Below are positions 1 through 43,614 of a DNA stretch of 43,614 nucleotides, piece by piece. Below the pieces are notes generated by a model, which ran no database searches, was not told the origin of the DNA, and saw only the letters and a list, made by a program, of their open reading frames with translations. Numbering within the stretch: position 1 is the first letter of the stretch; each line of letters starts with the position of its first letter. The stretch is from NCBI GenBank assembly GCA_019240115.1, contig JAFAYV010000026.1, positions 1-43,614 on the forward strand, in the 5' to 3' direction. The position numbers and the translations under genes were made by a program. Source of the DNA: Solirubrobacterales bacterium. GTDB taxonomy: Bacteria; Actinomycetota; Thermoleophilia; Solirubrobacterales; Solirubrobacteraceae.

Positions 1-1
1 C

Positions 2-1975
2 GCCGTCGCGCCCGCCGGCGCCGCCGCGCCCGCCGGCGCCGCCGCGCCCGTGGCGACCGTCATAGCCGTCATAGCCGTCATAGCCGTCATAGCCGCCGCG
101 CCCCGGGCGCATCGACGGCTTGCAGCAGCGGCCGCTGGCGAGGATCACCCCGTCGGCGCAGTGGGCCTCGATCGCCCCGTCGCCGAACTGCTCGTCGTAG
201 AGGCGGGCGTAGAGGCCGCCGTGGGCGAGCAGTTCGTCGTGGGTGCCGTGCTCGACGACGCGCCCCGCCTCGAGCGCGAAGATGACATCGGCGCGGCGGA
301 TGGTCGAGAGGCGGTGGGCGATGGCGATCGTCGTGCGCCGGCGAATGAGGTCCTCGAGCGCGCGCTGGACGATTCGCTCGGACTCGGTGTCGAGCGCCGA
401 GGTAGCCTCGTCGAGGATGAGGATCGGCGGGTCCTCGAGGATGACGCGCGCGATCGCCAGCCGCTGGCGCTCGCCGCCGGAGAAGCGGTAGCCCCGCTCG
501 CCGACGAGGGTCTGGTAGCCGTCGTCCGGCGCCATGATGCGGTCGTGGATGAAGGCCGCCCGGGCGGCGGCGACGACCTCGTCGTCGGTCGCCTCGGGCC
601 GGCCGTAGCGCAGGTTGTCGGCGACGGTGCCGCCGAACAGGTAGCTCTCCTGAGTCACGACGCCGACCGCGCCGGCGATCGTCGAGGCGGCGAGGTCGCG
701 CACGTCGTGGCCATCGATCAGCACCGCGCCCGCGTCGACGTCGTAGAGGCGGGGCACGAGATAGGAGATGGTCGTCTTGCCCGCCCCCGACGGTCCGACG
801 AGCGCGGCGAGCTGCCCCGGGCCGATCGCCATCGACACGTCGCGCAGCGCGGCCTCGGGCGCGCGCGCGCCGCTCCGCTCGCCGCCGCCGTAGCGAAAGC
901 CGACCTCGCGCAGCTGCACCTCGCCGCGGATCTCGGCGGCCGAGAGCGTCAGGGCGCCGGGGCGGTCGGTGATCGCCGGCCGCAGGTCGATGAGCTCGAA
1001 GATGCGACCGAACAGCGCGAGCGACGACTGGACGTCGACCGAGACCTGCAGCAACTGGTTGATCGGCATCAGCAACCGCGTCTGCAGCGTCGTGAAGGCG
1101 ACGAGCGTCCCCGCCGACAGCGCGCCGCTGCGGTCGCCCTGCAGGCCGGCGACGAGGTAGACGAGCGCCGGGCTGATGCCGAAGAACGCCTGGGTGATCG
1201 CGAAGAACCCGCGGCCGACCATCGCCTGGCGGACCTGCAGGTCGGCCTGGCGCGCGTTCTCGGCCTCGTAGCGCCTGACCTCGTGCTGCTGGCGGCCGAA
1301 GACCTTGGCGAGCAGGATCCCCGACACCGAGAGCGTCTCCTGCGTGATCGACCCCATCGTCGCCAGCGACGCCTGCGCCTCGCGCCGGGCCACGCGGCGC
1401 GAGGCGCCGACCCGGCGGCTGATCACGACGAACACCGGGGTCACGGCGAGCGAGATGACCGTCAGCAGCGGCGAGAGCAGCAGCATCGCCACCACCGAGG
1501 AGACGAGCGTGACGAGGTTGGAGACGACCGAGGAGGCGGTGCTCGTGATCGTCGTCTGCACGCCGCCGACGTCGTTGGCCAACCGCGACTGCACCTCGCC
1601 CGACCGCGTCTCGGTGTAGAAGGCCAGCGACAGCCGCTCGAGATGCGCGAACAACCGGTCGCGGAGGTCCTGGAGCACCCGGTTGCCGACGACCTCGGTC
1701 AGGTAGGTCTGCGCGACGTTCAGGACGCCGTTGGCGATCGGAATGGCGATCAGCGCGGCCACGAGCGGGTACAGCGCCACGAGGTCCGGCCCGCCGCGCA
1801 CGAACAGCGCGTCGTCGAACACCCGGCGGACGAGGAGCGCGCTGATCACGCTCAGCACCGAGGTCGTGAGGATCATCGCCACGATCCCGAGCAGCGGCCG
1901 CCGATGGGGCGTGAAGAGCGCGACGATCCGCCGTCCGAGACGCGGCGGTTCGGTGCGAGCGACGGCCGCGGTCAC
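2..1975 (-). CDS. ABC exporter, fused permease and ATPase (3' end outside window)
   Basis: Half-transporter of the lipid/multidrug exporter type (MsbA/LmrA/BmrA-like), expected to act as a dimer in the cytoplasmic membrane. The reverse strand is open through the left edge, giving 658 codons here. An N-terminal six-helix exporter domain comes first, then the nucleotide-binding domain: Walker A GPSGAGKTT near residue 390, signature FSGGERQRL near 495, Walker B ILILDEATSALD near 518, then the H-loop in IAIAHRLSTI. After the usual end of the family (LLAHGGLYARLYDEQF) the frame continues into a cysteine-containing stretch, four GYD triplets and Gly/Arg-rich GGAGGR repeats, which is unusual. The GTG at 1975 gives a conventional N-terminus; TTG at 2029 is an alternative. 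The substrate cannot be read from sequence. Confidence 0.9.
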   Translation of the reverse strand, partial: MTAAVARTEPPRLGRRIVALFTPHRRPLLGIVAMILTTSVLSVISALLVRRVFDDALFVRGGPDLVALYPLVAALIAIPIANGVLNVAQTYLTEVVGNRVLQDLRDRLFAHLERLSLAFYTETRSGEVQSRLANDVGGVQTTITSTASSVVSNLVTLVSSVVAMLLLSPLLTVISLAVTPVFVVISRRVGASRRVARREAQASLATMGSITQETLSVSGILLAKVFGRQQHEVRRYEAENARQADLQVRQAMVGRGFFAITQAFFGISPALVYLVAGLQGDRSGALSAGTLVAFTTLQTRLLMPINQLLQVSVDVQSSLALFGRIFELIDLRPAITDRPGALTLSAAEIRGEVQLREVGFRYGGGERSGARAPEAALRDVSMAIGPGQLAALVGPSGAGKTTISYLVPRLYDVDAGAVLIDGHDVRDLAASTIAGAVGVVTQESYLFGGTVADNLRYGRPEATDDEVVAAARAAFIHDRIMAPDDGYQTLVGERGYRFSGGERQRLAIARVILEDPPILILDEATSALDTESERIVQRALEDLIRRRTTIAIAHRLSTIRRADVIFALEAGRVVEHGTHDELLAHGGLYARLYDEQFGDGAIEAHCADGVILASGRCCKPSMRPGRGGYDGYDGYDGYDGRHGRGGAGGRGGAGGRDG
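59..94. repeat. 9-bp tandem repeat, 4 copies (GYD codons)
   Basis: The unit gtcatagcc is repeated four times perfectly. Read on the minus strand in the frame of the ABC exporter it encodes Gly-Tyr-Asp four times. An 18-bp GC-rich repeat at about 8-43 directly follows in that frame and encodes GGAGGR-like blocks. Both look like slippage-prone low-complexity coding DNA. Confidence 0.85.
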
Positions 1976-2148
1976 GAGCCCTCGCGCACGCGGTCCCGGC
2001 CGCTGCCGTCGCGATCGGAGAGATGCCAAGATCTCACACGGGCAGCTTAGGATGAACCGCCCCAATCGCGTGATGATCGGCCGCTACCCCCGCGATCTGA
2101 CCAGCTGCGGCTTCTGACGTGCGAGCGTACCGCGAGCCCGAGGGCTCG

Positions 2149-4485
2149 CTAGGTCCGCGTCAGCTCGCCTCCGCCCCGGGCGGTCCGCGAGCGGGCGGGC
2201 AGCTTGACCGGCGCGGCGTGCATCGTCCGCAGCCGGACCTCGCGCCACGACATGCCCTCCTTGAGCAGGGCGGGCGTGCCCATGAGCAGCGCGGTGGCGA
2301 CCTCGACGGCCTGCAGGATGACGCCGAACGCGACCCCGGTGCCGAAGCCGACGTGCCAGCCGGTGTGCAGCACCGCCGCGCACGCCGCTTGGAACACGCC
2401 GAGGTTGGCCGGGGTGGCGGGCAGCACCGCGGTGACGTTGACCGCGAACAGGACCGCCGCCGCGGCCCCGAGGCCGGCCTGGTGGGCGAGGCCGAGGGCG
2501 ACGAGCAGCACGTAGCAGGACACCCACTGCAGCGCCCAGGCGCCGAGCTGCGCGACGGCCGCCACGCCACCGAGCCGCCAGTTGACGAACACCGCCAGTC
2601 CCGCGCGCACCCGCGTCATCCCCCGGCGGGCCTGGACGAGCAGGCCCGAGACGCGACCGAACCGCTCCCGGGCCGCGCCGCGCAGCACGAGCGGCGCCAG
2701 CAGCACGAGCGCGAGCAGCGCCAGCGGGACGATCGCCGCTATGAGCAGCGCGTTCTGATGGCCGTCGAAGAGGTCGACCGACGAGAACATGACCGTCCCC
2801 AGGATCGCCAGGGCGACGATGTTCAACAGGGTCTGGGAGACAAGCGTGCCGAGCACGATCGGCAGGTGCTCGCGCGGGCGCCCCGTGCGCCGCGCGACGA
2901 TGAGCGCGCGCGACGGCTCCCCGAGCCGCGCCGGCAGCGTCGAGGACATGAGCACGCCGATGAAGGTGCCCTGCATGGCGTCGGACAATCGCACCCGGAC
3001 CGCGGGCAGCGCGGCCTTCAGGATCGAGTGCCAGGAGACCGCGCGCAGGACCATCGCGGTGCACATGAGCGCGAGCCCGAGCACGACGAACGAGGGGCTC
3101 GAGGCGAGCAGCGCCGCGGCGATGCTCTGCAGCCCGATCTGGTTCAGGGCCAGGACGGCGAGCAGCAGCGCGCCGAGCGACACCGCGGCCAGGGCCGCAC
3201 GCCGGGCGGCCGAGATCCACGGGTTGGCCCCTCGCTGGTCGGGTGCCGACGGCTCGAGGCTCGGCAGCCGTCGCGCCGGCACGTGGGGCGCCAGATCGGC
3301 GGAGCGCAGGCCGATGCCGACCGCGACCCGCGTCCCAAGGGTCCGCGGCTCGCCGACGGCGATCGCGTCCTCGTAGGCGGTCATCACCTCGCCGGCGATG
3401 CGGGGCCAGGCAAAGCGCTCGACGTGCTCGCGCGCCGCGCGCGCCATCCGCTCGCGGCGCTCGGGCTCCTCCCACAGGTCGCGCAGCGTCTCCGCAAGCG
3501 CCTGCGGGTCCCCGGCGGGCACGAGCACCCCGTCGACGCCGTCGCGGACGACGTCGCGATAGCCGGCGATGTCCGAGGCGACCACGGGGGTGCCCGCGGC
3601 GAACGCCTCGGTCAGGACCATCCCGAACGACTCGCCGCGCAGCGAGGGCGCGCACAGCAGGTCGGCGTCGGCGAGCTCGGCGCGCTTGCGCTCATCGTCG
3701 ACCTTGCCGAGCACGCGGACCCCGTGGTCGTCCATCAGCAGCGGCGCGAGCTCGTCGTGGGTCGATCCGATGACGGTCAACTCGCACGGGATGTGCTCGC
3801 GGAGCGCCTCGAAGGCGCGCAGCAGCAGCGGCAGGCCCTTGCGCTGCACCGACTGGCCGACGAACACGACGCGGAGGCAATCGGCGCGTGCCGCGTCGTG
3901 GTGGGCGGGCAATGCCGACTCGATGTGCACCCCGTTGGGGATGACGCGGTAGTGGCCGCCGAAGAAGCGACGTCCGGTCCACGCCGCCGCCTCAGAGACG
4001 GCGATCCGCACGTGGAGCCGGTTGAGCATCCAGCGAGCGCCCATCGCGATCCCGATGCCGTTGGTCAGACGGTTCTCCGAGAAGGAGTGAAAGGTGCCGA
4101 CGAGCGGGCGGCCGGCCCACTCGGCGGCCACCCAGCCGGCCAGCGGGGCGACGGGCTCGTGGATGTGGACGACGTCGTAGCCGCCGACGCGCAGCTCGGA
4201 GCCGAGCCTCGCCACCCCGGTCGGCGTGACCGAGAGGTTCGAGACCGCGCCGTTGGCCCTGATCCCGACGGTGCGCCCGAGCGAGATCAGGTAGTCGGGC
4301 GCGACCACCGGCTGCGGGCCGGCGCCGCGATGCAGCGCGGCGGACACGAGGTCGAGGGGGTCGTAGGGGGCGAGCACCCGGACGTGGTGGCCGTCGGCGA
4401 TGAAGCGCTCGGCCAGCGCCTCGATGTGCCGGGTGACGCCGCCCGGATACGTCCACGAATACGGGGACACCAGCGCGATCCTCAT
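2149..4485 (-). CDS. GT4 glycosyltransferase fused to UPF0104 membrane domain
   Basis: Bifunctional membrane protein of 778 aa. Residues 1 to about 385 are a GT-B glycosyltransferase of family GT4 (PimA-like): the N-terminal SPYSWTYPGGVTRH loop and the donor-site motif GESFGMVLTEAFAAGTPVVA are clear. Residues about 395-720 form a multi-helix domain of the lysylphosphatidylglycerol-synthase TM/UPF0104 family, with its hallmark LPARLGEPSRA and TPANLGVFQAA. The MprF flippase domain belongs to the same family, so the protein may glycosylate a lipid on the inner face and help move it; that coupling is inference. ATG at 4485 is preferred over the adjacent ATG at 4488 because a TACAGT hexamer ends 7 nt before it. 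The tail is basic and probably cytoplasmic. Confidence 0.88.
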   Translation of the reverse strand: MRIALVSPYSWTYPGGVTRHIEALAERFIADGHHVRVLAPYDPLDLVSAALHRGAGPQPVVAPDYLISLGRTVGIRANGAVSNLSVTPTGVARLGSELRVGGYDVVHIHEPVAPLAGWVAAEWAGRPLVGTFHSFSENRLTNGIGIAMGARWMLNRLHVRIAVSEAAAWTGRRFFGGHYRVIPNGVHIESALPAHHDAARADCLRVVFVGQSVQRKGLPLLLRAFEALREHIPCELTVIGSTHDELAPLLMDDHGVRVLGKVDDERKRAELADADLLCAPSLRGESFGMVLTEAFAAGTPVVASDIAGYRDVVRDGVDGVLVPAGDPQALAETLRDLWEEPERRERMARAAREHVERFAWPRIAGEVMTAYEDAIAVGEPRTLGTRVAVGIGLRSADLAPHVPARRLPSLEPSAPDQRGANPWISAARRAALAAVSLGALLLAVLALNQIGLQSIAAALLASSPSFVVLGLALMCTAMVLRAVSWHSILKAALPAVRVRLSDAMQGTFIGVLMSSTLPARLGEPSRALIVARRTGRPREHLPIVLGTLVSQTLLNIVALAILGTVMFSSVDLFDGHQNALLIAAIVPLALLALVLLAPLVLRGAARERFGRVSGLLVQARRGMTRVRAGLAVFVNWRLGGVAAVAQLGAWALQWVSCYVLLVALGLAHQAGLGAAAAVLFAVNVTAVLPATPANLGVFQAACAAVLHTGWHVGFGTGVAFGVILQAVEVATALLMGTPALLKEGMSWREVRLRTMHAAPVKLPARSRTARGGGELTRT

Positions 4486-4492
4486 CATGCTT

Positions 4493-4498
4493 ACTGTA
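4493..4498 (-). promoter_or_regulatory. -10 element TACAGT, glycosyltransferase gene
   Basis: TACAGT on the minus strand, 7 nt before ATG 4485, with no Shine-Dalgarno sequence between. Consistent with a leaderless mRNA; predicted only. Confidence 0.5.
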
Positions 4499-4537
4499 TC
4501 TTCTACCCCAAGGTCGAGGACCGGTTTCGGCTTCGCC

Positions 4538-4543
4538 TATCAT
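4538..4543 (+). promoter_or_regulatory. -10 element TATCAT, hemQ
   Basis: TATCAT lies 7 nt before the hemQ ATG. The gap cgctggg leaves room only for a leaderless or nearly leaderless transcript. Confidence 0.55.
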
Positions 4544-4550
4544 CGCTGGG

Positions 4551-5237
4551 ATGCGGGTGCGCCAGTTCGTGAAGTACACGTTCCTGCAGGTCGATCCGGC
4601 TTGGCGGCGGCTCGACGACGAGCAGCGCGCCGCCGACAAGCGCGAGTTCATCGCCGCCTGCGAGGACTTCGCCGACGGGCACCTGCTGCGCGCGTTCTCG
4701 CTCGTGGGAACGCGCGGCGACGCCGATCTGCTGCTGCTCAGCCAGGCGCAGAACCTCGAGCGCATCCACGAGTTCCACGTCGTCCTCGCGCAGTCGGGGC
4801 TGATGAAGTGGTGCACGGTTCCCTATTCGCTGCTGGCGATGACCAAGGAGTCGGAGTACTCCGACGAGTCCCGCCTCGAAGTTCGACCCGCCCACGGCAG
4901 GTACCTGTTCGTCTATCCGTTCGTCAAGACGCGGCAGTGGTACCTGCTCTCCTCCGACGAGCGCTGGCGGATCATGCAGGAGCACATTCGGGTGGGGCGC
5001 GAATACCCCTCGGTAGACCTGAACACGAGCTACTCGTTCGGCCTCGATGACCAGGAGTTCGTCGTCGCCTTCGAGACCGACGACCCGGCCGACTTCCTCG
5101 ACCTCGTCCAGCGGCTGCGCACGACCGAGTCGAGCGCGTTCACGGCCCGCGACACGCCAACCTTCACCTGCATCGCGTGCTCGGTGCAGCGCGCGCTCGG
5201 CGCCCTCGACGGCGCGGCGATGTCGATCTCCGCGTGA
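4551..5237 (+). CDS. hemQ: Coproheme decarboxylase HemQ (chlorite dismutase family)
   Basis: 228 aa, usual length for actinobacterial HemQ, which oxidatively decarboxylates coproheme III to heme b at the end of the coproporphyrin-dependent heme pathway. Recognisable blocks are YPFVKTRQWYLL, the heme-side helix RIMQEHIRVGREYP, and NTSYSFGLDDQEFVVAFETD followed by LRTTESSAFTARDTPTFT. The N-terminal ferredoxin-like half (RQFVKYTFLQVDPAWRRL) is also typical. True chlorite dismutase is less likely because the sequence follows the HemQ pattern throughout. The gene stands alone, next to Fe-S assembly genes, which links it to iron use. The start is fixed by the TATCAT hexamer just upstream. Confidence 0.9.
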   Translation: MRVRQFVKYTFLQVDPAWRRLDDEQRAADKREFIAACEDFADGHLLRAFSLVGTRGDADLLLLSQAQNLERIHEFHVVLAQSGLMKWCTVPYSLLAMTKESEYSDESRLEVRPAHGRYLFVYPFVKTRQWYLLSSDERWRIMQEHIRVGREYPSVDLNTSYSFGLDDQEFVVAFETDDPADFLDLVQRLRTTESSAFTARDTPTFTCIACSVQRALGALDGAAMSISA

Positions 5238-5269
5238 GGCGGACGCGGCGCTAGACCGCTGACGCGGCG

Positions 5270-5623
5270 CTAGACCGCGGACACCTCTTCCTCGTCCGCG
5301 ACGCGGAACGAGGAGCCGCAGCCACAGGCAGCGGTGACGTTGGGATTGTCGACCTTGAAGCCCGCCCCTTGGAGGCCGTCGACGAAGTCGATCACCGAGC
5401 CGCGCACGTAGGGAAGGCTCGGGCGATCGACCAGCAGGCGGATCCCCTTGTCCTCGAACACCTCGTCCCCGTCGCGCTGCTCGTCGAAGGCAAGCGCATA
5501 TTGAAAGCCCGAGCAGCCGCCGCCGCGCACGCCGACTCGCAGGCCGGCGGTCTCGACGACCCCGTTCTGGGTGGCGAGGAACTCGCGGACCTTCTCGGCA
5601 CCCTTGTCGGTGAGAGTGATCAT
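5270..5623 (-). CDS. erpA: A-type Fe-S carrier ErpA/IscA
   Basis: 117-aa HesB/IscA-type scaffold that passes Fe-S clusters to apo-proteins. The three cluster-binding cysteines are present: one in RGGGCSGFQYAL and two in the C-terminal ACGCGSSF. A start 7 codons upstream (5644) is possible, but ATG 5623 gives the normal family N-terminus MITLTDKGAEKV and sits 10 nt after TATACT. Divergent from bolA-grxD with the two promoters interleaved, and downstream of convergent hemQ. The layout suggests a local iron-cofactor unit. Confidence 0.92.
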   Translation of the reverse strand: MITLTDKGAEKVREFLATQNGVVETAGLRVGVRGGGCSGFQYALAFDEQRDGDEVFEDKGIRLLVDRPSLPYVRGSVIDFVDGLQGAGFKVDNPNVTAACGCGSSFRVADEEEVSAV

Positions 5624-5633
5624 TACTTTCGGA

Positions 5634-5639
5634 AGTATA
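5634..5639 (-). promoter_or_regulatory. -10 element TATACT, erpA
   Basis: TATACT on the minus strand, 10 nt before ATG 5623. Best match to the TATAAT consensus among the leaderless candidates here. No convincing -35 hexamer is visible. Confidence 0.55.
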
Positions 5640-5654
5640 GCCATGGCCTCTCGC

Positions 5655-5660
5655 TACGCT
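5655..5660 (+). promoter_or_regulatory. -10 element TACGCT, bolA
   Basis: TACGCT ends 6 nt before GTG 5667. It lies 16-26 bp from the erpA -10 on the other strand, so the two divergent promoters probably share control sequences. Confidence 0.45.
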
Positions 5661-5666
5661 TCAGAC

Positions 5667-5906
5667 GTGTCCGCAACTCCAGAGGAGCTCAAGGAACGGA
5701 TCGAGTCGGGAATCCCCGGCGCCGTGGCCACCGTGACCGGGGACGGCCACCACTTCAACGCCGTGGTCCGCGCACCCGCGTTCGACGGCAAGACCCGTAT
5801 CGCGCAGCACCGGCTCGTCTACGACGTGTTCGGCGACGAGCTCGGGGACCGGATCCACGCCCTCTCCATCCAGATCCAGCCATCGCAAGTAGAGGAGGCT
5901 CGATGA
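5667..5906 (+). CDS. bolA: BolA family protein
   Basis: 79 aa from GTG 5667; an ATG at 5643 in the same frame would add 8 residues, but the TACGCT hexamer lies inside that extension. The BolA/IbaG fold is recognisable: helix TPEELKERIESGIPGA, the GDGHHFNAVVRAPAF strand region with adjacent histidines, then KTRIAQHRLVYDVFGDEL with the conserved HR-x-VY pattern, and a short end. BolA proteins pair with CGFS monothiol glutaredoxins to bind and deliver [2Fe-2S] clusters. The next gene encodes that partner and overlaps the bolA stop codon by 4 nt (ATGA), so the two are translated together. Confidence 0.88.
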   Translation: MSATPEELKERIESGIPGAVATVTGDGHHFNAVVRAPAFDGKTRIAQHRLVYDVFGDELGDRIHALSIQIQPSQVEEAR

Positions 5907-6301
5907 GCGACGAAACGTCCAACCCGATGCGCGACGCGATCTCGGAGGCGATCTCCGAGAACCCCGTGATCCTGTTCATGAAGGGCAACCCCGAGGCCCC
6001 CGCGTGCGGCTTCTCGGCCCGCACCGTCGCCATCCTGCAGTCCCTCGGCGCACAGTACGCGGCCGTCGACATCCTGCCCGATCCCCGGATCCGCCAGGAG
6101 CTCTCGGCCCTCTCGCAGTGGCCGACGATCCCCCAGCTGTTCGTCAACGGCGAGCTGGTCGGCGGCTGCGACATCGTCTCCGAGATGTACCAGTCGGGCG
6201 AGCTCGCCCAGACGCTCGGCATCGAGGCGGCCCCGGCGGCGGCCGAGCCCGAGCCGCCCGCCGTGCGGTCGGCGCCGATGACGATCGAGAACCGGCTGTA
6301 G
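5903..6301 (+). CDS. grxD: Monothiol glutaredoxin, Grx4/GrxD type
   Basis: 132 aa. The single-cysteine active site CGFS is present in PEAPACGFSARTV, preceded by the FMKGNPEAP strand that contacts glutathione, and followed by WPTIPQLFVNGELVGGCD with the cis-proline loop. These enzymes bind a glutathione-ligated [2Fe-2S] cluster and transfer it, usually with BolA. The gene starts inside the bolA stop (ATGA) after a strong AGAGGAGG ribosome site. The C-terminus carries about 25 extra residues rich in Ala, Pro and Glu, a low-complexity tail not needed for the fold. Confidence 0.93.
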   Translation: MSDETSNPMRDAISEAISENPVILFMKGNPEAPACGFSARTVAILQSLGAQYAAVDILPDPRIRQELSALSQWPTIPQLFVNGELVGGCDIVSEMYQSGELAQTLGIEAAPAAAEPEPPAVRSAPMTIENRL

Positions 6302-6319
6302 CTGAGAATCTTGGTTTAC

Positions 6320-6433
6320 GTGGTCCGGGCCCGAGCGCCCGGGCCATCGCAACCCCCGCACCGGGGCGCTAGCCGCACCAGCGGTGGTCCGGGCCCGGGC
6401 CCCCGGGCCATCGCAACCCCCGCACCGGGGCGC
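6320..6433. repeat. Two 50-bp direct repeats between convergent genes
   Basis: Copies at 6320-6369 and 6384-6433 match at 48 of 50 positions, with a 64-bp period. Each holds GC-rich inverted segments (gcccgg/ccgggc, and cccc/gggg around cgcac), so RNA from either strand could fold. They occupy the gap between grxD (plus) and the DUF3618 gene (minus), so a paired bidirectional terminator is a reasonable guess. There is no T-tract. Confidence 0.75.
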
Positions 6434-6456
6434 CGACGCCAGCGTCAGCGGTGGCG

Positions 6457-6693
6457 CTAGCGGCGCCCGCGGCGGCGGCCGAAGACCAGCGCCCCGAGGG
6501 CGGCGACCCCGCCGCCGATCACGAACCCCGCGACGGCGGCGCCGATCAGCGCCGGCTGCTGGTTGGCGCGCAGCTGTGAGCGCCAATCGGCGAGCTTGGC
6601 GACCTCGACGCGCACCTGCTCGACCGCCGTCCCGAGGTCCTGACGGTTGCGCTCGATCGAGTTGCGGATCTCCTCCGGGGTCCGCGTCGCCAT
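6457..6693 (-). CDS. DUF3618 membrane protein
   Basis: 78 aa. The N-terminal half, RTPEEIRNSIERNRQDLG followed by a heptad-like stretch, matches the DUF3618 family. A single C-terminal helix (ALIGAAVAGFVIGGGVAALG) ends in an Arg-rich FGRRRGRR anchor. Last gene of a four-gene set of small membrane proteins; its ATG overlaps the stop of the preceding gene by 1 nt. Function unknown; such genes typically sit next to Holin-X genes in actinobacteria. Confidence 0.8.
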   Translation of the reverse strand: MATRTPEEIRNSIERNRQDLGTAVEQVRVEVAKLADWRSQLRANQQPALIGAAVAGFVIGGGVAALGALVFGRRRGRR

Positions 6694-7097
6694 CAGCGTT
6701 CGGCCCCGGGCTGCACGGTGGCGCGGATCTTCTTGGCCTCGTCGATCGCCATCTCGGGCTTCGGCGCCCCGACCTTCAGCTTGCGCCACGCGAACAGGAA
6801 CACGATCGCCGTCGCCAGCAGCAGCGCGACCATGACGATCGCGAAGCCCAGCCACTTGGAACCGAGGATGCTGTCCAGGACGGTCGCGATCGTCAGCAGC
6901 ACGAAGATGAGCCCGAACACGCCGAACACCGCGCCGACGGCGACCGCGACGGCGCCGCGCGCGAGGCTCGAGACCTTCGTCGTGACCTCGGCCTTGGCGA
7001 GCTCGATCTCCTCGCGGACGAGCAGCGAGACCTTCTCGGAGGCCTGCGAGACGGCGGCTCCGAGCGTGTCGCGGCTGGGGCGGGGGTCAGCGGGCAA
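6693..7097 (-). CDS. Actinobacterial Holin-X family membrane protein
   Basis: 134 aa. An amphipathic N-terminal helix (VSLLVREEIELAKAEVTTKV) is followed by two long membrane helices, about residues 48-74 and 82-106, then a charged tail. This is the layout of the putative Holin-X/phage_holin_3_6 families. Despite the name there is no phage context and no lysin gene; a membrane-organising or stress role is equally possible. It overlaps both neighbours, so translation is probably coupled across the operon. Confidence 0.8.
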   Translation of the reverse strand: MPADPRPSRDTLGAAVSQASEKVSLLVREEIELAKAEVTTKVSSLARGAVAVAVGAVFGVFGLIFVLLTIATVLDSILGSKWLGFAIVMVALLLATAIVFLFAWRKLKVGAPKPEMAIDEAKKIRATVQPGAER

Positions 7098-7326
7098 GGC
7101 GCCGGAGGATCATGGCCAGGACGAGTCCGCCGCCGAACGCCGCCCCGACGGCCACCTCGGGTCGTTCATCAGCCAGCTTCTGGACATCGGCGAGCGGTCC
7201 GGACGGCGGCTGCGCCGACGCCCGGCCGCCGGCCGCCTCGCCGCGCACCGAGGCGGCCACCGCGGGCGGCGGATCGGGCGCGGGCGACGTCGAAACCGCG
7301 CCCGGCGATGGTGGCTGGTCGGTCAC
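7087..7326 (-). CDS. Small Pro-rich protein with C-terminal membrane helix
   Basis: 79 aa from GTG. A disordered Pro/Ala/Ser-rich first half leads into ADERPEVAVGAAFGGGLVLA and a short basic end, so it is probably tail-anchored. The membrane segment resembles the end of DUF883/ElaB-like proteins, but the family cannot be assigned firmly. Its GTG overlaps the preceding stop by 4 nt and its own end overlaps the Holin-X gene by 11 nt. Confidence 0.65.
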   Translation of the reverse strand: MTDQPPSPGAVSTSPAPDPPPAVAASVRGEAAGGRASAQPPSGPLADVQKLADERPEVAVGAAFGGGLVLAMILRRLAR

Positions 7327-7463
7327 TCAGGCGGCTCTTCGCCGAACACGCGCAGGTAGATCATGGCCGCCACGCGCGTGGCCACGAGGCTCGCGAGCGC
7401 GCCCATCCCGGCCACCAGTCCGGACCAGATCAGGCGCTTGACGAGGGGGCTCTCGGTCATCAT
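7323..7463 (-). CDS. 46-codon membrane protein, first gene of the operon
   Basis: A very short frame beginning MMTESPLVKRLIWSG with one membrane helix (about residues 10-38) and an acidic end GEEPPE. I call it because its stop overlaps the next GTG by 4 nt in the translationally coupled GTGA form, its hydrophobic pattern is regular, and it leads a run of similar genes. It resembles short DUF4235-like proteins only loosely. Homologue searches often miss genes this small. A second ATG at 7460 is an equally good start. Confidence 0.6.
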   Translation of the reverse strand: MMTESPLVKRLIWSGLVAGMGALASLVATRVAAMIYLRVFGEEPPE

Positions 7464-7482
7464 CAAGCGGATTCAAGCAGAC

Positions 7483-8139
7483 TCACCGGTCGCCGGCCCG
7501 GCGGCCGACCAAGCCGTTGCAGATCGTCTCGGTGATCATCCGCTTGGCCCCCTCCAGCTCGGCGGGCGCCACCGCCGTGCTCTCGAAGATCCAGCCGGTC
7601 AGCACCTGCTCGACGGCGCCGTAGAACGCCTGGGCGGCGAACTCGGGCGTGACGTCTGCGCGGAAGACCCCGTCGGCCTGGGCGCGGGCGACGATCGCGG
7701 CGATCCCCGCATAGGCGTCGCGGATCCTCGCCAGATGGGTGCGACCGAACGTGTTCGCGGCCCGGGTGACCTCGACGATGATGACCTTCATCAGCTCCGG
7801 GTCGTGGCGGTAGGAGTCCACGATGAAGCCCGCGATCGCCGCAAGCTGGGCCGGCGCCGGGCGGCCCGAGGCGTCCGCCTGGGCGATCGCCGCGAGCATC
7901 GCGTCCCAGCGCTCGAGAAACAGCGTGTCGAGGATCTCGTCCTTGGAGGAGAAGTAGTGGTAGACGAGGCCGTAGGCGACGCCGGCCTCCTCGGCGATGT
8001 CCGACACGCGGCAGGTGTGGAACCCCTGGCGGGCGAACACGCGCACCGCGGCGTCGAGGATCTGCCGGCGGCGCTCGGTCGCGGTGGCGGTCACCGGAGC
8101 CGCGGACCGTGGTGATGATGAGCCTTCATCGATCGGCAT
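7483..8139 (-). CDS. TetR/AcrR family regulator
   Basis: 218 aa. The N-terminal helix-turn-helix is clear: ERRRQILDAAVRVFARQG, then VSDIAEEAGVAYGLVYHYFS and KDEILDTLF. The ligand domain (IAGFIVDSYRHDPELMKVII) resembles TetR regulators of fatty-acid or multidrug genes, but no ligand can be named. The start overlaps the end of the upstream membrane-protein gene by 14 nt, so the two are co-transcribed. No operator-like palindrome was identified. Confidence 0.88.
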   Translation of the reverse strand: MPIDEGSSSPRSAAPVTATATERRRQILDAAVRVFARQGFHTCRVSDIAEEAGVAYGLVYHYFSSKDEILDTLFLERWDAMLAAIAQADASGRPAPAQLAAIAGFIVDSYRHDPELMKVIIVEVTRAANTFGRTHLARIRDAYAGIAAIVARAQADGVFRADVTPEFAAQAFYGAVEQVLTGWIFESTAVAPAELEGAKRMITETICNGLVGRRAGDR

Positions 8140-8740
8140 GATGCCGCGCGCGCTCCGCGGGCGCGGGGCGCCATCGCCACCGCACGTCGAGCTCGGCCAG
8201 CTCGGCATAGCGCCGCCGGGCGAAGTGATGGGTGACCGCGTCGACCCCCCACCGGGTCGCGGGTGCCCACAGCGCGACCCAGCCGACGACGACGATCCCC
8301 TGCGAGACCCCGTCGACAAGCACGCCGGTCGCCTCGCGGAGCATCAGCGACGAGACCGCGATCGAGAGCAGGAAGATGACGACCCCGGCGCGAGTGGAGA
8401 TCCGATCGCGGTGCGACAGCGGCGCGGACGCGCGCATCGTGCCGGCGTGGTGGCGCAGGTCGGCCCGGAGCGCCGTCGCGCACGCGGCCTCGTCGACGGC
8501 CGCTCGCTCGCCCGCAGGAGCCTGCAGCTCGAGCGTCGGCGGCGGCGCGCCCCGGGGGCGCCGGCGCGCGTCGCGGACGACGTCCCACTGATCCAGGAGG
8601 CTGAGCCGGACCTCGTCGCTGATCGCCCGCTGCGCCGGGGGACGGGCGTCGAGCGGCGCGAACAGCTCGTCGACGCTGGTCAGCCGGATTGCCAGCTCCG
8701 GGGCGGGCGCGGGCGGAGTCGGCTCCCCCGGTGAGCTCAT
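8126..8740 (-). CDS. Conserved two-helix membrane protein, unknown function
   Basis: 204 aa starting MSSPGEPTPP. About 115 cytoplasmic residues rich in Arg, Ala and Glu precede two predicted membrane helices (VVIFLLSIAVSSLML and GIVVVGWVALWAP), followed by a basic tail with HHFARRRYAEL. I recognise no family. The gene lies upstream of and overlaps the TetR gene, so it may be controlled by it. An in-frame start 22 codons upstream exists but would run into the yqgE promoter region. Confidence 0.6.
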   Translation of the reverse strand: MSSPGEPTPPAPAPELAIRLTSVDELFAPLDARPPAQRAISDEVRLSLLDQWDVVRDARRRPRGAPPPTLELQAPAGERAAVDEAACATALRADLRHHAGTMRASAPLSHRDRISTRAGVVIFLLSIAVSSLMLREATGVLVDGVSQGIVVVGWVALWAPATRWGVDAVTHHFARRRYAELAELDVRWRWRPAPAERARHHADR

Positions 8741-8810
8741 CGCCCCCGCCCCCCCGCTGGTCCCATGACACCACCACCCTACAGCCGCGTCTGGCGCGCG
8801 CGCCATTCAG

Positions 8811-8816
8811 TACGCT
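8811..8816 (+). promoter_or_regulatory. -10 element TACGCT, yqgE operon
   Basis: TACGCT ends 8 nt before ATG 8825; the gap is a C-rich run with no ribosome site. Leaderless promoter for the yqgE-CDF-hydrolase operon. Confidence 0.5.
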
Positions 8817-8824
8817 CGCCCCCC

Positions 8825-9367
8825 ATGGACTCGACGCGCGGCCAGCTGCTGATCGCTGGTCCCGAACTGGCGGACCCGCACTTCTGGCGCACCGTCGTGT
8901 TGATCGTCGAGCACTCCGAGGAGGGGGCACTCGGGCTCGTGCTCAACCGTCGCTCCGAGGCGACCATCGGCGAGGCCGCGTCCGCGCTCGATCCCCTGTT
9001 CGACGGCGACGATCCGCTGTTCATCGGCGGCCCGGTCCAGCCGTCGGCGCTCATCGTGCTCGCCGAGTTCGAGGACACCGAGCACGCCGCGCTCGTCGCG
9101 TTCGAGGACGTCGGCGTGCTCGCCGGCGGTGCCCGCCCCGACCCCGCCGGCGGGGTGCGGCGCGGGCGGGCGTTCGTCGGCCACGCCGGCTGGGGCCCCG
9201 GGCAGCTCGACTCAGAGCTGGAGCGCGGCGACTGGATCCTCGAGCCCGCCCAGCGCCAGGACGCGTTCTCCGAGAACCCCGACGAGCTGTGGCCCTCGGT
9301 GCTGACCCGCAAGGGCGGCAGCTACGCGCTCGTCGCCCGGATGCCGCCCGACCCGTCGGTCAACTGA
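8825..9367 (+). CDS. YqgE/AlgH family protein
   Basis: 180 aa, usual size of the DUF179 family. Family markers: GQLLIAGPELADPHFWRTVV near the start, GALGLVLNRRSE, DPLFIGGPVQP, the central RAFVGHAGWGPGQLDSELER and the later GDWI block. The molecular role is unsettled in the literature. It opens an operon whose next genes overlap at each stop and start (TGATG, then GTGA), joining it to a zinc-type exporter and a hydrolase. Confidence 0.9.
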   Translation: MDSTRGQLLIAGPELADPHFWRTVVLIVEHSEEGALGLVLNRRSEATIGEAASALDPLFDGDDPLFIGGPVQPSALIVLAEFEDTEHAALVAFEDVGVLAGGARPDPAGGVRRGRAFVGHAGWGPGQLDSELERGDWILEPAQRQDAFSENPDELWPSVLTRKGGSYALVARMPPDPSVN

Positions 9368-10350
9368 TGGCCGGAACTTCCGGGGGCCGCGGCGGTCGCG
9401 GTCACGGCCACGATCACGGTCACGGTGGTGGCGGCGCGGCTCCGGGCCACTCGCATGGGCCGTCGCGCGACACCGAGCGAGGCGCGCTCCGCGCCGCGCT
9501 CATCCTCATCCTCGCCTTCATGCTCGCCGAGGTCGTCGCCGGCGTGCTCGCCTCCTCGCTCGCGCTCCTCTCCGACGCCGCCCACATGCTCACCGACGCC
9601 GTTGCGCTTGCGATGTCGCTCGCCGCCGCCCGGCTCGCGCAGCGCCCCCCGCGCGGCGCGCTCACCTACGGCCTCGGGCGCGCGGAGATCCTCTCCGCCC
9701 AGGCCAACGGCGTCACCCTGCTCGTCCTCTCGTCGCTGATCATCATCGACGCCATCCGCCGCCTCGTCTCCCCTCCGACGGTCGACGCGACGCCGGTGCT
9801 GATCGTCGCGCTCGCCGGCATCGTCGTCAACGCCGCCGCGACCCGGATCGTCGCCGGCGGCTCGCCGGGCGGCCGGCGCAGCCTCAACGTCGAGGGCTCG
9901 TATCGCCATCTGCTCACCGATCTCTACGGCTTCATCGCGACCGCAGTGGCCGCCGGGGTGATCCTCGCCACGGGCTTCGAGCGTGCCGACGCGATCGCCT
10001 CGCTGATCATCGCCGGGCTGCTCGTGTGGGCGGGCTACGGGCTGGTGGTCGCCTCCGGCCGGGTGTTCATGGAGGCCGCCCCGGCGGGGCTGGACCCCGA
10101 CGAGATCGGCCGCGAGCTTGCTCGCCAGCCCGGCGTCGTCGAGGTCCACGACCTACACGTGTGGGAGGTCACCTCGGGCTTCCCCGCGCTGTCCGCCCAT
10201 GTCGTCGTCCGCCCAGACGAGGACTGTCACGAGCTCCGCCGCTCGCTGCAACGACTCGTCGGCGAGCGCTTCGGGGTCAGCCACACGACGCTTCAGGTCG
10301 ACCACGAGGCCAAGCCTCAACCTCCACTGCAGATCGAGCTAGGTCGGTGA
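9367..10350 (+). CDS. CDF-family divalent cation exporter (CzcD/ZitB-like)
   Basis: 327 aa, expected to export Zn2+ (or Co2+, Cd2+) by proton antiport. The N-terminus is rich in His and Gly (GHGHDHGHGGGG and HSHG), as is common in zinc-type CDF proteins. Six membrane helices carry both metal-site motifs: SDAAHMLTDAVALAMS in helix 2 and YRHLLTDLYGF in helix 5 (HxxxD each). The C-terminal cytoplasmic domain (VVEVHDLHVWEVTSGFPALS) is the family dimerisation and sensing domain. A full His-Asp pair at both sites favours zinc over manganese. Confidence 0.93.
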   Translation: MAGTSGGRGGRGHGHDHGHGGGGAAPGHSHGPSRDTERGALRAALILILAFMLAEVVAGVLASSLALLSDAAHMLTDAVALAMSLAAARLAQRPPRGALTYGLGRAEILSAQANGVTLLVLSSLIIIDAIRRLVSPPTVDATPVLIVALAGIVVNAAATRIVAGGSPGGRRSLNVEGSYRHLLTDLYGFIATAVAAGVILATGFERADAIASLIIAGLLVWAGYGLVVASGRVFMEAAPAGLDPDEIGRELARQPGVVEVHDLHVWEVTSGFPALSAHVVVRPDEDCHELRRSLQRLVGERFGVSHTTLQVDHEAKPQPPLQIELGR

Positions 10351-11174
10351 TCCGCCGCAGCGGCCGGTTCGCCGGAACCCGCGGCGGTGAGATCTTCTGG
10401 CGGTCGTGGGCACCCGATGCCGACGCCGCGCGCGGCGTCGTGGTCATCGCCCACGGGGTCGGCGAGCACTCGGGACGCTATGAGCACATCGCCGAGTGCC
10501 TGACCGACGCGGCCTTCGCCGTGTTCGCGCTCGATCACCGCGGCCACGGCCGCTCGGACGGGCCCCGGGCGCGATTGGAGATCGACGACGCCGTCGCCGA
10601 CGTCGACCGCCTCGTGACGATGGCCGCCGCCGCGCATCCGCGGGTGCGGCGGTTCCTGCTCGGCCACAGCCTCGGCGGCGCGATCGCGGTCCAGTACGCG
10701 CTCGCCCATCAGGATCGCCTCGCCGGCCTCGTGCTGTCGGGCCCGTTCGCGGCGATCGAGGCGTCGGCCGCGCTGCGGTCGATCGGCCGGCTGCTGTCGG
10801 CGCTCGCGCCCGGCGCGCCGCTCATCGGCGTCGACCCGACGCTCGTCTGCCGCGACCCCGACGTCGTCCGCGCCTATCGCGCCGACCCGCTCGTCCACCA
10901 CGGCCGGCTGCCCGCGCGCACCCTCGCCCGCGCGGCCGACGCGATCGAGCGGTTTCCCGAGCGGGTCGGGCAAATCGAGGTGCCGACCCTCATCCTCTAC
11001 GGCATGTCCGACCGCGTCGTGCCCCCCGCGGGCAGCCGGATGCTCGCCGCGCGCATCGGCGCGTCCGACCTGACGATCCACGGCTACCCCGGCTTCTACC
11101 ACGAGGTCCTCGCCGAGCCCGAGCGCGACGCCGTCCTGCGCGACGTCGGCGACTGGCTGCGCGAACGGTCGTGA
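10347..11174 (+). CDS. Alpha/beta hydrolase, monoacylglycerol lipase-like
   Basis: 275 aa from a GTG overlapping the CDF stop. Oxyanion strand VVVIAHGVGEHSGRYEHIAE, the DHRGHGRSDG turn and nucleophile elbow LLGHSLGGAIA are those of the Hydrolase_4/monoglyceride lipase family. The catalytic Asp is probably in YGMSDRVVPPAG and the His in YPGFYHEVLAEP. It would hydrolyse short lipid esters; the substrate is not known. Placement in an operon with YqgE and a metal exporter is unexplained. Confidence 0.88.
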   Translation: MIRRSGRFAGTRGGEIFWRSWAPDADAARGVVVIAHGVGEHSGRYEHIAECLTDAAFAVFALDHRGHGRSDGPRARLEIDDAVADVDRLVTMAAAAHPRVRRFLLGHSLGGAIAVQYALAHQDRLAGLVLSGPFAAIEASAALRSIGRLLSALAPGAPLIGVDPTLVCRDPDVVRAYRADPLVHHGRLPARTLARAADAIERFPERVGQIEVPTLILYGMSDRVVPPAGSRMLAARIGASDLTIHGYPGFYHEVLAEPERDAVLRDVGDWLRERS

Positions 11175-11326
11175 GGGTGTGATCGCCGATGAGCGCCCCA
11201 CGCTCACGATGAAGGGCTCGACTCAAGCCCGTGAACGCTCCCCCGGTCCACCCGCGTCGCGGGCTCGATACCTCCACCGTGCAGCAGGCCGATCGTCGCA
11301 TGCGCCTGAGCAAATTTCTTGGCCGG
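11175..11326. other. Non-coding gap upstream of the NRAMP-related gene
   Basis: No credible gene. It holds a short hairpin (ggcttgag/ctcaagcc-like, around 11213-11229) just after the hydrolase stop that could terminate transcription, and a near-perfect palindrome around cccgcgtcgcggg. I see no recognisable riboswitch core. Confidence 0.5.
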
Positions 11327-11356
11327 TTGACAATCGAAATCAGCTGCGCCTAAACT
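11327..11356 (+). promoter_or_regulatory. Sigma-70 type promoter of the NRAMP-related operon
   Basis: Perfect -35 TTGACA (11327-11332), 18-bp spacer, -10 TAAACT (11351-11356). Predicted transcript start about 50 nt before ATG 11414, leaving a leader with a GAGGAG site. The -10 overlaps the imperfect palindrome cctaaacttgg, which might bind a metal regulator. This is a conventional leadered promoter, unlike most first genes in the window. Confidence 0.7.
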
Positions 11357-11413
11357 TGGATTTGTGCTGACAGCAGAACCGGTTGCGGGCAACGCCCGCG
11401 AGGAGCGAGGCCG

Positions 11414-12793
11414 ATGACGCCGCCGGTGGAGCCGCAGGTCTCGGCGTCCGGGGCCGTCGCAGCCCCGCGGCCGCCGCTGACCTCCGAGGACGCCGTCCGC
11501 TCCGAAGACCGCGCGCGGGTGCACCGCGCCCGGCACCACCGGCGGCGGTGGTATCTGCTGTGGCTGCTGGTCGGCCCGGGGATCTTGGCGATGCTGGGCG
11601 AGAACGATGGTCCCAGCATGATCTCCTACGCCACCACCGGCGCGACCTACGGGTACGGGTTCTTCCTGCCGTTCATCGTCGTGACGTTCGCGATGGCGAT
11701 CGTCTGCCAGGAGATGTGCATGCGCGTCGGCGCGGTCACCCACCGCGGCTACGGTCAGCTGGTGCTGCAGCGCTTCGGGTCGGTGTGGGGCTGGTTTGCC
11801 GCCGGCGATCTGCTGTTCACCAACCTCGTCACCCTGATCGCCGAGTTCGTCTCGATCAGGGTCGGCCTCGCCTACTTCCATATCGGCGCCGGTCTCGCCG
11901 CCGCGCTCGGCATCGTGCTCGTGCTGTTCACGATGAGCGGTGGGCGCTACTGGCGCTGGGAGCGGATCGCGCTCGGCCTGGCGATCTTCAACGGCCTGTT
12001 CCTCCTCGCCGCGATCATGGCCGGCCCGAACTGGGGCAGCGTCGGCCACTCGATCGCGACCTTCTCTCCCTTCCCGGGTGGCAGCTTCAACACGCTGCTG
12101 CTGCTGCTCGCTTCGACGATCGGCGCGACCGTCACCCCATGGATGGTGTTCTTCCAGCAGAGCGCCTCCGCCGACAAGGGCATGACCCCGGACGACCTCA
12201 AGCACGGCCGGATCGACACCGTCGCCGGCGGCGCGCTCGCCGCGCTGTTCGGATGCGGCGCGCTGATCGCCGGCGCCGTGCTTGCCACCCACAACGGTGC
12301 GAACATCCAGGGGCTCGCCGGGGCGGGCTTCCCCGGGGCGCTGCGCACGGTGGCGGGCGGCGGGGTCGCGTCCGTCTTCGCGCTCGGGCTGATCGAAGCC
12401 GGCGCGGTGGCCGTGCTGACGATCTCCGCCAGCACCGCCTACGCCGCCGGCGAATGCATCGGCCGGGCCAGCAGCTTCAACAACTCCCCCCGCGGAGCGA
12501 CGCTGTTCTACGGCGCCAACGTCTCGGTCGCGCTGATCGCGGCCGCGATCATCCTGATCCCCGGAGCGCCTCTACTGTCGATCTCGCTCAACGCCAACGT
12601 GCTCGCGACCGTGCTGCTGCCGGTCACGCTGGTGTTCATGATCATGCTCGGCAACGACCGCGAGCTGATGGGCCGGTGGGCCAACACGGCGACGATCAAC
12701 AAGCTCGCGCTCGCGATCGTCGCGTTCGTATCCGCCTGCGGCGCCGCCTACGGGATCGACTCGTTCCTGCAGACCGTTCACCTCATCCACTGA
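11414..12793 (+). CDS. NRAMP-related divalent metal transporter, possibly Mg2+
   Basis: 459 aa, about 11 membrane helices after a 45-residue basic N-terminus. The fold is that of SLC11/NRAMP (LeuT type): helix 1 starts GPGILAMLGENDGPSMISYA and helix 6 has GATVTPWMVFFQQSASADKG. Canonical Mn/Fe transporters carry DPGN in helix 1 and an MPH triplet in helix 6. Here helix 6 reads TPW, so the metal-selecting methionine is missing. Loss of that Met is the feature described for NRAMP-related magnesium transporters (NRMT), so Mg2+ is the best guess; Mn2+ cannot be excluded. Strong upstream promoter; overlaps the next gene. Confidence 0.82.
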   Translation: MTPPVEPQVSASGAVAAPRPPLTSEDAVRSEDRARVHRARHHRRRWYLLWLLVGPGILAMLGENDGPSMISYATTGATYGYGFFLPFIVVTFAMAIVCQEMCMRVGAVTHRGYGQLVLQRFGSVWGWFAAGDLLFTNLVTLIAEFVSIRVGLAYFHIGAGLAAALGIVLVLFTMSGGRYWRWERIALGLAIFNGLFLLAAIMAGPNWGSVGHSIATFSPFPGGSFNTLLLLLASTIGATVTPWMVFFQQSASADKGMTPDDLKHGRIDTVAGGALAALFGCGALIAGAVLATHNGANIQGLAGAGFPGALRTVAGGGVASVFALGLIEAGAVAVLTISASTAYAAGECIGRASSFNNSPRGATLFYGANVSVALIAAAIILIPGAPLLSISLNANVLATVLLPVTLVFMIMLGNDRELMGRWANTATINKLALAIVAFVSACGAAYGIDSFLQTVHLIH

Positions 12794-13026
12794 TGCCCGA
12801 GGACACCCAGCCGACGATCCGCACCACCGGCAGCCGGCAGCCGCACCACGACGAGCAGCTGATCATGTTCCTCGAGCCCGACCAGCTCGTGATCGACAAG
12901 TCCCGACCGGTCCCCCGGGCGCAGCTCAGCCGGCGCGCGAGCGCCGGCCTCTGGGCGCTGCGGGCGTTCGTGCTCGTCGTGACCGCGATGGTCCTCTACA
13001 CGTTCTTCGCCCAGCTCGGAAGCTAG
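12793..13026 (+). CDS. 77-aa single-helix protein coupled to the transporter
   Basis: The ATG overlaps the transporter stop (TGATG), so translation is almost certainly coupled. A polar N-terminal half (HHDEQLIMFLEPDQLVIDKS) precedes a basic patch and one C-terminal helix (LRAFVLVVTAMVLYTFFAQL), so the protein should be tail-anchored with the body in the cytoplasm. No family recognised. Position suggests a small accessory or regulatory subunit of the transporter. Confidence 0.7.
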   Translation: MPEDTQPTIRTTGSRQPHHDEQLIMFLEPDQLVIDKSRPVPRAQLSRRASAGLWALRAFVLVVTAMVLYTFFAQLGS

Positions 13027-13032
13027 GGCCGG

Positions 13033-13458
13033 TCACCGGCGATCGTGCTTGGTGACGGCCTCGGTGCGCTCGGCGGCCGCGCGAGCGCGCCGGATTTCCT
13101 GCTCGAGCTCGTCGTGGCGCTCGTGCACCTTGGCGAACAGCTCGTGCAGCTCCTGGCTGCGTCTGCGGTCCCGCACGACGAGATGGACCGTCAGGCCGGC
13201 CGCGATGCATGCGCCGAGGTCTGACGTGACGTTGGTGTAGTTGCCACCGATCAGCTCGGATTTGGCGCTGACGTTCACGCCCAGCAGTGGGAGGATGACG
13301 AGGTACACGCCGAGCGCCCCGAGGAAGATGATGTGCGCGTGGCTGGACAGGGCGCGCGGGACGACCCCGAGGATCCTGTCCAGCCGGTTCTGCGGGGACA
13401 CCTGGGCGCTCACCGCCTGGCTGGGCGAGTTGTCCGGCCCCGGCGTTGTGTCATTCAT
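13033..13458 (-). CDS. Two-helix membrane protein with coiled-coil tail
   Basis: 141 aa. After a polar N-terminus come two hydrophobic segments (HIIFLGALGVYLVILPLLGV, then LGACIAAGLTVHLVV) and a charged helix with heptad spacing (ELHELFAKVHERHDELEQEI). The ribosome site AGAAAGGA sits a normal distance before the ATG. I recognise no family. It converges on the transporter operon with a 6-bp gap. Confidence 0.65.
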   Translation of the reverse strand: MNDTTPGPDNSPSQAVSAQVSPQNRLDRILGVVPRALSSHAHIIFLGALGVYLVILPLLGVNVSAKSELIGGNYTNVTSDLGACIAAGLTVHLVVRDRRRSQELHELFAKVHERHDELEQEIRRARAAAERTEAVTKHDRR

Positions 13459-13509
13459 AGCGGTTCCTTTCTCGCGTGTCGAGCGTGCGCCGGAGCGTAT
13501 GGCTCTGCG

Positions 13510-14268
13510 CTAGGGAAACGTCGGGGGGCGGCGCGCGGCGCGCATCGCCCCACGTGCGCCGAGCGCCGCGAGCTCGTCGTGCATGGCGCGGATCCGCGCG
13601 AGCACGAGATCGGCGACCGCCTGCTGCTGCTCGCGCGACGAGTCGGGGATCGCGTCGAAGCGGAACGGCTCGCCGTAGCGGACGATCACCTTCGGGAAGC
13701 GCAGCCGCTTCCAGTTGCGGACCTGATGGGAGCCGAGGATCGCCACCGGGACGATCGGCGCGCCCGAGTCGAGCGCCAGGCGCCCGATCCCGGGCTTGGC
13801 CACATCGGCCATCGCACCCGTGCGCGAGCGCCCGCCCTCGCAGTACATGCCGACCGTGCCGCCGCGGCGCAGCACCGCGGCCGCGGTGACGAACGCCTCC
13901 TCGTCGTGGCTGCCGCGGCGCACCGGGAACACGCCGCCGTGGCTAAAGATCCACTGCGGCGGCCCGGACGCGAACAGCTGCGACTTGGCCATGAACTGGA
14001 CCCGCCGCCGGATGAAGGCCCCAGCGAAGAAGTGATCCATGAACGAGGCGTGGTTGGGCGCGAGGATGAGCGGTCCGGCGGGCACGTTCTCCGAGCCGAT
14101 GGCGCGCGCGCGAAACGCGGCCAGCGCGTACAGGACGGTGATCATCCGCACCACCTCGTAGACCCTGGCCTCGGGCTCGTGGGCGCGCGCGCGCACGTGG
14201 AAGCGGTGAAAGTACTCCGGCGGGCGATCGTCGCGATAGCGCTGCGGCCGGATCTCGACGTCGGGCAT
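13510..14268 (-). CDS. 1-acyl-glycerol-3-phosphate acyltransferase (PlsC-like)
   Basis: 252 aa. The acyltransferase catalytic box is APNHASFMDHFFAG (NHxxxMD form), followed by motif II around FPVRRGSHDEEAF, motif III MYCEGGRSRTGAM and the proline motif IVPVAILGS. It transfers an acyl group to lysophosphatidic acid or a related lysolipid at the inner membrane. Several PlsC-like paralogues are usual in actinobacteria, so the exact acceptor is open. It ends the YbjQ-led gene run. Confidence 0.88.
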   Translation of the reverse strand: MPDVEIRPQRYRDDRPPEYFHRFHVRARAHEPEARVYEVVRMITVLYALAAFRARAIGSENVPAGPLILAPNHASFMDHFFAGAFIRRRVQFMAKSQLFASGPPQWIFSHGGVFPVRRGSHDEEAFVTAAAVLRRGGTVGMYCEGGRSRTGAMADVAKPGIGRLALDSGAPIVPVAILGSHQVRNWKRLRFPKVIVRYGEPFRFDAIPDSSREQQQAVADLVLARIRAMHDELAALGARGAMRAARRPPTFP

Positions 14269-14297
14269 CGGGGGTCAGCCGTGGAGCGGGCGCACGG

Positions 14298-15197
14298 TCA
14301 GCCCTGGAGCGGGAGCACGAGCGCCGGCCTGTCGATGACGTGCTCGGTGCTCGTCGAGACCACGCCGGTGCCGATCGCGAAGAACTCGATCACGTGCGAG
14401 CCCCAGCCGTGGCTGCGCTCGATGATCCGAGCGCCGACGATGCCCTCGGCCTGCATCTCGTCGGCCTCGGTCTGCATCCGCTCCATCGCGAGCTCGCGGG
14501 CCTCGTACAGGGCCTGGGTGAAGTTGGGCATCTCGACGTTGCGCCCGATCTGCTTGAGCGAGGCGAGCATCCCCTGGCGGGCGACGTGGTAGACGCAGTT
14601 GCCGATCACCAGCCCCGCCGGACGGTAGCCGGCGCGCAACAGGGTGGCGAAGTCCTGGCCGCTCATGTCCGAGGTGAACGGCCGCCCGGTCGGCGCCCGG
14701 TGCAGCTGGCCCTCCCGGTGCTTGACCGCCGTGCCGACGGCGATGAACTCGGCGAGGTCGGCGCCCCACTCGTAGCGCCCAATGTCGAGCCGCACGCCGA
14801 CGACGCCGTCGGCGCTGAGCTGGTCGGCCTCCTCCTCCATCCGGGTCATCGCCAGCTCGCGGGCGTGGTACATCGCCTGGGTCAGCACCCCCATCTCCTG
14901 GTTCTGGTTCCAGGCGGCCTGCTGATAGCCGATGTGGTAGATCGAGCTGCCGAGCACGAGGCCGAGCGGCTCGAAGCCCGACTCCTTGACGAGCAGGAAC
15001 TCGTTGACCGACAGGTCGGAGGTGAAGAAGCCGCGCTGCACCTCCTGCTTCATCCGCTGGATCCGCTCGCGCCCGGACGCCGGGATGCCGGCTAACGAGC
15101 CCGAATCGTAGGCCCCCGCGTGCGGCGCCTCCGCGGGCGCCACCGGCTCCTGCGCCGCCTGCGGGTCGTCGTCGTCGCGTCCTCTGAACAGCGGCAT
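14298..15197 (-). CDS. Tandem YbjQ/UPF0145 (heavy-metal-binding domain) protein
   Basis: 299 aa. After a 40-residue acidic/Pro linker there are two copies of the YbjQ-like unit: about 55-165 (FFTSDLSVNEFLLV to GADLAEFIAVGTAV) and 175-285 (PFTSDMSGQDFATLL to GSHVIEFFAIGTGV). Each copy ends in a hydrophobic strand and contains the ARELAMxRMxxEAD helix. YbjQ proteins form pentameric rings; a fused pair could give a modified ring. Function is unknown, and the 'heavy-metal-binding' label rests on weak evidence. A strong AAGGAGG site precedes the ATG. Confidence 0.82.
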   Translation of the reverse strand: MPLFRGRDDDDPQAAQEPVAPAEAPHAGAYDSGSLAGIPASGRERIQRMKQEVQRGFFTSDLSVNEFLLVKESGFEPLGLVLGSSIYHIGYQQAAWNQNQEMGVLTQAMYHARELAMTRMEEEADQLSADGVVGVRLDIGRYEWGADLAEFIAVGTAVKHREGQLHRAPTGRPFTSDMSGQDFATLLRAGYRPAGLVIGNCVYHVARQGMLASLKQIGRNVEMPNFTQALYEARELAMERMQTEADEMQAEGIVGARIIERSHGWGSHVIEFFAIGTGVVSTSTEHVIDRPALVLPLQG

Positions 15198-15209
15198 CGG
15201 CGGTCCTCC

Positions 15210-15602
15210 TTAGCTCATCAGCAGCCGCTGCAGCGCCTGCCGGGTTGTCTGGTTGCGGCGTGCCTGGTCTGAGAGCGCCCGGCTGAGGGCGCGCAGCCAG
15301 TCGTCGGTGTCGAGCGTCTCCGAGCGCAGCACGATCCCGCCCGACAACCGCGCGCGGCTGCACTCGATGCTTCCCGAACGCGTCCGCAGCTCGAGCCGCT
15401 CGTCGCCCGCTCGCAGCGAGATCCGGCTGACCCGCTTGGCCCCGAACAGGCCGTCGCGGCGGCGTTCGACGTCGACCGCGCCGGGGAGCGCCGCCTGCAG
15501 CTTGGTCGCCAGGGATTCCACGAACGTCGCGGCGTCGCCGGCGTCGGCGCGCAGCGCCGCCGCGACGAGGTCGATGTCCGGCGCTGGTTCGTCGGTCGCC
15601 AC
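15210..15602 (-). CDS. Conserved hypothetical soluble protein
   Basis: 130 aa from GTG, opening the minus-strand run that continues with the YbjQ protein after a 12-nt gap containing its ribosome site. The sequence has an alpha/beta pattern (DAATFVESLATKLQAALPGA, then RISLRAGDERLELRTRSGSI) and ends in Arg/Gln-rich helices. No membrane helix, no catalytic motif and no family that I recognise. Confidence 0.7.
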   Translation of the reverse strand: MATDEPAPDIDLVAAALRADAGDAATFVESLATKLQAALPGAVDVERRRDGLFGAKRVSRISLRAGDERLELRTRSGSIECSRARLSGGIVLRSETLDTDDWLRALSRALSDQARRNQTTRQALQRLLMS

Positions 15603-15611
15603 TGCCGTCTC

Positions 15612-15617
15612 AGCGTA
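15612..15617 (-). promoter_or_regulatory. -10 element TACGCT, hypothetical-YbjQ-PlsC unit
   Basis: TACGCT on the minus strand ends 9 nt before GTG 15602, without a ribosome site. Identical hexamer to those of yqgE and bolA. Confidence 0.5.
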
Positions 15618-15647
15618 CGCCCTCGCGTCCGCGGGAAGATGATGCCC

Positions 15648-16469
15648 ATGACCTCCACACTCGAGCTTTCAGACTCCTACGAGATCCCGCGGCTGGGCTT
15701 CGGCGTCTTCCAGATCCCGCCGGGCGACACCGCGTCGGTCGTCGAGAGGGCCCTGACCACCGGCTATCGCGCGATCGACACGGCGGCGATGTACGGCAAC
15801 GAGGCCGGCGTCGGCGAGGCGACCGCCCGCAGCCAGCTGGCCCGCTCCGACCTGTTCGTCACGACGAAGCTCGGCAACGGCGACCACGGCCGCGACAAGC
15901 CCAGGCAGGCGCTGCGCGAGAGCCTGGACCGGCTCGGGTACGACTCCATCGACCTCTACCTGATCCACTGGCCGCTGCCCGACCAGGACCTCTACGTCGA
16001 GAGCTGGCACGCGCTCTGCGATCTGCACGCCGACGGCGTCGCCCGGTCGATCGGGGTCTCGAACTTCAGCATCGATCACCTGCAACGGATCATCGACGCC
16101 AGCGGACGGGCGCCCGTCGTCAACCAGGTCGAGCTGCACCCGACCTTCCAGCAGGCCGAGCTGCGCGCCTTCCACGCCGAGCATGGCATCGCCACCGAGG
16201 CGTGGGGCCCGCTCGGCCGGGGCGCGGCGCTCCGCGACGAGACGATCGCGCAGATCGCCTCCGAGGTCTCGCGCACTCCGGCGCAGGTCGTGCTGCGCTG
16301 GCACCTGCAGCTCGGCAACATCGTGATTCCCAAGTCGGTCACCCCCGAGCGGATCGCCGAGAACTTCGACGTGTTCGACTTCGAGCTCACCGAGGAGCAG
16401 ATGGAGACGCTCGCGGACCTCGATACCGACGAGCGGATCGGACCCGACCCCGACGAGTTCACCGGCTGA
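15648..16469 (+). CDS. Aldo/keto reductase, AKR5-like
   Basis: 273 aa, NADPH-dependent (beta/alpha)8 barrel. The catalytic set is visible: RAIDTAAMYGNEAGVG (Asp and Tyr), FVTTKLGNG (Lys) and IDLYLIHWPLP (His). The coenzyme-binding end IVIPKSVTPERIAENFDVFD matches 2,5-diketo-gluconate reductase-like members. Three in-frame ATGs lie at 15639, 15642 and 15648; the last has GGGAAG 8 nt upstream and gives a normal N-terminus. The aldehyde or ketone substrate is unknown. Confidence 0.9.
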   Translation: MTSTLELSDSYEIPRLGFGVFQIPPGDTASVVERALTTGYRAIDTAAMYGNEAGVGEATARSQLARSDLFVTTKLGNGDHGRDKPRQALRESLDRLGYDSIDLYLIHWPLPDQDLYVESWHALCDLHADGVARSIGVSNFSIDHLQRIIDASGRAPVVNQVELHPTFQQAELRAFHAEHGIATEAWGPLGRGAALRDETIAQIASEVSRTPAQVVLRWHLQLGNIVIPKSVTPERIAENFDVFDFELTEEQMETLADLDTDERIGPDPDEFTG

Positions 16470-16471
16470 TC

Positions 16472-16477
16472 TATGCT
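16472..16477 (+). promoter_or_regulatory. -10 element TATGCT, biotinyl carrier gene
   Basis: TATGCT ends 10 nt before GTG 16488, just after the aldo/keto reductase stop. It contains the in-frame ATG 16473, which argues that the true start is the GTG. Confidence 0.4.
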
Positions 16478-16487
16478 CCGGGCGCCG

Positions 16488-16700
16488 GTGAGCGACATCG
16501 CAGCCCATATCACGGGGACCGTGTGGAAGATCGCGGTCCAGGTCGGCGATCCGGTCGACGAGGGCGAGGCCCTCATCATCCTCGAGTCGATGAAGATGGA
16601 GATGCCGGTCGAGGCCGAGGAGGCCGGCGTCGTGGCCGAGATCCGCTGTAGCGAGGGACAGTCGGTGTCCGAGGGCGACACGCTCGTTGTCCTGCGCTAG
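16488..16700 (+). CDS. Stand-alone biotinyl/lipoyl carrier domain (BCCP-like)
   Basis: 70 aa, essentially one biotinyl domain: DIAAHITGTVWKIAV, then the biotin-accepting hairpin ILESMKMEMPVEA (Lys of MKM), and EGQSVSEGDTLVVL. It would carry carboxyl groups for an acyl-CoA carboxylase encoded elsewhere; no carboxylase genes occur in the window. ATG 16473 would add five residues but overlaps the TATGCT hexamer. The end overlaps the enoyl-CoA hydratase gene by 14 nt, tying it to acyl-CoA metabolism. Confidence 0.88.
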   Translation: MSDIAAHITGTVWKIAVQVGDPVDEGEALIILESMKMEMPVEAEEAGVVAEIRCSEGQSVSEGDTLVVLR

Positions 16701-17484
16701 CTCGACCGGACGGCTCCTCGTCGACGAGCCGGCGCCGCACGTCACCCGGCTGACGATCTCCCATCACGGCAAGCGCGGCGCGCTCGATCAGGCGATCCTC
16801 GACGCGGTCGCGGCCACCCTCCCCCGCCTGGACGCGCGCTGCGTCATCCTGACCGGCGAGGGCGACACGTTCTCGGCCGGCTACGACCTCGCGGCGCTCC
16901 GCGAGGAGGCGCTGCCCGTTGATGCCGAGCGGCTCGTCGCGCACCCGTTCGCCGCCGCCATCGACGCCGTCGCGACCCATCCCCGCCCGATCGTCGCCGC
17001 GCTGAACGGCTCGGCGATCGGCGGCGGGCTCGAGCTCGCGATCGCCTGCGACCTGCGGATCGCCTCGGCGGCGGCCCGGCTCGGGATGCCGCCGGCGAAG
17101 CTCGGCCTCGTCTACTCGCACACCGGCATCCGCAAGTTCATCGAGACGATCGGCGCCCCCCGCACCCGTGAGCTGTTCCTCGTCGGCGATGCGATCGACG
17201 CCGACACGGCGCTCGGCTGGGGGCTGGTCAACGCCGTCGCACCCGCCGGCGACCTGGCCGCGGCGGCGGTCGACCTCGCCCGGCGGATCGCCGCCAACGC
17301 CCCGCTCGCCCAGCGCGGCAACAAGCGCGTCATCACCGCCGTGCTCGACGAGGCGGCGGCGATCGCGCCGGCGATCGAGCGCGAGCTGCTGGCGCTGCGT
17401 GAGGCGAGCTTTGCCACCGAGGACTTCCGCGAGGGCGTGCGCGCGTTCGAGGAGAAGCGCGACCCCGAGTTCACCGGACGCTGA
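16687..17484 (+). CDS. Enoyl-CoA hydratase/isomerase (crotonase) family
   Basis: 265 aa from TTG 16687, the only usable start before the domain. Crotonase features: CVILTGEGDTFSAGYDLAAL with the CoA oxyanion pocket, IVAALNGSAIGGGLELAIACD, and LGLVYSHTGIRKFIETIG. The Glu pair of classic hydratases is not clearly present at the usual sites (position 2 reads LGMPPAKLGLVYS), so an isomerase or hydrolase activity is possible. Translationally linked to the biotinyl carrier upstream and 1 nt from the next gene. Confidence 0.85.
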   Translation: MSCASSTGRLLVDEPAPHVTRLTISHHGKRGALDQAILDAVAATLPRLDARCVILTGEGDTFSAGYDLAALREEALPVDAERLVAHPFAAAIDAVATHPRPIVAALNGSAIGGGLELAIACDLRIASAAARLGMPPAKLGLVYSHTGIRKFIETIGAPRTRELFLVGDAIDADTALGWGLVNAVAPAGDLAAAAVDLARRIAANAPLAQRGNKRVITAVLDEAAAIAPAIERELLALREASFATEDFREGVRAFEEKRDPEFTGR

Positions 17485-17485
17485 A

Positions 17486-18169
17486 TTGGCGGGCTGGAGC
17501 GCCGTCCGGCTCGGCGATCCGGCCGGTCCGCGGCTCGTCGTGTTCGTCCACGGGGGCTTCTGGCGCGCCCGGTTCGACGCCGCCTGGATCGCCGAGCTGG
17601 CCCACGCCTGGGCGCAGCGAGGCGATTGCGTGTGGAACCTCGAGTACCCGCGGGTCGGCATGCCGGGCGGAGGCTGGCCCGGGACCGCCGAGGCGGTCGG
17701 CGCGGCGGTCGAGGCGGCCCTGCGCGCCGCCGCCGGCCGCCCGGTGGCGCTCGTCGGCCACTCGGCGGGGGGGCACCTCGCCGCCTGGGCGGCGCGAGAC
17801 CGTCCCGTCGCTTCGGTCGTCTCGCTCGCGGGCGTCCTCGATCTGCGCCGCGCGCACGCCCAGCGGCTCGGTGCCTCGGCGGTCGCCGACCTCGCCGACG
17901 AGCGCGCGCCGGCCGGCGCGTTCTTCGCCGCCGCGAGCCCGATCGAGCGCCTCCCGCTCGGCTCGCCGGCGCTGCTCGTGCACGGCGACGCCGACGCCAA
18001 CGTTCCGATCGAGCAGAGCCGCCGCTACGCCGAGGCCGCTCGCGCGGCCGGGGACGTGTGCGAGCTCGTCGAGCTATCGGGAGCCGACCACTTCGCGATC
18101 ACCGACCCCTCGGGGCCGGCGTGGCCGGCGCTCGAGCGGTGGCTGGGCGGGTTGGGCGCAGACGGCTGA
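17486..18169 (+). CDS. Alpha/beta hydrolase with HGGXW motif
   Basis: 227 aa from TTG 17486, one base after the hydratase stop. VVFVHGGFWRARFD carries the HGGXW oxyanion motif typical of kynurenine formamidase and the HSL-like esterases, VALVGHSAGGHLAAW is the nucleophile elbow, and LLVHGDADANVPIEQS plus GADHFAI supply the likely Asp and His. A formamidase role would need tryptophan-degradation genes nearby, and none are present; 'esterase' is the safe call. Confidence 0.85.
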   Translation: MAGWSAVRLGDPAGPRLVVFVHGGFWRARFDAAWIAELAHAWAQRGDCVWNLEYPRVGMPGGGWPGTAEAVGAAVEAALRAAAGRPVALVGHSAGGHLAAWAARDRPVASVVSLAGVLDLRRAHAQRLGASAVADLADERAPAGAFFAAASPIERLPLGSPALLVHGDADANVPIEQSRRYAEAARAAGDVCELVELSGADHFAITDPSGPAWPALERWLGGLGADG

Positions 18170-18195
18170 GCGGCTGGGCGGAGTCGCCGCCGCGG

Positions 18196-18750
18196 CTACG
18201 CCGGGGTCTCCCGCGCGCGCTTGCGCTCGGCCTTCTGGGCGCGCTTGGCGGCCTGGTACTCGGCGAGCCCCTGCGGCGAATCGACGTCGCCGAGCGTCGG
18301 ATGCCGGGGAACGAGCGCGTCGGCGGCGGCGACGCCGAAGTGCCTGGACAGGACGGCGGCCAGCGAGGTCACCTTCATCTCGCCGAAGCCGGGCAGAGCC
18401 GCCAGCGCAGCACGCAGCTCGCCGGCGTCGGCGGCATCGCGCCACACCCCAGCGGCGTCGCCGCCGTACTCGCGCTCGATATGGACGGCGAGGTCGTGGA
18501 CGCGCTTGGCCATCGCCCCGGGGTAGCGGTGTACCGCGGGGCGCTCGCGGAACACCGCGTCGAGGTCGGCGCTCGCGAGCGTGCCGGCGTCGAGAGCGCC
18601 GACTCGCTCGCGGATGACGAGCGGCCCGCTGAACGCCTTCTGCACGGTCACCTGCTGGTCGAGCGAGAAGCCGACGAGCAGCGCCATCGGATCGGAGGCG
18701 ATGAGCGCGTTGGCCTCGTCTGACTCGGTGAAGCACAAGCGCTCGGGCAC
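18196..18750 (-). CDS. HhH-GPD family protein (uncharacterised DNA-glycosylase-like)
   Basis: 184 aa starting VPERLCFTESDEANALIASD. It follows the TIGR03252-type uncharacterised HhH-GPD family: DPMALLVGFSLDQQVTVQKA, FREVPAVHRYPGAM-like helices and the LAALPGFGEMKVTSLAAVLS hairpin-helix block. The family resembles base-excision glycosylases, yet no lesion is established. The C-terminus is basic (KRAQKAERKRARE). GTG 18750 is chosen because a TATCCT hexamer ends 9 nt upstream; the frame is open far upstream but only as antisense to another gene. Confidence 0.82.
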   Translation of the reverse strand: MPERLCFTESDEANALIASDPMALLVGFSLDQQVTVQKAFSGPLVIRERVGALDAGTLASADLDAVFRERPAVHRYPGAMAKRVHDLAVHIEREYGGDAAGVWRDAADAGELRAALAALPGFGEMKVTSLAAVLSRHFGVAAADALVPRHPTLGDVDSPQGLAEYQAAKRAQKAERKRARETPA

Positions 18751-18752
18751 GA

Positions 18753-18797
18753 TCGCCGGAGGATAACCCGGGCCGGTCGCCGGAGGATAACCCGGGC
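18753..18797. repeat. 24-bp tandem duplication spanning a -10 element
   Basis: Two near-identical copies of tcgccggaggataacccggg, 24 bp apart, lie just upstream of the HhH-GPD gene. Each contains TATCCT on the minus strand (18760-18765 and 18784-18789). The duplication therefore doubles the predicted -10 hexamer of this gene. Confidence 0.75.
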
Positions 18798-18867
18798 GGG
18801 TCGGCTGGTATAAGTGATGCGGTCGCGGGTCGGCGCATCGACCGGGCGGCCGCACGGTTAGGGGAGC

Positions 18868-20322
18868 ATGAGATCGATGGGCACCACGACGCGGCGGCCG
18901 GTGCGCCACGTGCGGCGCGGCGGCGTGCTGGCGCTGGGCTGCCTGGCGCTGACCGCCGGGGTGGCGGCGGCGGGCACCGGCGGAGCCAGAACCGGCACAC
19001 TCGCCGGAGGCGTGACCGCGCCGCTCGACGCCGCGGGCGCGACCGGTCCGGTCGCCGGCGCCACCGTGACCGTCACCGGGCCGGGCGGCATCGACCGCAC
19101 GACCTCCACCGCCGCCGACGGCCATTTCGAGTTCGACGGGCTGCCGGCTCCGGCGAGCTACTCGATCAGCGCCGCACTCGGGAGCGCACCCCCCCGGGCC
19201 GACGCGGGCGTCACGGTCCCCGCAGGCGGTCTGGCCGCCGCCGACCTCGGACTCGCCTCCCTCGCGGCGACGGTCACCGGGCAGGTCACCAGCGGCCACG
19301 GCTCGCCGCTGCCCGGCATGACGGTGGCGGCCGACCCGACGTCCCGCACGGCCTGCCCGACCGGGGCGCTCTGCGGTCCGAGCACGACGACCGGCTCCGA
19401 CGGGCGTTACACGCTGCACGTCGCGCCGGGCACCGACGCCGTGTCGGTCCTCGACGGCTCGCGCATCGTGACCGCCCGCGCCGTCGCGCTCCTCCCCGGG
19501 GCGATGACCCGCGCCGACGTCGCCCTGCCCGCTGCGCCGGTCCCGACCGACACCGCGGCGCGCAACTCGCGGCGCGACCTGCGGCTGCTCAACGCCGAGC
19601 GGACGCGGGTCGGGCTCCCCAGCGGCCTCGTGCTCAACGACCGATGGTCGCGCGAGTGCGCCGCCCACGACGACTACGAGCGGCTCAACCACCTGCTCAG
19701 CCACACCGAGAACCCTCGGGCTCCGGGAGCGTCCCCGGGCGGCGCGTGGGCGGCCCGGGTCAGTCTGCTCGCGCAGGCGCGCTGGACCGCGGCCGCCAAT
19801 CCCTGGGAGATGGCCCCGATCCACCTGTTGCAGCTGTTCACGCCGTCCCTGAGCGTGATCGGGATCGACGACGGCCACGGGCTGCAGTGCGCCACCGCCC
19901 CTCCGGGGACCGTCCGCCGACCGGTGTCGGCCGACACGATCTTCACCTATCCCGGCAACGGGACCCGCGGCGTGCCGCCGCGCGAGACCGCCGAGGAGTC
20001 CCCGTTCGTGCCCGGCCAATTCGTCGGCATCCCCGCCGGGCGGACCGCGGGCCGCGAGCTGTTCGTCTACCTCGACCTCGCCGGCCGGGCGGGGCAGGCC
20101 CCGGTCCGGGTGCTGCGCGCCTCGCTGTCGCGAGCGGGGCATCCGGTGACCGTACGCTGGGTGGACGACTTCACCCCGACCGTCGGGCAGTACCTGACCG
20201 GCGCGATCCTCATCCCGCCGCGCCCGCTCGCCGCCGGCACGACCTATCGGGCGTCGGTCACGGTGGCCGACCGCTCGGGCACCCTGAGCCACGCCTGGAG
20301 CTTTCGGACCGGTGCACCGTGA
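18868..20322 (+). CDS. Secreted CAP/SCP-like protein with two CNA-B-like domains
   Basis: 484 aa. The signal peptide has a long basic N-region and the core GVLALGCLALTAGVAAAG. Two carboxypeptidase-regulatory-like beta domains follow, about 48-130 (ATVTVTGPGGIDRTTSTAAD) and 133-215 (ATVTGQVTSGHGSPLPGMTV). A CAP-like domain covers about 230-350: DLRLLNAERTRVGLPSG, ECAAHDDYERLNH, LLSHTENPRAPG and MAPIHLLQLFTP. The last 120 residues form a beta-rich end. CAP domains are found in secreted binding or protease-like proteins; catalysis is not assured. Promoter TATAAG around 18808 and the ribosome site GGGGAG fit ATG 18868. Confidence 0.75.
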   Translation: MRSMGTTTRRPVRHVRRGGVLALGCLALTAGVAAAGTGGARTGTLAGGVTAPLDAAGATGPVAGATVTVTGPGGIDRTTSTAADGHFEFDGLPAPASYSISAALGSAPPRADAGVTVPAGGLAAADLGLASLAATVTGQVTSGHGSPLPGMTVAADPTSRTACPTGALCGPSTTTGSDGRYTLHVAPGTDAVSVLDGSRIVTARAVALLPGAMTRADVALPAAPVPTDTAARNSRRDLRLLNAERTRVGLPSGLVLNDRWSRECAAHDDYERLNHLLSHTENPRAPGASPGGAWAARVSLLAQARWTAAANPWEMAPIHLLQLFTPSLSVIGIDDGHGLQCATAPPGTVRRPVSADTIFTYPGNGTRGVPPRETAEESPFVPGQFVGIPAGRTAGRELFVYLDLAGRAGQAPVRVLRASLSRAGHPVTVRWVDDFTPTVGQYLTGAILIPPRPLAAGTTYRASVTVADRSGTLSHAWSFRTGAP

Positions 20323-20338
20323 CGTCCGGGCGATGGCC

Positions 20339-20344
20339 TAGCGT
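20339..20344 (+). promoter_or_regulatory. -10 element TAGCGT, AONS-like gene
   Basis: TAGCGT ends 8 nt before ATG 20353; no ribosome site in the gap. Leaderless candidate. Confidence 0.4.
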
Positions 20345-20352
20345 GCCGCTCG

Positions 20353-21684
20353 ATGATCGAGATCGAGCCGCGGCTTGACGAGCTGAGCGCGCTAGGGCTC
20401 GGTCGGCGGTCTCGTCTCGTCAGCGGGCCCCAAGGCCCCCACGTGCTGGTCGACGGCCAGCCCGTCCTGCTGCTGTGCTCGGACAACCATCTCGGCCTCG
20501 CCGATCACCCCCGGCTGCGCCGGGCCGCCGCCGACGCGGCGGAGCGCTGGGGCGTCGGCGCGGGCGGATCGCGCCTCGTCGCCGGCACGATGACGATCCA
20601 CCGGCGGCTCGAGGAGCGCCTGGCGGGGGTCACCGGCCGCCATGCGTCGCTGCTGTTCGGCTCGCGTTTGCTGGCCAACGCCGGGGCGATCGCGGCGCTC
20701 GCCCGCCCCGGCGACGTGATCTTCGCCGACGAGGGCAACCACGCGTCGATCGCCGACGGCTGCCGGTTGTCGGGCGCCGAGGTCTTCCTCTACGGCCACG
20801 GCGACGTCGAGCACCTGCGATGGGGGATCGGCGAGGCCGGGGGTCGCGGGGCGCTCATCGTCTCCGAGAGCGTGTTCTCGATCGACGGCGAGGCCGCTCC
20901 GCTGATCGAGCTCGTCGAGCTCGCCTTGCGCTTCGGTCTGCGCACGGTCATCGACGAGACCCACGGGCTCGGCGCCTGCGGTCCCGGCGGCCGCGGGCTG
21001 CTCGCCGAGCTCGCGCTCGACGAGCAGGTCGACGTGATCGTCGGCTCGCTCGGCACCGCGCTCGGCGCCCACGGCGGGTTCGTCGCCTGCGATCAGACGA
21101 TGGCTCGCTATCTCGTCAACGCCGCATCGACCTTCGCCCACGCGACCGCGCTCGCGCCGCCGGTGGTCGCGGGCGCCCTCGCCGCGCTCGAGCTGCTCGC
21201 CGAGCGGCCCCGGATGGTGACGCGACTCGCGCTCAACGCCGCGGTCCTGCGCGCCGGCCTCGGCGAGGCGGGGTGGGCGGTCACCGGCGACCGCGGAGCG
21301 ATCATGTCGCTGCCGATCGGCGAGGCTCAGCGAGCCATCGGCCTCGCCGAGGCCGCCCTCGCCGCCGGCGTCTTCGTCGAGGCGATCCGGCCGCCGGCGG
21401 TGCCCGACGCGGCCTCCCGGGTCCGCCTCGCGGTCATGGCCACCCATCAGGCCTCCGAGCTCGGAGCCGCCGCCGCCACGTTGCGCGAGGCGGCGCGCTC
21501 GGTCGGCGTCGATCCCCGCTCTATGGCGAGGGTGTCCCACGACGAGGCGGGGCTGTGGACCGCCCGCGCAGGTCTCGGCGCCGACGGGGAGCCGGTGGCC
21601 GTGGACCCGGCCGCGACCGAGCTGACGGGAGCCACCGGGGTGTTCGACTTCGAAGCGCCCGAGCCGGCTCGCCGCGCGGCCTAG
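20353..21684 (+). CDS. AONS/BioF-like fold-type I protein lacking the PLP lysine
   Basis: 443 aa of the alpha-oxoamine synthase family (BioF, KBL, ALAS, SPT), which condenses an amino acid with an acyl-CoA. Nearly every family block is present: LCSDNHLGLADHP, WGVGAGGSRLVAGT, DEGNHASIADGCRLSG (His130, PLP-stacking), SVFSIDGEAAPL, VIDETHGLGACGPGGRG (Asp201, His204) and the post-lysine GGFVACDQ. The lysine that binds PLP, expected in a TxGKAxG context (Lys236 in E. coli BioF), is replaced: the sequence reads GSLGTALGAHGG, Thr235, codon ACC at 21055. Normal synthase chemistry should be impossible. There is also a 50-60 residue C-terminal extension. No other biotin gene is nearby; NUDIX follows at 63 nt. 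Confidence 0.85.
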   Translation: MIEIEPRLDELSALGLGRRSRLVSGPQGPHVLVDGQPVLLLCSDNHLGLADHPRLRRAAADAAERWGVGAGGSRLVAGTMTIHRRLEERLAGVTGRHASLLFGSRLLANAGAIAALARPGDVIFADEGNHASIADGCRLSGAEVFLYGHGDVEHLRWGIGEAGGRGALIVSESVFSIDGEAAPLIELVELALRFGLRTVIDETHGLGACGPGGRGLLAELALDEQVDVIVGSLGTALGAHGGFVACDQTMARYLVNAASTFAHATALAPPVVAGALAALELLAERPRMVTRLALNAAVLRAGLGEAGWAVTGDRGAIMSLPIGEAQRAIGLAEAALAAGVFVEAIRPPAVPDAASRVRLAVMATHQASELGAAAATLREAARSVGVDPRSMARVSHDEAGLWTARAGLGADGEPVAVDPAATELTGATGVFDFEAPEPARRAA

Positions 21685-21734
21685 GTCCGGCGAGCCGGCG
21701 GGCGCGGGCGGGCCCGGAGGGCCGGCGAGAGGAG

Positions 21735-21740
21735 TAGGGT
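21735..21740 (+). promoter_or_regulatory. -10 element TAGGGT, NUDIX gene
   Basis: TAGGGT ends 7 nt before GTG 21748. Weaker match, but same spacing as the other leaderless candidates. Confidence 0.35.
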
Positions 21741-21747
21741 CGATCCG

Positions 21748-22386
21748 GTGCAGGACGGACGGCCAGCTCCGGGCGAGGTGTTCCACGACGGTCCGGTGAC
21801 CGAGCCGCGGCGAGCCGCCACCGTCATCCTGCTGCGCGACGGCCCCGACGGGCTCGAGGTGCTGCTCGTCCAGCGCAACCCGAGGGCGCGCTTCATGGGC
21901 GGGGCGTGGGTGTTCCCCGGCGGGGCGGTCGACCCCGGGGAGGGGCACGGCGAGGCGGCCGTGCGCGCCGCCGGCGTGCGCGAGCTCAACGAGGAGGCGG
22001 GCATCGCCCTGCGCGATGCCGACGAGCTCGTGGCCTTCTCGCGCTGGATCACCCCCGCCCGCTCGAAGATCCGCTACGACACGGAGTTCTTCCTCGCGGC
22101 GCTCCCCGACGGCCAGGAGCCGCGGATCGACGGCTCGGAGATCGTTGCCGTGTGCTGGTCGACGCCGGCAGCGGCGCTCGACGCGGCGCATTCGGGCGAG
22201 ATGCTCCTCGTGTTCCCGACGATCAAGACCCTCGAGCAGCTCTCGGCCTTCACGTCGGTCGACGGGCTCGTCGGCCATGCGCGGGACCAGCCGGTGCGTG
22301 CGGTGGAGCCGCGCGTCGTCGGCGAGGGCGAGACCGCGCGGATCGTGCTGCCCGACGAGCGCCGCGGCGCCGCCCCGCCGTCCTGA
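21748..22386 (+). CDS. NUDIX hydrolase with expanded Nudix box
   Basis: 212 aa. The core follows RAATVILLRDGPDGLEVLLV, then WVFPGGAVDPGEGHGEAA and GVRELNEEAGI. Compared with the standard Gx5Ex7REUxEExGU, the gap between the first Glu and REL is 12 instead of 7 residues, as in NUDT19-like or CoA-pyrophosphatase-like members. The aromatic segment FSRWITPARSKIRYDTEFFL is shared with that subgroup. It would cleave a nucleoside diphosphate-X bond (CoA, ADP-ribose or NAD are candidates). Convergent with ccdA, 10-bp gap. Confidence 0.88.
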   Translation: MQDGRPAPGEVFHDGPVTEPRRAATVILLRDGPDGLEVLLVQRNPRARFMGGAWVFPGGAVDPGEGHGEAAVRAAGVRELNEEAGIALRDADELVAFSRWITPARSKIRYDTEFFLAALPDGQEPRIDGSEIVAVCWSTPAAALDAAHSGEMLLVFPTIKTLEQLSAFTSVDGLVGHARDQPVRAVEPRVVGEGETARIVLPDERRGAAPPS

Positions 22387-22396
22387 GTGTCCGCGG

Positions 22397-23128
22397 TCAG
22401 GTGTCGTTGGTGAAGTTGGGCAGGCCGAGGGTCTGCAGCCAGTGGCTGACCTGGACGTTGAGCTGGGTGAACTCGCCGGTCCAGATGAGGACGCCCATCG
22501 CGATCAGGACCGCGCCGCCGACGCCGATGACCAGCGGGTAATGGCGCTTGATGACCGCGAAGGCGGCCGTGGCGGTCCCGAAGGCGAGCCCCGTGATCAG
22601 GAACGGCACGCCGAGACCGAGGCAGTAGACGGCGAGCAGGATCGCGCCCCGCGAGGCGGAGTCCGAGGTGCCGGCGGCAGTGACGATCGCTCCGAGGGTC
22701 GGCCCGGTGCACGGCGTCCATGCGAGCGCGAACGCGGCCCCGGTCAGAACCGGGCCGCCACGCCCAGCGCGGGCGGTGAGCCGGTCGACGTGCCATTCGC
22801 GGCTGAGCGCGGGCACGAGCGGGGCGAGCACGAACAGCACCCCCATGGCGACGATCACCGCGCCCGAGATCTTCAGCGCCGCCGGCCCGGTGAGCGCCGT
22901 ACGCAGCGCCCGCTGGCCGAGCAGCCCGAGCACGATGAAGATGAACGAGAAGCTGCCGATGAAGGCGAGGCTCGGACCGATCACCCGCCGCGTGCGGACC
23001 TCCCCCGGCGGGCCGCCCGCGACCGCCGAGATGTAGCCGGGCACGAGCGGCAGCACGCACGGCGACAGGAAGGAGATCAGCCCCGCGCCGAAGGCGACCG
23101 GAAATCCGATACCCGACGCCGCATCCAT
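22397..23128 (-). CDS. ccdA: CcdA-type thiol-disulfide transporter
   Basis: 243 aa, six membrane helices. The two redox cysteines sit in the pseudo-symmetric motifs FLSPCVLPLVPGY (helix 1) and AWTPCTGPTLGAI (helix 4). CcdA moves electrons from cytoplasmic thioredoxin to extracytoplasmic thiol proteins, often for cytochrome c maturation. No thioredoxin-like partner or cytochrome gene is present here, so its client is unknown. TAGCCT lies 12 nt upstream of ATG 23128. Confidence 0.92.
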   Translation of the reverse strand: MDAASGIGFPVAFGAGLISFLSPCVLPLVPGYISAVAGGPPGEVRTRRVIGPSLAFIGSFSFIFIVLGLLGQRALRTALTGPAALKISGAVIVAMGVLFVLAPLVPALSREWHVDRLTARAGRGGPVLTGAAFALAWTPCTGPTLGAIVTAAGTSDSASRGAILLAVYCLGLGVPFLITGLAFGTATAAFAVIKRHYPLVIGVGGAVLIAMGVLIWTGEFTQLNVQVSHWLQTLGLPNFTNDT

Positions 23129-23159
23129 CGCTGACCCCGCAGGCTACCGACGCCGGAGC

Positions 23160-23231
23160 GCGGGCGGCGCAGGGGGCGCGGGCGGCGCAGGCGGCGCGGG
23201 CGGCGCGGGCGGCGCGGGCGGCGCGGGCGGC
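23160..23231. repeat. 9-bp minisatellite gcgggcggc, 8 units
   Basis: Eight 9-bp units, most identical, two variant, fill the intergenic space upstream of ccdA and the GNAT gene. Read as protein it would give Gly/Ala/Arg strings, but no gene spans it. Probably slippage-generated and likely variable between strains. Confidence 0.85.
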
Positions 23232-23286
23232 GAGCGCCCAGGTACGCCCGCGGGGCGATCCTCGAGGATCCGCTTTCATCCGCACG

Positions 23287-23835
23287 ATGCCCGACGACGG
23301 CGTGCCCGAGCTCCGGACCCCGCGGATCCTAATGCGCCAGTTCCGCCAGAGCGACCTTGACGCGTACGCCGCGATGGTCGCCGATCCCGAGGGTGCGCGG
23401 TTCCTCGGCCCGCTGCTGCACCGCGAGCAGGCGTGGCGCGGTATGGCGATGCACGCCGGGCAGTGGGCATTGCGGGGCTATGGCAGCTGGGCGGTGCAGC
23501 AGCGCCGCGACGGATCGTTCCTCGGCCGCGTCGGCCTGTGGCACCCCGAGGGATGGCCCGGCATCGAGCTCGGCTGGATCCTCGCCCGGCCCGCCTGGGG
23601 TCACGGGTACGCCACTGAGGCGGCCGGGCTCGCGATGCGCTGGGCATGGTCGACGCTGGGGCTCCCGCGGCTCATCTCGCTCATCGATCCCGACAACCTC
23701 GCCTCGGTCGCGGTTGCGCGCAGGATCGGGATGAGCCCCGCCGGCGAAGCGGAGATCTGCGGCCACCGCGTCGTCGTCTACGCCGTCGACGCCCCCGGAT
23801 CGGACGCCGACGCCCGGTCGGCCAATCGGTGGTGA
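23287..23835 (+). CDS. GNAT N-acetyltransferase (RimJ/RimL-like)
   Basis: 182 aa. LRTPRILMRQFRQSDLDAYA is the usual N-terminal strand of the RimJ/RimL group, IELGWILARPAWGHGYATEA carries the acetyl-CoA pyrophosphate loop (WGHGYAT), and LISLIDPDNLASVAVARRIG is the conserved C-terminal motif with the bulge Asn. It acetylates an amine, perhaps a protein N-terminus or small molecule. Alone in its transcription unit. The C-terminus ends in a non-conserved polar tail. Confidence 0.9.
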   Translation: MPDDGVPELRTPRILMRQFRQSDLDAYAAMVADPEGARFLGPLLHREQAWRGMAMHAGQWALRGYGSWAVQQRRDGSFLGRVGLWHPEGWPGIELGWILARPAWGHGYATEAAGLAMRWAWSTLGLPRLISLIDPDNLASVAVARRIGMSPAGEAEICGHRVVVYAVDAPGSDADARSANRW

Positions 23836-23928
23836 GGCGCGCCGCGAAGGCGTAGGATCCCGGTCCCGCAGAGCGCTCGCGGCCGGAGCTTCCCACTGGC
23901 TCGCGCGTTACAGTGGCCAGGGTATCCA

Positions 23929-25671
23929 GTGGAAGCCTCCGCACTCCCAGCATCCGTCGGACTGGCGCGGCCGCGAATCGGAATCGGTCTTCCGCTGTTG
24001 CGATTGCGGTCCGACGAGCAGCTGGTGTCGGCCTTCCGCGCGGGCAGCGAGGACGCCTTCCGGGTCATTCACGACCGTTACCGGCAGCGGCTGTACGCCT
24101 ACACCCGCCAGATGCTCGCCGGCTCGAGCGCGGACGCTGAGGACGCGGTGCAGGAGATCTTCGTCCGCGCCTACGCGGGCCTGCGCAGCGACGATCGCGA
24201 CCTCGCACTGCGCGCCTGGCTGTATCGCGTCGCCCACAACCGCTGCGTCGACGAGCGCCGACGGCCGCACCCGGCGGTCACCGAGGCCACCGAGGACCTC
24301 CCGGCGTCGGCGGGCGATCCCGTCGCGCGCGTCGAGCAGCGCGACGCGCTGCGCCGCCTGATCGCCGACGTGCAGCGCCTGCCCGAGCAGCAGCGCTCGG
24401 CGCTGCTGATGCGCGAGCTCGGCGGGATGCCCTACGTCAACGTCTCCGAGGCGCTCGGCGTGTCGGTCGCCGCCGTCAAGTCGCTGCTCGTCCGGGCCCG
24501 CGTCGGCCTCGCCCAGGCCGGCGAGGCGCGCGACACCGCCTGCGCCAGCATCCGCGAGGACCTCATCGTCGCCCACGACCGCGGCGTGCGCACGAGCGGT
24601 CTCGCGCGCCGGCACATGCGCGACTGCTCTCACTGCCGCCAGTTCCGCTCCGAGGTGCGCGGCGTCAGCCGGCGCTTTGCCGTGCTCGTACCGACCCTCG
24701 GCCCGCTCGGGCTCCTCGCCAAGCTGTTCGGGGTCGGGGGCGCCTCGAGCGGCGCCGCGGCGGGCACCGGTGCGGTCGCCGGCTCGAGCGCGGTCGCGGG
24801 CTCGAGCGCGGTCGCGGGCTCGGGAGCGGTCGCGGGCTCGGGAGCGGCTGCCGGGGGCGCGGGCACCGGCGCGGCCGCCGTCACGGGCGCGGCCGCCGCC
24901 ACCACCGGTCACGTCGTCACCCTCCTGGCGGCGGCCGTCGTCACCGCCGGCGGAGCGATCGAGCTCCAGCACATGACCCCGCCCGCCCATCACGTCCGCC
25001 ACCACCGGATCGTGCACGCTGCTTCGGCCCCCGCCCCCGCCTCGAGCGCCGCCGCCGTCGGATCGGCGTCCGCTGCCGCGGCGACGAGCCCGACGGCCCC
25101 CGCGGCGTCTCCCGCCGCGGCGGCGTCCGCGAGCTCGATCGCCGTCTCGGCCGCCGGTGTCATCCGGCCCGGCTCGACGCCGGTCGCGCCCGCGCGTCGC
25201 GCGTCGTCACCGACGGTGCAGCCGCCCGAGTCGCTGCCCGAGCTTCTCGATCCCGACAACCTCGGCCACACCCCCGCCGTCCCGACCAAGCCGGCCGGGA
25301 CCGAGCCGACGAGCGGACGGCCGTCCGCCGGCACGCCGACGACCCCGGTCCCGCCGACCGGCACCGACCCCACGAGCGGCGTGCCGACCATGCCCGGGGT
25401 GCCCGGCTCCCCGACGTCGCCGGCGGGCACCTCGAGCCCGACGCCGACCTCCGGCGCGACCGCGGGTTCGACGAGCCCCACCCCGGTCGCGAGCTCGCCG
25501 ACCTCCTCGGGCTCGACCTCGAGCACTCCCACCGGCACCGTCAGCACGCAGTCGTCGAGTCCCGGCTCGGTGAGCTCGGGTGGGATGTCGATCGTCAGCG
25601 AATCCCCGTCGCGGTCGACGGCCTCGAGCTGGCACGCGGCAGTGCGCCGGTCGGGGCACTCGGGCCGCTAG
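23929..25671 (+). CDS. ECF sigma factor fused to zinc-finger, membrane helix and Ser/Thr/Pro tail
   Basis: 580 aa against about 180-200 for a simple ECF sigma. Region 2 spans about 30-105 (DAEDAVQEIFVRAYAGLR, LRAWLYRVAHNRCVDERR) and region 4 about 140-195 (LPEQQRSALLMRELGGMPYV, ALGVSVAAVKSLLVRAR). Then follow an anti-sigma-like zinc site, RRHMRDCSHCRQF (H229, C233, C236), four AVAGS(S/G) repeats, one membrane helix at about 327-346 (HVVTLLAAAVVTAGG) and about 230 residues of Ser/Thr/Pro-rich tail that should lie outside the cell. The inference is a membrane-tethered sigma with its own anti-sigma. GTG 23929 is the annotated start; it could lie slightly downstream. Confidence 0.87.
   Translation: MEASALPASVGLARPRIGIGLPLLRLRSDEQLVSAFRAGSEDAFRVIHDRYRQRLYAYTRQMLAGSSADAEDAVQEIFVRAYAGLRSDDRDLALRAWLYRVAHNRCVDERRRPHPAVTEATEDLPASAGDPVARVEQRDALRRLIADVQRLPEQQRSALLMRELGGMPYVNVSEALGVSVAAVKSLLVRARVGLAQAGEARDTACASIREDLIVAHDRGVRTSGLARRHMRDCSHCRQFRSEVRGVSRRFAVLVPTLGPLGLLAKLFGVGGASSGAAAGTGAVAGSSAVAGSSAVAGSGAVAGSGAAAGGAGTGAAAVTGAAAATTGHVVTLLAAAVVTAGGAIELQHMTPPAHHVRHHRIVHAASAPAPASSAAAVGSASAAAATSPTAPAASPAAAASASSIAVSAAGVIRPGSTPVAPARRASSPTVQPPESLPELLDPDNLGHTPAVPTKPAGTEPTSGRPSAGTPTTPVPPTGTDPTSGVPTMPGVPGSPTSPAGTSSPTPTSGATAGSTSPTPVASSPTSSGSTSSTPTGTVSTQSSSPGSVSSGGMSIVSESPSRSTASSWHAAVRRSGHSGR
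24772..24843. repeat. 18-bp coding repeat, 4 units (AVAGSS/AVAGSG)
   Basis: Four 18-bp units of the type gcggtcgcgggctcgagc in frame within the sigma-factor gene, between the zinc-finger part and the membrane helix. The product is a flexible small-residue linker. Confidence 0.85.
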
Positions 25672-25773
25672 CGCCACCGTCCGCACGCTAGAGGCCGTCC
25701 GCGCGGGTGCGCTCGCGTTCGAGCCCTCCTCAGCCGCGCCTGCGCGGGCCCACGGCGATCGCGCGACCGGATC

Positions 25774-26592
25774 TCAAACCGACCCGTCCGGGGGAGCCGC
25801 GGGCTCTGACCGCGGCAGCTCGTCGGCGCTGGGACGCTGCACGCCGGCGGGGAGCCGATCCTCGGCGGCGAGCTTGTCGAGGTGGGCGGCGAGGGTGACG
25901 CCCGCGGCGGGCCGCAGGATCTCCGGAACCTCGCTCCAGGCGGCGTCGAGCATCTCGGGAACCGTCCGGGCACCGGCGCCGAGCGCGTCGAGCAGTCGTC
26001 GCTCGCGATCGAGCCGATGCTCGCGATACTCGCGCAGCCGCGCCCGCGGGTCGTTCACCGGCGGGCCGTGGCCGGGGCAGAGGACGCCGAGATCGCGGAC
26101 CTCGAGACGCTCCAGCGCGGCGAGATAGCCGACGAGCGCTCCCGGGTCGGGCGCGATGAACACGCTGCCGCGCCCGAGCACCGCATCGCCGGTGCAGCAC
26201 GCGCGCCCCGCGATGTAGGCCAGATGATCGGGAGCGTGGCCGGGGGTGGCGACGACCTCGAGCGGTCCGAAGCGATCTCCATCGGCCAGCTGCACGTCGA
26301 CGGCCCCCCGGGCGGCCGCGACCGGGGCCTCGGGGAACACCGCACGGACGGCGGGGACCGCTCCCACGTGGTCGGCGTGGTCGTGGGTGAGCGCGATCCC
26401 GCCGAGCCCCCCGCGCTGGCCGACCGCCGCGATCACCGCCTGCGCGTGCGCGGCGAGATCCGGGCCGGGATCGATCAGCCACGCCGGATCGGAGCCGTAG
26501 ATCCAGGTGTTCGTCCCGGTCAGCGTGAACGGCCCCGGATTGTCGGCGGTGAGACCGACGATCCCGAAATGCGCAAGGTCTGTGTGACTCAC
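25774..26592 (-). CDS. MBL-fold metallo-hydrolase (LACTB2-like)
   Basis: 272 aa from GTG. The metal-binding motif THDHADHVGAVP (HxHxDH) is followed by ATPGHAPDHLAYI (His), CCTGDAVLGRG (Asp) and LCPGHGPPVNDP (His), the full two-zinc set. A C-terminal winged-helix-like domain (LREYREHRLDRERRLLDAL) is typical of LACTB2/RNase-like and hydroxyacylglutathione-hydrolase-like members. The substrate, thioester or RNA, cannot be decided. It starts 17 bp from the divergent UPF0104 gene, so both promoters overlap. Confidence 0.88.
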   Translation of the reverse strand: MSHTDLAHFGIVGLTADNPGPFTLTGTNTWIYGSDPAWLIDPGPDLAAHAQAVIAAVGQRGGLGGIALTHDHADHVGAVPAVRAVFPEAPVAAARGAVDVQLADGDRFGPLEVVATPGHAPDHLAYIAGRACCTGDAVLGRGSVFIAPDPGALVGYLAALERLEVRDLGVLCPGHGPPVNDPRARLREYREHRLDRERRLLDALGAGARTVPEMLDAAWSEVPEILRPAAGVTLAAHLDKLAAEDRLPAGVQRPSADELPRSEPAAPPDGSV

Positions 26593-26609
26593 TGCTTGAA
26601 TTGTGCGAA

Positions 26610-27722
26610 ATGGCGCGGACCGCCGACGATCCCCGTCCGTTGGACGATGACACGCCGCCGGGACGCTCCGACACAACGGCGCGGTCCGCGGACGACAGCC
26701 AGCACCCCGGCCGCAGCCTCTGGCGTGGCCTGATCTGGCTCGTCGTCCTCGTTGCGCTCGTCGTCGGGCTGCTGCTCGCGGTCCCGGGGTTGCATGGGGT
26801 TGCCCAGCAGGTGCGCCACATGCGCCCGACCTGGGTCATGGCGGGGATCGGGTTCGAGATCCTCTCCTGCGTCGGCTACGTCGTTGCCTTTCTCCAGGTC
26901 TTCGAGCGCGCGCCGGTCCGGTTCGGCGCCCGCGTGGCGCTCAGCGAGCTGGCGTTCAACTCGGCGGTGTCGCTCGGCGGCGCCGGCAGCATCGCCGTCG
27001 GCGCCTGGGTGCTCGTCGACCGGGGCGGCAACCCGATGACGATCGCGCAGCGCTCCGCCGTGCTGTTCCTGCTCACGACGGCGATCAACGTGATCACGCT
27101 CGTGCTCGCCGGTCTCGGCCTGTGGCTCGGCATCCTGCCCGGGCCCGCCAACCCGCTGCTGAGCCTCCTTCCGGCCGCGATCGGCACGATCGGATTCGGG
27201 GGCGTGCTGCTGTTGCCGCGCTTCAGCGAACGGCTGGCGGCCAGCCGTGATCCCGGCAGGATCCGGACTCTGCTGCTGGAGGCCGCCACCAGCATCCGCC
27301 TCACCGAGCAGGTCCTGTTCCGTCCTGATTGGCGCATCATCGGCGCGATCGCGTTCCTGTGGTGCGACATCGCGGTGCTGGTCGTCTGCTTCGCCGCCGC
27401 CGGCTTCATCCCGCCGCTGGCGGTCATCGTGCTCGCCTACCAGATCGGCTACCTGTCGAACTTCGTGCCGATCCCCGGCGGCATCGGCGTCCTCGACGGA
27501 TCCCTCATCGGGATGTTCGCCCTGTATAAGGTCTCGGCCACCGCGGCCACGGCGGCGACCGTCGTTTATCACGCGATCGCGCTGTGGGTCCCCGCGGTCT
27601 GGGGCACCGTCGCGTTCGTCATCCTGCAGCGCACCCGTGGGCGACCGGTGCAGCTGCGACCGCCGCTCGAGACCCGGCGGCAGCTGCGGCGGGCCCGGCG
27701 GCGGACCTCACACCGAAGCTGA
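26610..27722 (+). CDS. UPF0104/LPG-synthase-TM family membrane protein
   Basis: 370 aa, about eight membrane helices after a 40-residue polar N-terminus. Family marks: SELAFNSAVSLGGAGSIAVG in the first half and NFVPIPGGIGVLDGSLIGMF in the second, the same fold as the membrane half of the fusion at 2149-4485 but with no enzyme attached. Members include MprF-like flippases and phospholipid or isoprenoid-glycan handling proteins. The C-terminal tail is strongly basic. ATG 26610 is preferred; TTG 26601 would add three residues. Confidence 0.85.
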   Translation: MARTADDPRPLDDDTPPGRSDTTARSADDSQHPGRSLWRGLIWLVVLVALVVGLLLAVPGLHGVAQQVRHMRPTWVMAGIGFEILSCVGYVVAFLQVFERAPVRFGARVALSELAFNSAVSLGGAGSIAVGAWVLVDRGGNPMTIAQRSAVLFLLTTAINVITLVLAGLGLWLGILPGPANPLLSLLPAAIGTIGFGGVLLLPRFSERLAASRDPGRIRTLLLEAATSIRLTEQVLFRPDWRIIGAIAFLWCDIAVLVVCFAAAGFIPPLAVIVLAYQIGYLSNFVPIPGGIGVLDGSLIGMFALYKVSATAATAATVVYHAIALWVPAVWGTVAFVILQRTRGRPVQLRPPLETRRQLRRARRRTSHRS

Positions 27723-27815
27723 CGGCCGGCCCCGTGGGTATGTCGCCCCCGAAAGCGCTGATGGATGCCCGGCGAGGACGCGGACGTCGACGTGCAGCAG
27801 CGCTGCCCGCGCGGA

Positions 27816-29036
27816 TCAACCGATGAGCGAGAGCGCGTAGGAGAGCCAGAATTGGCCGGCGGACGGGCCGCCGTTGCAGGTGCCGTCGCTCTCGCCGGGG
27901 GTCTTGATCCACAGCTCGGCATCGATCAACGGGTTACCGGTGGCGGTGCGCGGGGTCGGTCCCAGCCGGGCGCCCGCGGGATTGCACCATTGACCGGCGG
28001 CGACGCTGCCTCCGTCCCGCGAGGTGTCGATCACGAAGTGCCGGTTGCCGACCAGCTGCGAGATGCTCGCGCCGTAGGCCGCCGCCTGCGCCGACGGATA
28101 GAAGTTCGCCACGTTCACCGCGAAGCCGGCGCGGCTGGCGCCCAGCACCTGCGCCAGCCCCGCCGCCTCACTCGTCGGCGATTGCCAGCCCGGATTGCCC
28201 GCATCGACGTACACCGAGGCGCTCGGGTCGCTCGTCAGATGCGTCACCGCATAGTTGAGCAACTCGATGTAGGCCTGCTGCTCAGCGCTCGTCAGGCACG
28301 ACATCTCCGAGAGCGCGTCGGGCTCGACGACGATCAGCGCCCGCTGCTGACCGAGCGCGGCGACGACGCCGTCGATGAACGTCTCGTAGGCGGCCGGGCT
28401 CGCGGCACCCCCCGAGGAGTACTGCCCGCAGTCGCGCCAGGGCAGGTCGTAGACGACGAAGATCGGCACCTTGCCGGCGGCGGCCGCCGCGGCGGTCACC
28501 GTGGCCGCCGTCGAAGGGCTCGAGTCGTCAGTCAGCCACGTGGCCTCCGGCTGGGCGGCAATCGTCTGCAGCTGCGCCGCCGCGGCCGCGTCGCCGCTCG
28601 CCTGCAGCGAGCGGGCCTCGGTGGCCGCCGAGTCGTTCGGGTTGACGTAGAACTGCGACCCCGTCAGATCGATGCCGCTTGCCGACGTCGGCGTGGCCGG
28701 CCCGGGCGACGGGCTCCTCGGAGTGCCGGTCGGCGGACGCTGGTGGGTCGTGGCGTGATGGCGGCGGTGCCGGTGGACGCTCGTGCCGCGGAGGGTGGTC
28801 CGCCTCACGCACCGGGCGCGACGCCGGCGGTGCGCGCGGTCCGCCCGGCAGGCGCGAACGCGGTGGCTACCGCGCAGCTGGACGGCGCGCTGAACGTGAG
28901 GAGCGCGATGGTCGGCCGCGGTCGGGCTCGAGCCGGCCTGAGCGAGCGCGGGCGCCACGGTGACGCAGCACACGCCGAGCACCGCGGCCCACCGGCGCGC
29001 GAGCCGCCGCCACCCTGTGCCCGAGGCGGGAAGCAC
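27816..29036 (-). CDS. Secreted glycoside hydrolase family 6 (cellulase-type)
   Basis: 406 aa. Signal peptide (about 1-33, core AVLGVCCVTVAPALAQA), then an extremely Arg/His-rich segment (about 40-95) and a Pro/Thr/Ser linker. The GH6 catalytic domain spans about 115-406: VVYDLPWRDCGQYSSGGA holds the general acid Asp, LIVVEPDALSEMSC the second acidic motif, and ELWIKTPGESDGTC the conserved substrate-binding end. GH6 enzymes cut cellulose beta-1,4 bonds by inversion (endoglucanase or cellobiohydrolase). No carbohydrate-binding module is seen. The very basic N-terminal linker is unusual and might bind cell-wall polymers. Confidence 0.88.
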   Translation of the reverse strand: MLPASGTGWRRLARRWAAVLGVCCVTVAPALAQAGSSPTAADHRAPHVQRAVQLRGSHRVRACRADRAHRRRRARCVRRTTLRGTSVHRHRRHHATTHQRPPTGTPRSPSPGPATPTSASGIDLTGSQFYVNPNDSAATEARSLQASGDAAAAAQLQTIAAQPEATWLTDDSSPSTAATVTAAAAAAGKVPIFVVYDLPWRDCGQYSSGGAASPAAYETFIDGVVAALGQQRALIVVEPDALSEMSCLTSAEQQAYIELLNYAVTHLTSDPSASVYVDAGNPGWQSPTSEAAGLAQVLGASRAGFAVNVANFYPSAQAAAYGASISQLVGNRHFVIDTSRDGGSVAAGQWCNPAGARLGPTPRTATGNPLIDAELWIKTPGESDGTCNGGPSAGQFWLSYALSLIG

Positions 29037-29201
29037 ACGCTCATCGTCGGAACGACCCCCACCGGGTCTGGAGTGCGCCGGCGGCTATTGAGCAGGTTCG
29101 GGCGGCGAACGCTCCACGTTCTCGCGCCGCAACGCCGGGCACAACCGCCGGCGAGCCAACGCCGCGACCTGGGTGATCTCAGACGAGGATGTCGTCGTCG
29201 C

Positions 29202-29476
29202 GTATGCGAGCGTCGCGATGACCCGGGATCCGCCCGCGGCCGGTCGGCGGCTGGTGCCCGAGCGCGGCGATCACGAGCTCATGCCGGCTTGACCAGCGGC
29301 GATGGATCACGGCGCGGCCGGTGCTGTCCGGTCGGCGACGGTCAATGGTCAGCTTGCCGTAGCCGACGTCCCGGGAGCTCGGCCCACGCGGCGTCGCGCA
29401 GCGCGTTCTCGAGCGCCGCGCTGCGGCGGCGGGTGGCCACCGGGCGGCCTGCGGATGTGGGTTGCGCAACGGTCAC
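29202..29476 (-). pseudogene. TetR-family regulator remnant, frameshifted and truncated
   Basis: Starting at GTG 29476 the reading begins TVAQPTSAGRPVATRRRSAA and continues ALRDAAWAEL, the start of a TetR N-terminal domain. The continuation DVGYGKLTID, then GRAVIHRRWSSRHELVIAAL, is in another frame; a further indel falls between TID and the GRAVIHRRW helix. Together they spell a standard TetR HTH broken by at least two frameshifts. It stops at 29202 after a partial second domain. No functional product is expected. Confidence 0.75.
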
Positions 29477-29497
29477 GGAAAATCCTTTAGGAACGGC

Positions 29498-29526
29498 TTG
29501 CCTCTTATCGGACGGCATGCTTAGAT
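29498..29526 (+). promoter_or_regulatory. Sigma-70 type promoter of the 71-aa protein gene
   Basis: -35 TTGCCT (29498-29503), 17-bp spacer, -10 TTAGAT (29521-29526). The transcript would start about 30 nt before ATG 29565, with GAAAGG as ribosome site. Likely inherited from the divergent TetR-target arrangement. Confidence 0.45.
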
Positions 29527-29564
29527 ACGAGCTGTCCCTTACACAGCGCTCCGAAAGGCCACAC

Positions 29565-29780
29565 ATGTTGCTCGTCATCCGCTCTCGTTTTCCGCGCATC
29601 GCCAACGTCCTGAGCTTCGTCTCCGGTGTCATCTTCCTGGCCATCGGCATCGTCGCCGGCGCCTCGCCGACCGTCCTCATCCTCGGCGGCGGCAGCTCGG
29701 TCCTGCTGAGCGCCGTCCGCTACTTCGGCAAGCGCCACCCGCAGCTCGTCGCCGGTCGCGGCGCCGCCTCCGCGGGGTGA
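29565..29780 (+). CDS. 71-aa two-helix membrane protein
   Basis: Begins MLLVIRSRFPRIANVLSFVS and has two predicted helices (about 12-32 and 36-54) with a basic tail. A GAAAGG ribosome site lies 8 nt before the ATG. Family not recognised. It overlaps the truncated hydrolase reading frame at its stop (GTGA). As a short gene beside pseudogenes, its activity is uncertain. Confidence 0.55.
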   Translation: MLLVIRSRFPRIANVLSFVSGVIFLAIGIVAGASPTVLILGGGSSVLLSAVRYFGKRHPQLVAGRGAASAG

Positions 29781-30090
29781 GCGACCACTTGGTGGCAGTG
29801 CTCGGCGGGGAGATCTTCTACCGCACGGAGGGCTCCGGTCCGCCGCTGGTCCTGATCGGCGGCGGACCAGGCAATGCCGGCACGCTCACCGCGCTGGCGG
29901 GGGGAACTGGCCGCCGGACGGCACTCACCTACGACCGCCGGGGCTACTCCCGCAGCCGGCTCGACGATCCGGCCCAGCCGGCGAGCATGTCGCTCCACGC
30001 CGACGACCTCCGGCACGTGATCGACGACCTCGGCACCGGACCGGCGTCGGTGTTCGCCACGAGCGTCGGTGCGCTGATCGGGACGTGCCG
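29777..30090 (+). pseudogene. Truncated alpha/beta hydrolase, N-terminal piece
   Basis: From GTG 29777 the frame encodes the N-terminal half of an alpha/beta hydrolase: LVLIGGGPGNAGTLTALAGG, then TYDRRGYSRSRLDDPAQPAS and the nucleophile strand VFATSVGALIG. Homology ends abruptly near 30090, right after the elbow; the frame runs on without sense to 30262. The lid, acid and His regions are missing, so the protein cannot be active. The break point marks a deletion or recombination junction just before the VOC gene. Confidence 0.7.
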
Positions 30091-30170
30091 GGCACCGCGC
30101 GCCGTGGCTTGTCGTTTCAACGAACAACCCTGCAACCCATCCACCAAGGCAAACGGTATAGGAGCACACC

Positions 30171-30599
30171 ATGGATTGGACCCTGGAGGTCGTCATCCTG
30201 CCCGTCAGCGACATCGACCGTTCGGTTGCGTTCTATCGCGACCAGGTCGGCTTCGAGCTTGACCACGACACCCGGAACGAGCACATGCATGTCGTACAAC
30301 TCACCCCGCGCGGGTCGGGTTGCTCGATCGTGTTCGGCGACCTGCCCTCGCAACACCAGATGGAACCCGGGTCGATGCGAGCGCTGCAGCTCTGCGTCGC
30401 CGACGCTCACGAGGCCCGGGCCGAGCTGATCTCGCGAGGCGTCGAAGCTAGCGAACCGTGGTCGTTCGGCGATCGCGACGGCAGCACGTTCTTTGGGTTC
30501 TCCGATCCCGATGGCAACACCTGGTCTGTGCAGGAGCTCAAGGTGCGCGGCGAGCAGCCCCTCATTCCGGTTGAGGCTCGCGGACGGTACGGGGGCTAA
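30171..30599 (+). CDS. VOC superfamily protein (glyoxalase/dioxygenase-like)
   Basis: 142 aa, two beta-alpha-beta-beta-beta modules. LPVSDIDRSVAFYRDQVGFE opens the first, and FFGFSDPDGNTWSVQELKV closes the second with the usual Glu metal ligand; His ligands are probable near EHMHVVQL and MRALQL. The group includes glyoxalase, bleomycin-binding and extradiol dioxygenase-like proteins; the substrate is not evident. An AGGAG site lies 7 nt before the ATG. Confidence 0.88.
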   Translation: MDWTLEVVILPVSDIDRSVAFYRDQVGFELDHDTRNEHMHVVQLTPRGSGCSIVFGDLPSQHQMEPGSMRALQLCVADAHEARAELISRGVEASEPWSFGDRDGSTFFGFSDPDGNTWSVQELKVRGEQPLIPVEARGRYGG

Positions 30600-30800
30600 C
30601 CAAGTCTCTTCGGCGCGAGTTGGCAGGCCTCAAAACGGCTGGCGGCATGATGCGGAACGACAGTCTGATGCCGCGAGCCGTTTCGCTCGCTTCTGGAAGA
30701 CCGCGACGGCAAGCGATTGCCGCGAAGCCCGCATCCGCGGGAGCTTCCTGCCGATCGCCGATGACCCAGCTCAACCCTGCGCTGGCCCGGAGTTCCCGCC
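30600..30800. other. Intergenic stretch with long inverted repeat; no gene seen
   Basis: No reading frame with a recognisable product. Its only clear structure is the inverted repeat at 30633-30683, listed separately. Probably decayed sequence between the VOC gene and the VOC remnant. Confidence 0.5.
30633..30683. repeat. 16-bp inverted repeat with 19-nt loop
   Basis: Arms aaacggctggcggcat (30633-30648) and atgccgcgagccgttt (30668-30683) pair at 15 of 16 positions. A strong RNA hairpin would form 33 nt after the VOC stop codon. It lacks a T-tract; it could be a terminator or the end of a small mobile element. Confidence 0.75.
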
Positions 30801-30887
30801 ATGTTCCCCTTCCACGACCCCGACGGCAACACCTTCTCCATCACCGAGGCCGCCTCACACGGCCACCGGCGGGAAGCTCGGGCGTGA
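30801..30887 (+). pseudogene. C-terminal tail of a second VOC protein
   Basis: The short frame MFPFHDPDGNTFSITEAASH matches the closing strand of VOC proteins (DPDGN-x-F/W-x-I-x-E). The rest of the gene is absent upstream. Differs from the intact VOC gene 200 bp before it, so it comes from another paralogue rather than a recent duplication. Confidence 0.6.
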
Positions 30888-30913
30888 TGAGCCCCTGTGC
30901 CAGTGAGGGATCC

Positions 30914-31480
30914 CTAACTGACCTGCGGGCTGAGGGTCGGGTGGGTGACGTCGTCCAAGTTGGTCTGAAGATCGCGGATGACCCTGCCGAGAACGCCTGA
31001 GGCGAGAAGGCCCGGCCCCAGGGGACCGTGGCGATCTTCCCCGACGGGCGGCAGCCGTCGCAGCGCATCCCTGACGGGCGCAGACATATGGCCAAGCTGC
31101 CAGCGGAGCTCGTCGCTGACTGCATCCGGCCGGTCCGGCGCGGCAAGGCCAGTCGCCTTGGCGGCATACGCGGCGGCACCCACAGCGTGCGCGCCCATAT
31201 GGGCGATGCTTGCGGCCTGGCCGGCCGCTCGGGCGGCAGCCACCGCTGCCGGAACGCTGACCTCACGAGCAGCACCACCGCCGACGAAACGGTGACGGAT
31301 CTCCTGCGCGACGCGAAGCTCGCCACGGGCAAAGGCCCGTGTCCGGGCGATGGCCTCACGGGGCCGGCTATCGCCCGGAGCTTCTGCCTCGAACAGTCCC
31401 AGCACCCGCTCTGCGCAGTCCGCCGCCCACACCGCGACGATCCGCCGGTCAGCTTCGCTCAACGTCTGGGAGGACCCCAT
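30914..31480 (-). CDS. Imm5-like putative immunity family protein
   Basis: 188 aa from ATG 31480; upstream in-frame ATGs exist. It is an Ala-rich helical protein with the pattern SEADRRIVAVWAADCAERVL, EAIARTRAFARGELRV, AGQAASIAHMGAHAVGAAAY and LPPVGEDRHGPLGPGLLASG. This matches what is annotated as 'putative immunity protein' (Imm-5-like) in actinobacteria. No toxin gene is next to it, so antitoxin or immunity activity is unproven. It is one of the few intact frames in this decayed stretch. Confidence 0.65.
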   Translation of the reverse strand: MGSSQTLSEADRRIVAVWAADCAERVLGLFEAEAPGDSRPREAIARTRAFARGELRVAQEIRHRFVGGGAAREVSVPAAVAAARAAGQAASIAHMGAHAVGAAAYAAKATGLAAPDRPDAVSDELRWQLGHMSAPVRDALRRLPPVGEDRHGPLGPGLLASGVLGRVIRDLQTNLDDVTHPTLSPQVS

Positions 31481-31488
31481 GCACAACA

Positions 31489-32400
31489 TTTTCCACGCCG
31501 TGCACGTGGTCAACGTGTTCGACGTCGAGATGCAGGAGGGGGCCTGGGCGTGACGGGTTCTGGTTTCGCGCCGCCCAGTTGGGCGTGAACCTGGGGGCGG
31601 TCCGGATCGGTGCCGGGTTGTATGAGGCTCGCGAGGACGTGCGATCTGGCACTACCACTACCACTATCCCGACGAGGAGTGGCTCTATGTCTTGGACGGC
31701 GCGCCGGTGCTGCGCGACGGGGCCGAACGGCGCGTGCTGGAGAGGGGGGACATCGTGTGCTTTCCCCCGGGCATGGCGCGCACACGCTTGAGGGCCCGGG
31801 CCGATTCGTCATCTTCTCTGGAGAGCGATCGTCTGGTCCGTTCGTGTCGGTCTACCCGGACTCCGACAAGGTCTCGGTGTGCCCTGGCATCGAGCCCGGA
31901 GGCCTGAACGCGCTGCGGCTGGTGCGCGCCGGGTCGGTTGACTACTGGCATGGCGAGGGCAATGGTCCTGTCGCGCCGGCGTCGGTGACGCGTGAGCCGA
32001 AGGCTGTGCCTCGTCCGCTGACGATCAACATCGGCGATCTGACCTTCGAGCCGGGCGACGGCTGGCGATGGGCGCCGCTGGGCGACCCGGGGGGGCGGAC
32101 GCCGCCTCGACGGAGCGGTGCTCGAGCTCGATCCCGGGGCGGACTTTGGCCCCTACCGCTACGAGCGCGGGCGAGAGCAGGGGCTCCTCGTGCTCGCTGG
32201 CACGCCCACCGTGCAGCACGCCGAGGGAGAGCAGTCGCTGTCATCCGGCGATCTCGCCTGCCTGCCGGAAGGTCCAGCCGGAGCGCGCAGACCATTCAAT
32301 TGCAGCAGCGAACCGCCCGCGTCCTGCTGCTGTGGACCACCGGGTTTCCGGCTGCGATCTGTACCCCGAGACGGGCGAATGGGTGCTGGCCCGAGCCAGC
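31489..32400 (+). pseudogene. Two-domain cupin gene broken by several frameshifts
   Basis: Pieces of one protein appear in different frames. They are: MHNIFHAVHVVNVFDVE; GFWFRAAQLGVNLGAVRIG; IWHYHYHYPDEEWLYVLDGA with LERGDIVCFPPGM (first cupin, His and Glu ligands); FVIFSGERSSGPFVSVYPDS; then a second cupin with LELDPGADFGPYRYERGREQ and LVLAGTPTVQHAEGEQSLSS; and finally ARVLLLWTTGFPA. At least four frame changes are needed to join them. A bicupin of unknown function that has decayed. Confidence 0.75.
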
Positions 32401-32413
32401 CGGTCTGCTGTCG

Positions 32414-32530
32414 GCTGCGTTCGCGATGGACGAGCAGCTGCAGCTCTCTGGCGCGGCCTACCGGGCGCTCAGCATGCCGTTCTACATGGAGAGGCTTGTG
32501 ATTGCCGCGTCTCTGCCGCAGGCGTATGCG
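32414..32530 (+). pseudogene. Possible NmrA-like Rossmann protein fragment
   Basis: The frame around 32426 reads MDEQLQLSGAAYRALSMPFY followed by MERLVIA, resembling the 'LxxSGxxYxxLxPxxFMEN' helix-strand of NmrA-type NAD(P)-binding proteins. No nucleotide-binding loop precedes it. Weak evidence; it may be chance. Confidence 0.3.
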
Positions 32531-32538
32531 GGACGCGG

Positions 32539-33570
32539 TCAGGCTGCGGTGCGTTGGTCGAGGGGTCGACGGCGGAGGTCGGAGCGCTGGAGGGCGGGGG
32601 GCATGTAGGCAGATTGGTCCGGTGCGCCGGTGTTGGTGCCGGGCGGGACGATCTCGTCGATGCGATCGAGGACCTCGTCGCTGAGCTTGACGTCGGCGCC
32701 GGCCACCAGGTCGTCAAGCTGCTGCGTCGTGCGCGGCCCGATGATCGCGCTGGTGACTGCGGGGTGAGCGATCGCGAAGGCGATCGCGAGGTGCGTCATC
32801 GGCAGCCCCGCGTCTTTGGCCAGTGGGATGATTTGTTCGACGGCATCGAGCCGGTGCTCGTCACTGAAACTCGAGACGACGGGTGCGCGGCGCAGATCGG
32901 TCTCCTGACCCTTTCGGATCCGGCCGGTGAGCATCCCCTTTGCGAGCGGGCTCCACACGAGCGTGCCCATCCGGTAGCGCTGCGCGACGGGCAGCATTTC
33001 CGCTTCGATCCCGCGGTTGAGAATCGAGTACGGGGGCTGTTCGGTGCAGAACCGCTCAAGGCCCCGCCGCTCCGCAACCCACTGGGCCTCGACGATGTCG
33101 GAAGCGGGCATCGTGGATGACCCGATCGCGCGGACCTTGCCGCCGTGGATCAGATCTGAGAGCGCCGAAAGCGTCTCCTCGATGTCGGTGTCGGGGTCTG
33201 GTCGATGGAGTTGATACAGGTCGATGTGGTCGGTCTGCAGGCGGCGCAGGGAGTGCTCAACGGCGGTCATGATCCAGCGCCGCGAGCCGCCCTGCTGGTT
33301 GTCGTCATCGCCGGTGGGCTGGGAGAACTTGGTAGCGAGAACGACGTCGTCGCGCCGTCCTTTGAGCGCCTTGCCGACAACCTCCTCTGACTCTCCGCGT
33401 GAGTACCGGTCTGCGGTATCCACGAAGTTGATCCCGGCGTCCAGCGCCTTGTGGATGATCCGGATCGAGTCGTCGTGGTCTGCGTTGGCGCTTGGCGCGC
33501 CGAAATTCATGGCGCCGAGCGCGTAGGGGCTGACCTTGATCCCGGTTCGGCCGAGGGTGCGAAGCTGCAT
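32539..33570 (-). CDS. Aldo/keto reductase, AKR11/YhdN-like
   Basis: 343 aa. N-terminal RTLGRTGIKVSPYALGAMNF, catalytic DTADRYSRGESEEVVG (Asp, Tyr), VVLATKFSQPTG (Lys) and IDLYQLHRPDPDTD (His), then the coenzyme end SAIIGPRTTQQLDDLVAGAD, all in family positions. NADPH-dependent reduction of an aldehyde or ketone. The ribosome site AAGGAGA sits before ATG 33570. It diverges from the TetR gene, and both share an operator region with two palindromes, so this is very probably the regulated target. The cue may be an electrophile or carbonyl compound. Confidence 0.92.
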   Translation of the reverse strand: MQLRTLGRTGIKVSPYALGAMNFGAPSANADHDDSIRIIHKALDAGINFVDTADRYSRGESEEVVGKALKGRRDDVVLATKFSQPTGDDDNQQGGSRRWIMTAVEHSLRRLQTDHIDLYQLHRPDPDTDIEETLSALSDLIHGGKVRAIGSSTMPASDIVEAQWVAERRGLERFCTEQPPYSILNRGIEAEMLPVAQRYRMGTLVWSPLAKGMLTGRIRKGQETDLRRAPVVSSFSDEHRLDAVEQIIPLAKDAGLPMTHLAIAFAIAHPAVTSAIIGPRTTQQLDDLVAGADVKLSDEVLDRIDEIVPPGTNTGAPDQSAYMPPALQRSDLRRRPLDQRTAA

Positions 33571-33621
33571 GTGGTCTCTCCTTGAAGTCTTGACGGCGGC
33601 GATCGACGCTGCGGATCTCGC

Positions 33622-33627
33622 TACCCT
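33622..33627 (+). promoter_or_regulatory. -10 element TACCCT, divergent tetR
   Basis: TACCCT ends 8 nt before GTG 33636, so the tetR mRNA is probably leaderless. The start codon then coincides with the first base of an operator palindrome. Confidence 0.4.
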
Positions 33628-33635
33628 GCATCGAA

Positions 33636-33652
33636 GTGGAAAGCTCTTCCAC
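33636..33652. promoter_or_regulatory. TetR operator O1, GTGGAA-N5-TTCCAC
   Basis: Perfect 6-bp inverted arms around five bases. It shares the core GGAA-N5-TTCC with O2, 23 bp centre to centre. It lies over the predicted transcript start of the reductase gene and the GTG of tetR, so binding would block both. Confidence 0.7.
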
Positions 33653-34256
33653 AAATATACGGAAAGTTGTTCCGGTTAGCAAGAGGACGTTACGCGCCGA
33701 CGCGCAACGCAACGCCGATGCGCTGCTCGAGGCCGCCAAGACGGTCTTTGCCGGCTCCGGCGTGGACGCGCCGGCGAAGGAGATCGCGGACATCGCCGGG
33801 GTCGGCGTCGGCACCCTCTACCGGCGCTTCCCCCGCCGGGCGGACCTGATCAAGGCGGTACTCGAGCGCGAGATCGACGCCCGTGCCCAAGCGGCACTCT
33901 CACTCCTTGCCACCCGCGACCCGGTCACCGCCCTCACGCACTGGCTACTTGCGCACGCCGACTTCCTTGCCAACAAACCAAGGCTCGCGCCCGCTCTGCA
34001 TTCAGGGGATCCGGCGTTTGACGGGCTGCCTGAGTACTTCTGGCAGCGGCTCGGCCCAGCTCTCACGTCGCTGCTGAACGCCGCCGCCGACGCCGGTGAG
34101 ATCCGCGCCGACATCAGCGCCCACGACATCCTGACCGCGATCTCTGACCTCAGCCACACCGCCGCCGGCAAGGACTCCGCCTACAGCCACCGCATGATCA
34201 CGCTGCTGATCGACGGGCTGCGCTACCACCCCGACACCTGCCAGCCGGGAAGGTGA
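33636..34256 (+). CDS. TetR family regulator of the aldo/keto reductase
   Basis: 206 aa. Helix-turn-helix domain: RTLRADAQRNADALLEAAKT, then AKEIADIAGVGVGTLYRRFP and RADLIKAVLE. The C-terminal part (TALTHWLLAHADFLANKPRL) resembles the TetR_C families of reductase and efflux regulators. GTG 33636 is the only conventional start before the domain; the first 16 residues are encoded by operator DNA and look dispensable. Next comes an MFS fragment in the same direction, suggesting it once controlled an efflux pump as well. Confidence 0.88.
   Translation: MESSSTNIRKVVPVSKRTLRADAQRNADALLEAAKTVFAGSGVDAPAKEIADIAGVGVGTLYRRFPRRADLIKAVLEREIDARAQAALSLLATRDPVTALTHWLLAHADFLANKPRLAPALHSGDPAFDGLPEYFWQRLGPALTSLLNAAADAGEIRADISAHDILTAISDLSHTAAGKDSAYSHRMITLLIDGLRYHPDTCQPGR
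33654..33682 (-). promoter_or_regulatory. Sigma-70 promoter of the aldo/keto reductase gene
   Basis: -35 TTGCTA (33677-33682), exact 17-bp spacer, -10 TATATT (33654-33659), read on the minus strand. O2 lies inside the spacer and O1 directly after the -10. Predicted leader about 75 nt. Confidence 0.7.
33660..33674. promoter_or_regulatory. TetR operator O2, CGGAA-N5-TTCCG
   Basis: Perfect 5-bp inverted arms around five bases, sharing GGAA-N5-TTCC with O1. Located between the -35 and -10 of the reductase promoter. Confidence 0.7.
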
Positions 34257-34475
34257 AGCTCCAGCGCCGCCGCCTCGATCCACGCCGCCTTCAACATCGC
34301 CAACTCGATCGGCGCCTTCGCCGGCGCCGCGGTGATCGCCGCCGGTGTCGGCTACGCCTCGGTCAACCTCGCGGCGGCCGGCTTTGCCGGGCTCGGCCTG
34401 GTGATCGCCGTGCTCTCCGGCCGGCTCGACCGACGCAGAGCGCCCGTGCCTGCCGGGACGAGCACGAGCGGGTAG
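34257..34475 (+). pseudogene. C-terminal tail of an MFS efflux transporter
   Basis: Directly after the tetR stop, a frame without start codon reads ASIHAAFNIANSIGAFAGAA, then GLGLVIAVLSGRLDRRRAPV, and stops at 34475. This matches the last two helices of Cmx/AraJ-like drug-efflux MFS proteins (the 'AFNxANxxGAxxG' element). About 320 residues are missing. It marks a deletion that joined tetR to the end of its former neighbour. Confidence 0.75.
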
Positions 34476-34660
34476 ACGCCCGAGATATCCAGCTTCCGGG
34501 TGGGACAGTAAGAGCACACGCGAGCTGACCCCTGACTGATCGCAAGGGACGCGACCATGCGCGGCGGCTCCGGGAGCGACTGTTCGGCTGTGGGATCACA
34601 CTGATGGAGCGTCGTGCTCGGACCGTGTCCATTGGTCTCGAGGCGCGGTAACCCTGATCG

Positions 34661-35899
34661 TCATCCGCCGAGGTGCGGCGCGGCGGGAAGGCGGACCGTG
34701 ACGCACAGCCCGCCGGCGGCCCGGGGGGTGAGGGTGAGCGCGCCGTCGTGTGCTTGGGCGATGCTGTCCACGATCGCCAGGCCGAGGCCGACCCCCGCGT
34801 GGTCGGCGCGTATCCGCTGGGTGCCTCGCTGAAACGGCTCGGCGAGCGTGGAAACGAGCTGCGGGGGGAGCTGCTCGCCGGTGTTCTTGACGGTGAGCTC
34901 AACGGTCTCGGGGTGAGAGCTGGTGGTGACCCATACGGTGCCGTGTCCAGGGAGGTTGTGGACGATGGCGTTGTGCACGAGGTTCGTCGTCATCTGCAGC
35001 AGGAGCGGGTGTGAGCCGATGGTCGCGGTCGGGTCGCCGGAGGTCTCGATGCTGACGTCGCGTTTCTCTGCGAGCGGGATGAGGGTTTCCGTGGCTTCAT
35101 CGGCGATGAGGGAGAGGTCGACGCGTTCTCGGGCGAAGGACCGTTGGTCGGCGCGGCTGAGCAGGAGCAGTGCTTCGGTGAGGTCGATCGCGCGGGTGTT
35201 GACCTCGTTGAGGCGGTCGACGAGCTCGCCGTTGTCGCGGTTCGGATCTTGGCGGGCCACGTCGAGGAGGGTCTTGGTGAGCGCCAGCGGGGTGCGCAGC
35301 TCGTGGGAGGCGTTCGCTGCGAATCTCTGCTGTTCGGCGACGTGTGCCTCGAGCCGCGCAAGGAGGCCGTCGACGGTGTCGGCGAGATCCGTCAGCTCGT
35401 CGCGAGGCCCGGAGAGCGCGAGGCGCTCGTTGAGGTTGCGCTCGGAGATCTGCCGCGTGGTCGCCGTGATCGCGCGCAGCGGGCGCAGGACCCGCCCGGC
35501 GACCAGCCAGCCGAGCGCGATCGAGATCGCGGTCATGATCGCCAGCGCGATCCCGGACTGGATGAGCCCTTCGTGGAGACCGTGGGTGTTGCGTGCGACG
35601 GCCGCCGCGTACACGTGGCGCGCCTGGCGGATGGCGGCCGGGTTCGGCATAGCACCGTTGTGGGCGCCCGGCCTGGTCGACCGATGTGGATTCCGCAGGA
35701 CGATCAGGTCGACCCCGGTGTTGCTCCGGAAGACGAGGTAGGTAGTCGCGAGCAGCGCCACTCCCGAGACGAGGAACAGGCCGCTGTAGAGCAGCGTCAG
35801 GCGCAGACGCACGGTCCGCGAGGGCAGGTGTAGCAGCCGACGTGGCACGAGCCCGGCGACTGGGAAGCGGGGCATCCTGAGGATGGGCGCTCTATCCAC
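34661..35899 (-). CDS. Sensor histidine kinase (OmpR-type partner)
   Basis: 412 aa from GTG 35899 (ATG 35875 is an alternative). Two membrane helices (about 33-56 and 112-136) flank an extracytoplasmic loop of some 55 residues; HAMP follows (RVLRPLRAITATTRQISERN). The dimerisation box has the phospho-His: FAANASHELRTPLALTKTLL. ATPase motifs are N box LVHNAIVHNLPGHG, G1/G2 HAGVGLGLAIVDS. It overlaps the response regulator gene by 8 nt. The short sensor loop fits kinases that detect envelope stress or peptide antibiotics next to MacB-type exporters. Confidence 0.92.
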   Translation of the reverse strand: MDRAPILRMPRFPVAGLVPRRLLHLPSRTVRLRLTLLYSGLFLVSGVALLATTYLVFRSNTGVDLIVLRNPHRSTRPGAHNGAMPNPAAIRQARHVYAAAVARNTHGLHEGLIQSGIALAIMTAISIALGWLVAGRVLRPLRAITATTRQISERNLNERLALSGPRDELTDLADTVDGLLARLEAHVAEQQRFAANASHELRTPLALTKTLLDVARQDPNRDNGELVDRLNEVNTRAIDLTEALLLLSRADQRSFARERVDLSLIADEATETLIPLAEKRDVSIETSGDPTATIGSHPLLLQMTTNLVHNAIVHNLPGHGTVWVTTSSHPETVELTVKNTGEQLPPQLVSTLAEPFQRGTQRIRADHAGVGLGLAIVDSIAQAHDGALTLTPRAAGGLCVTVRLPAAPHLGG

Positions 35900-36614
35900 G
35901 GTCCCCCCTGTCGGGCTCGATGTCTGGTTGGGTGTCGATGCGGTATCCGGCGCCGGGCACGGTGGCGATGATCGAGGGTTCGCCGAGGCGTTTGCGCAGT
36001 GCCGAGACGATGATGCGCACAGCGTTGGTGAACGGGTCGGCGTTCTCATCCCACGCGCGTCTCAGCAGCTCTTCGGCGCTGACGACTCCGCCTTCGGCGG
36101 CGACGAGGACTTCAAGGACGGCGAACTGCTTCCGGGTGAGTGCGACGTAGCGGCCCTCGCGGTGGACCTCGCGACGGAACGGATCCAAACGGAGACCGGC
36201 GATCTCGTGCACGGGCGGCCGACTGTGGGCGCGGCGGCGGTCGAGCGCTCGGAGACGCAACACGAGCTCTTGGAGCTCGAACGGCTTGGTGAGGTAGTCG
36301 TCGGCGCCGAGCCCGAACCCGGTGGCCTTGTCGTCGAGCCGGTCGGCTGCGGTCAGCATCAGGATCGGCATGCCGCTGCCGCAGGAAACGATGCGTTTGG
36401 CGAGCTCGTCGCCCGACGGGCCGGGGATGTCGCGATCGAGGACGGCGATGTCGTAGGCGTTGACGCTCAGCAGCTCCAGCGCGGCGTCGCCGTCACCGGC
36501 GATGTCGGCCGCGATCGCCTCGAGGCGCAAACCGTCCCGGACCGCTTCGGCCATCAAGGGCTCGTCCTCGACGATCAACACGCGCATGCGCTCGGATGCT
36601 GCCAGCTGGGACAT
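35892..36614 (-). CDS. OmpR/PhoB-type response regulator
   Basis: 240 aa from ATG 36614 (MSQLAASER); ATG 36587 gives the more typical start MRVLIVEDEPLMAEAV. Receiver domain with acidic pocket VEDE, phospho-acceptor Asp in DIAVLDRDIPGPSG, and Lys in DDYLTKPFELQEL. The winged-helix DNA-binding domain has VALTRKQFAVLEVLVAAEGG and FTNAVRIIVSALRKRLG, ending in TVPGAGYRI. Upstream hexamer repeats with an 11-bp period may be its own binding site. Divergent from the ABC operon at 37168, the likely target. Confidence 0.92.
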   Translation of the reverse strand: MSQLAASERMRVLIVEDEPLMAEAVRDGLRLEAIAADIAGDGDAALELLSVNAYDIAVLDRDIPGPSGDELAKRIVSCGSGMPILMLTAADRLDDKATGFGLGADDYLTKPFELQELVLRLRALDRRRAHSRPPVHEIAGLRLDPFRREVHREGRYVALTRKQFAVLEVLVAAEGGVVSAEELLRRAWDENADPFTNAVRIIVSALRKRLGEPSIIATVPGAGYRIDTQPDIEPDRGDRG

Positions 36615-36629
36615 ATCGTCGGGATATCG
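36613..36629. promoter_or_regulatory. Direct repeat ATATCG-N5-ATATCG, candidate regulator site
   Basis: Two identical hexamers with an 11-bp period, one helical turn, as expected for OmpR/PhoB-type dimers. It lies at the start of the response regulator gene; if translation begins at 36587 the site is entirely upstream. Autoregulation is a guess. Confidence 0.45.
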
Positions 36630-36675
36630 AAAAACGCATACGCCCTGGTAACACCACGCCACCTTCACTGACGGC

Positions 36676-37038
36676 GTGGCCTACAGCCAGCCAGCACGAC
36701 CAGCGGTCCGCTGGAGCCGACCGAGCGTGTACCGCGCGCGGCGCCGGCGCCTGCTGCTCGGCGTCGTCCTGTTCCTGCTTCTCGCTGACACGGCTGGCCA
36801 GCTGCTGAACGATACGCGCCACGTGCGCCTGCCCGCGGCCCGTACGCGCAACGATCCCCGCCGCACCGACGTATCGGCGGTCAGCTGGCCGCAGCCGGGA
36901 CAGGCTGCGTTGGTGCTCGGCAACGGCCGGCCCGCGGCAAGCCCGCACGAGCAGCCGGTCCCGATCGCCAGCCTGGCGAAGGTGATGACCGCCTACCTGA
37001 CCCTAAAGCGCGACCCGCCCCGGCCCGCGCGCACATGA
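36676..37038 (+). pseudogene. D-alanyl-D-alanine carboxypeptidase, N-terminal fragment
   Basis: 120 codons with a membrane anchor (LLLGVVLFLLLADTAGQLL), then AALVLGNGRPAASPHEQPVP and IASLAKVMTAYLTLKRDP. The SxxK catalytic motif (SLAK) of peptidase S11 is present, but the frame stops soon after; the SxN and KTG motifs and over 200 residues are missing. The product cannot be a working penicillin-binding protein. The position between the regulator and the ABC operon suggests a deletion. Confidence 0.75.
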
Positions 37039-37167
37039 TCGCTTCGCCCGTCGTAGCCGGCGGCGGAGGGGGAGGCGCTGGCAGCCCTGCCCGCCCGCAG
37101 CTACCCGCTACCAGTGCCCTCCCGGTGCAGAACTGATGTCAACGCAATCACTACAGCAGGAGAACAC

Positions 37168-37704
37168 ATGAGTGAAAGACGGCCGCTCGCCGCGCTTGTC
37201 CTGGTCGCCCTGGTCGCCCTGGTCGCCCTGATCAGCGGGTGCGGTTCGAGCGCACCCGCCGCAACCGGCAGCGGTGGCAGCGGCGAAACCGTCGCCAATG
37301 CCCAGAAGGCGGTGAAGTTCGCCGAGTGCATGCGTAAGAACGGGGTCAGCCAATTCCCCGACCCGAACGCGTCGGGCAAGCTCACCATCGATGCGGTAGC
37401 GAACGGCTCGGGGCTCAACACGAGCACCCCGGCGTTCACACAGGCCAGCAGCGAGTGCAAGGCCCTGGAGCCAGCGGGGTTCACGGGCAGCAAGCGCAGC
37501 CCCCAGCAGCAGCAGGCGGCCCTCAGGTTCGCGCAGTGCATCCGCGCCAACGGCGTGCCGGACTTCCCTGACCCGCTCCCAAACAGCCCCCTCCTCGACA
37601 CGAATCGAATCCCATCCGCCGCGCAACCCGGGGGGATGAGCAGTCTCCACGCCGCGATGCAGAAGTGTCGCGATGTGGCAGCCGCTGCGGGGGTGACGCG
37701 GTGA
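37168..37704 (+). CDS. Lipoprotein with duplicated FAxCMRxNGVxxFPDP motif
   Basis: 178 aa. Signal peptide with lipobox ISGC (Cys near residue 25), so a lipid-anchored extracytoplasmic protein. Two copies of one unit: KFAECMRKNGVSQFPDP (about 50-66) and RFAQCIRANGVPDFPDP (about 116-132), each followed later by another Cys, so two disulfides are possible. Such proteins recur beside MacB-type exporters in actinobacteria, without a settled function. A CAGGAGA ribosome site precedes the ATG; it opens an operon with overlapping stops and starts. Confidence 0.82.
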   Translation: MSERRPLAALVLVALVALVALISGCGSSAPAATGSGGSGETVANAQKAVKFAECMRKNGVSQFPDPNASGKLTIDAVANGSGLNTSTPAFTQASSECKALEPAGFTGSKRSPQQQQAALRFAQCIRANGVPDFPDPLPNSPLLDTNRIPSAAQPGGMSSLHAAMQKCRDVAAAAGVTR

Positions 37705-38861
37705 AGCGGAAGAGGTGGGTGCTGGCTACAACGGCCGTCGTGGTTGCCCTCGCCGCCGCCGGCGGCGTGCTCGTCACCTCCGGCGCGCGGCAACAGGCCC
37801 TGTCGGCGCAGCGTTCGCCCTTGAACAGCGCGAACGTAGAGAAGAGGACGCTCTCGGCGATGGTCTCGGAGGCTGGGATCCTGACCTATCAGGCGCAGTC
37901 GGACGGCTCCCCGTATTCCGTGATAAACCAGGCGCGGGGGTCGTACACCGACCTGCCCGCGCGCGGGCAGGTGATCTCTCAGGGTCGGGTGCTCTACCGC
38001 GTGAACGACAGCCCGGTGGTTTTGCTGCGCGGCTCGACACCGGCCTATCGGACCTTGTCGGCCGGGGCGACGGGCCCCGACGTGGCCGAGCTCAACGCGG
38101 ATCTGGTCGCGCTCGGCTACGCCACCCGGGCTCAGCTCAGCCCAACGTCCGCGTCCTTCGGGTCGGCCACCACCACGGCTGTGGAGAAGCTCCAGGCCGC
38201 CCTGGGGGTGACCCAGACCGGCACGGTGGCTCTTGGTCAGGCGGTGTTCGAACCCATCGCCGTGCGGGTGACGACTGTGTTAGCCCAGCCGGGGGGCCGG
38301 ACGCAGCCCGGCGAGACGGTGATGCAGGCCACCTCGACCACGCGCCAGGTGCAGCTGGCGTTGGACGCCTCGCAACAGACCGAAGTCGCGGTCGGGGACA
38401 AGGTGAGCATCACCCTGCCCAACAACCAGACCGCCCCGGGTGTCGTCTCCTCGGTGGGGACGGTCGCGACCTGCCCTTCGAGCTCCGGGTCCGGCGGGTC
38501 GGGGTCCAGCTCCGCTGCGCCGGGAACTGACACGTGCTCCTCAGGCAGCTCGGGGAGCGACGCCACCCCGACCATCACCGTGGGCGTCACTCCATCTGAC
38601 CCGGCCGCCACAGGCAGGTGGGATCAGGCGCCGGTGCAGGTCGGCATCACGACCGCACGGGTGCCCGACGCGCTGGTCGTGCCCGTGACCGCGCTGCTGG
38701 CCCAATCCGGCGGCGGATACGCCGTCGAGGTCGTTGGCGCAGCGGCGAGGAACCATCTCGTGCCGGTCTCGCTCGGACTGTTCGACGACGCCGACGGGCT
38801 GGTGCAGGTCACCGGGTCGGGGCTGGCCGCCGGTCAGACGGTGGTGGTCGCATCGACATGA
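37701..38861 (+). CDS. Periplasmic adaptor (HlyD/MacA-like) with peptidoglycan-binding domain
   Basis: 386 aa from a GTG overlapping the lipoprotein stop. N-terminal membrane anchor (VLATTAVVVALAAAGGVLV), then the adaptor start ANVEKRTLSAMVSEAGIL. In place of a coiled-coil hairpin is a peptidoglycan-binding domain, GATGPDVAELNADLVALGYA and TTTAVEKLQAALGVTQTGTV. The beta-barrel parts follow (VGDKVSITLPNNQTAPGVVS; VPDALVVPVTALLAQSGGGY). A Ser/Gly-rich insertion near 255-295 contains two Cys. It would join the exporter to the wall. Confidence 0.87.
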   Translation: MKRKRWVLATTAVVVALAAAGGVLVTSGARQQALSAQRSPLNSANVEKRTLSAMVSEAGILTYQAQSDGSPYSVINQARGSYTDLPARGQVISQGRVLYRVNDSPVVLLRGSTPAYRTLSAGATGPDVAELNADLVALGYATRAQLSPTSASFGSATTTAVEKLQAALGVTQTGTVALGQAVFEPIAVRVTTVLAQPGGRTQPGETVMQATSTTRQVQLALDASQQTEVAVGDKVSITLPNNQTAPGVVSSVGTVATCPSSSGSGGSGSSSAAPGTDTCSSGSSGSDATPTITVGVTPSDPAATGRWDQAPVQVGITTARVPDALVVPVTALLAQSGGGYAVEVVGAAARNHLVPVSLGLFDDADGLVQVTGSGLAAGQTVVVAST

Positions 38862-39703
38862 CCTCCCCGCCGCCACCCACGCCACACGACAACGCGATCG
38901 CCGCCCGCAACGGCTCCGCGATCCGCGGTGCAAGGACGCCCGTGCTCGAAGTCCACGACCTCGCTAAGAGCTACCCCGGCGAGCCACCGGTTCAGGCCCT
39001 GGGCGGCGTGAGCCTCACTATCGGCCCTGGGGAGCTGGTCGGGATCGTCGGCCCGTCGGGGTCGGGCAAGACCACGCTGCTGCAACTGATGGGAACGCTC
39101 GACCGGCCCAGCAGCGGCCACGTGCGTATCACCGGTCTGGACGTCGCGACCATGCCCGACAACGAGGTCACCTACCTCCGGGCAACCCGAATCGGTTTCG
39201 TCTTCCAGCAGTTCTTCCTGGCTGAGCACTCCACGGTGCTCGACAACGTCGCCGACGGGCTCCTCTACGCCGGCGTCCCGCTCACGGAGCGTCGCGAGCG
39301 CGCGCTCGACGCGCTGGAGCTGGTCGGCCTCGCCGGGCGCCCACGTGCCCGTCCGACCCAGCTCTCGGGGGGGCAGCGCCAGCGCGTCGCGATCGCCCGG
39401 GCGTTGGTCGGTCAGCCAGCGATCGTGCTGGCCGACGAGCCGACCGGCAATCTCGATCAGGCGACCGGCCACGCCATCCTCGCCCTGATCGACGAGCTCC
39501 ACCGGGCCGGCTCGACGATCGTCGTGGTCACCCACGAGCACGCCATCGTCGAGCGCATGCCACGGAAGGTCGAGATCCTCGACGGCCACATCGTCGCCGA
39601 CACCGGCCCCGCCGCGGACGCCGACCTCGGTCCGCTTGATGAACGCTGCACCCGCGCGCCGCAACGCTCGCCGCGCACGAGCGGGAGCGAGGAGCCATCG
39701 TGA
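38858..39703 (+). CDS. ABC transporter ATP-binding protein, MacB/LolD type
   Basis: 281 aa. Walker [13 protein letters not shown]-loop [17 protein letters not shown] (typical of the MacB/LolD branch), signature [15 protein letters not shown], Walker [14 protein letters not shown]-loop VVVVTHEH. It overlaps both neighbours by 4 nt. The last 40 residues form a polar, low-complexity tail. It should power the permease of the next gene as mechanotransmission rather than classic transport. Confidence 0.93.
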
Positions 39704-40908
39704 CCGCCATCGCCCCCCTGAACCGGCGTCGCCTTCCGCTCTCCGACCTCACCAGGCTTTCCACCGTCGGGCTGCGCACACGGAAGTTGCGGGCGGGACT
39801 GTCTGCGCTGGGGATCGCTATCGGTGTGGCTGCGATCGTCGCCGTCCTTGGCCTATCGGCGTCCTCGCGGGCCGGTGTGCTGGCGGAGATCAACCGGCTC
39901 GGCACCAACCTGCTCACCGTCAGCAACGGCCAGAGCCTGACCGGTGGCACCGTGGATCTGCCCACCATCGCTCCGGGCATGATTAGCCGTATCGGCGGTG
40001 TGCAGCAGGTGCAGAGCACCGGGGAGGTCATTGGCGCAAATGCGTATCGCACCCCCTACATCCCGTCGGTCGACACCAACGGTCTGACCGTCCAAGCCGC
40101 ATCCCTCGACCTCCCCCCGGTCCTCGCCACCGCCGTCGCCCAAGGCCACTACCTCGACGCGGCCACAGCTCGAGAACCCGTCGCGGTACTCGGCGCCGCC
40201 GCCGCCCAGCTGCTGGGGTTCGATCGCCTCTACCCCGGCGAACGGATCTGGGTCGGCGGTCAATGGTTCTACCTCGCCGGGATCCTCAAACCCGCCGTGC
40301 TCGCCGCTGACATCGACACCTCCGTCCTGGTCGGCTACCCCGCGGCACGGAAGTACCTGGGGTTCGATGGCCACCCCTCCACTGCCTACCTCCGCGCCGA
40401 CACCGACCAGGTCATCGCCGTGGACAACCTCCTGGCCGCCACCGCCAACCCCGAGAACCCCAGCGAAGTCAACGTCAGCCAACCCTCCGACGCCCTGGTC
40501 GCCCAAGCCGACGCGAAGAGCGCGCTCAACGGCCTGTTCCTCGGCCTCGGCGCCGTCGCCCTGCTGGTCGGCGCGGTCGGCGTCGCGAACATCATGATCA
40601 TCTCCGTGCACGAGCGCCGGTCCGAGATCGGCCTGCGCCGCGCCCTCGGCGCCACCCGGAAACATATCCGCACCCAGTTCCTCTCCGAAGCCATCCTCCT
40701 CGCACTGCTCGGCGGAGCCGTCGGCGTTGCCCTCGGCGTCGCGGCCACAGCCGTCTACGCACACGTGGAACACTGGGCGACCATCGTCCCCGCCGAAGCG
40801 TGGGCAGGCGGCATCGCCGCGTCCCTCATCATCGGCGCGGTCGCCGGGCTCATCCCCGCCCTCCGCGCAGCACGCCTCTCACCCACCCAAGCCCTGTGGT
40901 CCGTTTAG
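39700..40908 (+). CDS. MacB/FtsX-type ABC permease
   Basis: 402 aa. Four membrane helices: one near residues 33-55 (LSALGIAIGVAAIVAVLGL), then a large extracytoplasmic MacB-type domain (about 60-270), and three at the C-terminus (ALNGLFLGLGAVALLVGAVG; FLSEAILLALLGGAVGVALG; IAASLIIGAVAGLIPAL). The coupling helix ERRSEIGLRRALGATRKHIR is diagnostic of the FtsX/MacB family. With the adaptor and lipoprotein it forms a complete actinobacterial MacAB-like export or envelope-stress system. Confidence 0.92.
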   Translation: MTAIAPLNRRRLPLSDLTRLSTVGLRTRKLRAGLSALGIAIGVAAIVAVLGLSASSRAGVLAEINRLGTNLLTVSNGQSLTGGTVDLPTIAPGMISRIGGVQQVQSTGEVIGANAYRTPYIPSVDTNGLTVQAASLDLPPVLATAVAQGHYLDAATAREPVAVLGAAAAQLLGFDRLYPGERIWVGGQWFYLAGILKPAVLAADIDTSVLVGYPAARKYLGFDGHPSTAYLRADTDQVIAVDNLLAATANPENPSEVNVSQPSDALVAQADAKSALNGLFLGLGAVALLVGAVGVANIMIISVHERRSEIGLRRALGATRKHIRTQFLSEAILLALLGGAVGVALGVAATAVYAHVEHWATIVPAEAWAGGIAASLIIGAVAGLIPALRAARLSPTQALWSV

Positions 40909-40920
40909 CCACTGCCGGGA

Positions 40921-41222
40921 TTACAGTTGCGCCAGCGCACGCCGGTTCCGCCACGTGTCGCTCCCCGCTCGGGGCGCGCCCGCCGGCCAGCTACCCCACT
41001 TCGCCGTGACGACGCTCGTCGACGGCCAGCTCCCCTCGGTCAAGCGGCGAAGCGCCCCTCCCCCGCGCCGGCGCGCCTGCGTGCGCGACCCGCCGTGGGA
41101 GGACGGCAGCCGGCCCTACCGACGGCGCCAGTCGAGCATCGCCTCGACGATGCGCTCGCGGGTCCAGCGCTGCCCGATCTCGCCCGGGTGGCAGCCCTTG
41201 CACGGGTCGCTGTACCGAGCTC
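40921..41222 (-). pseudogene. Homing-endonuclease-associated-repeat protein with in-frame stop
   Basis: Minus-strand reading gives CKGCHPGEIGQRWTRERIVE then AMLDWRRR, TAG (around 41114-41116), GRLPSSHGGSRTQARRRG and ALRRLTEGSWPSTSVVTAKW, ending at 40921. The pattern 'WTRExIxEAxxDWxxRYGRxPSSxxW...' is the HNH-associated repeat. The stop takes the place of the usual Tyr. The short frame upstream (to about 41310) is in another frame, so the gene has at least two lesions. Confidence 0.65.
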
Positions 41223-41463
41223 CTGACAGACGAGCGGTCGATGCCACGAAGTGCGCGAAACGGCTCGGCGACGAAGTAGATCCCCCAATCGGGCAACGCG
41301 GGTCAAAGGTCAGGGACGTGATGCCTGATGCGGATGGGGGACGGCGGGCAGCCCCTCGCTCCTGGCCCGCCCGGCTTGCCGGTCAAGCGATTGGAGGCCC
41401 GCGCCCCCCGCGCTGAACCGCGCAGTCACCAAGAGAGCGTCGCGCGGCTTCTCGCGCGGTCGG

Positions 41464-41880
41464 TCAAGAGGGCGCGCAGCTGCTGCACCAACAGACGCCG
41501 GCGCTCATCGGCATCCTCGAGATCACACCCAGCCCGGCGACGCTGCAGGCGGCGATGACCCTCAGCCTCTTCCCCCTCACGATCATCGCCCACCGCCGCC
41601 AGCACCCCGGCGACGACCTGCTCAGCGCCCTCATCCACCCCTGCGACACCGTCCCGCCGCTGAAGACCGACGAGATCGTCAACCTCTGCCTCCTGCTCCT
41701 CGCTTCCGGGCACCAGACCACCGCCAACCTGATCGGCAACGCCACCCTCGCCCTGCTCGGCACCCCGACCAGCTCGACGCCCTCGCCCCCCACGCAGAGC
41801 TCGCCCACCACGCGGTCGAAGAGCTGCTGCGCGACGACACCCCCACACTCGCCGGACCGCTCAGCCGCTCGCGCTCTTAT
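41464..41880 (+). pseudogene. Cytochrome P450 internal fragment, frameshifted
   Basis: One frame reads PGDDLLSALIHPCDTVPPLK then EIVNLCLLLLASGHQTTANL and IGNATLALLG, the I-helix of a bacterial P450 (A/S-G-x-x-T-T). After a frame change near 41760 it continues HPDQLDALAPHAELAHHAVE and ELLRDDTPTLAGPLSRS, the J/K-helix start. No heme-binding Cys motif follows. The fragment is bounded by unrelated sequence on both sides. Confidence 0.75.
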
Positions 41881-41953
41881 TCTGGAAGCGCGGCACTGCG
41901 CGACGGATGACGAGGTTGCGTCCTCAACTGGCCTGGCGGCGAACCAGCGCAGC

Positions 41954-42850
41954 TCAACCGCCCGATTCGTTACTCCCCAGCCCGGCCAATGCGAGGGCGC
42001 CAAGCGCGCCGGCCCGGTCACCGAGGGCCGGGGCGACCAGATAATCATCAATTCGCTCCGCGAGCATTGGCGTTCGGAGATAGCCATTTACGAGCTTGCG
42101 CACAAGGCGGCGGACGCCCCGGAGCAGGCCCGGGTTGTTCATAACTCCGCCCCCGGCGACGACAACGTGCGGTGAAGTGACACTGACGATCGAGAGGATT
42201 CCGAGCGCGAGGTACTCGGCTTCGAGACCCCACGCTTCGTGGTCGTCGGGAAGGCTTTCGGGAGAAGTCCCCCAGCGCTCGGCAAGGGCCCTCCCCGATG
42301 CCAGGCCTTCCCAGCAGTCACCGTGGGCGGGGCAGACGCCCGGGAAATCGTCTCGGCGCTGGTCGCGGGGGATCCGCATATGACCCACCTCCGGGTGCAC
42401 CAGGCCCCGGACCGGACGTCCGTCGATGATCAGCCCGGCACCGATCCCGGTGCCGACGGTGAGATAGCAGAGGCTCTCACGCCCGCGTCCGGCGCCCCAG
42501 CGGTGCTCTCCGAGGGCCGCTGCCGAGACATCAGTGTCGAAGGCGACTGGCAAGTCGAGACGATCGCGTAGAGTGGTGGCCACTAGAATGTCCTGCCATC
42601 CGGGCTTCGGCGTCGTCGTTACGTTGCCCCAGGTTGGGGAGGAGGGGTCGACGTCGACGGGGCCAAACGACCCGATGCCGACTGCCTTTGGAACCTGGTG
42701 CTTCTCAAAGAAGCCGACGATCCGCCCGAGAGTCTCCTCTGGCGAGGTGGTCGGGAACTGCGCTTGAGCGCGAACGTCATCGGGCGCGCTCCCGAGCACG
42801 CAAACGCACCAGGTTCCTCCGGTCTCGACACCCCCGTACAGCGGCTTCAC
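41954..42850 (-). CDS. ROK family sugar kinase (fructokinase type)
   Basis: 298 aa. The phosphate-binding start LYGGVETGGTWCVCVLG is the fructokinase form of the ROK motif. IGSFGPVDVDP, FDTDVSAAALGEHRWGAG (catalytic Asp), YLTVGTGIGAGLIIDG and the zinc site HPEVGHMRIPRD with CPAHGDCWEGLASG are all in place. It phosphorylates a hexose, probably fructose or a relative. GTG 42850 begins 7 nt after the end of the dehydrogenase gene, so the two form an operon. Codon use and GC look slightly lower than in the left half. Confidence 0.9.
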   Translation of the reverse strand: MKPLYGGVETGGTWCVCVLGSAPDDVRAQAQFPTTSPEETLGRIVGFFEKHQVPKAVGIGSFGPVDVDPSSPTWGNVTTTPKPGWQDILVATTLRDRLDLPVAFDTDVSAAALGEHRWGAGRGRESLCYLTVGTGIGAGLIIDGRPVRGLVHPEVGHMRIPRDQRRDDFPGVCPAHGDCWEGLASGRALAERWGTSPESLPDDHEAWGLEAEYLALGILSIVSVTSPHVVVAGGGVMNNPGLLRGVRRLVRKLVNGYLRTPMLAERIDDYLVAPALGDRAGALGALALAGLGSNESGG

Positions 42851-42857
42851 GTCAAGC

Positions 42858-43614
42858 TCAGGAAGAGGACGTGATCTGAATCTTGAGACCCTCGCCGCGG
42901 CGAAAGGCCGCCACAGCATCCTCATAATCCTCCAACGCCATCCGGTGGGTGATAAGGGCCTCTCCATCGATGACCCCAGCTTCCACGATCTCACGGGCAC
43001 GTCCGAAGGAGTGAAGGATGGCCATCGAGCCGAGGATGCGAAGCTCGTCGTTGTAGACCCGGAACGGCGAGAATGACGCCATCTGCTCTTTCTCGGCCAC
43101 GCCGAACAGCAGGAACGTGCCGCCGCGGCGAACTCGGCGCAGTGCGTCTTCGATTGCCCCTACCGCGCCGGTGGCGTCGATCACGACCTCCCAACCCTCG
43201 AGACGGTCAAGGTCATCGGCGTTGGTCGCCACGTGCTTGGCGCCGAGTGCTGAGGCCGTTCGCAGACGCGCTTCGTTGCGGTCGACAACTGATACCGACC
43301 CGGCCGCGTGGTGGGTAGCGAGCTGGCAGAGGATGAGTCCAATCGTCCCGGCGCCGTAGATGAGGACATGGTCGGCTATCCGCAACGAAAGAAGATCAAA
43401 GCCGTGGAGGGCACAAGAGACCGGCTCAATGAGGGATCCCCAGGCGCGCGGAAACGTCTCGGGGAGGATGAAAGCCTTCTCGGCCGGAACGGCAACCAGC
43501 TCAGCACATCCCCCATTTTCGTGTCCGACTCCGATGGAGTTGAAATTCTCACAAAGGTTTCCGCGGCCGAGCCGGCAGAAGTGGCAGTGCCCGCAGAACA
43601 GTGAGGGCTCGACG
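42858..43614 (-). CDS. Zinc-dependent MDR dehydrogenase (sorbitol/threonine type), partial
   Basis: C-terminal 251 codons; the N-terminus lies beyond the right edge. The structural zinc lobe CGHCHFCRLGRGNLCENF is complete, GVGHENGGCAELVAVPAEKA and EPVSCALHGFD follow, and the NAD-binding fold starts at VLIYGAGTIGLILCQLATHH with the acidic Asp of SVVDRNEARL, which indicates NAD+ rather than NADP+. Polyol or threonine dehydrogenases are the closest types. With the downstream ROK kinase it suggests oxidation of a polyol to a ketose that is then phosphorylated, which is inference. Confidence 0.88.
   Translation of the reverse strand, partial: VEPSLFCGHCHFCRLGRGNLCENFNSIGVGHENGGCAELVAVPAEKAFILPETFPRAWGSLIEPVSCALHGFDLLSLRIADHVLIYGAGTIGLILCQLATHHAAGSVSVVDRNEARLRTASALGAKHVATNADDLDRLEGWEVVIDATGAVGAIEDALRRVRRGGTFLLFGVAEKEQMASFSPFRVYNDELRILGSMAILHSFGRAREIVEAGVIDGEALITHRMALEDYEDAVAAFRRGEGLKIQITSSS

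What the first reader, a model, noticed from the sequence alone, without database searches (positions are those of the whole stretch)
20353..21684. AONS/BioF paralogue that has lost the PLP-binding lysine
Every other landmark of alpha-oxoamine synthases is intact, including His130, Asp201 and His204, but the Schiff-base lysine is Thr235 (codon ACC, 21055-21057). The frame is otherwise perfect, so this is not decay. Lysine-less fold-type I enzymes exist (ColD dehydratase uses His instead), so it may bind PLP or an aldimine and do new chemistry, or act as a non-catalytic partner of an active synthase.
Basis: partly seen in the sequence, partly recalled or inferred. Interest (0 to 1): 0.75.

Follow-up and report, generated by a model that had tools for sequence, protein, structure and literature searches.

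The report
Orphaned biotin enzyme without catalytic lysine
A soil actinobacterium that has lost the rest of its biotin-making genes has kept its BioF gene under natural selection although the protein no longer contains a single lysine, which suggests a dead enzyme reused for another job; relatives have done something similar several times.

Summary
In detail: at Lys236 (E. coli BioF numbering) the protein has Thr235 (ACC, 21055-21057), and its 443 residues contain no lysine at all. The claim that every other landmark is intact is wrong: N47D, G108R, A206T, T233S, R260S and S265A also changed.

It is the native BioF of a lost biotin operon, not an extra paralogue. Relatives carry ECH-bioB-bioF-bioD-bioA-NUDIX at this locus. 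Here bioB, bioD and bioA are gone, and the genome has the biotin transporter gene bioY instead. Of 118 orthologues, 113 keep Lys. Five, all in this genus, have T, S, M, G and G. They do not form one clade (AU p=0.001), so Lys was lost at least twice.

The gene is under purifying selection: dN/dS is 0.11 on this branch, and dN/dS=1 is rejected (2dlnL=56). Two Lys-less sister species have 0.09. All 20 orphaned BioF examined in the family have altered active sites (1-7 changes), against none at catalytic positions in 37 operon BioF.

Best reading: a BioF-derived pseudoenzyme that cannot form the Schiff base, kept for a structural, regulatory or partner role. What it does is not known. Precedents are SPT1/LCB1 (Lys-less) and chlamydial BioF_1 (orphaned, Lys kept).

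The parts
20353..21684 (+). Lysine-less BioF orthologue (443 aa, AONS fold type I), orphan of a lost biotin operon
21055..21057 (+). Codon 235 ACC (Thr) at the position of the PLP-binding Lys236 of E. coli BioF
20482..20484 (+). Residue 44 Asp (E. coli N47); N in 37 of 37 operon BioF
20665..20667 (+). Residue 105 Arg (E. coli G108, PLP phosphate cup by family knowledge)
20740..20742 (+). His130 retained (E. coli H133)
20953..20955 (+). Asp201 retained (E. coli D204)
20959..20961 (+). Residue 203 Thr (E. coli A206); changed to S or T in all five Lys-less proteins, in two lineages
20962..20964 (+). His204 retained (E. coli H207)
21142..21144 (+). Residue 264 Ala (E. coli S265)
21640..21681 (+). 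C-terminal tail VFDFEAPEPARRAA; [FY]D.E...AA motif kept in orphans and in operon BioF of the genus
16687..17484 (+). Enoyl-CoA hydratase (ECH) gene, the conserved upstream flank of the biotin operon
17626..18723 (+). Unknown ORF between ECH and BioF, also in G013 (47% over part of its length)
18868..20322 (+). CarboxypepD_reg-like protein in the place where relatives have bioB
21748..22386 (+). NUDIX hydrolase, the conserved downstream flank; relatives have bioD and bioA between BioF and this gene

Best explanation
The gene is the native bioF of an ancestral ECH-bioB-bioF-bioD-bioA operon. The lineage stopped making biotin, lost bioB, bioD and bioA, and takes biotin up through BioY, but kept bioF. 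Freed from KAPA synthesis, BioF lost its substrate- and PLP-binding residues including Lys236, while selection still holds the rest of the protein. Shown: orthology, operon loss, Lys loss in at least two lineages, no other lysine in this protein, continuing purifying selection, and altered active sites in every orphan examined. Inferred: it does not catalyse PLP chemistry (no internal aldimine is possible) and works as a pseudoenzyme, that is an AONS-fold protein used for binding or regulation, perhaps through its conserved C-terminal tail or with the co-retained ECH product. The partner and ligand are not identified; I give the non-catalytic role about 0.65 and any particular partner below 0.2.
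For: Synteny: ECH-[bioB]-bioF-[bioD-bioA]-NUDIX in operon relatives; ECH-bioF-NUDIX without bioB, bioD and bioA in G000, G013, G018, G007, G022 and G023. No bioB, bioA or bioD over cut-off in G000, G013, G022 and G023. BioY is found in 9 of 28 genus genomes, none with bioB over cut-off, and G000 is one of them. Lys kept in 113 of 118 orthologues; T, S, M, G and G in five; they do not form one clade, AU p=0.00135. Zero lysines in P0001. Codon ML: omega 0.066 background, 0.110 G000, 0.174 G013, 0.087 G022+G023; omega=1 rejected with 2dlnL 56 for the G000 branch alone. G022-G023 differ by 3.7, 5.2 and 19.8% at codon positions 1, 2 and 3. 20 of 20 orphans have 1-7 deviations at 15 active-site positions; of 37 operon BioF, two have only S107A. 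In this protein 6 of 13 changes at near-invariant columns fall on 13 pocket columns out of 87, p=0.003.
Against: No expression, structure or binding data. The AlphaFold model is poor (mean pLDDT 53.7, 4-sequence alignment). The G000 branch includes time before Lys was lost, so its omega of 0.11 cannot exclude relaxation at the very end of the branch. Omega is about 1.5-2.6 times background in the Lys-less lineages, so constraint is weaker. Several relatives that lost the operon lost bioF as well, so the retained role is dispensable in the genus. H133, D204, H207 and S179 remain here, so PLP or PMP could still bind non-covalently. The orphan-versus-operon counts are not independent samples: they stand for several lineages, not 20 events.
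Confidence: 0.68

Rival explanations
1. Recently dead relic: bioF lost its function with the operon and is drifting; the frame survives because GC-rich genes gain few stop codons.
For: The neutral simulation keeps a stop-free frame in 1-35% of runs, indels not simulated; omega is raised in the Lys-less lineages; other genus members have lost bioF entirely.
Against: omega=1 rejected for clade 1 (2dlnL about 166), clade 2 (about 569) and the G000 branch alone (56) (with the free fit). Branches G022 and G023, wholly after the Lys loss, have omega 0.087 and a five-fold third-position excess. Changes at near-invariant columns of G000 concentrate in the pocket.
Confidence: 0.12
2. Active without the lysine: the protein binds PLP or an external aldimine non-covalently and does new chemistry.
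For: H133, D204, H207, S179 and R349 are retained in this protein. Orphans in genus g40 keep Lys with a stable, shared new pocket (R21Q, N47G, Y49A, S76A, S128H, S179G, N257H), so repurposed catalysis is likely somewhere in the family.
Against: The replacement differs in each lineage (T, S, M, G), so no substituted base is conserved. PLP-binding residues are lost in related orphans (G007 H133G and H207D, G013 H207S, G086 D204G). A206 is changed in all five Lys-less proteins.
Confidence: 0.13
3. LCB1-type partner: the Lys-less subunit pairs with the second AONS of the cell (serine-palmitoyltransferase-like, contig C13) as SPT1 pairs with SPT2.
For: SPT1 lacks the PLP lysine and is needed for activity (PMC6148460). 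G000 has an SPT-like AONS with Lys at 37% identity.
Against: SPT-like copies also occur in genus members that have no BioF orthologue and in members with a normal one, so they do not need it. The gene is a BioF orthologue and not an SPT1 relative.
Confidence: 0.05
4. Sequencing or assembly error at codon 235.
For: The window comes from a draft assembly of 99 contigs.
Against: AAG to ACC needs two base changes; four other genomes lack Lys at the same site; linked pocket changes occur in the same gene.
Confidence: 0.02

Closest known systems
BioF, 8-amino-7-oxononanoate (KAPA) synthase (E. coli BioF; TIGR00858)
   Same: Orthologous by sequence, tree and synteny; same length of catalytic domain; H133, D204, H207 and R349 retained
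   Different: No PLP lysine, no lysine at all; N47, G108, A206, T233 and S265 changed; no biotin pathway in the genome
SPT1/LCB1, the lysine-less subunit of eukaryotic serine palmitoyltransferase (PMC6148460)
   Same: An alpha-oxoamine synthase homologue that lacks the PLP lysine and is kept by selection
   Different: Arose from a different AOS branch, membrane-bound heterodimer; here no partner is known
Chlamydial BioF_1 (PMC3459881)
   Same: BioF-like protein kept in species without biotin synthesis, beside BioY; proposed by its authors to have another role
   Different: Keeps the catalytic lysine according to that paper's supplementary legend; lies outside the biotin operon
ColD (GDP-4-keto-6-deoxymannose 3-dehydratase; from own knowledge)
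   Same: Fold type I protein without the Schiff-base lysine
   Different: ColD has a conserved His in its place and is active; here the residue is not conserved (T, S, M, G)

Membership tests
BioF (KAPA synthase) as a sequence family | Orthology to BioF by profile, tree and synteny | tested here: met
   the TIGR00858 score of 361 bits is below the 426-bit equivalog cut-off
BioF (KAPA synthase) as a function | Schiff-base lysine (E. coli K236) | tested here: not met
   Thr235; no lysine in the protein
BioF (KAPA synthase) as a function | BioA, BioD and BioB in the same genome | tested here: not met
   None over the curated cut-offs in G000
BioF (KAPA synthase) as a function | KAPA synthase activity | not testable with these tools
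   Needs an enzyme assay or complementation of an E. coli bioF deletion
Pseudoenzyme | Loss of a residue essential for catalysis | tested here: met
Pseudoenzyme | Purifying selection after the loss | tested here: met
   G022 and G023 branches, omega 0.087; codon-position differences. For G000 itself the branch also covers time before the loss
Pseudoenzyme | A demonstrated non-catalytic role | not testable with these tools
   No partner or ligand known
SPT1/LCB1-like subunit | Closer kinship to SPT1 than to BioF, and an obligate SPT2 partner | tested here: not met
   BioF/KBL chains 230 bits against 109 bits for SPT1 chains; SPT-like AONS occurs without it

The most novel reading that the evidence does not exclude
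BioF in this family of Solirubrobacterales carries a second function that does not need the PLP lysine. It outlives biotin synthesis and has been set free in several lineages (window genus, genera g31, g32 and g40), some of which became lysine-less pseudoenzymes while others acquired a stable new pocket.
Probability: 0.35. Interest if true: 0.75.

Novelty: new variant of a known kind. Interest (0 to 1): 0.6.

Why it matters
It gives a clear natural series from a working vitamin enzyme to orphaned, altered and finally lysine-less forms within one bacterial family, with operon loss, transporter gain and codon-level selection all visible. It makes testable how a metabolic enzyme survives the loss of its pathway. 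It is also a warning for annotation: such genes are readily named biotin synthesis genes in organisms that cannot make biotin.

Tried and rejected
Paralogue idea: rejected by synteny. Stop-free frame as proof of selection: tested by simulation and found weak. C-terminal [FY]D.E...AA tail as a general sorting or degradation signal: a genus-wide pattern search found mainly BioF tails plus hits that look like chance or unrelated conserved genes, with a reversed-pattern control of similar order. AlphaFold model: mean pLDDT 53.7 with four sequences, too poor for a fold search, so none was run. One clade of all seven genus orphans: not rejected (AU p=0.225), so the number of operon losses inside the genus is open; one clade of the five Lys-less proteins was rejected. 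The grouping of G000 with G013 and G019a is supported in the 48-row tree but unresolved in the 24-row tree. Literature searches found no report of a Lys-less BioF in the held papers. ECH co-retention: 7 of 7 genus orphans have the ECH orthologue against 4 of 13 genus members without native BioF, suggestive but confounded by kinship.

Full report
What is there. The frame at 20353-21684 (+) encodes 443 aa with the full AONS domain: TIGR00858 bioF 361 bits, cut-off 426, and solved AONS chains up to 230 bits. Codon 235 (21055-21057) is ACC, Thr, where E. coli BioF has K236. The protein has no lysine at all, so no other side chain can form the usual internal aldimine.

Relatives. I aligned 118 orthologues from the family and order with E. 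coli BioF. Lys is present in 113. The five without it are all in the window's genus: G000 T, G013 S, G019 M, G022 G and G023 G. Holding the five together as one clade is rejected (AU p=0.00135), so the loss happened at least twice. In the 48-row tree G022 and G023 sit with G018 and G007, which keep Lys but have lost R349 and, in G007, H133 and H207. A206 is changed to Ser or Thr in all five Lys-less proteins, in both lineages.

Genome context. In operon-bearing genus members the order is PlsC, YbjQ, small ORF, AKR, ECH, bioB, bioF, bioD, bioA, NUDIX. In G000, G013, G018, G007, G022 and G023 bioB, bioD and bioA are missing from this place while ECH, bioF and NUDIX remain. In G016, G026 and others bioF is gone too. 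G000, G013, G022 and G023 have no bioB, bioA or bioD over the curated cut-offs anywhere. BioY is found in nine genus genomes, G000 among them, and in none of the genus genomes with bioB over cut-off. The window's organism is therefore most likely a biotin auxotroph with uptake. G019 keeps a complete set with a second, Lys-bearing BioF next to bioA on another contig.

Selection. Fixing omega at 1 costs 2dlnL of 56 for G000 alone, about 166 for clade 1 and about 569 for clade 2. A separate omega for the orphans improves on one omega by 2dlnL 12.5, so constraint is somewhat relaxed. G022 and G023, whose terminal branches lie wholly after the Lys loss, differ at 3.7, 5.2 and 19.8% of codon positions 1, 2 and 3; NG86 dN/dS is 0.17, like operon BioF of the genus. 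Synonymous sites are close to saturation between the more distant pairs, so the omega values are approximate; the rejection of omega=1 is the solid part. The open frame alone would be weak evidence: neutral simulation without indels keeps it stop-free in 1-35% of runs.

Wider pattern. In genera g31, g32 and g40 native BioF also stands beside ECH without bioB, bioD or bioA at the loci read. bioB is absent from G079, G080, G081, G085, G086 and G087, or lies with a second BioF in G078 and G156-G162. Scoring 15 active-site positions chosen from knowledge of AONS, all 20 orphans deviate at 1-7 of them. Of 37 operon BioF, two carry S107A and the rest none. These are not 20 independent events. g40 orphans keep Lys and share one new pocket across at least six species with dN/dS about 0.09-0.20, which looks like a new enzyme and not a dead one.

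Interpretation. Lysine, substrate and cofactor residues were given up after the pathway was lost, while the rest of the protein stayed under selection. That is the signature of a pseudoenzyme. Which role it has is unknown. The conserved C-terminal tail [FY]D.E...AA and the co-retention of ECH (7 of 7 genus orphans) are the only leads; both are suggestive, and the second is confounded by kinship. Lys-less relatives of the fold are known (SPT1, PMC6148460), and so is a BioF-like protein kept without biotin synthesis (chlamydial BioF_1, PMC3459881). The combination, a lysine-less BioF orthologue under purifying selection, was not found in the papers searched.

Noticed in passing
21640-21681: C-terminal tail [FY]D.E...[RH]AA after a variable, probably disordered linker is kept in nearly all BioF of the genus and in many of the family (87 of 118 end in AA), orphaned or not.
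   Followed up: partly
L240, L241, L242, L243, L244, L247: Native BioF in genera g31, g32 and g40 is also orphaned beside ECH but keeps Lys; g40 orphans share a stable new pocket (R21Q, N47G, Y49A, S76A, S128H, S179G, N257H).
   Followed up: partly
L090, L246, L248, L249: A second, distinct biotin gene set (bioF and bioA on one contig and a divergent bioB on another in G019; bioF, bioB and bioA together in G155 and G158) seems to have replaced the native operon in several genomes.
   Followed up: partly
L145-L148 and G000:C30:10706-11134: BioY is found only in genus members without bioB over the cut-off; six such members have neither.
   Followed up: yes
17626-18723 and 18868-20322: An ORF without Pfam match (also in G013) and a CarboxypepD_reg protein stand between ECH and BioF where relatives have bioB.
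   Followed up: partly
L002, L112 (G000:C13): Genus members carry a serine-palmitoyltransferase-like AONS with Lys; its neighbourhood was fetched but not read.
   Followed up: no

What the first reader, a model, noticed from the sequence alone, without database searches (positions are those of the whole stretch)
23929..25671. One-chain sigma factor with its own zinc anti-sigma, membrane helix and outside tail
ECF regions 2 and 4, an H-x3-C-x2-C zinc site, a slippage-prone AVAGS linker, a single membrane helix and a 230-residue Ser/Thr/Pro tail lie in one frame. This would be a membrane-held sigma able to sense the wall directly and be released by proteolysis. No separate anti-sigma gene is adjacent.
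Basis: partly seen in the sequence, partly recalled or inferred. Interest (0 to 1): 0.55.

Follow-up and report, generated by a model that had tools for sequence, protein, structure and literature searches.

The report
Sigma factor fused to its anti-sigma
An actinobacterium carries a gene-switching protein joined in one chain to its own probable inhibitor and a possible membrane tether; the design is already known elsewhere, but comparing genomes suggests what this one switches on: itself and an enzyme that probably starts building a surface polysaccharide.

Summary
Window 23929-25671 (+) is one 580-codon frame: ECF sigma regions 2 and 4, a C-x23-H-x3-C-x2-C anti-sigma-type domain, a Gly/Ala/Ser linker, one weakly hydrophobic segment and a 236-residue Ser/Thr/Pro/Ala tail. 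Of 16 same-genus loci (window included) 13 have the whole fused frame; three run off contig ends. No separate anti-sigma gene was found beside it. The AVAGS repeat is private to this genome. The membrane helix is plausible but weak; outside tail and proteolytic release are inferred. The design is known (ECF48, ECF52, ECF53); this variant lacks ECF52's carbohydrate-binding module.

New here: an ECF-type promoter (GGAACTT-N14-CGTTA) precedes this gene and most orthologs, and recurs before one distant gene, a PF02397 sugar transferase. In all 17 genus genomes with both genes the transferase has a site scoring at least 9/12 (15 at least 10); the one genome with the transferase but no ortholog found has no such site. 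The contrast recurs, more weakly, in other genera. Best reading: an autoregulated, probably membrane-tethered one-chain sigma controlling polysaccharide synthesis.

The parts
23885..23891 (+). -35-like element GGAGCTT of an ECF-type promoter
   Evidence: 14 nt upstream of CGTTA; a -35 of at least 5/7 at exactly 14 nt in 11 of 16 same-genus loci
23906..23910 (+). -10-like element CGTTA, 23 nt before the start codon
   Evidence: CGTTA 21-26 nt before the start in 14 of 16 same-genus loci; also found by pattern search with one mismatch
23929..25671 (+). one-chain ECF sigma factor with fused zinc anti-sigma-type domain, weak membrane segment and Ser/Thr/Pro tail (580 aa, GTG start)
24073..24264 (+). 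sigma-70 region 2 (residues 49-112)
   Evidence: PF04542 2.5e-14
24370..24501 (+). sigma-70 region 4 (residues 148-191)
   Evidence: PF08281 1.7e-13
24511..24744 (+). zinc anti-sigma-type domain (residues 195-272), probable ligands C205, H229, C233, C236
   Evidence: motif in 31 of 31 proteins; AlphaFold2 helices 1-3, block pLDDT 92-94; zf-HC2 not matched by the window protein, 3 of 7 alignment members match weakly, best E 0.053
24745..24909 (+). Gly/Ala/Ser linker with AVAGS repeat (18-bp tandem array 24760-24847)
   Evidence: repeat not shared by orthologs
24910..24960 (+). putative membrane helix HVVTLLAAAVVTAGGAI (residues 328-344)
   Evidence: recognisable in the 13 complete same-genus frames; weak hydrophobicity; helix at low confidence
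24961..25668 (+). Ser/Thr/Pro/Ala-rich low-complexity tail, predicted outside the membrane
   Evidence: composition; no Pfam domain; sequence not conserved, composition similar

Best explanation
The protein is an ECF sigma factor carrying an anti-sigma domain of the zinc class-I type in the same chain, followed by a flexible linker, a single weak membrane anchor and a long disordered tail that most likely lies in the cell-wall space. At rest the anti-sigma domain clamps the sigma regions at the membrane. An unknown envelope signal removes the clamp, most likely by proteolysis near or in the membrane; the freed sigma part then transcribes its own gene and a gene for a PF02397 sugar transferase that probably starts a surface polysaccharide. 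Shown by computation: architecture, conservation, the shared promoter motif, and that the motif before the transferase goes with presence of this sigma. Inferred: that this sigma reads that promoter, zinc binding, membrane insertion, topology, proteolysis, signal, polysaccharide.
For: Domains and frame. Ligand pattern 31 of 31; three-helix domain. Own promoter in most orthologs; in 20 loci from other genera (20 of the 43 other-genus genomes with a match) 16 score at least 9/12. Own genome, one mismatch allowed: 3 sites (this gene, the transferase with no mismatch, one unrelated) against 1 for the reversed pattern. Exact motif in 28 genus genomes: 6 sites, 2 before this sigma's orthologs, 3 before orthologous transferases, 1 other; reversed 1. 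AACTT-N14-CGTTA: 29 sites (reversed 13): 5 sigma, 9 orthologous transferases, 1 other transferase, 14 other. Transferase upstream regions (460 nt): 17 of 17 genus genomes with the sigma score at least 9/12, 15 at least 10; dinucleotide shuffles reach 9 in 5.9%, 10 in 0.6%, 11 in 0 of 3600; the one genome without the sigma (G005) scores 8. Outside the genus 23 loci with versus 7 without the sigma: p 0.0003, genus medians 12 versus 4 p 0.005, not corrected for phylogeny; mean difference 2.2 at spacing 14 and at most 0.7 at the eight other spacings tried. L002-type paralogs have TGTC- or TGTT-like -10 elements. Transferase: PF02397 4.6e-61, with a PF01370 gene just upstream.
Against: Membrane helix weak. 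zf-HC2 cut-off not reached; the predicted domain found no anti-sigma in the PDB (inconclusive). 14 of 29 relaxed sites lie elsewhere and the reversed control had 13, so many sites are chance. A score of 9 is not rare: 14.9% of 818 genomic slices reach 9, 2.1% reach 10. Some high scores also appear at spacing 8 (one 11, four 10) and 20 (one 11, one 10); one search shows they reuse the same -35. Outside the genus 8 of 23 regions with the sigma score 8 or less. G009 has the sigma but no transferase found. G005 is 83% complete, so its sigma could be missed. Most genus genomes are drafts. No expression data.
Confidence: 0.6

Rival explanations
1. Cytosolic one-chain sigma: the Ala-rich segment does not cross the membrane; the zinc domain senses redox or metal inside the cell and the tail is a disordered spacer.
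For: Weak hydrophobicity (0.9-3.8 kcal/mol for the best window on a recalled scale); basic and His-rich residues just after the segment (HHVRHHR); no folded outside domain in 24 proteins scanned; PMC7406223 reports zinc motifs over-represented in soluble class-I anti-sigmas (passages).
Against: By eye the segment is the best-conserved stretch outside the sigma and zinc domains, and it is the most hydrophobic after the zinc site in all 14 window-type proteins measured; Ser/Thr/Pro-rich tails with few charges are common in wall-exposed regions (general knowledge); the predicted target is envelope-related.
Confidence: 0.22
2. Hairpin: residues about 250-268 and 328-344 both enter the membrane, so the tail is inside.
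For: A second apolar stretch follows the zinc site (FAVLVPTLGPLGLLAKLFG); the charge pattern (basic before, neutral linker, basic/His after) would suit it; in 3 of 13 outgroup proteins (L033-L035) that stretch scores slightly better than the putative helix, and in L031 and L037 nearly as well.
Against: In window-type proteins that stretch scores 5.0-6.7, always worse than the putative helix, and carries Pro and, in 11 of 16 by my count, a Lys or Arg. It sits where helix 4 of class-I anti-sigma domains, which binds sigma region 2, would be (PMC7406223 passages; the placing is my inference).
Confidence: 0.08
3. The transferase promoter is read by another sigma, and its correlation with this gene is shared ancestry.
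For: The own genome has at least three other ECFs of this plan and other genomes list several further ECF matches each; presence in the genus may follow one clade; no phylogenetic correction was made.
Against: Same motif and spacing in this sigma's own promoter; L002-type promoters differ at -10; promoters of the remaining paralogs were not examined. G005 has the transferase without the site; the contrast repeats in other genera.
Confidence: 0.2

Closest known systems
ECF52 group, SCO4117 of Streptomyces coelicolor
   Same: ECF sigma, zinc finger, membrane region and long low-complexity C-terminal extension in one chain, in Actinobacteria; motif in one of its own promoters suggesting autoregulation (PMC5826349, abstract and passages seen)
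   Different: No carbohydrate-binding module found in the tail; different motif (SCO4117: CSGYN-17 bp-SRHA); predicted target here is one sugar transferase, there 29 genes
ECF48 and ECF53 groups
   Same: C-terminal zinc domain plus one to two membrane helices, extensions up to 400 residues, expected to be freed by proteolysis (PMC8999054, abstract and passages seen)
   Different: No group profiles at hand; membership untested
IutY of Pseudomonas putida (ECF243)
   Same: Sigma and membrane anti-sigma in one chain, released by regulated proteolysis (PMC8999054, passages seen)
   Different: Iron-siderophore signalling; the passages mention no zinc domain for it
Two-gene ECF/zinc anti-sigma pair in the same genome (C51; L008)
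   Same: Short match of 19 columns around H-x3-C-x2-C to the separate anti-sigma (hhalign probability 70%)
   Different: There sigma and anti-sigma are separate overlapping genes

Membership tests
ECF sigma factors | sigma regions 2 and 4 without regions 1 and 3 | tested here: met
   PF04542, PF08281/PF04545 and no region 1 or 3 match at E 1 or better; TIGR02937 79.1 bits, cut-off 42.9
Class-I zinc anti-sigma domain | H-x3-C-x2-C signature (with an upstream ligand) | tested here: met
   31 of 31 proteins, window included; signature as used in PMC7406223 (passages)
Class-I zinc anti-sigma domain | zf-HC2 profile over its cut-off (a marker, not the definition) | tested here: not met
   No match for the window protein; 3 of 7 members match weakly, best E 0.053
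Class-I zinc anti-sigma domain | anti-sigma fold | tested here: inconclusive
   Helices 1-3 predicted well; few weak PDB matches, none an anti-sigma
ECF52 | carbohydrate-binding module after a proline-rich region | tested here: not met
   No Pfam match in the tail of the window protein or of 10 orthologs scanned of 15
ECF52 | membrane helix | tested here: inconclusive
   Weak candidate helix
ECF48 / ECF53 | sequence-group profile of the sigma part | not testable with these tools
   No ECF-group profile library at hand
Membrane-tethered sigma released by proteolysis | cleavage that frees an active sigma part | not testable with these tools
   Only presence of M50 proteases shown

The most novel reading that the evidence does not exclude
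In this order of actinobacteria, envelope signalling runs largely on an expanded set of parallel one-chain sensors (sigma, zinc clamp, membrane anchor and disordered wall tail in a single protein), each with its own promoter code; this member is a dedicated switch from a wall signal to initiation of a surface polysaccharide, with the disordered tail itself as the sensor.
Probability: 0.3. Interest if true: 0.65.

Novelty: new variant of a known kind. Interest (0 to 1): 0.45.

Why it matters
Fused sigma/anti-sigma proteins are known mostly by architecture: by the review PMC8999054 (passages) only IutY's release by proteolysis had been characterised by experiment. A conserved promoter code with one specific predicted target makes this one directly testable and gives a handle on signal and topology, in a lineage where several proteins of this plan coexist in one genome.

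Tried and rejected
Separate anti-sigma nearby: none in the scan of 20 loci (frames of 60-450 aa only). Frameshift or internal start for the tail: rejected, 13 of 16 complete single frames, 3 cut by contig ends. Slippage-prone AVAGS linker as a conserved device: rejected. Outside folded domains in relatives to settle topology: none in 24 proteins of this plan (window; L002-L004; 10 paralogs; 10 of 15 orthologs), apart from a below-cut-off collagen-like repeat in the linker of L036. Peptidoglycan-binding proteins as further targets: sites before L132 and L137 (orthologs in G022, G023) and L149, but only 2 of 6 genomes with an L132 homolog keep a site, so not claimed. Of the 14 other relaxed sites, downstream frames of 9 were scanned against Pfam together with the second transferase L138; the other 5 were not. 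Restriction of the gene to one genus: my first impression, corrected (15 of 51 genera; that search scored at most 12 candidates a genome and used E 1e-70, so misses are possible). Co-occurrence of sigma and transferase is informative only inside the genus (17 both, 1 sigma only, 1 transferase only, 9 neither); outside, the transferase was in 36 of 37 genomes chosen, so only the promoter site was compared, for the 30 genomes whose loci were given (23 with, 7 without the sigma). The whole-model PDB search gave mainly sigma factors (first 50 of 167 rows seen). The PDB sequence search with the zinc domain gave nothing significant. Literature: of the listings (15 of 424 papers shown; 12 of 69; 7 of 7; none found) none was, by title and start of abstract, about fused ECFs in Solirubrobacterales or Thermoleophilia; papers outside that library were not searched.

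Full report
Observation. The frame 23929-25671 (+) is real and continuous. Pfam finds sigma regions 2 and 4 and no other domain over its cut-off. After region 4 comes C205-x23-H229-x3-C233-x2-C236; the pattern is in 31 of 31 proteins checked, window included. Then come a Gly/Ala/Ser linker, an Ala-rich apolar segment (HVVTLLAAAVVTAGGAI here, HVATLLAAAVVTAGGAV in many orthologs, more different in L024) and a tail of about 236 residues that keeps its general composition but not its sequence. Third-position GC is 0.90-0.94 through all parts. Of 16 same-genus loci, window included, 13 have complete fused frames of 507-586 aa and 3 run off contig ends. In 201 genomes of the order, 55 (15 of 51 genera, all in the same family) have a close homolog at E 1e-70 or better, one copy each except G021 with two.

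A family of one-chain sigmas. The own genome has at least three other ECFs of this plan: L002, L003 (cut by a contig end before any membrane segment) and L004, the last two judged by eye. In a tree of 53 rows built on the sigma part and zinc domain the 18 window-type proteins form one clade (support 97/100), apart from a clade of 19 with L002 that includes the other families sampled (98/98); 16 of 50 inner branches are open and some long branches are unsure. So the window gene looks like one of several old paralogs, not a one-off fusion.

Anti-sigma domain. The zf-HC2 model does not reach its cut-off; 3 of 7 members match weakly. AlphaFold2 on the domain alone gives three helices with block pLDDT 92-94 and a fourth, low-confidence one; H229 lies in helix 2 and C233/C236 at the helix 2/3 junction, which fits the class-I description in PMC7406223 (passages). 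PDB fold searches did not confirm it. A short profile match to a separate anti-sigma of the same genome has probability 70% over 19 columns. I take it as a divergent zinc anti-sigma domain; this is an inference.

Membrane and tail. On a recalled per-residue insertion scale the best 19-residue window after the zinc site scores 3.3 here and 0.9-3.8 in 14 window-type proteins, against 5.0-6.6 for the next best stretch. It is the best candidate but weak. No tail scanned has a folded domain. Outside location and release by proteolysis follow only by analogy with SCO4117 and IutY (PMC5826349, PMC8999054; passages). M50-type proteases occur in the genome, as in all 14 control genomes.

Promoter and probable regulon. 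Upstream of the start lies GGAGCTT-N14-CGTTA (23885-23910). In 16 same-genus loci CGTTA lies 21-26 nt before the start in 14, and a -35 of at least 5/7 at exactly 14 nt in 11; L010, L013, L019, L021 and L022 are weaker, shifted or lack it. In 20 loci from other genera 16 score at least 9/12. In the own genome, with one mismatch, the motif has 3 sites (this gene, the transferase, one unrelated) against 1 reversed. The exact motif in 28 genus genomes gave 6 sites against 1 reversed: 2 before orthologs of this sigma, 3 before orthologous sugar transferases, 1 other. The relaxed motif gave 29 against 13: 5 sigma, 9 orthologous transferases, 1 other transferase, 14 other.

Test by natural loss. The transferase is found in 18 of 28 genus genomes and the sigma in 18 of 28: both 17, sigma only G009, transferase only G005, neither 9. 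Its upstream region scores 12 in three, 11 in six, 10 in six and 9 in two of the 17; G005 scores 8, a -35-like half with no -10; whether it lost or never had the site, and whether its 83% complete genome really lacks the sigma, is open. In 3600 shuffles 5.9% reached 9, 0.6% 10 and none 11; in 818 genomic slices 14.9%, 2.1% and 0.24%. Spacing 14 is the only one of 8-21 with high scores throughout; the few high scores at spacings 8 and 20 reuse the same -35. Outside the genus, within -100..+40, 23 loci from genomes with the sigma score 7-11 (15 at least 9) and 7 from genomes without score 6-8 (p 0.0003; genus medians p 0.005). The p-values ignore phylogeny. L002-type promoters have TGTC- or TGTT-like -10 elements.

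Target. In the own genome the transferase (L180 10391-11917, PF02397) follows an epimerase/dehydratase-family gene, and a polysaccharide deacetylase lies about 7 kb downstream; six frames I tried in between had no Pfam match. That the transferase starts an exopolysaccharide follows from its family, not from a test.

Conclusion. The architecture is a variant of the known fused ECF kind; it does not meet the ECF52 definition (no carbohydrate-binding module found), and ECF48/ECF53 membership could not be tested. The added value is a specific regulon prediction: itself and one sugar transferase.

Noticed in passing
L004 (G000:C19:644-2161 and beyond): A fused sigma of about 882 residues in the same genome whose tail contains many Gly-Gln-Thr-type repeats; role unknown.
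   Followed up: no
window 27816-29036 (-): Glycosyl hydrolase family 6 (cellulase-type) protein, PF01341 3.5e-62, a few genes from the sigma gene.
   Followed up: no
window 34661-36049 (-) and 37665-38861 (+): Histidine kinase (HAMP, HisKA, HATPase_c) and a protein with HlyD_3 and PG_binding_1 matches.
   Followed up: no
L132, L137, L149: Promoter-like sites before PG_binding_1 proteins in G022, G023 and G014; the L132 site is not kept in 4 of 6 genomes with a homolog.
   Followed up: partly
L154 (G005): The genus genome with the transferase but no sigma ortholog found has a relaxed site 70 nt before a different sigma factor with regions 2, 3 and 4.
   Followed up: no
G021:C187 and G021:C426 (also L042, L043): The only genome listed with two copies of the window-type sigma.
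   Followed up: no
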